A DNA stretch of 64,000 nt, from positions 134,057 through 198,056 of the forward strand of contig MU119288.1 in NCBI GenBank assembly GCA_014904845.1. Reading direction: 5' to 3'. The notes beneath the pieces were generated by a model, which was not told the origin of the DNA, did no database searches, and saw nothing but the letters and a program-made list of their open reading frames with translations. The position numbers and the translations under genes were made by a program. This DNA is from Acephala macrosclerotiorum. Taxonomy: Eukaryota; Ascomycota; Leotiomycetes; Helotiales; Mollisiaceae. Below are positions 1 through 64,000 of this stretch, in pieces; position 1 is the stretch's first letter, and each line of letters opens with the position of its first letter.

Positions 1-3000
1 CATCCAGACTACGCGAAAGGCTTCAGGTGGAGCAAATGCAAACATCATGCCTTTGACGAGGGTTGTAGATTCCGGCCACACGTCAACAAATTTGCGAACC
101 TCGAGCCTCGCCCTGGAAAGCAGATGTATCATCCAGGTCAGAGTCTAGAATTCCAAATACAGTTTCGCGCTCTGACGTGATCCAGGGTTTGCAATCAGAT
201 ACGACAAGGACCAAGCCAACTGGACTCCAGGGATGGATCGGTACTATTCCTGCTGTGGAAGGTGGACTCATATCAGAGGGGGATGTACTGAGATCGACTT
301 AGTCTCCGAGCCCGAGTATACGACTCTCAGTCTCCCTACAAAATCAGAGCGACCAGGCCAAGAGAGGTGCGTGATTCCTGGGAGAAAATACTACTAGTTG
401 GGTCAGAATCAGGCTCCTATGAAGGTCTCGATACTCCCACCACACTCCCCGACGGCTCTCGAGATCCAACTCTACGTGTTTCGATACGCATTTGTCGAAG
501 AGGATGATTTCGAGAAGGAACATGAATGCAGTTCGGGAGAATATCACGAAACAGTTATCTTTTCATAAAGCGTCCCTTCATTATTTCCCACCCTTCAGGA
601 ACGCTGCAATTCAGCTGTCCCATGCGAATTCTCGAGAGGAAGGAGATAACACCAGCCAACTATCGTCCTGGTTTCAAGAAAGTAGACTGAGAACCCAGTC
701 AATGCTCGAAGATTGCCATTTATGCGTCATCCAGTATGCCGCGGTGGTTCTCAACCGAGGGGCCTTTGTTCAGCTCTTTACCGACACTCAACTGCAAAAG
801 CTGTGAGTGACAGCCATTTCAAGCCAGCCTTGCATCATGGGTGCATGTGGGCTGCAGGCCGATTACCATAATTGTCGCAATGCTCTGATTGGTTCCGAGG
901 CAAGTTCAGCCGACCTTCAGCTCATCGCACCAATATCTTCTACAGCTTCCTAGCCTTCTGCTCTCATAACTGTTTCACGTATGCAATACACTGAACTGTA
1001 GAGCCTAATTAGTTCTGCCAGATTGATTGCTTTACTGTTGCTTGATTTGAGGCCATTTCTTTCCCCTATTGTCGAAAGACTACCTCAACAAAGCCTCGTC
1101 GAGCATTGACGGGTCGATACGGTCTTCAGAGATATGCCCTTGGAGACGAAGCGATCAAAATGACTGAGGAGAAGTTGGACCGCATTCCAGAATCGAGCAC
1201 GCTGTCGCCGTCCGACAAACCTCAACAATTCGGTTCGGCAAAGCAAATTCTCCTCCTCGTTCGTCATCCGCAACAGGAGACCGCCGCAAAGATGCTAGTG
1301 ACCGCATGTCCTCACTCGCTCAAGACCTTGGTGTCCAACGCTATGACTTTTCCAAACAGGAATTCTCCAAAAACTTTACGCTGCGTGATACTCAAGGATC
1401 AGTCTCGCAGCCCGAGTAAGGCCCCAAGTTGTTCTCAATGGTGAATTGGCGAAATAACACATTGGTCGGGAATTCGACGACAGCTGACGCACAAGAGGAT
1501 GGTCGGGGGTGTATTACTCTCGATGAAGCTGGATGGAAGAAATTTTTCGATGAATATCCAGAGCGCCATCGCCCCAGGGACTCCGAATTCCAGCGATCAA
1601 TCCATTAGCATTGTAGGAAATGAGCCGTCGCACTTGCCGGGACTTTCTCCATGAATTGTCGAAAGCCCCGATCACGATACGTTTTCAAGGAAAGTCGAAT
1701 GACGAAAAAGATACAAGAGCGGTTGATTTTGCAGTGATGATGATAATCGCTTTATCGCTTCGACGGGAAGGTGAAAGAAAGCTCATCGGCGAGCTCGCAG
1801 GCTTAGCACCAGTTACGACCATGGACAATCTTAGATTATTCTCATAGCTCTCGGTTCTGGAACTCGGTGATATTCCAGCGCTTGTTCATTCAGCTGCGCG
1901 CAGTACTTGCCGCCGTCATTATGAAAACAAACATTCCGGCTCAGTGGGAAGAGCTGTTGGTAATTTGATTGCTTCAATTCTTGGAGCCGTGCGTATACCG
2001 GCAGTGGGAAGAAAAAGCTGATTCGGCGTCGAAACATTCCGACTGTGTTCTCGAGCTTTTCCTCGAGAAAGGATGGCATGGACGAAGACCTTCCGGTAAA
2101 CGCTGATCAAAACCGAGAGCAAGGGCAACATGTGAAGGATTCCCATGTCCAACAGATCATTGAGTAGATTTTATATGAAAACTATGATGACATTGATAGA
2201 AGTGCACAAATTGGTCTAATATTTGCAGGCTTGATGAGGTTCGTCAAGGAGAACAGGGCAAAGATCGAGATGAAATGCAAGATTGTCAATTTGGTATTGG
2301 AAACTATTCTCGGTGGGCTTACGGGCGTGCCAATCGGTGGGTGATGCGTGCGACTTTGCAAGCCGCAGCCGTCTTCAGCATAGAGTCTCATAAAGAACGG
2401 CAAATTGCATTGTCGGACGCATTGTTAGGCAAGGTGCAAGATTGGTATAACGACAACATTCGGGTGCTGCTTCATAAAGATGGGAAGCTGGTAATCGGAG
2501 TCCGGGAAGTCAAAGTCAAGAAGGAGGTGTTTGAGGAATGGTCCGACTTGATGTTGAAGTGCAATGAGTTTTGAGAGCCAACAGACGGCTTTATGTGCTT
2601 CGGAGAGAATGCATTTGAGAATTTCCATTTCCATTCAGATTGGTGGGGTCGTCCCAAAGAGGAGAACTTCCCCGCCGTCAAAAAGCCGAATCTAGGTACC
2701 CCGCCGGCTATTGTCAAAAATGTCCACATCTTCTCGGCCCGGCAAATGAACCAGCAATCCAGACCTCCACAACCCATGGAAGCCTTCATCTTTTTTGTTT
2801 TTCCTTCAAACACCGCTTCCTTCCGCGCAAGAACATCACGTCTCCAGCCCCCACTATACGCAGATTGGTGGTCCAGAATGAGGCGGACAGATAGCGCCGA
2901 GCTAGGGAATTGATATCGGTCATACCCCACCATCTTCTTGGTCGTGCGGTCTTGCTCCTTTCTTTCTGCTGTTCAGAACTGTCTTCCTTTTCATATATAC

Positions 3001-3059
3001 TTCTTTACCATTTCTCATCTTCGGAATACAAGCAAGCAAGTGATTGGATATAGACCACC
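1..3059. other. 5' region with unrecognised coding fragments
   Basis: I found no gene model that closes here. Several short open stretches on the plus strand (around 1106-1444, 1500-1850 and 2230-2574) have coding-like composition, and 1300-1420 reads coherently in a second frame. No family is recognisable and the frames change without good splice sites. The pattern fits a decayed gene or a multi-exon gene I could not assemble. Minus-strand open frames here look like shadows. Confidence 0.3.
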
Positions 3060-4294
3060 ATGACATCTTCATCTTCATCTTTATTGCCTACTCTCAGTTC
3101 CCCAGCGACATCGGTCGAGATGTCGCGGCCGGCGATACTTCAGATCGGGGATATTACACATGCCCAAAAAGAATGGGCGGAGCTGGGAAGTTTTGCAGAA
3201 TTAAAGGTATGAATGTCCGATTTCTGATGCGTGTTTTTCCGGCTGACAATTTCGGGTAGGAGTTCAAGGGTTCAAAATCGAGAGCGGACTTTTTGAAGGA
3301 GATTGAGAGTGGGAGTTATGATGACGTCGTTGCACTTTATAGAAGTAATGAGTCAACGAGTGTGAGTCCCGGTACCCCGAGAACGTCGAGATCTAGTCTG
3401 AGATGTATGAAACAGATAACAGGGCCCTTCGACGCTGAGCTGGTCTCAAAACTCCCCTCATCTCTAAAGTATATTTGCCATAACGGTGCAGGATACGACA
3501 ATATCAACGTCGCAGCATGCACATCTCGGGGAATCGGCGTCTCGAGCACACCCATAGCAGTCAACAACGCCACAGCCGATATCGCTATCTTCCTCATGCT
3601 CGGCGCTCTTCGACGCATCCATATCCCGTACTCAGCAGTCCGAGCTACGAAATGGAGAGGAGCAAGTCAATTAGGTTATGATCCTCAGAATAAGGTTCTT
3701 GGTATCCTCGGCATGGGTGGTATTGGAAGGGAAGTCGCGACGAGAGCGCGAGCTTTTGGGATGAAGATTCAGTATTACAACCGCTCTCGCCTCTCACCCG
3801 AACTCGAGCAAGGCGCCAAATACGTTTCATTCGAAGAGTTGATCCGAACAAGCGATGTGTTGAGTTTGAACTGTAGTTTGAGGAAAGAGACAGTGGGTAT
3901 TATTGGGAAGAAAGAGTTCGAGATGATGAAAGATGGAGTAGTGATTGTGAATACGGCGAGAGGGAAGTTGGTGGATGAAGCAGCGCTGGTGGATAGTTTG
4001 GAGAGTGGGAAGGTGTTTAGTGCTGGGTTGGATGTTTATGAGGAAGAGCCGAAGGTGCATGAGGGGTTGCTGAATAACCCTAACGTGGTTCTTTTGCCGC
4101 ATATTGGGACGGCTACTAAGGAGACACAGGTGAGCAATCTTCTGAGACATGGTGATTCTAGAGAGTTGAGCTGATTTATTTTGCAGAAAAATATGGAACT
4201 TCTTGTGTTGGAGAACATCGAAAGTGCGGTGAAGAAGGGTGTTCTTATCACCCAAGTTTCGGAACAGAGCAAGTCTGGTAATGTCAAATTATAG
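3060..4294 (+). CDS. D-isomer 2-hydroxyacid dehydrogenase (glyoxylate/hydroxypyruvate reductase type)
   Basis: Exons 3060-3206, 3260-3361, 3416-4129 and 4187-4294 join in frame to 356 aa, the usual length for this family. These enzymes reduce 2-keto acids such as glyoxylate, hydroxypyruvate or keto-isocaproate with NAD(P)H. Visible signatures are the Rossmann motif GILGMGGIGRE, the substrate/catalytic Arg in VNTARGKLVDEA, the acid in LDVYEEEP and the catalytic His in LLPHIGTATKET. The start ATG opens a Ser-rich N-terminus after ACCACC, a good fungal context. The intron at 3362-3415 is 54 nt with no stop, so its retention would add 18 residues (including VSPGTPRTSRSSL) without breaking the frame. 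Spliced, the protein reads NESTSITGPFDAELV, which matches family expectation. It appears intact. The exact substrate cannot be read from sequence. Confidence 0.93.
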
Positions 4295-4809
4295 ATTCTT
4301 GATAAGTACATCTGGATAGACTCATGATAACCCTCATATCCACTTTCAATGCAATCTTTAGACTCACTTGATTTTCACAGGTTCGGGCGCCTTGGTCAAT
4401 CTGATTGTTGAACTTGTACTTCCGGTCGTCTCTAGACAGGCAGAAAAGTTGCTGCGGTCGCTCGATTCTCTCAAGCAAGGAAGCTCATGTGTCCCTCCAT
4501 CTTGCTTCTATTTTCTGTTCGATGACCCTCACCGCCGGCGGACTTGGCAGGGATGAATCCTTTTCCCAAGGGATTGCTTACAAGCTGGCACTCAACATCC
4601 CGAGAAGTAATGATTCATTATTTCTCCTCGCTCTTGATTGGATAGTAGACTGCCACCCTCTGATTTCAAGACTGACTCCAAGTAGTTTCGATATATGAGG
4701 CCTGCCATTCAGTTCGGGTACTGTCGCTCGCGGATCTATATGTGTTGAAGATCGATGCCGGGAGGCCCGAATTCGGGTCATAATTTTCCAAATCTTCCTC
4801 CGACACGAA
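4295..4809. other. intergenic with a weak plus-strand coding fragment
   Basis: Plus-strand stretches at about 4370-4700 read hydrophobic, coding-like peptides in two frames. No start, splice pair or family could be assigned. This may be a remnant exon. Confidence 0.2.
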
Positions 4810-5745
4810 TTAGATGCAAAGCCTCCTCGACTGCTTCAGTATGTGAAACAAAGCAGCAAAGACCACTAGAGGTGGGGAATTTTCGGTGAAGAGAGATCCT
4901 GCCATGCTGGCTGCGTCCTCGACCAGGTCAAAACTCAATCTCCACACCAAAAGATGGCCGACGAAGATGGATTCGAACACTTTACCAAAAGCAGATCTTT
5001 TCGTGAGCTGTTTTTTTCCTAACGCGGCCGAGCCAAAGAGACACTTGAGAGCATTCGAGCAGCCGAGGAAGAGCTTTCCCTCAAGTGTTAGGATTTGCAA
5101 GATCGACCATAGGAAACACCTCACTTTTACCACTGCTGGATGGAATTGATATATCGACTCCTGTCCGGATTGGGAATAGGCGTCGAGGACAGGAATTATG
5201 TGCATGGTTTGTAAGTGTCGTTGCGCACGTGTGTCGTACTGTGAGTAGATGTCTTGCAAGAATTGTTCGGTGCGTCTAGTGAGTCGGCCACCAGCAAACC
5301 TTGATCCTATAACCTTCGCCACAGACTCTATTGGGGAGTCTGACCCTGCCTTGATCTCATCTAAATGAGATTTCAAATGGTTCATAGTAGCCGATAATTG
5401 CTTGTCGGCTCTGCAGTATCTCGAATTCCGTCGGAAAGCTGGCCACCGGGAAGTACAAAATGTCACCCGCCGAAAGTTTTGGAGAGGGGGCATCGGCAAT
5501 GCTTCAGTGAAATCACCGGCATTTGAACCTGGGATGTTTTTTCTGACCAAGTTCTTCAAATGTAGTGCATTTTTGTTCCCGACCAAGTAACCATTCTCGG
5601 TAACCTCGGCGGTGAAGTCTTGGACCAAACCTTTAAGATTACTTCCTCGCATGTCCCCGATTCCGAGTTGGGTAACTGGATCAGCTTTGTCCTCGAATGA
5701 GTCCAAGAATCGAGCCACAAAGCCACAATGATGGCTACTTCCAAG
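4810..5745 (-). pseudogene. hypothetical ORF without ATG, probable remnant or internal exon
   Basis: About 300 codons are open on the minus strand from an upstream TAA near 5745 to a stop at 4810. The frame has no ATG at its beginning (it enters as HHCGFVARFLDSF). The N-terminal half is hydrophilic and the C-terminal half carries hydrophobic helices such as RCFLWSILQILTL. I do not recognise a family. It sits just downstream of the ubiquitin-like gene on the same strand and could be an unspliced exon of an undetected gene or a decayed one. Confidence 0.3.
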
Positions 5746-5765
5746 TTAGACACGAGCTTTGAACA

Positions 5766-6802
5766 TTAGGCGCGGCGTTCCACGTACCAAGTTACGACCA
5801 CAGAGGTTGTGTTCTTGCGCCCACTTTTGCACCTCGGGCATCTCTCCGCGTCCGTCGAGCTGGTAACATCCTCGTCGGCGTCTGAGACACCGGAATTTGA
5901 ATCATCGTCGTAAGAGTATTCAGTAGGGAATATAACGCTCATTTCGATACGTTCATCCAACGCGATTAGGTCGCGAAGCGACTTCACGTATGGGCTGCTC
6001 GGTAAAATGTCCTGGCCAGTACTTGCATTGTGCAACATGTAGCATCTAGCCTCAACGGCCCTGAGACCAGGATCTTTTCTGAATACTCTAAGTAAGAATT
6101 CATGAAGATACTGTCAAGTCTGTTAGCTCAACGGGACTCTGAAGTAGTAACACCACCGAGCGTAGCTTGTTTTGAGCAACTGACCTCCCAATTTGGTATG
6201 TTGGCGAAGAGGAGTGGATGGGCCTTTCGGCGTGCATCTTCCAAGACGAATTGGTTGCCAACCAGTGGGCGAGGGATAGGACCAAGTCCCGAGAAGCCTG
6301 GCAGAATTTGAATGGTTGCCCTGGTGTTTCCGAGTTAGCGGAGATCTAGCCTGCACCGAAAGGATTTCCAGGCCTGGGTGGCGGACGCTTACCTCGTAGA
6401 TGTCTGAATTGCAAGGTTGACATTGCTGATTCGGCTTTCGAGATCATGTCGAAGATCTTTTAGCATCTTCTCGTGCTGAGACCACTTGATTTTGGCAATT
6501 GCACCCATAAACGATCCTCGCTTGCGGCCTGAGCCAAGGAGAGGTTGGAATTTCTCAATCTTCTTGAAGAATGTCTTGAGCAACTTTTCGATATCCCGCC
6601 GTGTTCTCCTAAAAAGGGGGTTGAGTTTAGCATCGCTGCTTGCTGCCAAGCTATCTAGATGAGTTGCGACTTCGGCAAAGGATTCGTATGTTCTCACGTG
6701 TCGCTGGAAGCTTTCCATGGCGCCCCGTCGAAGGGTCTGGGCCAGGGTCCTGAGAGCATTCATAAACATAATAAAATCACTGGGACTGACACCGAAAGAC
6801 AT
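5766..6802 (-). CDS. fungal STAND-type N-terminal domain plus ubiquitin-like domain protein
   Basis: Exons (minus) 6802-6393, 6320-6185 and 6110-5766 close exactly to 296 aa. The start ATG opens MSFGVSPSDFIMFMNALRTL, the typical beginning of a fungal N-terminal helical domain found on STAND/NLR-like and ubiquitin-like-domain proteins. It contains the usual RTRRDIEKLLKTFFKKIEKF segment. A short Pro-rich linker (GFSGLGPIPRPLVGNQF) leads to the C-terminal ubiquitin-like region, which has the YLHEFLLRVFRKDPG...EARCYMLHN pattern and ends in a CPRC-containing tail (residues near ERCPRCKSG). This arrangement is common in helotialean genomes, often in many paralogues. Its function is unknown. A role in signalling or incompatibility is only suggested by the N-domain. 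Splice sites are good and the gene looks intact. Confidence 0.8.
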
Positions 6803-7656
6803 GATTGGAGTGTTGTTACTCGTTTTCTGTTCGGCCAAGTTTAACTTTCATGAACTTTGCAAATGTCAGCAACAAAATATCTGGCTGACCATGAGGCTAG
6901 AGTTCCAGACCACGTTTTATAATCTTCTTGGCCTTCCTTGAAAAGCCTCGTGCGAGCGCAATGTATCAAACATTATATGGCGGTTCCTAGGTGTAGTCAG
7001 GAGGGTTGTTACTGGTTGAACAGACTGCTCAAGACCGCCGCATGTGACGAGAAACTCGCCCCCAAGATGACAATGCGTCCTGCAAGCCTTCGAGAGCCTT
7101 GTGTTAAGGACGAAGTAATTGGGTTTCAATATAGACCAATACGGCCACATGCATAGAGGAAAGCTGGCCAATTTTATGACACACCGCCTTTCATTCTGCA
7201 CCACTCACAGCCATATGCTAACATGCAAAGTTCATGCCATGTATTAATCATCCCTCGAGCTGATCCAAGCCCTCGAGACAGCCTCATGCAGCTTTCTTAT
7301 CGGTCACCAACCATTTAAGGCAGTTTATCACCGACTACAGCCACCGTTTGAGCCTACGTAGTCAGGCGACTCGCTCCAACCCTGGATAGAGCTACTACAT
7401 TTTGGAGCCTCACCACTCAATGGAAACAATCACACGAGGCATGCTATGCTAGAAAGGCGCACTGGGAAGAGACAACGAGCGTGAAACTAGCCTGGAATCC
7501 AGTTTACGTCGAGCTTGGTCGAGCAGAAGACATGTTTTAATGACCGTAATCAAAACATGGTGACTATAAGGATTCATATGTTAAACAATTAGTGTCCAGT
7601 TAACAATATTTTCCTGGACCTAAATTTGCTGTAGTATCTCTTGTAGGATCGCCCTT
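6803..7656. other. intergenic, nothing recognised
   Basis: There are only short open frames in conflicting frames, with no family signal. It probably holds the promoter of the ubiquitin-like gene on the left. Confidence 0.4.
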
Positions 7657-8246
7657 TTACTGTGCAGTATATCCTCCATCAACAGGTATACACGCCCCTG
7701 TGACCCAGCTCGCATCATCACTTGCCAGGACCAAAGCCATTTTCGTGATATCATTGGGCATACCCACTCCGTTCAATGGATGCAACTTGATCAAAACTTC
7801 CAATGGCGTCATATGTGTTGTTGTTTCCGCATTCATTGCCGTTTGTGTATCTACCGTTCGCTTTAGTAGGACACTCGAAGCGAGGAAAAGGGGCCACGCA
7901 CACCCAGGACAGATCACATTAACACGAATTTAATACGGCGTATGCTCCAGAGCCACTTGTCGAGTAAGATTTGACACGGCACCTTTCGACGCCACATAGC
8001 ACGCTTCACTTCACATTAGCAACATCTTTTTCCGCTCGCCACGCCTTCCCCTCCCAAGTTTCAAAAACTCACACTGGTTCACCCCGGCAACAAGACCCAT
8101 GATACTCGACATATTCACAATAAATCCCCTCTCTCCATTCACCTTCACTTCTTGCTTTATCATCTGAGCAAGAGCGTATTTCGATCCTAGAAAGATTGAT
8201 TTCGCGTTCACGGCAATGATTATATCCCATTTCTCTTCTGTAGCTG
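7657..8246 (-). pseudogene. short-chain dehydrogenase/reductase remnant
   Basis: The minus strand reads an SDR from its middle onward: EKWDIIIAVNAKSIFLGSKY, IVNMSSIMGLVAGVNQ (catalytic Ser region), an intron near 7990-8070, YVASKGAVSNLTRQVALEHT (catalytic Tyr-xxx-Lys retained), IRVNVICPG, then MALVLASDDASWVTGACIPVDGGYTAQ and a stop. Two lesions are visible. The N-terminal Rossmann half with TGxxxGIG is absent upstream of about 8246, where unrelated sequence begins. An in-frame TAA also lies between EHTPY and IRVNV at about 7931-7933. NAD-binding is therefore lost and the gene is dead. A second possible stop lies close to the intron. SDR identity is secure from the C-terminal half. Confidence 0.85.
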
Positions 8247-9091
8247 TTGGTATTCTTAGGGATACTTATTACTAGTAATAGACTAGAAACGAAGAGATAA
8301 AGTAATCTTAGTTATATTCGTTGAGTTGTAATTGTTCTCTAATAAGTACGTAAAAGTCGAAGGATAACCTCAACTCTAGCGCATGCAGCGCTAGTCCTAA
8401 TCCGGCATAGTACCACACGTGACTACTATATTGTACTCACAAACATATTTAGCTACACTCCAAGATTGAGCTGTTGCGGCTCTCATGCAAGCATCGAGGT
8501 TTGGCAGGGAATTCAAGAGCAGAATAGCAACTCAAAAATGTATTTGTTATACTAACTTCTGTGCTATATCTCATCGCTTGCTCGTATATGTTTGAGCGCA
8601 ATTCAACCTTCACTGACCTCTTTGATTGTCAGGCATCCTCGAACCCCAGCCGCATTTCTTCATGCACTCTCCTGGACCTACTCCTTCTGCCTCCGCACCG
8701 AGAACTTGCTAATATCATCATGCATCCCCCCGCGGACACGTCTCTTCCTGATACTCCAGCCTAGAGGCCCTATCAGCACTCGCATATCTTTAGTACTGTG
8801 AAAAATGACTCACGCATCGAGATCCAAATCCATAATGGAACATTTGCGTTATCGATATTGACATTAACTGTCATGCGCAAGTCTTCGACTGGTATCCGAG
8901 AAAGGTGTTGCAATCACTTCCCATAGCGGACATGCTGCAAGCCTCGCTACAGAGTCGATATAATCCATTCGAACGCCGAGACCTATGTGGGATTGTTACT
9001 AGGCATGTGATGCATCGCATCTACTCGAAAACCCATTCAAGCATTCTATAGAGTTAATTCGCTTCGGCCAAAACTTCGCAAGTATTGTTTT
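8247..9091. other. intergenic, nothing recognised
   Basis: The sequence replaces the missing N-terminus of the SDR remnant. It has no long open frame and no inverted repeat I could pair. Confidence 0.4.
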
Positions 9092-11297
9092 TCAGGTTGC
9101 AGGAGGCAGTCGCTCGGATCGTGGACTCGGCGTACACCAGGTAGTGTCATCGGAAGAGATCACAATTATCGGCGAGCCAGGGCTTTCAAGTTCTCCATCA
9201 GATCCGATGGGAGGAGAGATATTATTGGTTGGCAGAGAGCTGTGATGAAGTGGTAGTGGTTCCTGGGATGTTTCCTCGTGTTGTTCCACCATACCTGCAC
9301 CAGCACGAGACGAAGAGGCATGCCCCTGGACATCGGACGAAGGCCGAACCGCCGGCCACGTCCCATTTCTCACCCTCGTAGACGGTGACAAAAACTCAGT
9401 CTGAGAACGTAGCACTCTTGGTGGGTGAGGAGAAGCAGCTCTAGACGTCTCAGGTAAATCCTCATCACTCCGTCTCGATCTCACACTAGCCGCGAAACTC
9501 GCCGCTCTCGCAAGTCGATAATGCCCATCCGCTTCACGGATCTTCCTGAATTCCTCCTTTGTCTTCTCTAATTTATCATTCTTCAAACCTTCGCCTGGGG
9601 TTTCAGGAAATTCACCAGATTTGCCAAGCTTGAAGCCAGAGTCGTCAAACATGTCGGGCGCGGCGGTACCAAGGGATTTGAATATCGCGTAGATACCTTT
9701 TGCTACTGTGCGGCGGTAGCCTGCGTCCCCTTCTTCTGCTTTCTTGACCTGGCCTCGGTGGTCCTTTGTGAGTGATTGCGGTTTCATTTCTATCTCTTGT
9801 GAGTCTATCTCTTGTGAGTATCCTTTCTCGTCGTGGATGACGCTGTGAGGAAGATTGGAGGCATCGCTAATATCGCCAAAATTCGGTGGAGAAGAATGAG
9901 GCGGGGATCGTGGTGTTGGTCGACGACCCCGGGTGTCTTCCCTCACCAAGCAATCGCAGCGGTGATGCTCTGGGGTATTTGGCTTTTCTTCATTTTTGGT
10001 GGGTGGTTTGGAACCCCTCGTTGCCGCAAGAACGTACAATGACCCTAGTATAGCGAGGGTTGTTCCAGCGATCGGTGCCCATTGGCCTGCAGAATTTGTG
10101 AGTGGGCCATGGATAATCTGATTATAAAGGTTGCATACCAATAGCTTTGATGGGCTCGGTCTGATAGTAGACTTCTTGGCTCCAGAAGTTCCGCTCGCCC
10201 ATGATAAGAATCGCGAATACCGCAGCGCCAAACACCGGGACTTCTACAGCTCTCAAGAAGAACCTGATCACCTCGTTCATCTTCTTGATGTCAGCGTTCT
10301 TGATCGCCTCAGTCTTGGTCTTGGATTGCTCGAGTTCGGCGCCATCTCTGTCTTCGCTCGATTTCTCGATTTCTTCCTGATTTTTATCGCCAAATCGGTC
10401 TTTCCAATTGATTTCAAGAATCTTCTTCCACATGGACACCAGTGACAAAATGGCTGGAATACAACAACCCGCCGCGAAGAGCGTGGCTGTGTCAACAGTA
10501 AGTCTCTGAGGTGTGGGGATGACATAGATGTTGTTTGCCGAGCCTTGTCGTAACGGCGAGAACGGGCCCAGGTTGACATCGCAAGTGAGGCCGCATGTGG
10601 TGTTACCGTATGGAAAGCTTTTGATGGAAGTAATGGGATTTCCATTGTTGTCTGTCGGGCATGGGGAAGGGTTCACGCGAAAGAACTCGACTGTCAAGCT
10701 TAGAAGACCTGGAGACGGGTTAGCTATGAGCGAGCACCGGGTCCAAATTCCACTCACCCGAGAGGACAAGACCTGTCCAGACGAAGATGATATTCCGACC
10801 AGGATCATAGAAGTAGGTCGTCGAGAGCATGACGGTCACTGGCGCTGCCAAGATGCCAATTGAGCACAATTGGAACGCTCCGTATATGTCCATATCGACA
10901 GCACCTGGATCAAGGGGTTAGTTTTCATGGCGCATCCTCGGCATAGACAACTCACCATCCACATGAAGCGCTGCGAGCACGATGCCATGAAGCGCTGCCA
11001 CAGCCGGAAAAAGCAATGCGGCTGCCAAGCACGCGGTTTTGAGCCATTCTGACTTTCTAGCGAATACACAAGCCGCAATCAGGACGTAGTATCTGGAGAA
11101 AAGGTGGAGGATCAGCGTCGTTGGGCATCTTGGCGCTGGGGAAACACAACTCACAATATCCTAGAGCCTGGGCCATACTGGCCAGAGACTGGGAAGGCGC
11201 AGATGACTTGCAGAGTATGATTTGTCGCGTTGCCCGTGGCGGTCACATTTCGAGGAACAAGAGTGTTCAGCAGCGAGGCCGATGAGAGCGCTGGCAT
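9092..11297 (-). CDS. polytopic membrane protein of unknown function with long disordered tail
   Basis: Exons (minus) 11297-11155, 11092-10956, 10904-10758, 10708-10139 and 10086-9092 close to 663 aa. The N-terminal half has about six or seven membrane segments (for example YYVLIAACVFA, LAAALLFPAVAALHG, IIFVWTGLVLSG, TLFAAGCCIPAILSLVSMW, FFLRAVEVPVFGAAVFAILI). A large extracytoplasmic loop between them holds paired cysteines and NTTCGLTC. The C-terminal 300 residues are hydrophilic and low-complexity (SPPHSSPP, SSRAGAG, ESPGSPIIVISSDDTTW). No enzymatic motif is visible. The layout resembles the many unannotated fungal seven-helix proteins with long cytosolic tails, but a receptor role would be a guess. 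All introns are 49-63 nt with canonical ends, so the model is strong even though the function is not. Confidence 0.85.
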
Positions 11298-12302
11298 ACT
11301 ATGGAGTAGCTCAGTAGTATTTGACGTATCTAGAGTTCGAGAGTAGGATTATTAAAGGCTCTCTGTAGGGCAGAGTGGGGGAGGCTCATGTTTATACATG
11401 GGGTTAGGCAGCCGCAATGGCGGATGGGAGGGAAGGGAGGATCACAGGGCTGTTTAGCGTGAGCTGCTGCTGCTGCTGCTGCTGTCGCTGCTCACCAGAA
11501 ACATGTCCTGGCGGCCCCAGTGCTTCTCGGTTTCGTGTCTTCATCCAGCCACACCAAGCCACTATCAAATGGTTGGGTAAGGCCAAGTCTGAGCATGCAG
11601 AACATGCCCGGTAAAGCAAAGGTTTTCTCGAATGCGCGATAATTGCCAGCGAATCGAATCGGCTGCTGCTTGTCCTTCTGTGCTGTGGCAGTGTATCACT
11701 GGAGGATTTGGTGGAGATTGGAAAAGAGCCTCACCTGGTTGGATACTACAGCTCGATACCTAGATGAAATGGTTGCAAGGACGTAATGGTAAACTTCGAA
11801 AGCCATTCGAACATCACAACAAGAGTCTTGTATCTTGCGATTCATGAAGGTGAATGTTCACAATTGAATTGTGAATCTCAATTGTTTCGTGTTGGGGATC
11901 CCCCCGCAGCTGACGGCTGGGTAGGTGGTAAAAGCGGCTTCTGGGGCTGTGCAATGCAAAAGACTGTCCCCGTCCACACCACACCGAGTATCAGCCCGAC
12001 GATCTTAGTTAACTGGTTGCCCGGCCGAGTTCTTATAACCCTCATGATACCTACCATCCATCACCGAGTATCGCGATCCTGCATTCCCACGGAAGCCTCA
12101 TCTCATCTCAGCTTCGATGTGATGAGCCGCGACTTGACCGCCTTTGCGCCTTCACTTTCGCCCCCCTCACCCTGGACCCTGGACTTCTTGGCCTAAGGCA
12201 GCCAGTCACCAAATCAGTAAGGCCGAGCCAGGCCGCTACAACAGCAAATATTTTCTCGTTCGCCGCCCGTTCTGTCTCGAGAAAGTCATCGACAACATTA
12301 CC
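11298..12302. promoter_or_regulatory. divergent promoter region between membrane protein and transporter
   Basis: This roughly 1-kb gap separates two divergently transcribed genes, so it should carry both promoters. It contains a CTG/CAG trinucleotide tract at about 11463-11485 and C/T-rich stretches near 12150-12290 just before the transporter ATG, typical of fungal leaders. No specific operator could be assigned. Confidence 0.5.
11463..11494. repeat. (CTG)n microsatellite
   Basis: About seven uninterrupted CTG units are followed by an interrupted CTGTCGCTGCTC continuation. It lies in the non-coding gap and is a likely length-polymorphic site. Confidence 0.8.
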
Positions 12303-14512
12303 ATGACGGAATCAGAACCCATATCACTGGACACAAGTGCGATCAAGCAATGGAGGTCTATTGTCACACTCGTCCTCTTCGTCTTTACCAGCAAGTTACG
12401 CCTGGTGGCCGGGTAGATGAATCACCACGTGACTAACGATTGCGTCTAGATCTCACGGTACTCTTTCCGTTTCATATTCCCATATACGTTCCTCGACCGA
12501 TATTAGATGGCTTTCTGGACACTCTCGGGGCCTTACGAGTAATATCACCAAGACAAAAGACATCCCGAGATGAGCGCAAGGTCGGCGAAAATGATAAAGT
12601 CACACCCGTTGGCCCGAGTCGCTTCGTGCGACTGAACTTCCCCATGAACTTTGTCACAGCACCACTGATAGCGGATCTCTTCCTGCTTGCCATCTCGGCT
12701 ATTGGCCGAACAGAAGTCTACGGTGGTACCATCGGATCAAATAACATCTCGCCAATCGACATTATGGTATTCTTCCTTACGCTAGCATATATCGCTATCT
12801 CCATCGACGCCTCGGGTCTGATCAGGTGGCTGGCTTTCAAAGTGCTTGAAAAAGCAGGGAAACTTGGTCACAGACTGTTCTTCTACCTTTACGCCTTCTT
12901 CTTCTGTCTAGGAACCTTCATCGGCAACGATCCTATCATCTTGTCTGGTACAGCATTTCTGGCCTACATGACTAGAGTGTCGAGCAACATCGATCATCCG
13001 AGAGCATGGATCCATTCTCAGTTTTCCGTGGCAAACATTGCTTCAGCAATCCTCGTTTCTTCGAATCCAACGAATCTTGTCCTTTCTGGAGCTTTCAACA
13101 TCAAATTCATCAATTACACGGCAAACATGATCGTTCCTGTCGTGGCGACCGCCATCCTCCTGTTCCCGTTCTTGCTCTATATCGTCTTTGCTGACCCTCA
13201 CCTCATTCCACTCTCAATCACGATGTACGAGCTTCCCGAAGAGGCAAGGAGAAAGCCGCCAGTCAACCCAAATATTCCCAATGCCAGAGGCAATGCCGAG
13301 GAGGAGGAGAACAATCTCCCAGCTGCAGAAAAGAAGAAGCTTCTTGAGCAAGGAAAATCAGTCTCGCTCGAAGAGGTCATGAACCCATTCTTGGACAAGG
13401 GAGGAGCAGCTTTCGGAGCAATCATTATGGCTACAACTCTCATTACTTTGCTAGCACTCAATGCTTCAGATCAGAGCAAGGGCGAACATCCAGTCTTCTG
13501 GGTCACCTTACCAGCTGCCTTTGTCATGTTTTGCTGGGACCTGACATTCGGCTGGATCCATCGAAAAGAAACAAGGGAAATCGCCAATAAAGGACGCGAA
13601 GAAATCAAACTTGCTCGAGCCGAACAAGCGGAACGAGAGAGCAAAGAGAAAGAGAAGCAAGCGACACAAGCAGCAGGCGAGCAGGAAAACAGAGACGACC
13701 TGGGCATTCTTCAACCCGCTTCTACGCAGACTGCAGGTCTTTCAGAAGCAACAGAAGCATCTGTAGAACAAAAGTTTGAACCAAAGAGTCGGATTGTGAG
13801 CCGCACTGATAGCGGCAGCAGTTCCGACGAAGAGAAACGAATTCACTCCGAACGTATCTCGCATCCCATCACGCTCCACCAGGAGAAGGGACCAACGACA
13901 TTAACGTCTCTCGTAGCGGATATGTGGAGATGGTCACAAGAAACGTTCCCGACTGTTACGGCTGTAGCAGCCCATCTACCATTCGCGCTCATACCCTTCG
14001 CATTCTGCATGTTCATCTTGGTCCAAGGCCTCGTGACGAAAGGGTGGGTTCCGGTATTTGCTTATGGATGGGATCATTGGGTTAATAATACTGGAACTGT
14101 GGGTGCGATTGCGGGGATGGGGTTCATCTCCGTTATTCTTTGCAATTTTGCAGGAACGAACATTGGGACCACGATCCTACTTTGTCGTGTTATTCAGACG
14201 TGGCAGATGATTCATCACGTGAATGGGATACCGATTACAGATCGGACGTTCTGGGGAACTGTGTATGGAATGGCACTTGGTGTGAACTTCGGTGCGTTCT
14301 CAACAGCGTTCAGTGCTTCATTGGCAGGTCTGTTGTGGAGAGACATCCTGGCGAAGAAGCATATTACGGTCAGGAGGCTAGAGTTCGCGAGAGTCAATCT
14401 GCCGATTATTAGTATTGCGATGGCGGTGGGATGTGGGGTGTTAGTTGGCGAGGTTTATGTGATGAGGAATAACGAGCCTTATGACGCACAAGTTACGATG
14501 ATTGCATTATAG
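12303..14512 (+). CDS. ArsB/NhaD/citrate-type ion transporter
   Basis: Exons 12303-12390 and 12450-14512 give 716 aa. The protein belongs to the ion-transporter superfamily with arsenite pumps, NhaD antiporters and DASS/citrate carriers. It has about 11-12 membrane segments, including the paired re-entrant regions FCLGTFIGNDPIILSGTAFL and VSSNPTNLVLSGAF in the first half and FISVILCNFAGTNIGTTILL in the second. The two halves are separated by a roughly 200-residue charged, disordered cytosolic loop (ARAEQAERESKEKEKQA). The first intron starts with GCAAGT and contains GACTAAC, so it is a GC-AG intron. Only this choice closes the frame (TSN-LTVLFPF). Fungal members are usually annotated as arsenical pump or sodium/sulphate carriers, but the substrate cannot be decided here. 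The gene looks intact. Confidence 0.88.
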
Positions 14513-15139
14513 AAAAGTTGCTGGCGAATTGGAAGTTTGTACATATTCTGGAGTATTACCTAGCAGGATTGAGCTAGTTGCCAATAGATGATTTTATATA
14601 CTCTACGGTTCACATTAGTAAGATCTGAGTCTAGGAGTGGAGGAGGAACTTAGTGAATTGCTATAGTCGCCGTCAGGTGTTTAGCGTAGTGACATTGCCA
14701 TACACAAATAAGATACATGGGTACTTTACCATACGGTCTATACTTATCTCTTCCACACCCAATGGTAACAGTAAAAACGTGCACGCAAACAAGGTAATGG
14801 AATTACCTTTCAGTGGAGCAAAAGGGAGAATTGACGACAAGTTGGTCAAATCTACAGGTTAGAGCCAAAATGCCTACTCCCATAAAGGACTTGTGTGCAC
14901 TTTCAGGTGCACAGTTTTATTATTACCATTGGGTATGGGAAAAATACCTATAACCAAGAGTAGAACAAAGGAAGAACGTCAGTCTGGAGTTGAGAGTAGT
15001 ACCATGAGACTTGTTCTTTGGTATATATTATATGGATTTGTCGATCCCATTTCCTTCTTGAAACACATTTTGGATATTTGGTCTGTCGACTTTCTATCCT
15101 TTGCTTGCTGACTTGAGACAATTTACACAACTCATAAAA
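14513..15139. other. intergenic with AA9 promoter
   Basis: There is no coding signal. A TATATTATATGG element at about 15022-15033 lies some 110 nt before the AA9 start codon and could be its old TATA box. Confidence 0.4.
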
Positions 15140-15723
15140 ATGAAGCTATTCGCACCGTTCCTCCTTCTGGCAGCTTCTGCTCAAGCCCATTGTGAGTACC
15201 GTTCTGAGCATCTGGATACAATAAAATTTCCTTCTGACCGAAACGAACAGACAGATTCTCAAAACTGATCGTAGACGGAACGACCGACGCCAAAGAATGG
15301 GTCTACATCCGCGAGACCAAGAGTTACCAAGATGATCACAGAGTCATAGACGTCAATAGCGTAGACCTCCGTTGCTTCCAAACGAAGGGCTCAGCAGGAA
15401 CTGCGACAATTGCTGCCGGAGGATCACTTAGCTTCGTCGCAGACTAAGGTGTTGATCGTCCAGGGCCTGTCCAGTTCTACATGGCCAGGGTACCGGACGG
15501 ACGACGATTGGTGCTTTGGATGGGTCAGGGAAAGTCTGGTTCAAGGTGGCGTGTTAGGGACACACTATTACTAGGAAAGGGGTTGAATGGCCAACCTACA
15601 GTACGCAAAACCTCACCATTTCCTAGTTATGTACACTGACACTGGCAAAGCCCCAACAATCCAGAAGAACGTGTCGTTCAAATACCGAAGAACCTTCCAA
15701 GTGGTGACTATCTTGTCTGTATT

Positions 15724-16440
15724 CCCTACGAAAGCAACGCTCCGGACTTTCACTCCGGACTCTTGAAAAGGCTAACCACAGAGCTTGAAAATATCCACTT
15801 TAAACTTTTACAAAGGTTTTATAACGTTCATAAACTCTTTACAAAGGTTTTATAACATTTACAAGGCTTTAAAACTATATAAAGAAGGTGAATAAGCTTT
15901 CGTATGCTTTTATAGAGGTTAAAATCAAAGATTAAAGCCACTCGAAGAAATCCCGAGCATTTATAAAAGCTTTTATCTTTTGGAATTTAAAAGTTGAGAC
16001 TACCCGAGGAGATTCCGAGTATTATAGGGGCCCTTGTCTTTCGAAATGCTTCGAGCCGCTTAAAAAAAAGTTGCTAAACGTGCTTTAAACGTGCTTTAAA
16101 GTCTATTTTCTCGAATATTAACGTTAAAAAAACGAGAATAAAAAGAATTATTTTAAAATCAAAAATTTAATTAAAGCAAATCCTTACATGCAAGCATAAT
16201 GAGCGCAAGCAGGCAAGCAAGCAAGTATAAATATAAAGAGCAGCTCAAAAAGAAGGGCTTTTATAGAAATGAAAGTGGGCTCATTGCGACTCACTACGGC
16301 TCACTCGAGCTTTAGTACTTTTGGCGCCCATTCCTTGGCAGACCCAGTCGCAAAACGGACAGTCCAATAAGAAGAGGTTATTGGAAGTCTGTGCTCTCCC
16401 TGTTTTTTGGCATAAAAGTCCGGAGCATGCTTTTGTAGGG
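15724..16440. mobile_element. 717-bp non-autonomous TIR element inserted in the AA9 gene
   Basis: The left end reads CCCTACGAAAGCAACGCTCC and continues into GGACTTT. The reverse complement of the right end reads CCCTACAAAAGCATGCTCCG and continues likewise. The ends therefore form inverted repeats of about 26-27 bp with two or three differences. ATT is present on both sides (15721-15723 and 16441-16443), and the AA9 frame reads across the junction as LVCIESIALHQ when one copy is removed. The interior is AT-rich with no transposase. It is a MITE-like element. A 3-bp duplication is compatible with PIF/Harbinger-type integration, though the superfamily is not proven. Confidence 0.88.
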
Positions 16441-16564
16441 ATTGAGAGTATTGCGTTGCATCAAGCATAGCAAGCTGGCGGTGCCCAGTTCTACCTTTCT
16501 TGTGCGCAGGTCAAAGTTACAAATGGCGGAAGTGGGACTCCAGGTCCTCTTGTGGCGTTTCCTG

Positions 16565-16701
16565 TCAAACGGAGGTGCTGTGAGTGATCAATCTTGATTG
16601 ATTGAAGCCTTATTTTACAGTCCGAATGCCCTCTTTTATCATGTCCTGCCGATCGTCATTTCCAGAGTGGGGCATCAACCCCTGACTTTCGACATTTCCT
16701 G
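16565..16701. mobile_element. second small insertion in AA9, flanked by TTTCCTG
   Basis: TTTCCTG occurs at 16558-16564 and again at 16695-16701. Removing one copy and the 130 bp between them joins PLVAF to PGVYKVSDPG in perfect AA9 frame. The inserted sequence has no terminal inverted repeat I could find, so it may be a decayed small element or a templated insertion. Confidence 0.55.
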
Positions 16702-16914
16702 GAGTGTACAAGGTCTCGGATCCTGGTCTTATTCTGCCGGTCTATCCAGTCCCTACTAGCTATACTCCACCTAGACCTGCTGTCTGGGAGGGTTAAACAT
16801 TTAGGAAACATGAGAGAGGATTGTGAGAAGGGTTCACGGGAGAATAACCAGTAGATAATCGACAAAAAACTATTGTATCGTAAGAGTCCCCAATGCAGCC
16901 CCGATCTCAATGCC

Positions 16915-17928
16915 TTACACTAGTGGTAATGTCCTACCTACGGGATCTAACTCCTTAATACCTTCCGGAGTAACATTAATCAATTTCCACTCCTCATCGC
17001 TAACATTGACCTGATTTTCCTCTTTCCACCTCAGAATCCCCTCAAAATCCCTGCATTTCTGCTCAACACTAAAATCCGGAAACGGACCCGGCGTACCCCG
17101 TACTTTCCCAAAAGTAATCATCTCCATATCAGCATGACACATCAACGCCTGCAACAACATATACTGGCAATGCCCAAGATGTGCTTCGAAGGGGAATGAG
17201 TCTGTATGAGTCCAGAATTCGCCGTAGTAGTCTTTGTGAGCAAGCTTGCGAAACATGTTGAGGCAGTGGATTTGGTGGAAGACGTTGGGGAGCGCCATGT
17301 AGGTCTTCTTGTTCGGGTTGGGGTGGTTTGGAATGTTGTAGCTAGACGGCCAGGGCCAAAGCTCCGAGGGGTTTTTGCCCGTTGGGATCATTTCTGAGGC
17401 GGTGAAGGCCAGGGCGTGAGTATCGGCCAAACGCTCCCACGCCGCGTCGACGTCTGGAGATGGTGGGAGTTGGAAGAGTGATGGTGGATTCTGAGGCCAG
17501 AATGAGCCGTTGGTGTGGATGTTGGTGAAGCTGATGGGGAGCTTGTCGAAGATGGGTGCTACGAAAGGTCAATCCTGGTTACATGAAAGTTCGAGGAAAG
17601 CGAGACGATGGAGATGGCGCTTACAGTACGTGCTCGTGAGTTTGATTAATCGATTGTTGCTGTTGGTCTCGATGCTCTTCGTGTTCTGGTAGGAATGGAA
17701 TAGAACAGTAATTGCGGCGATGAAGAGGAGGCAATTGATTGTCGCGATGATGACGCTGAGATTAGCGATACATGAGCTCGACGGGTCGAAGTCATGTCGT
17801 GTATTACGCAACTTCAAGGAGGAGAGAAATCGTCTCCATGGTGAAGTGGGAGAATGATGTTGGAGTAGAAACTCTTCGTCCTCGCGATCGTTGTTGAGGC
17901 TATCATTGTCCTTCACGGGTTGGTACAT
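16915..17928 (-). CDS. UstYa-family (DUF3328) oxidase-like membrane protein
   Basis: Exons (minus) 17928-17625 and 17558-16915 give 315 aa. The layout is that of DUF3328/UstYa: a short charged cytosolic N-terminus, one membrane helix at about residues 54-78 (IANLSVIIATINCLLFIAAI) and a lumenal domain. The HQIHC motif is at about 196-200 and HLGHC at about 228-232, the two HxxHC copper/metal-type motifs of this family, with the PPSPDVDAAWERL signature before them. UstYa-family proteins perform oxidative cyclisation in fungal dikaritin RiPP pathways and act on other peptides. It diverges from the repeat precursor gene about 580 bp away and shares the intergenic promoter, which is the classic arrangement. 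The gene appears intact. The precise reaction is unknown. Confidence 0.92.
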
Positions 17929-18506
17929 TGTGTCTTCGTATGGTGTAGAAAGTGGTGGGGGTCTGGGATAGAAGTGAGGAGGGCTTCGGGGAATCAGTTG
18001 TCTCAACGAAATAGCTTTGATCAGGCTCTGCGGACAACGTCAAGGCCAAGTTATTGTAGGATCCTTACCTCACAATTGATAATCACTTTCATGCTGGGCG
18101 AAGGAGCGTTTCGAGCAGTCTGCATCTGAGCGTGTGTAAGCGTGTGGTTACATCGCAGGGGGCGTAGGTAGACACCTGAAGATATCACACTTCATGGCTA
18201 TTCTTGAACCGTCGTGATTCCTTCGTTCACACACGCTCCTTTGTTGCAGATATGAATCGCTGTCAGAGAAGACAGAAGTGTTCGCTGATATGGCAGACAT
18301 ATTTGGAGCTTCCTGATATGGCACACTAGAGTCCTTCAGCCATCCAAGTAACCCGCAACATGTAGCCTTGCTTTTCAAGTTCAAAGGGGATTGCATACTC
18401 AGAAGGGCATATAAGTCTCGACTGTCCCCTTAACTTCGCATCAACAAACTTCTATCAAAAATACTCTCATCTCAAGCTAAACTTCTTCAATCTCGCCCTC
18501 GCCAAG
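17929..18506. promoter_or_regulatory. bidirectional promoter of the candidate RiPP locus
   Basis: This region lies between the divergent UstYa-like gene and the precursor gene. TATAAG at 18410-18415 lies about 95 nt upstream of the precursor ATG and is followed by a CT- and A-rich leader ending in CGCCAAG-ATG. Shared control of both genes is inferred from layout only. Confidence 0.6.
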
Positions 18507-19030
18507 ATGCAATACACCAAATTCCTTCTCTGCCTTGCAGGCGTCTCTTCCATTGCCTCCGCCTTGGCCATCCCAAGTGTCGAGAACGCTGTCTCTATCC
18601 GTGCTGAGGAGGCATACACCGGACCGGGAGGTAAGTGAAGCTCCTGAAAATTGTGATACTCCTGACCATTTACTGACCAAAGTGCAGGCGTGTCTATTCT
18701 CAACCGAGATGTTGATGCCTATACTGGACCTGGAGGTAAGCGAGCTCGGTCATGATTGTGTACCCCAGACTTATCTATGTTTAGGAGTTTCCCTCCTCAA
18801 CCGAGAGGTGGAGTCTGATGCCTACACTGGGCCAGGAGGTTTGTGACACTCATACTAAATGTACGATACTATGATTGACGATGAACTACGTAGGAGTGTC
18901 CATTCTCAATCGAGAAGAAGCCTCGACCGAGGCCTACACTGGCCCAGGTGGTAAGTTCACACTGGCACGAAAGCACAGCTAGTGCCAAATTGAATCATGC
19001 ACAGGTGTATCCATCTTGAACCGCAAGTAA
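18507..19030 (+). CDS. candidate RiPP precursor with four repeated cores, one intron per repeat
   Basis: Exons 18507-18630, 18688-18735, 18785-18838, 18894-18950 and 19005-19030 close to 102 aa. Residues 1-21 are a clear secretory signal (MQYTKFLLCLAGVSSIASALA). Four copies of AYTGPGGVS[I/L]LNR follow at residues 36-48, 52-64, 70-82 and 89-101. They are separated by acidic spacers (AEE, DVD, EVESD, EEASTE), and the protein ends in a single Lys. Each intron (57, 49, 55 and 54 nt) falls after the first base of the second Gly codon of the core, so each inner exon is symmetric phase 1-1. The Arg ending each core followed by an acidic spacer suggests proteolytic release. The conserved Tyr is a candidate for oxidative cross-linking by UstYa-type enzymes. 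The repeat sequence matches no dikaritin I know. A secreted KEX-processed repeat peptide without modification is the main alternative. Confidence 0.88.
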
Positions 19031-20355
19031 AACTCTGGAGGTATGTCAATGGTTGGGAAAAGTGAGGGTGTAAAGGAACTCGATTGGGAAGGACGCACTC
19101 GTTACGCGGAGATTTCATGGTAGCAATATAGGAATGAAGGCACAAATTTGACGAGACACTATTACATGACCAAAGTGATTGATGCCTAGAAACTTAGTCC
19201 TGCGTATGTGAATATTTCTGTTGAAGTGTACAAAATAAGGAAGAATATAGCACGGAAGGAGTGTGGTGGTTGCTTCGTCCGCCCGTTTTCGGATCGTGCC
19301 GCAAATTGCCCTGACAAGCAGTGCGTAGACCTTGCATGTTTTCCCTCGGCCCAAGAAATCGATTTTCTAGAGGGCGGCGCATTCTCTGACTTTGATGCAA
19401 GGACGAATGGAACCCTTTTGGATGCATCTGACACGTGCGTGGGGCCGTGGGGCCAATCACATCGTCTGTCCTCACAGGTGATTCCGTAAGATTACCGGGC
19501 CAAGCCTTCCTTAGGACGGATTAATCTTAGCCTAGATCCAATTATTCCCTACACCATGTCATACATGAAGCTTACATGCAGCTGACATAAGGCTTGGATG
19601 GATCCGCACTGTTTTGTAGCCTTGTCTATACCGAGCCTCACAGCAAACAAAAATAATATGGGAATAACAATGCGGCGCTGTAGATTATTCTTCAACCTAT
19701 GCCCCTTATAGCAGGAACAATAGGGTAAGCTTGGACAACAATGATGCGATCTTTGACTAGCATGGGTAATGCGGATCACTGGAGCCAGACTAGTCTTTGT
19801 TGCAAACTTGTTATCTTTGCCACTGCAGTCATGAGGCGATGCTTTTGGAGGTATAGCCTTTCCGTCATGAATTCTAAAGAGAAGCTATCAAGTCCGATGC
19901 CTTGATTTTCCCTGCGTGGTCAATTGTGGCTTCACTAGGAGGACTCGGCTACAATGATTGTGACAATGCTATTCAAACTCATGCTAGGCTTCGGGACTGT
20001 ACCACTCGATATTCCATAAATGGAAAGGCTGAGAAGACGCCGCATCGCAAGCTTTGCGATGGCCGGACTCGCGAGAGGTAGACTTAGGCTACCTGCATAT
20101 GAGCACGAGAAAATGGCACACCGTTCTTACATGGTGGGCGATCATGTTCCCATGAACCACGACACAAGGCTTTTTTAGGCTTCAGAGCAAACTGTAATTG
20201 ACTGCCACGTAGGCGCCCATCTACAGAGTATCTACGCCCTCCCTTTTTCGAGTCGTGAATGTCTGTCTTGCTTGAAAGATTTTTGAATTGCACACGCGAA
20301 TCAGGGCAACGTTAGACAGCATAGGCTCATCTACATCTAGAGCCATTCGTTGAAC
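19031..20355. other. intergenic inside the candidate RiPP locus
   Basis: This holds the 3' region of the precursor and the promoter of the second HxxHC gene. No additional gene model closes. Short open frames occur on both strands without family signal. Confidence 0.4.
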
Positions 20356-21195
20356 ATGGATGAAGCCTCCATTAACTTGCTTCGGCCATCCTGGACAAAA
20401 GAAGTTCATGGGTCATGTGACCGGTCTATCGACGGCACTGAATTCGAAGCCGAGGAGCAGTTCAGAGACGCACAAGCTGAAGCAAAGAAACTCAAGCGAT
20501 CCCGATCGATGTTATATCTCTACATTGGACTTCTTGCGATGATAGAAGCACTTGCTTTTATTGCATATATCCAGGTTTCCAAGATCGACGTTGCCTCGTC
20601 GAGCCTTCCGACGCCCACCACATGGAAGCATTGCGGCAATACATCTAAACAAGCAATCGCAAACAACTGCGTCTTGGATTTCATAGCAGGTGCTTGGGTT
20701 CCAAACGAATGCTACGATCCGGAGCTAGAAGCAGAATTCTTCAATATCAAAGACTGGCACTGGTACGCGGACGCAGACGGCGAACAAGAGCTCTCAATTG
20801 AAAGCATCAGAAAAAATGGAGGACCAAATCCGATATATGTTTCGCTCGAGTACCACTGGGTCCATTGCGCGTATACGTGGAGGAAGCTGCATCGTGCGAG
20901 GATAATGCAAAGGCCGATTGATACTCATGTCGGAGACTATGAGCATACTGTGAGTAAGTCGACTTCCTTGAGCCATATTTCCTCTTCTGTTAGTTTCAAC
21001 TAGTTCTACTCGCTGTAATGCCAGAAGCAGACATTCGGCTCCCGAATAACTCCCGATATGTCTGAAAGAAGTATACTGACTCAAGGATGTCTGGTGCAGG
21101 TGCATTGTGCTACTGGTCTCGCAGCTCATAAAGATGGCAGCGACACAAGGCCTGTCAGCAAGTTCACTCGTCACTTCGAGACCTGTACATACTGA
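20356..21195 (+). CDS. membrane protein with two HxxHC motifs, distant UstYa-like
   Basis: Exons 20356-20949 and 21100-21195 give 229 aa. A cytosolic N-terminus of about 50 residues precedes one membrane helix (about 52-74, MLYLYIGLLAMIEALAFIAY). The lumenal part has several cysteines and two motifs: HWVHC at 167-171 within EYHWVHCAYTWRKLHRA, and HTVHC at 197-201. The 150-nt intron lies exactly between the Thr and Val codons of the second motif. The type II topology and paired HxxHC spacing parallel UstYa/DUF3328, but the surrounding YTWRKLHRA block differs and belongs to a separate group of fungal proteins. It lies 1.3 kb downstream of the precursor on the same strand. A second tailoring oxidase is a reasonable inference, not a demonstration. 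Confidence 0.82.
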
Positions 21196-21457
21196 ATAAT
21201 AGTCAAGAGTCGCGTCGTGAATGGTTATGGTGTTGTGGGTTCGGGTGGACACGGGGCTTTCCATACTACTTGATCGGAGTGAGTAAGGGGCATCTAGTTC
21301 AGGAGATGGCTACTCAATAGTTGTGCCCTCAATATGAATGAATTGCTGCTGCCTCGCGATCTTTTCTGAAGCTTTTGCAGCGTGTTGTTGATCTTTTTCG
21401 AAGAAGGCAGGTCGTCAGCACGGAAGGCGTCCGGCCACATCTCTGCCATGCCACGTG

Positions 21458-21994
21458 ACGCGGGTACGGCACACCATGTGGTCGAGGTGTGCAACTTTCG
21501 AAAAATCGAAAAATCGAAAAATCGAAAAATTGAAAAAATTGAAAAACCGAAAAATAATTAAAATATTAGTTTTTTTTTAATTAAATTATAATAATATTTT
21601 GTATTAAAAATAATTATAAATTTTTTTATTTTTTTATTATAAAATTATATTTATAAAATTATATTTTAAATATTAAATTATAAATATATAATTAAATAAA
21701 AAAAATTATTTAATGTATATTTTATTTTATTATAATATAATTAAATTATAATCGTATTTTTAATTATAATTATAAAATATATTTTTATTTTATTTTTTAA
21801 TTAAATAATATTTAATATAATTTATATTTTATAAATATATATATATTTATATTTATTTTATATTTTAAATAAAAACAATTTTTATAATTATTAAAATTAT
21901 ATTTTTTAATGTAATTTAATGCAAAAACGATATTTCGATTTTTCGATTTTTCGAAAGTTGCATACCTCGACCACATGGTGTGCCGTACGCGGGG
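21458..21994. mobile_element. 521-bp TIR element with AT-rich core
   Basis: The left end at 21466 begins ACGGCACACCATGTGGTCGA. The right end (reverse complement from 21986) begins with the same 20 bases. The inverted repeat extends about 50-60 bp through GCAACTTTCGAAAAATCG units with very few mismatches. The flanks are ACGCGGGT (21458-21465) and ACGCGGGG (21987-21994), an apparent 8-bp target duplication with one mismatch, as hAT elements make. TA at both borders is an alternative Tc1/mariner reading. The core is nearly pure AT and encodes nothing, so it is a non-autonomous element later degraded. Confidence 0.85.
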
Positions 21995-22093
21995 CAACTT
22001 CACTTCATCTTCGCAGGCATCCGTTGTGCTCCCCATCTGTCTTGACATCGATGTTATATCTTCCCAAGGACGTCAACATAATACACCCTCAAA

Positions 22094-22803
22094 ATGCGGT
22101 CTCGCAACTATAGTATCGCGGCGTTGTGGCTAGCGATTGCGAGTCCATGCCTAGCAGCAATTGCAGAGCCGCTTTCAGCTCAACAACCACTTCTACCAGA
22201 GATAAAGTTGAAGTGGAAAGGCTGTGGAGATATTAACAACCATACCTTTGAGTGTATTTGTGTCAAATTCGAAACCCCTGGATGAGACTGACAGGTAAAG
22301 GCGCCCGAATTGATGTTCCGATGGATCATAGCAGCCCATCTCGGGACAAGACTTTCTCAATTCCTATCACCCGCATGCTGGCTACAAACACGTCAGCTAC
22401 TAACGGGACAACCATCATTCTCAATCCTGGAGGTCCCGGAGGTACGCTTAGCTCAATTCACTGCATGATTCTGGCTGACGAAATTCAGGGAGCGGGGTCA
22501 ACTTTCTTTGGAGGGGTGTAGAGAATTTGAACAAGATCCTCGAAGAGGGATTCCACTTACTCAGCTTTGATCCTCGAGGCGTGAATGGCTCTATTCCCCA
22601 AGCCCTTTGCTATGCTAGCCCTGAGCAAAGGGCTGAGGAAATTGAGAGTAATCCTCGGAACCTCGAATTTGAAGCTGGGAAGATGTACACGAGAGCAGAG
22701 AACAAGGGGAAAGCTTGCGAAAATACAATGGGCGAACATGGGGCCTATATTGATACTCTCCAAACAGTTGCCGACATGAATTCAATTCTTGACACTATTG
22801 GTT
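22094..22803 (+). pseudogene. S33/TAP-like alpha/beta-hydrolase peptidase, truncated
   Basis: Exons 22094-22253, 22295-22441 and 22489-22803 join cleanly. They give a signal peptide (LWLAIASPCLAAIA), then the FEC-KGARIDVPMDHSS block, IILNPGGPGGSGVNFLWRG (oxyanion loop), LLSFDPRGVNGSIP and TLQTVADMNSILDTIG. At 22803 the frame stops exactly where a 1.5-kb AT block begins. The GxSxG nucleophile and the rest of the fold, normally some 300 more residues, are missing, so it cannot be catalytic. The intron at 22254-22294 is only 41 nt. The intact ancestor would be a secreted tripeptidyl-aminopeptidase-like enzyme. Whether it ever belonged to the neighbouring peptide locus is unknown. Confidence 0.85.
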
Positions 22804-24322
22804 AAAAAAAGATATAACGTTTATTTTTGCGTGCCGAAAAAACTAATATATTAAAAAAGTTTTTTAATTCGAAAATTTTAAATTTTTATTATATATATAT
22901 ATAATTATAATTTGTTTATTATTATTTTTTAAATATTCGATTTATAATTAAAAAAATATTGTAATTTAATTATATTATTGAAAGCGTTAAAAATTATAAT
23001 AATAATTATTTTTTAATTTATTTTTAAATTTCGAAATTATAATATAAAATTTTAATTAAATTTAAATATAAAATATATATAAAATATTATATTTATAATT
23101 ATATATATAAATATAATATAACGTTTTTTTAAAAAATTTTATATATTATATATTTAATTTTTTGTATATTTATATAATATTAATTTAAATTATTATATAA
23201 ATAATTTAATATTTAAAAATAAATTAAAATTTAATTAAATATTTTTATTAATTTATTATTATATAAATTAATAAAATATAATTATATTTAATAAAAATTA
23301 TAATTATAAATTTTTTTTAAATAAATTTTTATTTTAAATATTAAAATTATTTTACGATTATATAATTTTTAAATTTAAAATTTAAAATTTTTTTAATATA
23401 AAAAACGAAAATTTTTAAAAAAAATTTTTAATATAAATTAAAAATTTATTAAATAAATATTATAATGTAAATATTAAAAAATTTAAAATTATTATTTTAA
23501 TTTTAAATTTTTATAAAACGTTTAAATTAAAAATTTTTAATTTAAAAATTAAACTTTTTATAATTTTTTATAAAAAATTATATAATTATAAAAATAAATA
23601 AATTAAAAACAATATATATTATAAAAAAACGTAATTAAAAATAATATAAATAATTAATATATTAATATTATAAAAAATATTAATTATACAAATAATATAA
23701 AATTATTAAATAAAATTTTTAAAAAATAAAAAATAAATTAAAATTATAATTTATTTATAAATTATTAATAAATAATTTTTAATTAAAATTAATTTATAAT
23801 TATAAAATTATAAAATAAAATTATTAAAATTTTAATTAATATATAATTATATAAAATTTATAATTAAATATTAAATAATTTTATTAATTTATTATTATAT
23901 AAATTAATAATATTTATATTTTTTAAAGTTTTTTAAAACTTTTTTTTAATATTATAAAATCGTTTATTAAATTAATAATAATTAATATTATAAATCGATT
24001 TTTTAATAAAAAATTAAAATTAAATTAATAACGTTAATAAAATACAAATATATATTATTAAATAATTCGTATAAAATATTAAAATTTTTAATTATAATTA
24101 ATTAAATACGATTTTTAAAAATTTATAATTTATTTATTTATTTATTCATATAATTATTTATTAATATTATTCGTATTTAAATTTTTTAAAATAAATTTTA
24201 TAAAATAAATCAATTAAACGATTTAAATTATATATATTTATTTTTATAATAAAAATAATAAAATTTCAAATATTATTTATATATAAAAATATTAAAAAAT
24301 TAATATTAAAATACGCATTTTA
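22804..24322. repeat. RIP-like AT block
   Basis: About 1.5 kb consist almost entirely of A and T. The few surviving C and G bases lie mostly in CpG steps (ACG, TCG). It has sharp edges: the S33 remnant on the left and GC-normal sequence at about 24323 on the right. It is probably a transposon copy so mutated that its identity is lost. No frame remains. Confidence 0.9.
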
Positions 24323-24779
24323 ACGACCAGACGGCAAATTGGCTGCTGTTTTCGGGGGGGTTGGTCGCTGCTTTCTACAGCCAACTTGCCAAAATCTCGC
24401 GCTGCTCTAACGCTCGCGTACCTGGTGGCCAAGGCGGCACGACCCTAGCCGACTGCAGGAACCACCTAAAATTGACAACCGCTTTTCTGTTCTCGTTCTT
24501 ACTTTCTGAGGAGCCTTTTCAAAGAGCAGAAAATGGCTGCCCACCATTCCCTGGATGACTCAAGATGGCGGCCATCCTATTTCTTCGTTCATCCTCCCTC
24601 CTCTCTTCATCTTCTTTCCTCCAAACCTCTCATGCTCAACCACCTCCTCTCGCTCCATTTCTCTCCCCCCCTCCGATACGGTTCTTTGGGCAGCAGATTC
24701 CCCTCAACATCTTCACCTTCCTTTTCTGAATTGATCGCTATCGTCATCGTCATCGTCTCCTTCAGCAGATTAATTCGGC
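24323..24779. promoter_or_regulatory. upstream region of the DUF3435 gene
   Basis: GC-normal DNA starts abruptly after the AT block with CGACCAGACGGCAAATTGGC and a run of seven G. A long CT-rich tract (about 24590-24770) leads to the ATG, as expected for a fungal leader. If a large mobile element starts here, its end would be near 24323, but I could not define a terminal repeat. Confidence 0.4.
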
Positions 24780-27318
24780 ATGCGGCACCGTCAAACAACA
24801 CCAAGCTCTTCCTCCTCCGACAGCGATGGGTCAGACATCGAGAGCTGCTTCGATACAGAGGACGAGCAAGAGAAGACTAATGCCGACACCGAGCCAACGG
24901 ACGTTGATACCGATGTCGACGATGTCGACGGATGTGATGAGGCAGATTTGACGTGGATCGCTAGAGAGGAGAACGCCCACTTGCCAGAGTACTACCTCGA
25001 CCAAGAGAACAACTCCGACGAATCCGAGGATGAAAATGAGGACTATAGCGATGGCAGTCTCCTCCTCCTGGATATGATCGAAAGAAATTTCTATCGGTGG
25101 ATACCCTATTCTCTTTTTGCCTGCCGTCTTCTGCTATCGAATCGCTGATCTGACTCTCTTCACAGGTATTGCAAGTATGTACGGAAGGATCCTGCCCGAG
25201 TGATGCAGGCCGTCTCTCGCCGTACTCTCAAGGCCTTCTTCGAATGGATGTTGAATCAACGTCAGGGGAAGAGTGGGAAAAAGCTTGCAGGCATCCAGTC
25301 GGCCAGCACGCTCGGGACATACTGGAAAGTCTTCCGGCTCGTGTACGAACGAGCGACTGGAGAAAAGATCGAGAGGAAGATGAACCGTCACATGCATCGG
25401 GTGAGTAGCGTTCCCTGTCTGCCCGCTCAATCTAGTCCGAATCATCGTAGATGAAAGCTAATGAAACATTTGTCGCAGGTCCTCAGAAAGCTGGCGAAGA
25501 AATACCGCCTGTCAACGAAGAAGCGCGATAACGTCGCGATGTATATCGAGGATCTCGCAGGCGTCTTACAGACCAACTTGACCACGACGAAGCAGAGGTA
25601 CACACATGGCCGGCAGCGGATCCAAACTAGCCTCTTTTGCCAGCTAGCTATATTCTCCGCAAACCGACCTTCAGCGCTCCTAAAGCTCCGCTATGGTGAC
25701 ATCGCGGTGAACCTGCTTCGGGACCCCAGTGGCGGGCCCCATCGAATCCTGATCGAGTTCACGTGCGAGTTTACGAAGAAGTATCTCGGCACAAAAGATG
25801 CGTAAGTCTGGACCTTGAACCTTTTCTCATCCCTCTTGAACCCCTCTTTCTTCTATTCTAGTCGAGACATGCGACTTACATAGAAGCTAGAAATACGTTT
25901 GTACTCCCCGAGATTATCTTTGATCCGTCCCTGATCCTCAGTCCGCACGTCGCCCTCCTGGGCCTCATCTTTGCCGACAATGCGTTCTTGGCCCCGAGTC
26001 TCACATCGGCCGAAAGGATCAGCGAGCTGGATATCCCGTCTGGCTATGAGCAGCTGCCCTTGCGTCTAAAGCCGAAGATGGCTGATATCCCCGTCTTCCG
26101 CAAGTCTATCAGGACGCCGTATGGCTGGGAGATCTCGCCCGACCAGCCACTGCCGTACACGACTCTCTTGAAGTGGATGAAGCGGCTCGGCGTGCTTACT
26201 GGGTTCCCGCAGATCACGCGTCCGTACTGCCTCCGATACGGTGCAGGCAACGCCTTCAACCAGAGTGGTGCGTATCATGCGGCCCTCTTCTCGCAACCCC
26301 GCCCCTATTCGCAGTGCGATATGCTAACCGTAGACTGACAAGTGACGTGAGCGACGCGCTCCAGAACATGATAATGCAACACGCCAAGATTGACACCTTC
26401 ATCAAGCACTACCTCCGGCGGAAGGTCACCGTTGACACGCGAGCTATCGTCTCTGGCTACGAACCTCAGCGCGATCTGATGCGGGCGGCTTGTCGGATGA
26501 CTCGCTGGATCGATCCTAACCGGCCGCAAGAACTCACACCCGAGGAATCCCTGTCCGTCAATCAGGATCCCGTCGTCCGCCGCCTCGTTGCGAAGCGGGA
26601 GAAGTAGAAGCGCCGCTTCCAGGGCACGGCGACACGGCAGCCTGGGTACCGGATCATCGGCCGCGCGATCTTCAACACCAGGCAGCGGCTGAGAACTGCG
26701 CTCCTCAAGTACGTTCAAGAGCGCTGGGATCTGGAACACCCGGTCGACGAGATCGAGCGGCAGCTCTCTGGGCTCAAGCTCAGCCAGGACGTGAAGACCA
26801 CCTTGGACCAGAACGATGAGATGCCCCCGCTCCAGAAGCGCTTGGCAGAGACGGTAATGACGCTCCCAAGCACGACTATCGAAAAAGAGTTCCGCCGCCG
26901 CAATGCGGGTATCGATGCAGTCGCTGCCTACTGCCACTTCCAGGAGGGGAGAGCTGCCGCTCTACCACACAAAAAGTCGTCTACGCGACGAACGAGTCCA
27001 ATGCCGTCGAAGGAGACCAGCCCCCAGCTGGCAGCCGCCCAGGCTGAGAAGCAAGCGTTAAGTGACGCTATGTTGTTAGTGTTTACCGAGAAGAAGACTA
27101 CCACCTGCTTCCTCTGCTTAGGGGAGCAGAGCTTGCCGTTCGAAAAGCGTACTTACAAGTTTGCCAGTCCGGGAGACTTGATAAAGCACTTCAAGCGAAA
27201 GCATTTGGCCCACATCAAAGAAGGGGATCAGCTCAAGTGCAAGGTTTGTCGAATGTCTTTACAGTATAAGGCGCATCTCCAGAATCACGCACTGAGCATC
27301 CATGGAACCGTTTTCTAA
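24780..27318 (+). pseudogene. DUF3435 tyrosine-recombinase-like protein with C2H2 fingers, probably inactive
   Basis: Exons 24780-25096, 25166-25400, 25479-25801 and 25891-26267 read an acidic N-terminus and then the DUF3435 domain: YCKYVRKDPARVMQAVSRRT, a core-binding region, and IFSANRPSALLKLRYGDI with the first catalytic Arg. QITRPYCLRYGAGNAFNQS follows, then (after about 26345) DVSDALQNMIMQHAKIDTFIKHYL with the His and the Tyr of HYL. Downstream are two C2H2-type fingers (CFLCLGEQ...HFKRKH and CKVCRM...HALSIH). Two defects are visible. No canonical splice pair joins 26267 to 26345 in frame, and TAG stands in frame at 26605-26607 (CAG to TAG is one transition). DUF3435 includes the Starship captains, but C2H2-tailed forms are also widespread as dispersed repeats, so captain status is open. 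Confidence 0.85.
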
Positions 27319-27512
27319 TGCCTCGATGACGTACTAAGCGGCATGGCTAAACAGTTTAGATCTTGCCCTCTCTTTTCTTTTTCTCGCGGTTAAGGGTTGT
27401 CAGGTACGGGTTGGCGCTAGCAGCGTGTTACTTTATATAACGTAGCTATTCGTTTTTTACTCTTTTCTACATGTATGTTCAAGATTAAAATCGAAAATTC
27501 GAACTTTGATTT

Positions 27513-28097
27513 TTGCTTGCTTCTCGTCCTTGGTATTCTCAGTGGTCATGTAATGGGAAGCCTTGTAGTCAAACTGTTGACTGGCTAGCTCGTCACGAGC
27601 GAACCCCCACAACTCTAACGGACGTGCAGACAGTCCATACGATCGAAGTCGATCAACCATTACAGGGCATCCGCCCAGCAGATATTCTCACTCCACCGAC
27701 TATCGAGCACGAGCTCGAAGAGCGGGCGACGGCGGCTGGATTGCTCTTCGAGCCACTTGATGGCTTGACTGAAGATCAGATCTTTCAAGTGCGGATCGAT
27801 CTCGTCGAAAACCTCATGCGGCTCTGCAAGATGCAAGAAACCCCTCACTATTACGAGGCGCCGAAGTCAAAAGGGCGTCCGATGGCTCGTCACTTGGATG
27901 TTGATACAGATGCAGGCAACGTTAATAGAGACATCTTTAGAGATGATATCTGGGGAGAAGCAAAACGTAACACATTGACTCGTCGTCTACCAGTGCCTTT
28001 GTATCCTAATCCACGTCTGGCTGACGCCGACTCTATGGCTGCTACGAAATTGAAAGAGCTACCAATACCCTCTGTAAGTGGATTGACGAAAAAATAG
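27513..28097 (+). CDS. hypothetical protein, unrecognised
   Basis: This is an open frame of about 190 codons whose best part runs from VDWLARHERTP to the stop, through IEHELEERATAAGLLFEPLD, DQIFQVRIDLVENLMRLCKM and RRLPVPLYPNPRLADADSM. Composition is soluble and charged. No ATG opens the frame at its 5' end, so the true start is further in or in an upstream exon. It follows the DUF3435 gene on the same strand by 195 bp and could be a companion gene of the same repeat. I do not recognise a domain. Confidence 0.4.
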   Translation: MLASRPWYSQWSCNGKPCSQTVDWLARHERTPTTLTDVQTVHTIEVDQPLQGIRPADILTPPTIEHELEERATAAGLLFEPLDGLTEDQIFQVRIDLVENLMRLCKMQETPHYYEAPKSKGRPMARHLDVDTDAGNVNRDIFRDDIWGEAKRNTLTRRLPVPLYPNPRLADADSMAATKLKELPIPSVSGLTKK

Positions 28098-29809
28098 GAC
28101 CGCGGAAACGAGAGCATTCACTCACGTATCGGCAGCCTCGGGCAGCAGTCTTTCTTTCTAACATGGTCACCAAAGGATCAAGTATAATATTTCCCGGTCA
28201 CAAAGAGATCGGAAAAGTAGTCCTTTGCCTACTCGCGTGTTACTTTAAAGGTCTACTTGAGTCACTTGTATAATTATCAGTCTTCAAACTTAATAAATGG
28301 CGTTATATATCTTTTTAAAATACAATATTTTTGAGCTATTACTTTATTTGTATTGTTTTTTATACTTTTAGAGTAGCAAGAGGAAAAAATCCAAAATGTT
28401 ATTATTTCGTCATTCTTTAAGTGCTGTCATCGCCAAGTGCTCCCAGCTTTGTATCGTTTCCACAACTACACTACTAAAGAATTAGATGGCGAGAATCTTA
28501 CAGCCGGTAAGTGGATCGGGTATAAGAAAACTTACAAAGGGTTACTTTAGTCACGTGCAAGTCGCCCAATTCTCAAAAAAAAATTCTTACGAAAAACTGG
28601 TTTATAAGAGAAATTGCTTATCAGCCAACCGTTACAATCTAATCTAGTTTTTACCTCTCGTTTTCTATCTAGCCTATGTACGGTACCGTAAAATCACGGC
28701 ACCGTCAAATAAACGGTACCGTGTGGAGTACGGTACCATCATTTTTACAGTACCGTAGATGTGGTAGCACCGTGTAGAGTATAGTACTGTATCAGATACG
28801 GTGCTGTATATGTTTTTAGGTAAATTATGCTATGAGTGCTTTAGGGCGATGGAAACCGTTTATATCTTGATGGGGATTGAGTATTGATGGCTACCACCTC
28901 GGCAATTCCTACCCAATGAGCTGCACTTTTCCCATACAAGCCTCAAAATGCCCTTTTTGCGATGTGCAACAGCTAAGAGTTATTTATCACGACTCGTGGC
29001 CAGTGGACCATAGCCTTAACAACGAGGAGGCTCGCTTGTCAGCCTAGATCAAAGCACGTGATGGAGTCAAGGCGGTTTCAACCTATGTGCACGAAGCCTA
29101 GGGCAATTGTCCTATTATAGGCGGTCAGGTGGGACACCGTTCCTGTGGCTGGGGAGGTCCTGGTGTGCTAAGCGTGTTGGGTGAGCAGTCCTAACCGAGA
29201 ATCTGTCCTAGCCCATTTGTCCCGGGACAGATGGCCATCCAAGACAGACCATCCAGGTTAAATAACCACTTAGGACGGCCTTTGTCATAGGAGGTGTGTC
29301 CTACATGCCCTGTCCCATACCTTATGTCCTACGGCGGTTTCCCTCCTGTGACTGAGGGAATCCTGAGACGGTCTGGAGGCTAGGTAGAAAGTCCTAGATA
29401 ACAATTCAAGCTAGGATCTCTTAGTCAGGACCGATTTACATCCGGGGCAGATTACCCAGCATTCCCAGAAATCTGGGATTCCTAGAGTCACAGGAAAGTC
29501 GTCCCAACCAGAGTTCTGCGTTGGGACAACGCTCCTGACTAACAAGACGTCCTGGGCTCGTGATGGTTGACTCCGCCAGGAACGCTGCTTCAGTGGGAGA
29601 AGAGCACCTTGGAGATTGAAAAGATGCAATTAATCAGCACGCATTTACTCTCATAATCAATGCTTCTCTTTCGCAAACATCATCTGACGACCATGAGCAC
29701 AACTTGGTATATGTGATATTTAAAAATATATTCTATCTAAAAGCAATAAAGGTTAGAGGGGAAAGTTAAACCACGCTGCAAGAAATGCTATCCAACTACT
29801 TCATCTGTC
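28098..29809. repeat. non-coding block with short degenerate repeats
   Basis: No gene is seen. Two motif-rich stretches stand out: a run of degenerate ACGGTACCGT palindromes at about 28678-28810, and a stretch at about 29100-29640 with a dozen or so variants of GTCCTA/TAGGAC and GTCCC/GGGAC in both orientations, including TGTCCCGGGACA and CCCAGAAATCTGGG. These look like remnants of non-autonomous elements. Confidence 0.45.
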
Positions 29810-31606
29810 TCACTTCTGCGAAGGTTGATAATCAAATTCGAAGAAGCTCACTCCATCCGTCAGATGGTCTCGCACAACACTTCGCAACTCATCTCGGATA
29901 TCGTCGGTGCCAGAAACTTCCATTCATTAGCACGGCCAGAACGGTAGACTAGGCAACTCACCTGTGACAAGTAACTGGCCATTTCTCTCAGTTTGTCCCC
30001 CAGATTCAAGTTCTCTCTCCACGAGTGTCTTTGTATTCCAGTCGATGTTGTCCACCGGCTTCTTCTCAATATGCTCTCCTGCAACTTCTGCCCGAAGAAT
30101 CTCTCGCAATGGAGCTTTGCCCGGATAGACCTTTGCACGTTTCCCAAAGGACTTTTCGCCAATATCGCTTGATTCGCAATAGATCGAGATGGCTAGAATC
30201 TGTTCTCTGCTGTTAGCGAGACCAAGAAAATGACAGCTCTTGTAGTACATACCCAACCATCATCCAGCGTATCCTCGTTTAATGCACCGTTAAGAAGCGG
30301 CTGGGCCGCGATTGTAACGTCTGGCTCGGTCAGATCTCTGTTTTAGAGGAGGCGAGAGGGGTCACGACTTACCAATGTCTCGAACCTGCCAGACCAGATA
30401 GATTCGACGAGCACGAACCTCACGAGTATTGTAGCCGTGAATAAACTGCTTTAGATATGGCAAATGTGCTGCGATCCCGAAACCACTAGCTACCATAAGG
30501 ATGTTCTCACAGTCGTCCATGGAAATGCTCTTCCCGTGAGGTCCACTAAATAGCACCCAGGGGTTTATGACATGCCCACTCTTGGCATGGTACAAGAGTT
30601 CTCGGGTCAAGCCTCTCCGAGGCTCAATGAAGAGATCTAGATGATCTTGCGGCTTCTCTGCCCACGAGATCACCACAAATAAGTGACTCTGCAAGAAAGA
30701 CCAAAAACTGACCGAAGGCATCCACATCCAGAGGTTGATGGCTTGCCCGGCCTTGACGCCAAGCGGCTTCTGAAGCTGGACGCGGACCCTGACTGCGCCA
30801 TATTCGTGGGTAATGTGGGCTCGCGCGGCACCGTAACGGAAGACACCGTTTCGGCGGATGACCATATAGCCCTGGGCAATGCACATGAACAGAAACAGTC
30901 CTGCCGAGATGTATATATACACGCGGGGAAAAGCTTTCTCGGAGGGCAGGTGTCGCCAGATGGAGTAGGCAGCGAGCGCGACCAAGACCTGATGGGTGCG
31001 GAGAAAGAGTTCGTAGGAGGGTCTGCGGAAGAGAGACAGAGAGAGTAGAATAATAAACCCTAGTGATGATGCTCTTTATGCAGAGTGTCAGCAGAGAAAT
31101 GTGGCCAAGAGACTACTTACTATAACCGCGAACTTATTCGGGGGCAGGTCCAAAGGAAAGGAAGGCTGCGAGGCTACCATCACTAACACGTGGAAAATGG
31201 TGAGCACAACCGCCGTCACGCCTGCCGACCGATGAATCTGCCGAAACGTGCTGAGGGTCACACCTAGCAGATCTGCGAGAGTGCCGAGGTGAGGAACTGC
31301 GAACAGTGGGATTAGGTTGATCATCGCGAGTGTCCCGACTCGAAGTCCGACTTGTGAGATAATTGTATCCCAGAACTCGAAGCAACATATATTCTCTGCG
31401 ATGTAGATCAACTGCACTAAGATATCGGCTCGACTCCACGGGCCTAGAAGCCGGTGTCGATGAAGAATATAGCGGTAGATCAGATGCTTTGATACAAGAG
31501 GAGAGAGATACTTGGCGAGGCGGGCAATCAAGGGGAGACTATTGATGAGTAGGAGGAGGCAGAAGCTGCCGCCCATGACAATAGCATATACAAGGCTGAT
31601 ATCCAT
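29810..31606 (-). CDS. ferric reductase / NADPH-oxidase-like transmembrane oxidoreductase
   Basis: Exons (minus) 31606-31117 (or 31121), 31059-30373, 30335-30253, 30199-29962 and 29916-29810 give about 534 aa. Several helices precede the haem domain, in which two His pairs with 14-residue spacing are visible: IHRSAGVTAVVLTIFHV and THQVLVALAAYSIWRH. An FAD-binding region follows at WSFLQSHLFVVISW, where the usual HPFT is HLFV. The NAD(P)-binding region is ILMVASGFGIAAHLPYLK and the end is DELRSVVRDHLTDGVSFFEFDY. The enzyme moves electrons from cytosolic NADPH across the membrane to Fe(III) or Cu(II). The strong donor GTAAGT at 31120 puts the next exon out of frame, whereas GTAGTC four bases later restores it. 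Ferric reductases are recurrent Starship cargo, and a DUF3435 gene lies 2.5 kb away. Confidence 0.87.
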
Positions 31607-32326
31607 AATTAATGAGCGAGAGCGAGGATAATTATTCGCTATGCAGATAAAGACAGACGATTGTGGAGGACAAGGCGAGAACAAGGTCGATCTCGAGAAA
31701 GAAGGGAAGGAGGGAGGAGGGAGGAAGGGGAAGAGAAAAGGGAATTTGAGAACCGAGCGAAAGGACGGTTATGAGGCCCTGCTAGGAGAATCGAATTGCA
31801 AAGAAAATGGTGGAATCTCTGTGCTTACTAGAGTTGAGAGATAGTCTCAATCAAAAAGTTGCAGGCCAGAGGTGGTTGCTTTGTGATCCCAAACAGACAT
31901 CGATGGTCATCCCCATCCAAAATGTGCGGTCCCGTGATCTTAAAATGTAAATGCTTGAACTGGAGAGGGTCTAAACTGGACACCGCCTATTTTAAGGCCT
32001 TTCGGTGGGGACTTCCCTACCAAAGGTAGCCAAAATCGGCTGCTCCCAAAAAACAGGTGAGTCATGGAGGGAATTTGGATCGTTTACAACGTCTTTTTAA
32101 GGTTTCTGTAAAGGCCTAAATCGGACAGGCGGCTGACTTTAATGGCATGTTCGTAGTGAGGATTCCTTCAAATGTAGACAGATCGTGTAACTCTTAAGCA
32201 TGCAAAATTCAGAATTGGCTAGGACATAAGAATTGTCGTCGAGGTAAAGAGGAATAATTTTGGAAGGTTGGGTTGGTCACCTGATTCGCGAGGTCCTCTC
32301 CAAAACAGTCGAGCTCACTAAAACGA
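31607..32326. other. promoter region of the ferric reductase, containing first copy of a direct repeat
   Basis: There is no gene. A purine-rich stretch (31690-31760) precedes sequence that recurs near 33 kb. Confidence 0.45.
31700..31930 (+). repeat. direct repeat, copy 1
   Basis: This stretch shares long matched blocks with 32975-33215 in the same order: purine-rich start, AACGGTT/GACGGTT, GGATCATCGAACTGCA versus GAGAATCGAATTGCA, then TCAATCAAAAAGTTGCAGG versus TCTAATAAAAAGTTGCAGG and GTGGTTGCT. It is clearly homologous but diverged. Confidence 0.75.
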
Positions 32327-32699
32327 ATGGCACAGCGAGCAAACGATCACAGCGTGGGAATCATCAACCTCAGAAGGTCGTCCAATACCTCCGCAACTCT
32401 CATCGCAGATTTCGACGAACTTCGCCCTTCTTCACCACAATCTGGAACGCGAATCGACGCTGAATTGAGATCGTGGAAGCAGAGCAGGCCGCTAAGGTAT
32501 GGCAACGTTATCTCATATTAGTCAACAACGAATGGAGAAGTTCGTGCACACTGGAGACGAGCGAGAATACTCGGCCCCGACTGTACGGACACTTCTATTT
32601 ATGCCTTACTTCGCTAACTAATATTTATTCAATTGCAGCTTCTATATTCTAGGAGGAGAGTGGTTTGGAAAGCCTGAGCCACTACACGATCGTCAGTAG
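32327..32699 (+). CDS. small hypothetical protein
   Basis: Exons 32327-32496 and 32639-32699 close to 76 aa (MAQRANDHSVGIINLRRSSN ... SFYILGGEWFGKPEPLHDRQ). The intron has a GTATGG donor, a CGCTAACTAAT branch region and TTGCAG. The C-terminal YILGGEWFGKPEPLHD looks like part of a longer conserved domain. Coding-like sequence continues after the stop (TIEIEFPNLVAWRVAYQSEL, about 32720-32890), so this may be a truncated gene. No family is recognised. It sits between two copies of a direct repeat. Confidence 0.4.
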
Positions 32700-32974
32700 A
32701 CAGTACCAACCTTTGAACACGATTGAAATCGAATTTCCAAATCTCGTCGCTTGGCGCGTTGCTTATCAATCTGAACTCGAAATGGATAATTGGATTATTT
32801 CTTCTCCGAATCGGAAGGTCCATGTTGTGCTAGCCTGTGAGCGGGGTGCGTTGGACGGAGTGATGTCGAGGCACAGCGACGTTTCCTGATGGTTGGGGTT
32901 GGTGTAGATGCTGGAGTATCAGCGGGCGCAGTGTCTAAAGATCTTTCTCTTATAATGGCTTAATTAAAATCAGA

Positions 32975-33215
32975 AAACAGGGGAATGGAGGAAAGAGAAG
33001 AGGGGAGGGAATCTGAAGACGTGGCAAAAGAACGGTTGTAAGGTCCTTGTGGGATCATCGAACTGCAGAGAAAAATAGTAGGATCTCTTTCGCTACTACG
33101 GCTTGGGGATTTTCTCTAATAAAAAGTTGCAGGTTCAGATGTGGTTGCTCCGTAGTCCTAAAAAAGGTAATTGAGGGTGGTCTGCATTCAAAATATTCAC
33201 CTTAGCTAATTATAT
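32975..33215 (+). repeat. direct repeat, copy 2
   Basis: This is the second copy of the sequence at 31700-31930, about 1.27 kb away in the same orientation. The differences include many transitions. Confidence 0.75.
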
Positions 33216-33441
33216 ATACTATTTCTTCATCCAGTGTAGATTAGAAGTCAAAAGTATTTTTAGAATGGGAACTGGGCACGCTTTTCGAGCCGACTAGCGC
33301 TGGAAGATGCAGGGACCAAATTCCTAACCGTTCCTGTCGGTTAGAAATTTTGACCCTGCATACACGACGAACATCTCATTCAGGACCGTCTGTTCCACAC
33401 CACACGACCTTTGAGCAGACAAATGTTCAAAAGTAGCAAGA

Positions 33442-36119
33442 ATGCAATCTCAGATTGATAAGATAGCGTCTCTCGATCTAGAATCAGAGCCGAATGTTCG
33501 AAACATCGCAGAAGTAGACCAAGTATGGCACTCTCCTTCCTCTCCCCTCCTTCCTGATCGAGCATTTCTAATAGCCTGTTAAGTATTCAAGTACGTCGTC
33601 CGCTGGCTACGGAACAAAACCACTACTCGATACTTCGAAGACAACCCAGCCGCTCGTGATGCGATCGTGACCGCAGTTCAGGAAGTGACACGGCCGAAGC
33701 CTCTTCCAACTCCTGCCCCGACACCTTGCAATTCCAACACACCCGGCGAGCAGACTCCTACGCCTCTAGCCTCTCAGCATGTCACACAAGAAGAGCCTGA
33801 CTATGACAACCAGACTCCTACACCTCTAGCCTCTCAGCACGTTGTACGAGAAGGATCGTTTGACTGTAATGACCCCACTGAGCAGCACAAGAACTCCTCT
33901 GGAAAGCATCACGATGAGAACTTACCAGCTGCTCAACACGAGCTCGAGCAAAGAAGCCGACCGTCAAAAGATACATATGTCGAGGCCGCAGACGACTCTG
34001 AAAGCGAGCAGAGTGTTGGTTCCCAACATTCGGCGAGTCTCGACGGCTGGCCTCCAGCTGATCACGGTAACGACCTCCACGATCAGGATGCCCGTCCGAA
34101 CGATCAGCCCTCAGAACAGACGGCCACGTCATTAACACAAAACGAGTCAAACATCTCACAATATCCATCTCGAAAACGCAAGCACAACTTAGAGCGGGGG
34201 AGAGATTCAAAACGTCCCCATATCGAGGCTGCCGATGCTACTGAGGTCGAGCTCGGGAGTAGGAGCCTCCAATTCTCCAGGTCCCTCGAACTTCTGCTTG
34301 AAACCGACCAGGACGAAAGGCATGACCAACAGCCTGAGATATCGGAAGCTCGCAAGGACGGCCGGCTCTCGATAGCCGCGGCCACCCTGCCGACACCGCC
34401 GCAGACGGTTATCAGATCACGACGTCCCTCTCCCGTACCCCCCGACGTTGATCTATCGAACGGAGAAAGTGATAAGTTCACTCGGCTGTCTGCGGCCTTG
34501 CGCGCAAAGCTAGGGAGGATCGCCGATACCGCGACACTCGCAACTGTTTGGAATTACCTCAACTACAAGCGAACCCCGCTTTCCTCCGCAGACGATTGCG
34601 TTGAGAGTTCGAAACAAGATTCAAGCCCCGGTATCATCTCAGCCTCGGATCAGAGGCTTAGAGAGCTCAAAAATCGCATCGTCAGAGACGAGAAAAAAAA
34701 GAAGTTTGTAAATCATAGGCGAATAGTAGTCCGCATCTCAAAGAGAGTAGCCCTGGCGGAGTTGATAGGCAAGTACATTGAGGAAAGAAATGCCAAAAGA
34801 GCAGTGCCCAAAAAGAGACGGAAGAAGCAATTGCCTCAATCATCGCCGAAAGATCGGTTTACTGACCTCCTCTTCCCAGACACAGTCAAGTATAAAGGAG
34901 AGAAGTTAGACGAGAAAACGAAAAGTATGCAGGTAATTGAAGAGAAAGGCCCACGAGAAAACGCCAAGAAAAAACTTGACTATTGGATAGTATTGGAAGA
35001 GCCGCTGGCGAGAATGGCCCAGCGCTACGGCATTGCCATCGTGCCTCTCCTTCCTGAAAAGCTGACTAATAAAAAGTAAGTTTGTTCTTAGTCCGCTGCT
35101 AGCGTAATGCTTTGTTCCACTAATTATAATTCAGTCTTCATGGACTCCCGCGGCCTCAAATACCACTTTTTCTTGATTACATCGACTTGATTCGACCAGG
35201 TCTAAAGGAGCAAGTTTGCAATCTGTCTACCGTTCTTCCACAAATAGTAGACAACCGGCTCCCACCACGAAAGTTAGTACTCGAGACACTCACTTCTAAC
35301 CTATTGCCACAACTTAGAAGTAGTTCCTTGGAGGAACTTTTCAAGTTCGACACTGACGTTACCGACTCTCGCCAAGCCGATGCGGCAGTTGGCTCTTCCT
35401 CTGATCAGGGGCGCGCTAATGAGCAGTCCTACGTCCAAGTTACATCTGAAAGTCTTCAGTCACGCTCTCCCAGTGCAGATTTTGAGAACAGAAATCCGCA
35501 GGTATCCCATGCCCAAAGCACGATAGAGTCAGTCCAGGATAGCCGTCCAGACTGTACATCTGAAAGTATTCGGCCGCGCCCTCCCAGTGCTGAGATTGAG
35601 GACGGAAATCCATCTAATCCTACCACGGATTATAGCAAGTTTGCACACCCATCAACATGTCACGAAAAATCCGATTATTACCAAGAGCTTGATCAGGAGT
35701 TCAGCAGCTTTATGGAAAATCCCTCTTGTTTCAAGGACGATGATAAGTCTGCACAACTGCAGCCAGAGCATAGTAGAGGATTTCTTAACCCCCAAGACTA
35801 TTATTCCCAAGACGATGATTGGCGTGCACAACGACCGTCTGCTAACGAGAGAGAATTTCTGGACTCTCAAGACAGCGACTTGCAGCGATCAAGCTTAAGT
35901 GATACAGAATTCTCCGACTTGGATTCGTTCATCGACTATTCTCCCAAAAATACATCTAGCCTCGCATTTACATGCCTAAATCAATCTCGAGGTCAGAATT
36001 TACCAGCACGCTTTGTGGATATGTCGCGAGCCTCAACCAATTGTATAATAGCATGGACTGCTCATAATCAAGACACTGGAATAATTAATCCCAAAGATCT
36101 CTTCCAAGCATCCGTTTAG
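33442..36119 (+). CDS. 849-aa charged protein of unknown function
   Basis: Exons 33442-33522, 33592-35075 and 35135-36119 close exactly. The N-terminus is a short helical segment with YVVRWLRNKTTTRYFEDNPAA. A long disordered part contains a tandem repeat (EQTPTPLASQHV / NQTPTPLASQHV). A basic region around residues 370-420 has a nuclear-localisation-like KKRRKKQ and a helical segment (RIVVRISKRVALAELIGKYI). A second folded part (LDYWIVLEEPLARMAQRYGI, LHGLPRPQIPLFLDYIDLIR) is followed by an acidic Ser/Asp-rich tail. Its folded blocks are separated by disorder, which suggests a nuclear scaffold or DNA-associated protein, but I recognise no domain. It lies in the DUF3723-pseudokinase-MADS neighbourhood. 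Confidence 0.75.
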
Positions 36120-36628
36120 TATTTAGTACTTTCGTACAAAACAAATTGTGGTCATAACTTTGGGCTCAAGAATACTACACAATGAAGCAGTGATATTGTA
36201 ACCATTATTTGCAGCAGCGAACCTAGTATCAGCCAAGACGTGTACAGTTTGCTTTGACTTTGGGCCCTCTGCTTCTTGGGATGAGAGCTGGCTGTTGGCC
36301 TGCACAGGTACCCGTTCTGGCTCTCCCGCATCGTTCTAATTATAGCCCTGGGAATAGGCAGAGAGCCACATCAGGCGCCACAATCGTTGACTTTTACTGT
36401 AACGTTGTCTCTGTACCCATAGAATTTCCGGGCAGGAGAGAGAAAGGGAAGTTTCTTGACAATGAAATCTTCAAACAGAGCCCGAACGGGACTAAGGTAA
36501 TTCAAAATGAATAGACCAGAATGAAATAAAATGAAATAGGAATCAAGTCTGGAAAGTTTGTAATCCAACGAAAGCGTAATACAATAAGTTTTTGAATTCA
36601 AATACAACTTCAATTGCTAATTCAAAGA
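36120..36628. other. convergent intergenic region
   Basis: Both flanking genes end here. Nothing coding is recognised. Confidence 0.5.
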
Positions 36629-37761
36629 TTACTCTCTTGGTGTATACTTGTAACGCCCACGCATACAGACCTGGACCAAAGATATTATGCCGATGAGTGA
36701 TTCCTTCTGCCATGGACGGGCTAGGAGCGAATGCTGCGACTGTCAAAGTTGGTCTCTTAAGGAGTGAAAAAAAGGAAATAATATACCTCGAGTAGCTCCG
36801 CCGCAGAGGCGATTGACGTCGTTGCGAAAAGGAATTTGACAGCGTTTGAGCTTAAAGGCCAGCGATCTAGATTGTCGACACCGATAGCCCCATCCTCCTT
36901 AACGTACTTCTGCATCAATTCCATCGTGATGAGCGAGAGGGCCTTGGCCCTGATATTACGAGGCTCGCCCTTGGGCTGTGAGATTACGTGACAACATTCT
37001 TGATTTGCTGTGAGATCGCATTAATTTATGCATCACTCGTATTAAGAGGTCTACTCACCGATCTTCACATCGCCATCCATATTCAGTAGGATGTTCGAGC
37101 AAGTAAGGGACCAGTGTTCGAATCCTTCTGCCGTGAGGTAAGCCATGCCGGTCACGACCTGCTGTAATCAGTGTATGTTTTTAAATAAACCACGGCAACT
37201 CACCTGTCCGAGGATGGCCGCGAGTTGCCGTTCGTCAGGATACGCTGGCGATCTTACGATCCGCTCGAGGGAGATAGGCATGTGCTCGAGAACAATGTAG
37301 AGGCCATCGTCGATTGTGAAAGCCTCGAGGGCGGAAACGAGATTGCGGTGCTGAAGTTGTCGAAACACATGCAGCGTCTCTGCAGCTGCTTGGATTGAGA
37401 ATGCTCTCACATGGACGAGCTTAACGAAAGGGGCCTTTCGAACAGCCACTTTTATAGGGCCACCGAGTTCAACGTCGTAGATCTTTTCGTACCTCACCCA
37501 CGGAGATTCCCACGCTGCTCGGAGTTGGAGAAGGCCACTTGTCGCAGATTTGACAGTCCTCGACTGCGCCTTTTCAGTCCCAGTTGTAGCATCTAACTTG
37601 TTTGCTAGAGAGCGGGCTCCCGTCTTGCTCGAGGCATCACTCTTAGGGGTCGAGCCAAGTGAGTCGTACAAGACAGCACGCTCCGTAACCTTGGTTGGCG
37701 ATTTGGCCCCTGCCAATGCGAGCATATCGATCTGTGTGCGACGATTATCAGAGGGACCCAT
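36629..37761 (-). CDS. protein kinase-fold pseudokinase
   Basis: Exons (minus) 37761-37204, 37161-37059, 37007-36787 and 36739-36629 give 330 aa. The kinase fold is recognisable: a beta3-like Lys in KVAVRKAPFV, an alphaC Glu in AAAETLHVFRQLQHRNLV, the hinge GLYIVLEHMPISLERIV, the catalytic-loop equivalent EHWSLTCSNILLNMDGDVKI and a C-lobe LLE-SQHSLLARPWQKESLIGI. The key HRD motif is HWS and its Lys is Cys, the glycine-rich loop is not evident and DFG is replaced by ANQ. Phosphotransfer is therefore unlikely and it is best called a pseudokinase. It is divergent from the DUF3723 gene, with only 340 bp between their starts, which suggests joint control. Confidence 0.85.
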
Positions 37762-38102
37762 CTTGGGAGCGTAGATAAGTGATGAAGTTAGGAAGCCAGT
37801 GCGTATGTGCGATGAAGAAGACGTAGAAAGAAAAGAGGTCGAGCAGAAAACCGGATGAGAAGTACGTCGCGCACTCTTGTTGTGTGTGGTTTGAAAAGTA
37901 CTCGAAGACTCATACAAGTCGAGACTGCTATATTAAGACTTTGACTGAATTAGAGATGGAAAGCAGCAGAATTTGGCTCCCTCATCTCACCTCGAACCGA
38001 TGACCCTACCCATCCTCCCTCCCCTCCCTCCCCCTAAATACCTTCCATCACCGTCCCAGGACATAATGAATTTCCGGCGTAGCTGAAATACATATTCGTA
38101 AG
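37762..38102. promoter_or_regulatory. short divergent promoter, pseudokinase / DUF3723
   Basis: About 340 bp separate two divergent starts. The region contains a CCTCCCTCCCCTCCCTCCCC pyrimidine tract at about 38014-38033, which could act for both genes. Confidence 0.5.
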
Positions 38103-41100
38103 ATGCGTCGATCTCGGTTCTCTGAACAAGAGCTGAGGCTCGAGGCAGAGCGATTTGTCAAGTACAGAGGCACCGCACGTGTCAGACTCGAAGTGCTTCA
38201 TTTCCAGTGGAACGAGCCGAGAGAGCTCAGTCGGAAGAATGTCGAGAGGATAAAGGAGATCTTCCGAGGGGACAAGAAATCATATGAGAACATCCGTCGG
38301 CTGGACCCTCGAAACCATATTCCTGCTGTGGTTGAGCAGTCTGACCTGGACGATGCCATCCTCGCTTCTAAGATATCGTCGGAAAGATTGCTGAGTAATC
38401 CCGATAACGATCCTCCCGTGCTGAAATTTGCCGCGGGCTATCGCCTCACGTGCCTCCACGGACGTCACCGCATTCAGGCCGCTCGAGAGATCTTACCTCC
38501 GACAGATGCATGGTGGACGGTTGACCTATATCTCGCAGATATGAGCATCTCCCAAAGATGCAAGGACGAGGCTTACTAACCCTTTCCCCAGACGCCAACC
38601 CGGAGCTCAGAACGACCCTAGTTGAAGAATATTCGAACGAGGAGAAACCATCCGATGGAGAGATCTATCGCAAGATCCGGCAATATGAGCGAGAGGGCAA
38701 TGTCTACTTCAAGAAGCGGTGAAAAGCCCATCTCTCCGACCATGGACGGCGGGGCCTTCGACAGCTCTGCGACCATGGGGATGGAGAGTTCGTTGCCGCG
38801 TTTGACAAGCTGCTAGACATTCCCGGGCTGTGGAACGGCATGAGAATCAGCACGGTGCATAAAATGCTCGACATGAAGTGCGACGAGGTAGGTCTGCTCT
38901 CCGTTGGATTGTTTACTTGCTCACGCTACGTACAGGAGGCTCTACACTATCTCGAGCTTATCAGAAAGACCTTCTACAGGGTCTTCGACAAAATCCTCCG
39001 TGGAGACGAGACCGCCCTTCAGAGGGTGGATCAAGCCACCGTTAAAGCATTCGAGCTCAAGGCCCCGAGATACTCCAAGCGGGACGCTCGAATCTTGCAA
39101 AGGCAAGTGCTGAGTGGCCAGATCTGCAGCTTGTTCAGCCAAGAGGAGCGTGAAGCGATCTGGAGTGAGTTGCGCTCTATCGACTACCTCATCCCTTCGC
39201 TCTTCACCTTCTTTGAAGATCTCAAGTACCTCCGCGCGTGCGCCGACTGTTTGAAGCGGCTGGTGAAGGTGTCGCGTAGAGACACAGTCCGCACCGCCTT
39301 TGATAGGAAGTTCCCTTATACGGAGGAGGCAGGCGACCAATACGTCGTCGAGGTTGCCGAGTCCACCATCGTGGACAGATCAGGACGAGCTGTGAATCGC
39401 TTCGACTTAAAATATCGGCACTTGTGGCTCTTCGCGATGCGGGATTACCGAGAGATGCCGCCGGACGCAAAAAAGAAGAGCAAAGACCTGCTCGCCAAAA
39501 CTGAAGTCCAGAGAGCGAACGAAGAGGTCTTATCAAGAGGAGCGAACCTAGCCCACCGAGTAGAATTTGTATCTGACGAGATCGATGCCTTGAGGCAACG
39601 GTCATCGGATGGTGAGATTGCGCTCAACGCTCTGCTCAAGGCTCGGAAACCTGACCGCTACCAGTACGACCAGACCGTCTTAGAAGCCAATGTGGCGCAA
39701 ATCGTGAGATTGTTTGCGACAGCTACCCCACTTCCTTGTGAGTATTCGAGCCCAGCTCTCGTTTGTGACAATCCTGATGCGGCAAGAAAGCGATGCGGGT
39801 TTCCAGACGAGGATGCTCAGCAACAGGACAGCAAGTACCTCTTTATACCACACATGCACCATGAGAGCGATGAGCAGGGCGAGAAGATCACGTCATTCTT
39901 TGTGCGTCGATCTGTATACTTGGCCTTTTTCGGTAAATCGGCGGATCTCGACATGGATAGCGGTCCTGATCTCTTCCAATCCCAGCCACGCGATGCTCAA
40001 CGAACTAGACTATCAGCATCTCAAAGATCGGAGATGGATGGAATAGAGCGGTCTCGGCGGCAGAGGATGGAGCGTGAAGAACTAGAGAGGGCGGAAGCGG
40101 AGCAGCGGGAACGGCAGGAACGGGAGAGACAAAAACGGGAACAAGAGAGATTGGAGCAGGAGAGGCTGGAACAAGAAAGACTAGGGCGGGAGAGACTTGA
40201 GCGCGAGGAGCGGGAACGAGAGCAGCAAGCTCAAGAGAGGTTGGAGCGGGAGAGGCTGGAACTGGAACAAGAGCAAGAGAGACTGGAACAAGAGAAAGAG
40301 CAAGAGAGACTTGGGCAAGAGCGGCTAGAGCGCGAGGAGCGGGAACGGCGAGAACAAGAGCAGCAAGCTCAAGAGAAGCTGGAACGGCAGAGACTGGAGC
40401 GGGAGCAGTTGCAAGAGAGGCTGGCACAAAATCTACGAGAGCGAGAGCTATCAGAACAAGACAAACAGGAGCAAAAGAAGCGGGAACAACAGAAGCAGGA
40501 ACAGGAGAAGCGAGAACAAGAGAAGCGAAAAAAGGAGGGGCAGCGACAAGCGACACGGGAACAAGAGAGGCGAGAAAAGGAGGCACGAGTACGAGAGAGG
40601 ACACTCAAAGATTTCGAGCAAACTAAAAAGCGTCACACGCAAATTGATATGGAGAGCGTTGTCTCTGGTGCCGCCGGAAATCAAAGGGGTCTCCCTGCTG
40701 CGGGCCAAGAACGTCAACAAGTCCAGACAGATGATCGAGAACTGGTAGCAGCAGGCCCTAGCTCAGACACTGCTCGCAATCCACAGCCTCTAGTAAACGA
40801 TCAAGTAAGCAAGCAACAGGAGGGGCTGGAGCAAGAGAGAATCGAACGGGAGAGGTTGGAGCAGGAGAGACTTGAGCAAGAAAGACAGAGNNNNNNNNNN
40901 NNNNNNNNNNNNNNNNNNNNNNNNNNNNNNNNNNNNNNNNNNNNNNNNNNNNNNNNNNNNNNNNNNNNNNNNNNNNNNNNNNNNNNNNNNNNNNNNNNNN
41001 NNNNNNNNNNNNNNNNNNNNNNNNNNNNNNNNNNNNNNNNGAGAGGTTGGAGCAGGAGAGACTTGAGCAAGAAAGACAGAGACTGGAGCAGAAGAGGCTG

Positions 41101-42273
41101 GAGCAAGAAAGACAGAGGCTGGAGCAAGAAAAACAAAGGCTGGAGCAGGAGAGACTGGAGCTGGAGAGAATAAAAGAGAGATTAGAGCGGGAGGACTTGC
41201 AAGAAAGATTGGAACAAGCTTTACAAGCACAAGAAAACTTAGAACAAGAGAAGAGACATCAACAGATACAAGAGAAGCAAGAGCAAAAAGAGCAAGAGGA
41301 GGAGACGCGACGACAAGAGACTCGGGAACAAGACAGACGGGACCAAGAGAAGTCACTCAAAGATTCGAAGCGAACCAAAAAGCGTCACACACAAATTAAT
41401 ATGGAGAGCGTTGTCTCTAGTGCCACTAGAAATCAAATGAGTCTGTCTGCTGCCGGCCAAGCACAAGAACGGCGACGAGTCCAGACAGATGATCGATCGG
41501 ATCAAGAACCGGTGGTGGCAGACCCCAGCTCAAGTGCTGCTCACAATCCGCAGACTCCGGTAAACGATCCAACCACCGGGCAACAGGAGAACCCAGAACA
41601 AGAGAAGTTTGATTAGAAAAAGTTGCACGAAGAGCTTGCACAAGAGCTACGAGAGCAAGAGAAATTGGAACAGGAGAAGGAGAAAGCAATGAGACGTAGA
41701 GAAAATCGACAGGAACAAGAGAGGCAGCGAGAAGAGAGGCGAGATCAAGTGAGGCAGGAAGAAGAGAGGACAGCCGAGTCAGAGGGAGATGTAGAGCTAC
41801 CTCAAAAGCGTCCCACCACTGCGGCCGGTCGGGAACCGGAGGCAGCAGAAACTACTAGATCCAAGAGGCAACAGGTACGGTCATACTCTCTATCATTCAT
41901 TTCAGCGAGCTTACTTCTACAGGTTCCAACTCCACTAGCTCAAGAGAACTCGGGCGTTATTCGAATCACGTTCAAAGTACGGGAACGAGGCGTGTGGAGA
42001 ACCACTCAAAGTCTCCTTGTTGATTCCTCTGATCCGTCCAAGGTCGAGCGAATAGCGGTGAAGTACATGAGGAAGAAGGAACAGATAAGGTTGTATGATA
42101 CTGACTTGAACATTCTGACCTTATTAATGTGTTTTCAAGCTGCGATCGCCAACGGAAGCAACATGCTGCTTTTGATTCCAGGGAGGGAGATCGACATCAA
42201 CGAAGAGCTGGAGTCTTTTGTTTCTCAGTTGTTATCTGAAGTAAACTCGCAAAAGGAGGCTGGCAGCAAGTGA
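38103..42273 (+). pseudogene. DUF3723 protein with long E/Q/R coiled coil, decayed
   Basis: The first exon carries the DUF3723 hallmark RLTCLHGRHRIQAAREIL followed by WWTVDLYLADMS. The domain continues after 38613 with ELRTTLVEEYSNEEKPSDGE, a 48-nt intron (38888-38935) and RQVLSGQICSLFSQEEREAI. From about 40030 the protein becomes a roughly 500-residue coiled coil of EQERLEQ-like repeats. The C-terminal domain (GVIRITFKVRERGVWRTTQS, 41950-42270) follows an intron at 41873-41921. Lesions: no normal splice joins 38570 to 38613 (a 32-nt GC-AG gap would be required), TGA at 38720 where Trp is expected, and TAG at 41614. A 150-N gap sits inside the repeat. DUF3723 is one of the recurrent Starship-associated families. 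Its function is unknown. Confidence 0.85.
40891..41040. other. assembly gap (150 N) within coding repeat
   Basis: The gap lies in the coiled-coil repeat. The 41 bases directly before it and the first 41 bases after it are identical, so the two contig ends may simply overlap. The frames on the two sides cannot be compared across it. Confidence 0.95.
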
Positions 42274-42882
42274 GGTCGTCGGTGATATCAGCGGCAGAGA
42301 AACACTTTTCAAGACCGGCAGGATACAAACAGTAAGACTTCATATCTGCTATTGAATAGATACTTAAAATAGGAAAGACTTAGAAAGATGGGACAAATGG
42401 CACAAATTAAAGGTATTTTTGAGATTGTTGGTTTTTAGTTTGATTTTCCTTGGAACTTGTTTTCAAATCAGTGCAATGTTTCCCCCGCAAAGTGATTAAC
42501 TTTCCTCGCTCATCGCTTGTGACAAACGAGGCGAATTGATCTTTTTCATGGCATGCCCCTTCACATTGACATCGTGCGGAAGAAGATTGGTCGTGGGAAG
42601 GGCCTCTCAAACGTAATCGAAAGAACGAACTGTGCAAAACGAGATAGACTGGAACCGCGCATCATGGGGGGGAAAGCTGATTGCGAGAAGTCTATTCTTA
42701 GAATTGAGGGATCCAAATTCGGCGCCCATCCATGTGGGCTTAGAGGGGCCCGATCAGTCCCCTCACAGGTTCAAATTCGGCACCCATGCCTAGTTTCTAG
42801 TGTATTTGTTGGTCGTCAATACAAGAGAGTCCTCAAGGACAACCATCAATAATAGAGGGCACTGGAGTAGGTTCTGCATAAA
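42274..42882. other. intergenic, nothing recognised
   Basis: There are no closing gene models. A short duplicated phrase (AAATTCGGCGCCCATCC at about 42716 and AAATTCGGCACCCATGCC at about 42773) is the only structure seen. Confidence 0.45.
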
Positions 42883-43292
42883 ATGGATGCTAAAATGACT
42901 AAACGCAATAACGAGGGCATTAAAAGGAAACGAAAGAATGAGAGCATAAACAAAAGAAAGGATACCTTGGTTAAAAAAGCCTACGAATTAAAGGAGTTCG
43001 ATGGTGTTGACGTGGCTTTGATTATTTGCAAGCATGGTCGATATACTACGTACAGATCTAGGGACCATGCGTCGTGGCCGCCATCTATGGCAGAGATTGT
43101 GAGTAGTCGCTCGATTGATACTTGCGACTGGTGCTAATACTGATCTAGCAAATTACCTATCCTCCCCCGAAGAATATATTGCCACAAGACATGAAAAAGC
43201 ACAGTTCTAAGAATAACAGGGAAATAGAATTACTTCAAAAGGATGAGAGGAATAAAAGAGTCATAAAAAATAGGACATCGGTAGTCTTGTAA
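42883..43292 (+). CDS. short MADS-box-like protein
   Basis: Exons 42883-43098 and 43149-43292 give 119 aa. The core IKRKRKNESINKRKDTLVKK-AYELKEFDGVDVALIICKHGRYTTYRS has the pattern of a MADS/SRF DNA-binding domain (basic N-arm, KRK..L.KKA.EL, hydrophobic ALI strand, G.Y..Y). It ends WPPSMAEI-QITYPPPKNILPQD, then a basic tail. It lacks the extended dimerisation and activation regions of full transcription factors. Its position beside DUF3723 and the pseudokinase suggests a small regulator carried with them. DNA binding is inferred from the pattern alone. Confidence 0.75.
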
Positions 43293-43906
43293 GAGACTTG
43301 TCCCTAGCAATTCTCACCCAATAAGCTACACGTTTCTCATCAAAATGCAAAAATGCCCAACAAAAGAAAAGCCCAGTTTCCTCCTTGATCTCACGTGACG
43401 GAGTATAATGTACAGTTGCTGTCCCCTGATGCTCTTTTGAGAGGTATAGGGTCGAGGCTGCAAGTAGAGTAATTGAAGCCAAGGTGATTGCAACCAAGGG
43501 TTTTGTGGGTCAAGGGATTCGGAGACCGCTAAAGCTTACAAAGCATATGTGGCCGTGCAAACTTGATCACTGCCACATCCGCAAATCACGGAACGCACCT
43601 TTCCATCCTTCCTCGCTCCTTATGTTTACTACGTATGACCTCCCCGCTAGCTCTAAATTCAGAGCACCCACTTTACAAGTTATTTTCGCAGTCTCTCCTT
43701 CCCTTGTCTGCAGCATACTCCCCTCCACGTATTCCTCCTTCAATAGCCTGAAAGGGATGCTCTTTTAGCTGGGCCATATGTATGTATCCAAAGCCCTGGT
43801 ATTGTGTGTACAGCGACATAGCTAGATTGGTCGTAAGCTCTATATCTGCAAACAGGACTATAGTGGTTGCTGATTCAAGACTTAGGCGCTGCAGATCCTT
43901 TTAACC
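43293..43906. other. intergenic, nothing recognised
   Basis: Short open frames occur on both strands without family signal. Confidence 0.4.
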
Positions 43907-44260
43907 ATGGGTCTACCTTCAATTAAGCCTCCAGTACAAGTTCTTCTCCGCACTCGCCCAGACCAACTTACGAAGATCCATCCTTCTCTCGACCAGGCCG
44001 ACACGAAATTGGTTGAAAAAGTCTGCGTAGAACTGCATATCACGAATACAACGAACGTTCGCCGTTTAATTACAAAGATCTGGGATGAGAAGAGGCAAGA
44101 TCGAGTGGATATCATCTTCGACTATGATGTACCTACAAACGGCGAGAAGCAACCTAAGGTTGTAGCGTACGATGTCACAGCCGACGGCCCAGCTTTGACA
44201 ATCACTCCACTTTTCCATCCGCACATAAGACCAAAAGTGAACACACAAGTGGAGGCGTAG
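43907..44260 (+). CDS. small hypothetical protein, 117 aa
   Basis: This single open frame opens with MGLPSIKPPVQVLLRTRPDQ in good context (ACC-ATG-G) and ends HPHIRPKVNTQVEA. The middle (VEKVCVELHITNTTNVRRLI) and an acidic strand region (DRVDIIFDYDVP) look folded. There are no membrane segments or signal. No family is recognised. Confidence 0.5.
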   Translation: MGLPSIKPPVQVLLRTRPDQLTKIHPSLDQADTKLVEKVCVELHITNTTNVRRLITKIWDEKRQDRVDIIFDYDVPTNGEKQPKVVAYDVTADGPALTITPLFHPHIRPKVNTQVEA

Positions 44261-44578
44261 AAATCGTTGAATACCTCACACGGCCTGCCTTTTCCTGGTC
44301 GAACGAATGTTCGAGAAAGCCGGCGTGGTCCAGGAAATGCTCCTCTAGTGAGTATGCCCAGGTCTAATATAATAAAAGGCTAATGTATTTTCTGAATTGT
44401 GCACCCACTGTATAGACTTCGTAGTGATGAACTTTTGAGTCTTGGTTGATGGACATAAGTTGAGATATCCTACGAAATAGTATGGCTTTAGCATAGAAAT
44501 GGAGCTCTTTCGCTACAAGAGATTGTAAATTTGCTTTTCTCTTCGTGTTCTTTTACCATACTCCGTCCACCTAAACAC

Positions 44579-44776
44579 TCAACCATCGCTTGCTGACGAA
44601 CTTGATAGCGTTTGGACTAAACAACCGCAATAACCATCTTCCTTTATCGACTCATCAGCCCACTGAGTTCCATGTAGGCAGTGATAAAAATCAACAATAT
44701 CTTCCCGGCACTTCGCAATAGCGTCCTGTATTGGACATGAACACTGAGTCCATTGGACGACTGTTATCGTGCACAT
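44579..44776 (-). CDS. small cysteine-rich hypothetical protein, 65 aa
   Basis: The ORF starts MCTITVVQWTQCSCPIQDAI and carries seven cysteines with CxC (CSC) and YCGCL patterns, without a signal peptide. Small cytosolic Cys-rich proteins of this shape are common in fungi and usually unannotated. A start further upstream in another exon cannot be excluded. Confidence 0.45.
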   Translation of the reverse strand: MCTITVVQWTQCSCPIQDAIAKCREDIVDFYHCLHGTQWADESIKEDGYCGCLVQTLSSSSASDG

Positions 44777-45856
44777 GACGCTTCTTCTGCGTGAATTTGC
44801 CTCTACCAGTAAGCTGCCAGTTTTTAAAATACTCCAAATGTTAAACTTACAAACGAGCAGAATCGAAGTTATTCTCAAAGCAGGCCTCGCGGGTTTGTAG
44901 TCCAAATGCTAAGAGCGTCAGAAGTCAACAAATTTGATTCTTATCGTTAGTTATTTGCGAGTGGAGAGTACCTTAAAGAGCAAGCGCAAACTCCAAGACC
45001 TGTGATGAGCGTTTGAATGAGTGAGTCAAAGGTTATAACTACTCTGAGGCTCTTCACTTCCGCAATACCATCACCCTCTCCGGCTTACAGCGCGCCGGAA
45101 AAAAAAGGTATTGATACTTAATTAGATCTTAGCATATGCATAATACGGCTTTGAAAATGTCACTCGAACTGTTTGTTACGTTCTAGCGCAAGAAAATGTT
45201 GCTATAAGGGTCAATTAAGTGGACAATCGCTCAAATTGACATCAGATTTATGCCCTTACGCCCCATCTGAGTGATTCAAATAGGCCTAAAATTTTGGGGT
45301 TACATTGGACTTGCTTTGCTGGGCCGACATCGAGAGCTTGAGTCAGAGGTCTCTCCCTCGGAAGCCTCCGTCGCGCTCTTCATTGGTGAAAACTAAAAGG
45401 ACCATATCTGACAGTATACTCGATTATCAAATCCTACCTTGCCACATCACTTTTGCAGAGTAGTAGCGCACACTACATAACAGAGAGCCTCAACTTCTCG
45501 CACGCCGAGTAGTCGAGCCGCCTTCGTATGTGATATGCAGCGTATCACGTGAAGCACGTTCCGAGCTAGTGACGCGGTGTTGAAGCTTCAGGCATTTCGC
45601 GATCTACTCCGCAGCAACCTCCCCACTTGATCAAGCTCTTCTGCGATCGCACTTCAACCTAATCAATCTTTTTCAAAAAGCATGATTTGCAACATAAAGC
45701 CTCAAGCTCTTCTCCCGATCAAAAGCTGAACGCGCATTTGCAGCAAACCCCTTCAATCAATTACCGCTGTACGACCTCAACTGTGATATGATCACAAAGC
45801 TTCAGCGCGCGTGTAGCATACAACTTCGGTAAGTCAAAAGTCTATCAATCGAAAGT
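44777..45856. other. intergenic, nothing recognised
   Basis: Non-coding sequence, with the promoter of the next gene at its right end. Confidence 0.45.
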
Positions 45857-46751
45857 ATGTTAATATTGAATCGCAGATTAATACCGAGTCTTACCCTCCC
45901 CCGAATATCCACGATGCCTTTCACAGCCTTCCATTCCACACAGGCCCAGGGACGCATATTCTGGTTGGTAGTTCACCTCAAAAAACCCTCCTCAGCTCTC
46001 GCTCCTAGCGATACGATGCTCTCGCGTGTCAAGGCCTCTGCCAACGATCCTGATATCTTCGTCGATCTCCACACCCCCGGTATTGATGTCACACTAGTCG
46101 CTGGAAAAGTCTTGAAGGTCACGGTCGAAAATTTGACATTCAAGTTGGATTGTACGCGCAAGGTCAAGTTGATAGAAGATCTGGCCATGCGATTCCAGCT
46201 CAAGGTCAATATATCAGAGGAGAACAAGTGGGAGTTTATAGTTGACGTTACAGTTGGGAAGGATGAGGTATGTGATATATGGCTAGGTTTTTAATTAATA
46301 AATGTTAACACGGAGTTAGAATGACAGCTTGGCTGTGCGCCAAGTCATGGATCTGATCTGTGAAAGAGTCGACGCCATCGAGATGAGTTATGCCAATCCG
46401 AGAGCAAGAGAGCGCCAAGAAAGCCACGAAGAGCTCAAGTTCCTCGCTGTATTACCAGCATGGATGGATCATTACAAGGTCACCTGTAGGACGCTTGCGC
46501 AAGAACGAGCGATTAATACCTGGTGTGATCTTTGTAAGCAAGGCAACAATTCAAGAAACAAGGCCTTTAATGGTTGGACTATTCCACTGCCTCTCTCAAA
46601 TACGGATTGTGATATTCTTCGGGCTGGTCTGTTAAGTGGTGAGATCCAGATTGCAGAGAAAGGAACCTCGGAGGAGATCAGCGAGCGGAGAGAGAGGAGA
46701 GTCAGGGCTATGGATCAGTTGACACAAAGTTTGGCAGAGGATCGTGGATAG
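45857..46751 (+). CDS. hypothetical protein, 280 aa
   Basis: Exons 45857-46267 and 46320-46751 close in frame (VGKDE / NDSLAVRQVMD). The N-terminus (NRRLIPSLTLPRISTMPFTA) is basic and hydroxylated and could be a mitochondrial presequence. The middle is beta-rich (DIFVDLHTPGIDVTLVAGKV) and the C-terminus helical and charged (RRERRVRAMDQLTQSLAED). I recognise no family. Confidence 0.6.
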
Positions 46752-47484
46752 CGGTGGCGCATCGAGGCAAGGAAGTTCGCATGGGTTTTCAAGTGTATAA
46801 TACCTTTTCGCTCAATCACTTCAATCATTCTGCCTGAATGAGTAGAGGCAACTCTTTACTCTGTGAGCGGTCGACAGAAGCTCTTGTCTGTGCATTCTCC
46901 CTCGTAACGTCGTTATAGCGCGCAGTCGATCGCCTTCGCCAATGTCAGATCGCGAGCAGCCGGTCGGACCAGTTCGGACCGGCCATCATTACCAGAATGT
47001 TCACGTCAGCCTAGGTGCGAAAGCTAATGTTGGACGAGGCAAGCGAGCCGAGTCCTTCAAGCGCAGCTCGATAGCTTTGTGGAGAGCGACTTCCGGGCTA
47101 GACTACAGATCTAGACTTTGACAATGCTAGGTCTAAGATTATTGGAGAAGGCTTGGAGAAGGGCATTCGGGTGCAGGAAAAATTGGTGACTGCCATATTG
47201 CAACCTTGACAGCTTCACAGCCATGATAATTGATAGCGCAATACACAGTTAAGCTTTGAGAGCTCAGAGCCTGGAATTTGGCTCTAAGCTCAGTTTCAAT
47301 GTCAAAGTTTGCAACGTAGACACATATTATCAGTTCATCAGTAAACTATGTCACCTACGGACACAAGCCAAAGACCCAAGCATTGAAATGCAGTATAATC
47401 GTACCTCAAAACCGCTCCCTTATTGATCCTCTTCTGCGGCGTTTGTCTCGAATGCAGTGACCTCTGAACTTAACAATCAACATC
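46752..47484. other. intergenic, nothing recognised
   Basis: Nothing coding is recognised. Confidence 0.45.
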
Positions 47485-48110
47485 AACGACGCCAAGCTTG
47501 CCGAATCAAAATCCGGCTTGCCGTAACGGGATATTCCATTCCATTTGGTAGGTATCTGTCTTCTGGGCGCGGATCTTTCGACTTTATAAGACCAAGCTCA
47601 CCGGAATTCAACCTTCCAACAGAGAGCTGCTTCTTCTTCTGGTGTTTCTTTTGGCTTTGATCGGAATCTGTTTCGCTGCCTGTTGATTCGCTGGAAGTGC
47701 TATCGCTTGGAGGCGGGGTTGGTGGCCGCTCGCGGATTCCTCTACGGCGAGTTTTGACTCCTTGATTGCCCCCACCATCCTGCTGAGATGAGCCAGCCGT
47801 ATCCTCCCTAGCTTCAGACGTATGCGATTGCGGCAATGAGACTGGCCGTGAACCGGGTTGGTCAGACTCAACCGCCGCCCCTTGAATAGGGTCTGCAGGA
47901 TAGACCTGTTGCTCAGTCTGCTGCTCAATCTGCTGCTCAGCTTGTTGCTCTTGAGCATATGCGAGGGGTCCATCGTCGACGTTACCCGTGTGCTGGACGA
48001 GGCTTGAGCTGCTTGAAGAGAGTGTTTCCACCCTAGAGCTTGGATTCCTCTGAATAGAAGTTGCTGGTATAGCCGTTGAGCTTCGACCTAGAGTTGGATT
48101 ATTACCTTCT
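47483..48110 (-). CDS. low-complexity hypothetical ORF, start unresolved
   Basis: The minus strand is open from about 48110 to a stop at 47483 but has no ATG at its 5' end. The peptide is Ser/Gln-rich (EQQAEQQIEQQTEQQ) with a basic patch (KTRRRGIRERPPTPPPSD, HQKKKQ). It could be the main exon of a nuclear or disordered protein whose first exon I did not find. Confidence 0.4.
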
Positions 48111-50244
48111 GTCTTTCGTCATTAAACAGGAAGCCCTTCCTTACCAAGGCGTGGGGGATGGCCTGTGCTTCCGCGATGTGTACTTGCTAGTCGGCCACAA
48201 ACGCCACATTCGAAGTTGCCTGTGGCATGTACCGTGTGCTGCAAGCTTGCAAAGGTATGTCGTTGGTAACTGCTTGCCCCATAAACCGGCGGTTCATTAT
48301 ATGTTGATCTGGTCGACATTATCTTTAGCCTCGTTAGTACTGTGATAAGGAGTGTTTGATTCAAACTGACCAAAATATCAAGAATAAAACAGCTTGAAAT
48401 ATGGGACCTGGGAACAACGAAATATGTAGAGAAAGGCTGCAAATGCCTCGAGGACCTTGGCGAGAGGATGATGGATCATATAAGGTATGGGGCCTTATTC
48501 AGACCAGAAATTCAGTGCAAAGCCGGGCGAACATCACGCGATAAAGAAAATAGGCTGTTGGTGTGTGGGGATATTTTTCTATGGGCTCAGGCACGGCGAA
48601 GCAAGATGTGTCAGATGTAGCAGTTTGAAGGTTGGTGGTGGGTTGGCAGATCGAATTAATGGTTTGTTCTGGCAAACCAAGTTCTGCAACATCGAGCAAT
48701 TCAGGGAAAGGTCGAATAAGCTATCCAATTATATATACGTTTGAGCTGTGTGGTTGAGCTTTTGCTTCTAAGGGGAATCTATTGGTTGGCAATGGTTGCC
48801 TCGCTGGTTGTAGTATATGATTGCATATCTGAGCAGCAGGGCTATGAGCAACCCCTTAAAATATATGTGAGTCTGAAGCTTGATAAAAGTGTAGTGTTCT
48901 AAAAAAAATGCAGTCAACTTTAATCTATTCTTGAAGCTGGATCTTGTCCCAATCAAGGTTGAAGAGGCTGACGTGCTTTTCCGCTCGCATCCAAGCCTTG
49001 TCTCTTAGACCCCAGGCTTGATATTCGACATTATCTATCTTTGTTCTTCCCGCCTAGTAATATTTTTTTTTTTTTTTTTTTCCCTCCAAGCGCAGTTACC
49101 CTTTTTTTTCTTTTTTTCCGACGCGCAACAAAAATTGCCATTATTATCTGGTCTCATGTGACACTTACCTGATCAGTTGTTTCGTCTGAAAGTGCGATAA
49201 GCCTCTGAAGAACCACGGTCTCGGATTACTGAATTCGAATAGAGAGAAGGTTTTGATGCATATTGGAAAATTCTGGACTAAATGCTCCTAAGAGTGTCGA
49301 GGAAAGATTATGTGTCGAAAGCAATGGAACACGCTTTGGGAGATGTCACTAGGGAAAGCTCCATATGATTGATTATTTTAGCGATGTGCAACAGCGACCG
49401 TCAGCGTGCTGCCTCAGGTAGCCTCGAACGTATTGTGGAGACTAGCCTCATCAAGATTATCCGTTTTTGTTCTTCCAAGCTGACAAATACAAAAATGACG
49501 ATCAATATTTACAAACTTTTCTGTTTCTCTATTAACATTCGTACGAAGGCCAAAAAGGATACTAGTTTTGAAAATGAGATGCTAGAAGTAAAATATTCCC
49601 AGAAAGAAACTCCAATAATAAAAGGTTTCGATGGATTGAAAGAACATTATCAGCTTTATTTTCAATCTTTAAAAATCATCCCCTCAATTGATCATAGTCG
49701 CCAATCCCCTAAGAAAGTTTACTCTAATTAGCAAGGTTCACAAGCTTGTAGAATTTGGATATAAATAATAATTCAAGACGGCTCAAATCTCTTTAATGTG
49801 AATCCATCCCCAAGTTTGAAGCAGGAAGATATTACGTCATAGCCACGTGATACCCACTTCTGAGCCGTTTTTGGTTGCACATCGCACATATCCAACAATT
49901 GCAAAGCGGCGTCCTCTCTTTCAAACCATTGGCAGGCAAGCGACGCGTTCCGTGGCTGACGTGTGCTTGACAGAACGGTCTTTGGCTCGCCTTAGAACGT
50001 TCTAGAAGCTAAGATTTTGCAACCTAAGGCACAATTTCAATCACCGAGGTAAGTAATTCTGCACTTCAACTGCACTTCGATCCATTAGACATATGAACAA
50101 TTAATGACAACCTTATCTAACAAGGAGCGTACAGACACATGGACATAAAAAAACCCAGAACTAAAGCTCATATATACGATCCAATCCGACCCTCTAAATT
50201 CGTTCATTCTTGAAGGGCGGCATGGATTCGGACGCCTCGGGACG
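48111..50244. other. long gap without recognised gene
   Basis: About 2.1 kb have only weak open frames. Poly-T/poly-pyrimidine runs occur at about 49063-49082 and 49102-49118. It is possibly degraded repeat DNA. Confidence 0.4.
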
Positions 50245-53012
50245 CTAGAAATAACCATTCATAGCTTCTGTCGACCCCGCGCCGTTGACATCGCGTTCGA
50301 AGTCCTCGCCTGCCTCAATTGCGTATTCCAGATGAGACATAGTCACCTGAGCTCCCTCCTGAAGAGCTAAGGCCTGGGCCGTGGAGGTGAGATTTTTAAT
50401 CTGGAGTGGCACGAAGATGAGCATTCTATTCCTGAGTACGTGTAATAAGACGACCTTACCTCGCGGCCATTCAACTGCTTCTCCACCAGAGATTCAAGAC
50501 TGCTGCGACTATACACTGGCGGGCCTTGAGGTGTCGCAGCCTTTCCCAGGAAGTAGTCCCATACCCCTCTTCTCTGGTCGAGGCTCAAATTATCAAACTT
50601 GATCTTGAAGTGTATCCTGCTTGCAATGGCAGGATCAATCTGTTTTACTCGGTTGGTTGTGAAGAACATGATCCCTTGGTAATACTCCAAGGTTCGCAAG
50701 AACACACAGACAAGGGCATTTCGGTTGATATCGCCGATTGAACGTTGCTCGAGGAAAACATCGGCCTCGTCTAGAAGGAGGAGCGCATTCCATTTCGAAG
50801 CACGCTCGAAGATGAGAGGAAGTCGTTGTTCGAGTTCTTCAGCGGTCTTACCTAGCTCGCCAGCGGAGACCTGCAGCGTTGTGAGAAGGGAGATTGTCAA
50901 TCAATGCATAAAGACATACCGCGTAGAGTGGCATTTGAAAATACTCGGACAAGACTTCGGCAGTCAAGGTCTTGCCTACACCTGGTGGCCCGCTAATGTG
51001 CATGTTAGCATTATCAGACTTTAACGGAGATCGATCGTCGTACTGCAAGAGCACGTTGAACCCCAGCCCTTTCCCTGCGATGAAGTCGTCAAAGGAAAAG
51101 GAATTGCTGGACGCCCGCTTCATATGAGCTTCGAGAAGAGCCTGGATAGCACGCTTTTTCTTTTGGGGGATCTGAAGGTGAGTGAGTGCCGCAGGCTGCC
51201 ATTCGATGTCTCTAACATCATCGACCGCAAACTCAGCTACATTAAACGCATTAGCTACGCGGGACTTTTGAGTAATGTGCCGGGGAAGAAAAGGCACTCA
51301 CCCCACAGTTTGATACCAAGGCTGAATCCAAGCACAGTTGGACTGCAGATAAGGAGGTCGTCTCCCTTCACGTCTGATGGTTCCATTCCGTTGCTCTTGA
51401 CTGAGTCAGATGACTTCGGAGAATCATCGTCCCCTCCTAAAATAAGCCAGCCAAGGTCCGACGAACTCTTCTTGTTGTGCTCATCGATACTTGGTCTGGC
51501 GTAGTTCGGGTTGGCCTCTCGGAAGTAAGCCGCGTCGACCATGATCCGGCTGTTTACAAATAGCTTGACGGGATGGTTCTTCTTCATATAGAAGGCCATT
51601 CCTTGGTACTGGCAATGGTGGACATTTATGAGCTTGAGAAATTTTCGACCGCATTTGTCTAGATAAGCTCTCGTCTCCTTTTCTTTCTGGTGGTATGGGA
51701 GAGGAAAGACTCCAAGGGAGTTGATCCTCTTTGTCCCACGGAATTTCTCAATCCCAAGCGCAGTCGAGACTTCGCCAAACACTTTCCCATCAGAGTCTAA
51801 GTAGTGACACCCCACATGAAAGTATTCTACCCCGTTCATTTGCTTTTTCTCCTCGCCAAAATCATACTTGACACATCTTGGCTTGTCAGTGCCGACACAA
51901 GTGGTGTATACGATCGCGTTCGGCTTGAAGAGGGCCCACAGAAGGTCATATGTGATCTCACACTTCTCAAGAAGCGCACTGAGGCGTTCGGTGGTGGATT
52001 GGTAGGTTTTCTTGATGAAATCGAGCAACAAATCAAGATGCCGAATCGTCGAGTCGTCAAGGGCAGCGTGGTTGCTTCGATACGCCTCGAGATCGGGGAG
52101 GTAGTGGAAGAGCAGGTTTTGTTCGACCTGGACGTAGTTAGCAATTAACGTGAGTCCGGTTTCTGACGGGAAAGTTAAGGGTAGTTGTACCGAAGGCTTC
52201 TCCTCCCGCAGACAGATGCCCTTGACGTCTTGCAAGACCGACCTGAGGACGTCTCGCAAGCCCTCAGATTTGAGATCAATGTAGTGTGTCCGTTTTTCAG
52301 TCTTCTTATCTGCCTTGCTGTCAAGATAGAGACTGAGGCCGAGGCTAGGATACTCACTAATCCGCGTGCGAACCACAAAGATATACTGGTCAAGTTCATT
52401 CTCTTCGTCAGGTGGCGTGATTGATTCCACGACCTTATACTTATACGCCTTCGCGTCCCAGCTGTATAAACGGTATTAGCCTTATCAAGGTTGGACTTGC
52501 ATACTGCGGAAGACAAACACTTCATTGACGGTTTTGAACTCAAGCTTTGAAGCTCGAGCAGGCCGTTCCTCGGATTTAACTTTGTCTGCAGCGGCAGGCG
52601 GAGGAGGAGGAGGTCCTTCCTTGGCACCGAGAGACTTGAGAATATCCAAGAACTGTTGGACATGCTCAGGAGTTACAATCTGTGGTGATGGTTGATTTGT
52701 CGGAAACGTTGGCGAACAGTAGGTTGAAGTCGCCTCTGAAGCATCCTCAGGAGGCGTATGAGAGCAGGTGCACTTCGTGGCATGAGCAGAGGCCATCTGC
52801 ATGTCCTTGACGGCTTGGACCAACTCTTGGGCATCGCTTATGGTGTCAAAGCACTTGGATGGTGAGAGATTCGGGCTGCTCGGTGGGGTGGTTGGCTGTG
52901 CCAAGGCCAAGTGAGTTTGAACCATCTCCGTTGGGACTTCCGTCGCTGAAGATTCCTCATCCCACCTAAATGGATCGTTAGCAAAGTTTGATTTACACTC
53001 CGTTTGAGGCAT
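50245..53012 (-). CDS. AAA+ ATPase with DUF7025-type N-terminal region
   Basis: Exons (minus) from 53012 (or the in-frame ATG at 52925)-52519, 52461-51302, 51236-50920, 50870-50460 and 50400-50245 give about 845 aa. After a disordered N-terminus (PTTPPSSPNLSPS, GPPPPPPAAAD) comes the conserved DUF7025-like region (NEVWDAKAYKYKVVESITPP, LGWLILGG) typical of this fungal ATPase class. One AAA module follows: Walker A GPPGVGKT, Walker B ALLLLDEADVFLEQR and sensor region MFFTTNRVKQIDPAIASR. The first intron uses a GTTTGT donor. These ATPases are large families in Pezizomycotina with unknown substrates. The start is uncertain because the first ATG lies inside the last intron of the BCS1-like gene immediately upstream. 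Confidence 0.85.
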
Positions 53013-54653
53013 ACCAACTTGGAATCTCGTGCTATCTCAGGCTGAGCATCTTCAGGCTTGGCATCTTCAGGCTTGGCATCTTCAGGCTTGGCATCTTCGG
53101 ATATTGACCGCTTCGATTTTGTTCTAATGGACTTCGAGACGAGTTGCTCCACATTATCAATGGCTTTCTTAGGCGATTTCCTGTGCACCAGAAGAAACGA
53201 TAAAATTCCAGCTGGGCTGAATTTCAGCTCCGGTACCCTGGCAGCAAACTCTTTTGCCCACCGCTCAACTCTCTGGACCTCTTCCCTCTGGTTCCCTACA
53301 GCTTCATGGACATCTGATAGAGCATTCCTTGGGACAGGAGCGTCGCCTTTCATGGGCTTAAAGATGGCACAGAAGAGGTCAACCGTCATTTGATTATCAG
53401 CGAGCCCGAGCTCGATCTTCTTATCCACACGGCCGGGTCGTATAAGTGCTTCGTCGAGGCGTGTGATGTGATTGGTAGTCATGATCAGGATCCGGCCTTC
53501 TTGCGACCCTACACCATCGATGACATTTAAGAGGGCAGATAGGGACACCTTTCCAGATTTGCTCTCCTGAGATGGAGAGCCAGTCGCGATCTGGCGAGAG
53601 TCCTTTGTTTCAGCGTCGGATCGCTTCGAACTGACGGCGTCAATGTCTTCCAAAAGAATAACGCAGCGACTTGGAAGCTTGGCGAATAGGCTCTTCAGGC
53701 TGGCTTCGTTGATGTCAGAAAGGCTAAGGGTGTAGATATCCAAACCAAAATGACCAGCGACGGACAAGCTCAAACTCGATTTTCCAGTTCCAGGGGATCC
53801 GTACAGCAGATAACCTCGTCGGTAGGGAATGCCACGGTCGGAATACCATTGTTGGGATGTTGGGTCGAGGAAGTGCTCAATATCTTCTAGCAGCTCCGTT
53901 TTCCTACTCTCATCCAGAACAATTGTTGAGATGCGTCTTATATTCGACACTGCAGACCTTATCCAGGCACCATCTTGGTGCTCATAGAGAGAGGTTTTAT
54001 CCCGAACAAGCTTTGCATACTCAGCGCAGCACTCAGAAAGCAGTTCCTTGAGAATTTGCGGAGACCTGCCAAAGCAGGAAATGGAGACCTCTTCTCGACT
54101 GCTGAATTCTCCAGCTCGATATTCACGCCGGAACACGAGCAGACGGCCCTTATACCACATGAAAAAGCGTCCATTCCAAGGGGTGTAATATAGAGTCTTT
54201 TTGTTCGAATCTCTGCCATTTGAACCATCATTTCTCGAGCGGTTTAATGAAGAGGCCAACTCGGTGGTGACGAGGGAGGAGCGAGCGTTCTGGGCGAAGC
54301 TCTGAGAAGAAATCCACAACATGAGTATATCATATGCATCCTCCCGATATCGAAGATGAACAGTTGAAGCTACTTATTGTCAGAAAGTGGGTTCTCTTAT
54401 TCGGATAAAGGGAGTTCCTACTGCAATATATCTCAAGCAATCCTAACAAGGACTTGCAAATGCGTCCGCAAGCGAACACAAACAACCCAAAGAAACAGAG
54501 CAGAGGAGCATAGACGCTCAGGTCAATGGTAAGATACCATTGGATAGCGGTAGACATGCGCGTGAAGCCTGGGAACAAGAAGTCCAGGATCGAGGCTTGA
54601 GCGTCCGAGAGTGGTTGAATTGGTAGGGAAATATTCTCAATGTATCCTGCCAT
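52957..54653 (-). CDS. BCS1-like AAA ATPase
   Basis: Exons (minus) 54653-54422, 54372-53015 and a tiny last exon 52965-52957 give 532 aa. A membrane helix near the N-terminus (VYAPLLCFFGLFVFACGRI) and the BCS1-type region (STVHLRYREDAYDILMLW, TLYYTPWNGRFFMWYKGRLL) precede the AAA core. The core shows Walker A YGSPGTGKSS, Walker B VILLEDIDAV, TTNHITRLDEALIRPGRVDK and the C-lobe. BCS1 proteins sit in the mitochondrial inner membrane and translocate folded Rieske protein, but fungal genomes hold many BCS1-like paralogues with other or unknown roles, some in incompatibility. Near the C-terminus is a tandem repeat of EDAKP (three exact units and one EDAQP). It runs head-to-tail with, and overlaps, the other AAA gene. 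Confidence 0.88.
53047..53100. repeat. 15-bp tandem repeat encoding EDAKP
   Basis: On the plus strand, CTTCAGGCTTGGCAT is repeated three to four times with near-perfect copies. It is in frame in the BCS1-like gene, so copy changes would alter length without frameshift. Confidence 0.85.
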
Positions 54654-55057
54654 TGTCTTGTTCTGTGAAATGGCAGCAGGATTCAGATGGAATATAGATT
54701 GCTTCACATACGTGACAAACAAGATATATACTGAGCAAGAAGGTTTGAAAAGATGACTGGAAGAGCTGGATGCTGAGAATACAGAGGGCGATGATGATGG
54801 AAAACTTCAGAGTAGTTCCACCCTTATATATCCGTCTGTGTCAACATCCAGACATGAAAGAAGCCGATCACCCTTGGATGCACTTGTAGCCCGCGGTTGC
54901 AGCATGATGTGCTGGCGCCTTGGATAATCAAGATGGCTTCGCCGATTCTCCATACAGCAATGTGGGGGAAGCAAGACATTGATGCAGAGCATTGATAGTG
55001 GTCGGACCGTGGATATAGTTAGAGGCAGTTCTCCAAAAATGGAACATCTCCATTGAG
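54654..55057. other. intergenic, promoter of BCS1-like gene
   Basis: No closing gene model was found. Confidence 0.4.
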
Positions 55058-55390
55058 TTAAGGCAATGTTGCGAGACATCGGCGCTTGTATGCAAGATTC
55101 TCATCCCCGAGGCAGCTAGCAGCCCATGCAGTAATATGGGGAAGCAACACAATGAAGTGGAGCAAGACAGATGCCTTGGATCGAAAAAGACATGCTTGGA
55201 CGTCAATGTGCAGTAATATTTCAGGAATGATATCTGCGACCTCCCTAGATGGCTCCGAAGTAAAATGAGATACCTCAGCTCCAGCGAAACGTGGATCGTC
55301 GACTGGAGCCGGAAGCGCACTAGAAAAACGCCCCATACTCCGAAAATAATATATCTGCATGCCGTATTGTCTTTGTCGAATGTCAAACAT
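55058..55390 (-). CDS. small hypothetical protein, 110 aa
   Basis: The ORF starts MFDIRQRQYGMQIYYFRSMG and continues through FSSALPAPVDDPRFAGAE and VADIIPEILLHIDVQACLFR with no stop. A second long open frame overlaps it on the same strand, and GTATCT after FAGAE could be a donor, so the C-terminal half is uncertain. No family is recognised. Confidence 0.35.
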   Translation of the reverse strand: MFDIRQRQYGMQIYYFRSMGRFSSALPAPVDDPRFAGAEVSHFTSEPSREVADIIPEILLHIDVQACLFRSKASVLLHFIVLLPHITAWAASCLGDENLAYKRRCLATLP

Positions 55391-55444
55391 CCTATTGTCT
55401 TCGCGTATGCTGTCTAAGGGGACCTTCTGACATTAAAGATAAGC

Positions 55445-55480
55445 GAGATGGGATGGAATGGAATGCAATGCAATGCAACG
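55445..55480. repeat. (GGAAT/GCAAT)n short tandem repeat
   Basis: GGATGGAATGGAATGCAATG and following pentamers form a short tandem array. The same CATTCC unit recurs at about 58594. Confidence 0.7.
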
Positions 55481-55686
55481 AAATATGATGGAAATACTAC
55501 ACACTAACCCGTTAAAGCAGGGTGACACCTACCTAGTCGATCCACAAGTGTCGTATCAAGGCTATCTGATGCCAACCAGGTGATCGGAGTGGTTCATTTC
55601 CTCACAAACCTCGCGCCGCAGCTGCGTTTGTATTTGTGGGTCTTGAATCATGACATTGTTTCTTCTCCAACGTGGGATTGAGTTCG

Positions 55687-56765
55687 ATGTATAAGAAGAA
55701 GCTGCAGAACAAGGCAACCTGCATGCGCCCTCTTCATCTCCCATTGCTCACCGCTGCTGCACTGTGTTCGCCTCACTTCCTCTCATGCACAAAGGCGACT
55801 CATCTGCCTTACTGGATCCAGCTCCCCTCAGCCTCCTTCATTGGTCGCCCTCGTCATTCACTCCCCTCAATATTTATGCCTGCCTCGCATCTATCTGTTA
55901 TTTGTTCCTCATTTGCTGTGTGTATCACTACAATCAAGTTCGCCGTACCGGCATGGCGGCTCTATTATGAATACACTCGCAAGCCTAAGCCTAAGCCCGT
56001 TCCTGAGCTTACAATAAGGCTAGATACGGGCATGTCGGCCATCTTCGTCATCCTCAGCTGGTTGCTCTTGGCATTTTCACTCACTAGGCTAGAGAATGGT
56101 CTACAAATTGTTCTTTCGTTGGCCGAGGGTTCAACGATCGTTTACCAGGTTGGTTGCCTTATCCTTCTTAGAAACTTCTGCTAACCTTTTCCGAGGTTGG
56201 ACTTCTGTGGCTATATCGTCCCAATCATCCGCGGGCTCTGTGGGCTCTGTTGATATGTTTCATTGTGGCTCCAATTATCACAGTAATACCCTTAATTATT
56301 GTTGGCCATATTAAGGCTTCAAAGATTATACTGCTTTCATTCTTTTTGGCAGAATACTTTGGAATATTTATTATATATTTGGTTCCAATTTGGTTTGAAG
56401 ACCTTCTTACTTCTAAGAGTCTTTTCTTGTGGAACATGGGGCTTTGTTGTGTGGCCTGGGTTGGTGCTCTTGGCTCTCTAGTTGGCTACTTGGAGGGGAA
56501 ACTTGACTTTATTACGTTCTTATGGGTGAGTAGTAAGATCAAATTAAGTTGTAAGGGGAAATTTTTCTAATATGATGCACAGATAGATAATGCAACGGCT
56601 CTAGTATGGGTTGTGTGGATACTGTGGAGGAACTGGACGTCATTGCAACGAGTTCGATCGCAGAAAGGCTCGAATGAAGAACTTGGTGTTCGATTACAGG
56701 ATGATTCACCAAGACAGGACTCCACAACTCAACTGGTTGCGCCTTCAGCTGTACATTATGTATGA
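55687..56765 (+). CDS. polytopic membrane protein, unknown
   Basis: Exons 55687-56148, 56196-56525 and 56583-56765 give about 324 aa. At least six hydrophobic helices are visible: FVILSWLLLAFSLT, LEN...IVLSLAEG, ALWALLICFIVAPIITVIPL, ILLSFFLAEYFGIFIIYLV, LCCVAWVGALGSLVGYL and ALVWVVWILW. A short hydrophilic C-terminus with DDSPRQDSTTQ follows. The 5' part is ambiguous. A second frame (from an ATG at 55785) encodes another good helix (IYACLASICYLFLICCVYHY) and could be the true first exon joined by an intron after 55934. No family is recognised. Confidence 0.6.
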
Positions 56766-57386
56766 TTCAAATAGGAAAGGTTGATTGATGTTCACTGTAG
56801 TAGCACAAATATATTTCGTATATAAACGCATCCCAGTTATAAGGCCTCGACCAGGCCGATACGCTTGCTGCAGGCATGGACGGACTGATCAATACTAACC
56901 AAAAGAGTCTCCTTGCCAGGAACGCTTCAAACTTATTGTTCGGAGTATACGGACACGTAGAATGTTGAATAACTATACGCATAATTCTCCTTACGGACTG
57001 GTATTACTGATTTTGTGTCCCCAAGCCTTTCACCCGTAGGAGACTGTCTTCTAGTCTTCTTCCCACAAATCCTCTCAACCCCGGTATTTCTTCCTGCGGC
57101 GGATGCACCTGTCATAACACACTCGCTTTTGTCTTTCCTGCATGGACACGAATACCCCTCACTTTCGTCTTTCCTATCACCCTGACTTTCGCCCTGACTT
57201 TCGCCTTCCTGCACGCCGGCCTTATCATGATAAGTTACACGGCTGGGTCAATGGAAAGTCTGAAAGATAAAGCGACATCTTCCCCTCTGGGTCTTCTCCA
57301 AGCCAGACCTACTCAAATCTGCCTTGCATCTCAAAACTTCAAACCTTACGGTATCCCTCTCTTTACGCGCCACGAACCACTATAAC
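56766..57386. other. intergenic, nothing recognised
   Basis: It contains a small direct repeat (TTTCGTCTTTCC / CCCTGACTTTCGCC at about 57125-57212). Confidence 0.4.
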
Positions 57387-57602
57387 ATGGCTCCCTCTAA
57401 AAACGACGTCTACATGTATGAGGTAGGTACCTGTATAATAGAGGGCTATAAAAAAGGAAACATTTTAACATCAGCTCAGAGACTCGAAGCAGAACACTAC
57501 GGCCAGCCACCACCACCAAGCTACAAGCTCGAATATTGCCCGCCAACTACCCAGCCACAGCCAGTCGCCCAGAGATGTTTCTGTAATCCAAATAAGTGCT
57601 AG
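57387..57602 (+). CDS. small hypothetical protein with Cys-rich C-terminus, 71 aa
   Basis: The ORF starts MAPSKNDVYMYEVGTCIIEG after AAC and ends QRCFCNPNKC. There is no signal peptide, a Pro-rich middle (GQPPPPSYK) and five cysteines, three of them in the last eight residues. No family is recognised. The start context and a compact intron-free frame favour a real gene. Confidence 0.5.
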   Translation: MAPSKNDVYMYEVGTCIIEGYKKGNILTSAQRLEAEHYGQPPPPSYKLEYCPPTTQPQPVAQRCFCNPNKC

Positions 57603-58593
57603 TACTATTTCGATGTTTCCTTAGAAGCTTGGTGGATTGTCTGGGCCTGAGGGGATGTCGTGCTACACGGGTATTTGAGATAGCGTTGGAGGCGTTGGAT
57701 GCGGGGAAGTCACATAAGGAGGTATCCGTAGTAATAATATAATTCTTTACCTTTGGCATTGCAAACGCTTTGGTCGAATAAGACAGGAGGTCCCTTCCGG
57801 AAATCGAGATACACTTAAAGGCCCAAAAGTAATAATCAGGATAATTGTTCTCGTGAGGCAATAGAAGACGAATGATGCCAACTCTCTGACCAATACTCCT
57901 TCCTTCATCGTCCACGGTCCCGTCTCATCCCCATCATCAAAAGGCTGCTCGCCCTCCTTTCTCTTAGCCTACTTATTTTTGGTTCTGACAAATTCATGGA
58001 GAGGACGGCCCAATAATCCATGTTCAGAAGAGTGGTGAGGAGGTGATGGATGGTATCTGGGTTTAGCCGGCATTGTTGGCAGAAGGGTGTGACTATGGGA
58101 ATATATGAGAAAGATTTTTTTTGGCTGGACTTCATGGATTCTTACAATGGCTTGGAGGAGAGAAGACGCAAGGGGATTTCTGAGCTACGTCCTAGACGTG
58201 GAAGCTTTCATTGGTATTAGAGCCGATTTGCTGGTCCGGTTTCACGTGACTGGGTTATTCAGCCTCACAATTCAACGTCATCGTGGGTTGGATGACGAGT
58301 CTTTCAAGATTGCTAGATAAAGTGGTGAAACTAAATTTGCAAACACTTTTTTTGATTTGTATTTAAAAGGTTGCAATCAAAAATGGCTTTTAGTAAATGT
58401 TATGTGATCAAAAGCTTGAAATTATCCAAGCCAGACTCCACCGCCCTATTTATCTGAACTTTTTTAAAGAATTGTTGTCTCGGCGGTCTTAATCACGTGA
58501 TAGTGAGCGGCAAGTCGGTCAATCTTATTAGCGTCATCTGCGGAACCCGTGACAGACGGATGACGTGTCAAGATAGGGTTTTTCGTCTACTCA
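57603..58593. other. intergenic, nothing recognised
   Basis: No closing gene model was found. Confidence 0.4.
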
Positions 58594-58617
58594 TTCCATT
58601 CCATTCCATTCCATCTC
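58594..58617 (+). promoter_or_regulatory. four tandem CATTCC elements upstream of 58688
   Basis: CATTCC is repeated four times head to tail, followed by ATCTCGCC, about 75-95 nt before the start codon of the 576-aa gene. CATTCY is the known AbaA/TEA-domain binding element of Aspergillus, so the array could be a multi-site operator. A plain microsatellite is the alternative. Confidence 0.45.
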
Positions 58618-58687
58618 GCCATCTTCTATTTCACTCCATTGCATTCAGCCAGCCTCGAAATCAGATTCGTCTGCCTCCGCACGAACC

Positions 58688-60612
58688 ATGTCTGATGCCA
58701 TTTCGGATTGCCTCTCAGTGTCGAGTCCAGAGCAGGATACCACGAAGTCTCAGCTCCTAAGCCTAAAGGAAAAGATTGACGAAATCGTTCAAGAATACAA
58801 CAAAGCTGGTATTCCAGAGATTCCAAAGAAGTTACGCAAGGACCTCAAGGATCGTTTGACATCGACATGGGTTTTAAGTGCCAGGCGAGTCCCCTCCACC
58901 CAATGGCGAAACCAAAGAGCCCAGGATGTGTACCTCCAAGTTCTGAACGCATGCCCACATTTATATATCGCTTTCATATCTGTCATTGCACCAACGGCCT
59001 GCTTCCAACCTAATCTCGGGAGAATCGTTGCCGAATTGCTACAGCTTAATAAAGAGACACCAGTACGACTAAAACTGAATTCAGAGGCGAAGGAGTTCTT
59101 CACGTCGATAGCAGTGGCTGGTGCATTTACAGAGGACCCACGTTATATTAATTTAATATGCTCGCTATTCCCTGAAGGTGTGGAAATCCTTCTTTATAAT
59201 TCCTCCCCCCCTTCCTTCTTTTTTTAACCTTTTCAAGTAAGACTAAGTTGACATTGGCAGATCGACGGCCCCAGAAGACTGACAGGCTGCCAGAGCCCCC
59301 TTCGCCGACAGAGACTCCAGACCCTAGTATGAGCCACATTTAAACTTCTGCCTATAACCTACATAAAAAAGAAGGCTGCTAATCGATTTCTAGACCATTC
59401 ACACTCGTCTGTATATGGCTCGTCCGACACAGGTCAAACTTCCCCCAAGATAAGTCAACACAGCGTTGCCCAATACACTGACAGCTTTGGGTCCGAACGT
59501 TCTGTGGCAGTCCAATCTCTTGCGTTATGGGTGCAGCAAGGCTCGACCATATCCACAGCTCAACCGGCGTTTCACACGGCACCTGCTCTACTGGAGAACG
59601 TCCAAGATATTAGTGCTGTCGTTCAAGCTGTCTCTAAACAATACAAAGCCCTCGACTTCCAGCAACGGGCAGTAACTACATTTGGTATGCTGATTCTTCT
59701 TCTGTCGATTTATACTGATCTCTTGCAGAGGGTGCAATTTATTTTGCGGCAGAAAGCATTCCAGGGTCAAAGGAGCGAGAAGCTTGGATCTCCTCGTGTC
59801 TCAATCACCTGCGTTTGTTAAAGCGGCTCATCAGCATCAATGAGAGCAACAGAAGTGGTCGGAAACGCAAACGCGAAGCTAGCCAGGAGGGCGCCTCAGA
59901 CGGGCGTAATGGGGTGATCCGGGCAAGATCTGTCGAGACCACTGTAGCCCCGGCAGCTGCTAATCTTCAGGCGGGAAACGCATCGAGTCTTGATCCATCC
60001 CTTTCCCAAACATCAATTGGACTCATACATGACCAAGGAGGAGCGAGTGGGGAGCCTAGTCCGGAGGATGCTAACTTCAGCGTGGTGCCTCAGGCGCAAG
60101 CTACCCGTCAGGTTGAAGCAAGTGAAACGAACATAGCGATTATGGCAGATGTAGACAAGTTGGAGACGACCCTGGGAGGCTACCTTTTCAAAGGTATAAA
60201 TGCGAGCCGTATGAGAAAGGGAGAGAAGGATGGGGGAATGATGACACTTACCGACACTGTGCGTTTACATGTTGCTTATCAAGAAGGGGAGGATTTCAAG
60301 TTGGAGGTCTGGCTCTGTTCGTCGATCGGGAAAGCCATTTCGCAAGCAAAGATGAGATCGATTGAAGACTTGAGGAGCATGCTTGGTGATTATCTCTTCG
60401 AGGCTATGGATGCTAGCAATTGGAGAAAGGAAGAGAAGAGGAAGGAAGGGGAGAGGAAGGAAGAGAAGAGGGAGGGAATGTCAGAATGTACTGGAGCCGT
60501 CGATGTATCTTTTCCGAACGGCAATGATGGTAGCGATTGCAAGGTGGAAGTGATGTTGAATTTCGGGACTGGTACAGGTGTATTGGCAGAAATATATCCT
60601 CGTGTTGGTTGA
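58688..60612 (+). CDS. 576-aa protein of unknown function
   Basis: Exons 58688-59177, 59261-59326, 59394-59684 and 59729-60612 close exactly with canonical introns. The N-terminal 160 residues are helical (KLRKDLKDRLTSTWVLSARR, YLQVLNACPHLYIAFISVIA, LNSEAKEFFTSIAVAGAFTE). A disordered linker and a basic patch (RSGRKRKREASQ) follow. The C-terminal part contains two related copies of an LGGYLFKGINAS/LGDYLFEAMDAS unit, each followed by a charged segment and a strand such as DFKLEVWLCSS or DCKVEVMLNFG. The internal duplication is visible, but no domain name can be given. A nuclear location is suggested by the basic patch only. Confidence 0.75.
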
Positions 60613-60620
60613 ACTTTATC

Positions 60621-60914
60621 CTAGCTTTTTCGCACTAATTTGAAATTTGTATTCATCACAAGTACACTCCGCCCTGCAGGAAGAAGCACATCCTCTTTGT
60701 CCGCATCTGTCCCGTAAAAGGAAAGTTCTCTTACACCTACACCTATGCGACCAGATCCAGCCTTCCATGCCATATATCTATCGTAATCAACTGCTTTGAA
60801 AGTATGATATCCGATGGGTTCGTAGTCCCCGTCGTCAGTTTGTTCGGCCTGCGTTTTTCGCATTAGAATTGGTAAGGATTTGGATAGGGTCGAAGCCGAC
60901 TATACCTCAGGCAT
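60621..60914 (-). CDS. small hypothetical protein, about 77 aa
   Basis: The preferred model is a three-codon first exon 60914-60906 (ATG CCT GAG), an intron with GTATAG donor, TTCTAATG branch region and ACGCAG acceptor, then AEQTDDGDYEPIGYHTFKAV to the stop at 60621. The unspliced alternative starts at 60863 (MRKTQAEQTDD). The peptide is soluble with no signal. It is convergent with the 576-aa gene, only 8 bp apart, so their 3' ends overlap. Confidence 0.45.
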
Positions 60915-63323
60915 TAGAGTGGTGCAGCTGGGTTCAAGATCCAACGTTGTTTGTACTGGGTTTCAAAACCATTCTTCTTTGGCCGCTACACAGATCAGCG
61001 ATGCTGGCAAGCATGTAAAAAGGAATGCGCACCACTCTGTTGACCCCCACTGAAATGGAGTCGATAGAAGGGTCAAAGGTCAAATGCTAGCGCGTTTGTT
61101 GGAGGCTCGAGGCAGGGACGTTCGATTCGAGTTTGGACGTTCTATGTGTAATGCTCGATCTTGACACCAGAGGTGAGACGATGACTGCGAAATGCGTTAG
61201 TGTGTGATGCTTGTCACCAGGTCGAGAAGAATGCGAGAATGAGGGAGATTATCGCTCATACAATCTCACGGTGTTATGAGGGATGAAGCGGCTTGTCCTG
61301 TATTCACCACAGAGACGTAAAAGATTGCCTATTTTGCGTAAAAACAGGTAATGACCAGTCTTGAAAGTCGGAGGCGGGTCCTGCGCCTTGATAGATACAC
61401 GAAGCTCGATGGGTGAGATAATGTAGGATAACGAGGCGCCGAGAGAGAAAAGAATCTGATGTCGTCAGACATGTGCAGCGGGAATTTTTTGTAATGGCAC
61501 AGATTTGGTGGGGTTCGACTTGTCCATGTGATTGACTCAGCAATCCGATAGTGACCGAGAAGACCCCTGTGCAATCAGGCTTCAATGCCTTTTAGGTTGC
61601 AAAAGGTGGACCAAGCTGGAAAAAAACATCACAAAAAGCGCGAACCAATTTTTTTTTTTTGGAAAACACACCCCAAAGCATTAGGCAGTCAGAACTTGCC
61701 CCGTAAGCCTTGATCTACCCTCGCAGGTGATCTAGTCCAATGTAGCGCCAGTTCTGACCAACCTGAAGGGACACCTGTCACTTCCACAAGCAAGTACCAC
61801 AACCATCACGACTACGTTCACGGAAATCCTGTACACCCCCCTTCACACGGAAGACTGTGCACTCATCAGTACAATCGCCACTACTACACAGCATATCCCA
61901 CAGTACATTTCATTGTGGACCGAGAAGCCTCTATCAATAACACGAAGCCCGCAAAAAGCTCTAGCCAGTGACAACGTCCAAACCATTCGAGCTCGAGCGA
62001 CATATCACCATACACAGAACGCGAAGAGGAAGTCGCTCCACCTCTCAACATCAGGCTAAAAAGTGCTGCCCTCACATTACTCGATCAGTCCCCCACGATT
62101 AAGTCGATGCGATTCGATCCGGTGCACAGAGAGTCTGTCACAGCACACAGAGCAGAAGCTAAGATGCGTCTCTCCCCGCCTCTCTTAGCATCACCACAGG
62201 CTACAAGCGCTTTGCCCACCCCCCTTCGATAGAGTGGCTGTAGCTCCAAATATCGAAATGGAATCACCACACACAGAACGAGTTAAGGCATGTCCTGGCA
62301 TGCCCCAACAACCTAGACTTGCGGATATTTGGTCTATATACGCAATTTCACCTGATGACACTACGATGTTGGTTTGGACGGAGTCAAAGACTGAGTTTTC
62401 AGGGGTGGCAGGAAGTTGAAAGGAGGAAGGACGGGTATTAGGGTACATTAACTCAAGATGGACAGCAGCAGCAGCTGCCAATGAGCTATACACAAGGAAA
62501 GGACGCAAGCAAGGCATTTTCTTGATACGGATATGTACATAGACGTAAATAGAGGCCAGACCATGGGCAGTAAAGAGGGTCGCTGGCTATGTGAAAAGGG
62601 GCACGATGGCAAAAGTTCCCTTTCCGGCATAGCTGCAGATTTAGCGGCTGGATCTGAGGATGAATAAACGAACGAACGGCGGACTAAGCTTCGAAGCTTC
62701 AAAAAATCACAAAGCACGAGACCTACATTTTGAAATTCCGCAATACCAACCACACCCATCGAGCTGTCCTCCTTCTGGTCATTCGTAGCCTGATCCTTTG
62801 TGCATCGCCCCGGTGCGACACAGTGTCATAGCATTAACGTAGCCCCAAGCGACAGCATGGCCATCCAACCCCTCAATGCCAGCCTCGTTTGAAACGTTCG
62901 TATCAACCTTGGATGGTGTCTGATCTCTTACTTGCAATTCGAGAGGTTATTCGCACGGAGGAATTGTATATGCGAGACTTTTGTTCACCAACCCGATATT
63001 AACCGAAAAATTGCCCCAAAGTGCACTTTAGGCTGCAGTGCGTCAAATGCGCCAAGCTTCGGTCCAATGTTTGTCGGTCTCATCGGAAGCAACTCAATAT
63101 CTTTCGCGGCCACATGTTCTGGTGTGGCTGACTCCATCTATTGTGGATGACTTGCTACTTTGATGTATGTGCGTGATCTTTTTCGAGTCATCTCCTGCAT
63201 CCACCGAAAATGACCGAAACACTCTGAATTGCTATAAAAATGGCAACCTCTCTATGTACATAGCTCAAGCAGTGCGCTGAAAACTCCATTTTCCGACTTC
63301 AGAACACGATATATGTCTCGACA
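60915..63323. other. gene-poor stretch
   Basis: About 2.4 kb have only short open frames without family signal on either strand, plus small homopolymer runs (T11 at about 61650). I see no repeat ends or RNA gene. Confidence 0.4.
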
Positions 63324-64000
63324 ATGTCAATTGTTACCACGGATGTTGAGTTCGTTTTATGGACGGAGGCCCAGAGAAACCTGGAATAGTCAACAACGAA
63401 GTTCTGGGAACACAAGCTCCAAAAAGTGTACCCTGCAGCAGATGGCTGGGTAGTTTCATCTCAGCAACCACCAACGACTGAACGAGGCGATCGCAGGAGA
63501 GTGGAGACGACCGTCGAAGTATTACAAGACTCGCTCCAAAAACTCCTTGTTGTCGAAGCCAAGCACCACAATGCTTCGCAAGACGAAATCCAAGAAGTAG
63601 AAGCCCAGGCGTACAACGGTTGTATGAAATACCTCAAGCATAGCGGGCGAACAGCGATGTACGCCATGACAGTTGTTGGAACACGTGCTCGACTATGGAC
63701 TATACACCGAGAAGGGGATTACTTGGAGCCGTACGTACCAGAAGGCTTCGGGTTAGCAACAATTGCAGAGTACATTGAAGCGAATAGCACCGAAGGCTAT
63801 CGGGTTATAGAGGGTCTCGAGCAGACGAAGATAGATCACTTGCTACCCCCGAAAAAGAGTCAAATCCTGAAGAGCATCGGGTCACCACAACCAAGCTACA
63901 CCGCGCTTCCTAGCACTGACATCACCATGACCGGCACCGCAACCGCAACTACCAGCACGATCTATATCACTCCGAACACCAGACGTCTGCCAGACGACGC
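63324..64000 (+). pseudogene. PD-(D/E)XK nuclease-like protein, partial, with an in-frame stop
   Basis: The frame starts MSIVTTDVEFVLWTEAQRNL, hits TAG at 63387-63389 and then stays open to the window edge: LQKLLVVEAKHHNASQDEIQ, EAQAYNGCMKYLKHSGRTAM, MTVVGTRARLWTI. The strand-E-A-K pattern (VVEAK), followed by a helix and a MTVVGTRARLW strand, resembles the restriction-endonuclease-like modules found in many fungal hypothetical proteins. The same frame continues across the stop, and CAG to TAG is one transition, so a single nonsense change is likely, although an unrecognised short intron is possible. The 3' end is outside the window. Confidence 0.5.

Follow-up and report, generated by a model that had tools for sequence, protein, structure and literature searches.

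A locus in the root-associated fungus Acephala macrosclerotiorum probably makes a new modified peptide, and would do so from a precursor gene in which an intron interrupts each of the four peptide cores at one and the same codon. We analysed a window of 64,000 nucleotides (contig MU119288.1, positions 134,057 to 198,056 of assembly GCA_014904845.1; all window coordinates below count from its first letter), and the reading that we favour with reasonable confidence is that the locus is a dikaritin-like RiPP cluster. Its precursor would be secreted, cut after arginine in the context [V/I/L]-x-x-R↓(A/D/E), cross-linked at tyrosine by a UstYa enzyme, probably together with the product of a second gene, and released as a small cyclic peptide. 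The case is built on the gene model, the selection acting on the core, a divergent UstYa gene 578 bp away, a linked second gene, precursor-like repeats in at least 6 of 20 further UstYa stretches of the genome, and a tyrosine in four of four cores. The species itself is named in a study of mycorrhizal genomes (PMC7550596, available in part, as were all sources given here by PMC number).

A precursor gene with an intron inside every core

The precursor gene lies on the plus strand at 18507..19030 and is assigned five exons (18507-18630, 18688-18735, 18785-18838, 18894-18950 and 19005-19030, with the stop codon at 19028-19030) from a splice model, codon statistics and exon matches to the genome. 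Joined in this way, the exons translate into the 102-residue product that the original prediction had claimed, the gene model being one read from sequence. The four introns measure 57, 49, 55 and 54 nt, all have GT-AG ends and all are in phase 1; intron 3 begins with a weak donor, GTTTGT. Four exons of the precursor found matches in the genome, all at its own locus, and the gene apparently has no annotation in the databases.

From its N-terminus, the product consists of a hydrophobic segment, a short pro-region ending in SIR, four repeats of an acidic spacer followed by AYTGPGGVS[I/L]LNR, and a final lysine. The first 21 residues (18507..18569, plus strand, MQYTKFLLCLAGVSSIASALA) resemble a signal peptide, with a hydrophobic stretch after Lys5 and then an ALA site as the likely place of cleavage. 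Judged by hydropathy, the expected secretory signal seems to be present, and the precursor appears to carry the kind of secretion signal found in dikaritin precursors. The cores, with the caret marking the intron, are AYTGPG^GVSILNR (core 1, 18612..18707, residues 36-48, around intron 1 at 18631-18687), AYTGPG^GVSLLNR (core 2, 18717..18804, residues 52-64, around intron 2 at 18736-18784), AYTGPG^GVSILNR (core 3, 18820..18913, residues 70-82, around intron 3 at 18839-18893) and again AYTGPG^GVSILNR (core 4, 18932..19024, residues 89-101, around intron 4 at 18951-19004), all on the plus strand. The four nearly identical 13-residue cores foreseen at the outset are therefore real and differ by one residue in all; several near-identical cores are also what a dikaritin precursor is expected to contain.

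All four introns cut the same glycine codon, that of the last Gly in GPGG, in phase 1. Exons 2, 3 and 4 each run from the latter portion of one core through a spacer into the opening portion of the following core, and because every intron is in phase 1 at this codon these exons are symmetrical (phase 1-1). No single exon contains a whole core. In our gene model an intron at one codon of every core is the most unusual feature of the locus, one that was implied by the original prediction and passed over without remark. In the literature searched, which covered few subscription papers, we met no description of dikaritin or KEP repeats whose cores are split by introns.

The core is conserved as a peptide

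Relative to core 1, cores 2, 3 and 4 differ at 9, 7 and 12 nucleotides, 28 in total, which change one amino acid. Over the six possible core pairs, 48 differences fall at third codon positions, 6 at first and 0 at second positions (pS 0.65 against pN 0.038). When 28 nucleotide differences were placed at random 20,000 times, the resulting amino-acid changes averaged 16.8 and never numbered fewer than 9, and none of the 20,000 placements was as conserved as the single change observed. The core is therefore under selection at the level of the peptide, and chance is an unworkable account of its conservation. Since this selection acts on residues to either side of the introns, it also gives the splicing model support drawn from sequence.

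Translation that reads through into introns 1 to 4 would meet a stop 1, 5, 1 and 9 residues past GPGG, respectively. Pairwise identity among the introns is 50-64%, compared with a mean of 48% and a maximum of 57% after shuffling, and the introns thus look distantly related, as duplication would leave them; identity among the cores is 69-82%. We suggest that the array grew by duplication of the symmetrical phase 1-1 exons. A core that becomes complete only after splicing would follow from such a construction. Because all cores are split at one codon and every intron brings a stop no more than 9 residues past GPGG, a bolder and rather unlikely reading is that the peptide is splicing-gated: regulated intron retention would set how many cores are made, if any, release would occur at single arginines in [V/I/L]-x-x-R, and the gene would belong to a class of intron-split precursors overlooked by protein-based surveys, with the gene on contig C293 described below as a relative in design that bears KR.

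Spacers and candidate cleavage sites

The spacers AEE, DVD, EVESD and EEASTE vary in both length and sequence and are 50-67% acidic, in agreement with the acidic spacers predicted for this gene. Between the cores there is no dibasic KR, RR or KK, only single arginines; the sole dibasic pair in the precursor is the RK at C-terminal residues 101-102, and the other four arginines stand singly. Their contexts are alike (VSIR↓AEEA, ILNR↓DVDA, LLNR↓EVES and ILNR↓EEAS, the arrow following the arginine), with Val, Ile or Leu always at P4 and Ala or an acidic residue at P1'. In all four spacers the residues just before the core tyrosine are Glu-Ala or Asp-Ala. Such X-Ala ends resemble STE13-type sites as presented in the available part of PMC9769878, yet the spacers do not form regular dipeptide arrays.

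Dikaritin precursors are described there by their dibasic sites (PMC9769878, in part). With none between its cores, the present precursor falls outside the formal definition, and we refrain from classing it among the dikaritins, although we infer that it works like a dikaritin precursor. Of the dikaritin-type RiPP originally proposed, the secreted multi-core precursor, the UstYa neighbour and the tyrosine in every core hold up, whereas the dibasic sites between cores are absent.

Two genes with paired HXXHC motifs flank the precursor

The UstYa-family oxidase gene occupies 16915..17928 on the minus strand, with exons at 17625-17928 and 16915-17558 read by eye. It encodes 315 residues that match PF11807 (E 3.3e-49) and contain the motifs HQIHC and HLGHC. 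From end to end, its spliced product shows 100% identity to P0002, the NCBI protein BDZ45DRAFT_745966 of the Leotiomycete Acephala macrosclerotiorum. The UstYa and precursor genes are divergent and separated by 578 bp (17929..18506). On this sequence evidence the locus has what is expected of a dikaritin cluster, a UstYa (DUF3328) gene that carries two HXXHC motifs and lies close to the precursor. UstYa genes in the plural had been placed beside the precursor; one neighbour is indeed of Pfam grade, divergent and 578 bp away, but the other belongs to a distinct double-HXXHC family.

This second gene, at 20356..21195 on the plus strand (exons 20356-20949 and 21100-21195, 229 residues, motifs HWVHC and HTVHC), sits downstream of the precursor, which is thus flanked on both sides by double-HXXHC genes. 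Its first 201 residues gave no match to PF11807 up to E 5, and a precomputed Pfam domain is absent in all 26 relatives; by Pfam, then, it would not count as a member of the UstYa family. Comparison of its family profile with that of UstYa gave a probability of 5.5% (P 0.007), the two profiles aligning weakly and only in the surroundings of the first HXXHC. In a 24-row alignment of the second-gene family, 4 of the six motif His and Cys columns are invariant and 2 are conserved at 90% or more. Models of the second-gene relative P0039 (mean pLDDT 82) and of the UstYa protein P0002 (73) both contain a long N-terminal helix followed by two helices with HXXHC near their starts. The model of P0039 suggests that the second gene encodes one N-terminal transmembrane helix, which with two HXXHC motifs would give it the layout of a UstYa protein, and we call it UstYa-like for predicted layout and motif alone. 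Sequence searches of solved structures with both enzyme families found none at E ≤ 1, and fold searches with both models gave no real match, the best E values being 4.5 and 2.5. As the profile match is weak and local and the fold searches were empty, we claim no common descent for the second gene and UstYa.

The association of the two families extends beyond this locus. Among database relatives, P0039 (second gene) and P0005 (UstYa) come from the same metagenome source with a longest contig of 8,754 bases in both, and P0045 (second gene) and P0003 (UstYa) both come from Stipitochalara longipes with a longest contig of 3,126,735 in both; each pair therefore very probably lies on one molecule, in the metagenome on a short contig and in S. 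longipes somewhere along one scaffold. Phialocephala subalpina has a second-gene relative (P0037, 84% identity over 87%), and none of the named entries among the 33 UstYa hits is from that species, which counts against the favoured reading. In the A. macrosclerotiorum genome the second gene gave 12 matches, of which 2 are the gene itself and the other 10 are spread over six contigs. All 10 share a contig with a UstYa match; nine lie within 6 kb of one and the tenth (contig C37) 19 kb away. Only 0.58% of the genome is within 6 kb of a UstYa match, and the corresponding binomial value of 7e-20 overstates the association, as the matches are clustered. Seven of the 10 were translated: four have both HXXHC motifs, two (both on contig C226) have a single motif in the frame that was read, and the last, truncated where its stretch ends, has none. 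The UstYa-linked double-HXXHC proteins may form a further candidate enzyme family, one that is unrecognised by the Pfam release searched.

Pfam recognised no tyrosinase or S41 peptidase in the three spliced proteins and 34 of the window's 118 ORFs of at least 100 residues; the asperipin-2a cluster has neither (PMC6514808, in part). Rfam at gathering scores gave no match in the whole window.

Other UstYa loci of the same genome

UstYa gave 59 matches in the genome, merged by hand into 46 places on 27 contigs. We compared 20 further UstYa stretches covering 35 of these places, and at least 6 carry a precursor-like repeat peptide when sorted by eye (L021, L028, L029, L030, L032 and, less clearly, L031). 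Repeats in other stretches (for example L024 and L034) have frequent stops or look by eye like simple DNA repeats.

The most instructive is L028, a precursor-like gene of 108 residues when spliced (C293:43969-44527) with five LPSLEYNDNNAVE(D)KR/K units. Phase-1 introns cut its core, LPSL^EYNDNNAVEDKR, in three of the five units, and the other two are intronless; a divergent UstYa match lies on the opposite strand about 1.1 kb away. This genome therefore appears to hold at least two intron-split precursor-like genes. L028 resembles the window precursor in its phase-1 introns within cores, its divergent UstYa gene and the presence on its contig of the second gene's nearest paralogue (44% identity), but differs in its KR sites, its core, its two intronless units and a UstYa that is not the nearest to the window's. 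The window UstYa is about 35% identical to those on contigs C313 and C682 and 30% to that on C293, so that a simple duplication does not account for the two loci.

The remaining stretches are diverse. Beside UstYa in L021 (C234:67000-76999, plus strand, about 7700-9500) runs a long repeat-protein frame of the di-histidine precursor type, with units containing EPHHTEAQIAAKKAKAGARDVEV or EPHHTEAQIAAKKAKAGARDVEVEAR; di-histidine repeats beside DUF3328 genes are among the repeat types in the available part of PMC7329392. In L029 (C41:207200-217199, minus strand), UstYa matches lie on either side of a precursor-like gene in which RDIESIRKR-type units are numerous. Precursor-like repeats also lie beside UstYa in L030 (EDADAGMSFYKEKR, five copies) and L032 (GADEYGAKWA, three copies with KR).

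Homologues of the precursor and its core

Searching 5.8 billion proteins, with 3,720 candidates scored, we found no homologous precursor at E ≤ 1 other than P0001, an 81-residue ORF of the window itself, whereas relatives of both neighbouring genes were found. The search used predicted proteins that share five-residue words with the query and are 0.55 to 1.75 times its length, so unannotated relatives would escape it. Allowing one mismatch, AYTGPGG occurs at 10 places in the genome: four exact matches, all in the precursor, and six one-mismatch places, singly on six other contigs; the pattern read backwards, as a control, gave 2 places. Around four of the six, no repeats were seen in short stretches, two of which were read on the strand opposite the match. 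A text search of the literature for YTGPGG returned nothing, and the claim that this core matches none known stands in both the protein database and the literature text. We also considered the ascomycete alpha-pheromone precursor and rejected it, as the Leotiomycete peptide has two conserved cysteines (PMC6339444, in part) and the core here has no Cys.

Discussion

We propose that the precursor is routed into the secretory pathway and cleaved behind the single arginines in [V/I/L]-x-x-R↓(A/D/E) into four peptides of 16-19 residues, and is then trimmed. The conserved tyrosine of AYTGPGGVS[I/L]LN would be oxidatively cross-linked by the neighbouring UstYa, probably joined by the second double-HXXHC protein, and the end product would be a small cyclic peptide, presumably with a macrocycle at tyrosine. 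The computed values for the predicted peptides are 817.41 (2+) for both AEEAYTGPGGVSILNR and DVDAYTGPGGVSLLNR, 932.46 for EVESDAYTGPGGVSILNR, 975.97 for EEASTEAYTGPGGVSILNR and 539.28 for YTGPGGVSILN, and cross-linked forms should be 2.016 Da lighter. Weighing against this scheme are the missing dibasic site, the missing homologous precursor, the failure to recognise a peptidase or tyrosinase in the 34 ORFs scanned, and a second gene that is not tied to UstYa.

The strongest competing explanation, though an unlikely one, is a precursor of linear secreted peptides of the KEP type that a kexin-like protease sets free and that stay unmodified, with UstYa serving something else. In the available part of PMC7329392, a DUF3328 gene is missing from the 15 closest genes of 78% of KEPs, and PMC9769878, also in part, records unmodified KEP peptides as well as products apparently cut after a single arginine when KEPs were expressed in a foreign host. 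Here, however, UstYa is the immediate divergent neighbour, double-HXXHC genes stand on both sides and tyrosine occurs in four of four cores; in the same KEP survey, DUF3328 genes are commonest at the position adjoining the KEP gene, and repeats contain tyrosine in 65.6% of KEPs near DUF3328 genes against 38.2% of others (PMC7329392, in part).

We regard it as highly improbable that the product is an uncut secreted repeat protein, for example of the cell wall or apoplast. The lack of a dibasic site between cores would suit such a protein, but not its size of just 102 residues, a short core kept strictly while spacers change in length and sequence, or the adjoining UstYa. Equally improbable in our view is that the repeats are real and the gene is fading or silent. 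The weak intron 3 donor points that way, as do AT-rich tracts some 3-4 kb off with a hydrolase-like frame ending at one of them; strong purifying selection among the cores speaks against it, and both UstYa and the second gene read open and full-length.

If the locus is the dikaritin-like cluster that we favour, its closest parallels are ustiloxin, phomopsin and asperipin-2a, dikaritins that likewise have a secreted multi-core precursor beside UstYa-family genes and tyrosine in the core. YTG recurs in FYYTGY, the core of asperipin-2a, whose cluster of four genes includes just one UstYa homologue (PMC6514808, in part). The precursor here departs from dikaritins in lacking dibasic Kex2 sites between cores, in having an intron in every core and in the core itself, and, unlike in ustiloxin- and phomopsin-type clusters, neither a tyrosinase nor an S41 peptidase was recognised among the ORFs scanned here. 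Epichloecyclins offer another likeness: GigA has four repeats (PMC6514808), as here, and its cluster, a small one from a plant-associated fungus, includes a DUF3328 gene as well as one of unknown function (PMC7317419); the GigA repeats, however, carry KR (PMC6514808), the cluster includes a kexin gene (PMC7317419) and the core is another (both sources in part).

KEPs share with our precursor a signal peptide and short tandem peptide units, but they are defined by Kex2 sites and were mined from predicted proteins (PMC7329392 and PMC9769878, in part). Surveys with these two requirements would probably miss unannotated genes that lack dibasic sites between units. In all, 7,878 KEPs are known, 2,560 of them stand-alone (PMC7329392, in part), and with thousands of private cores on record a new core alone is ordinary. 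What is new here is the combination of an intron inside every core, no dibasic sites between cores and a linked double-HXXHC family. The gene slips through both survey filters yet sits in a seemingly working cluster; if our reading is right, a search beside UstYa genes for repeats that phase-1 introns interrupt could bring hidden precursors to light.

Surroundings of the cluster

Between the second gene and a hydrolase fragment lies a 541-bp AT-rich, MITE-like element (21456-21996) with 69-nt terminal inverted repeats that are 93% complementary. The fragment, at 22093-22805, represents the N-terminal portion of what by its motifs, read by eye, is a secreted alpha/beta-hydrolase-like gene, and ends at an AT-rich stretch, which at 23.0-24.0 kb has a GC content of 2%. 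Pfam gave no match on a 108-residue piece of it, nor was PF08386, the family to be expected for its C-terminal part, matched on this contig. To the right of the cluster, at 25545-26931 (plus), 30365-31768 (minus) and 38723-41170 (plus), are DUF3435, two ferric-reductase-domain ORFs and a DUF3723 ORF, a set typical of Starship giant transposons. DUF3435 gave three PF11917 matches in the window, two with an internal stop when read without regard to introns, and 40 in the genome when counted exon by exon.
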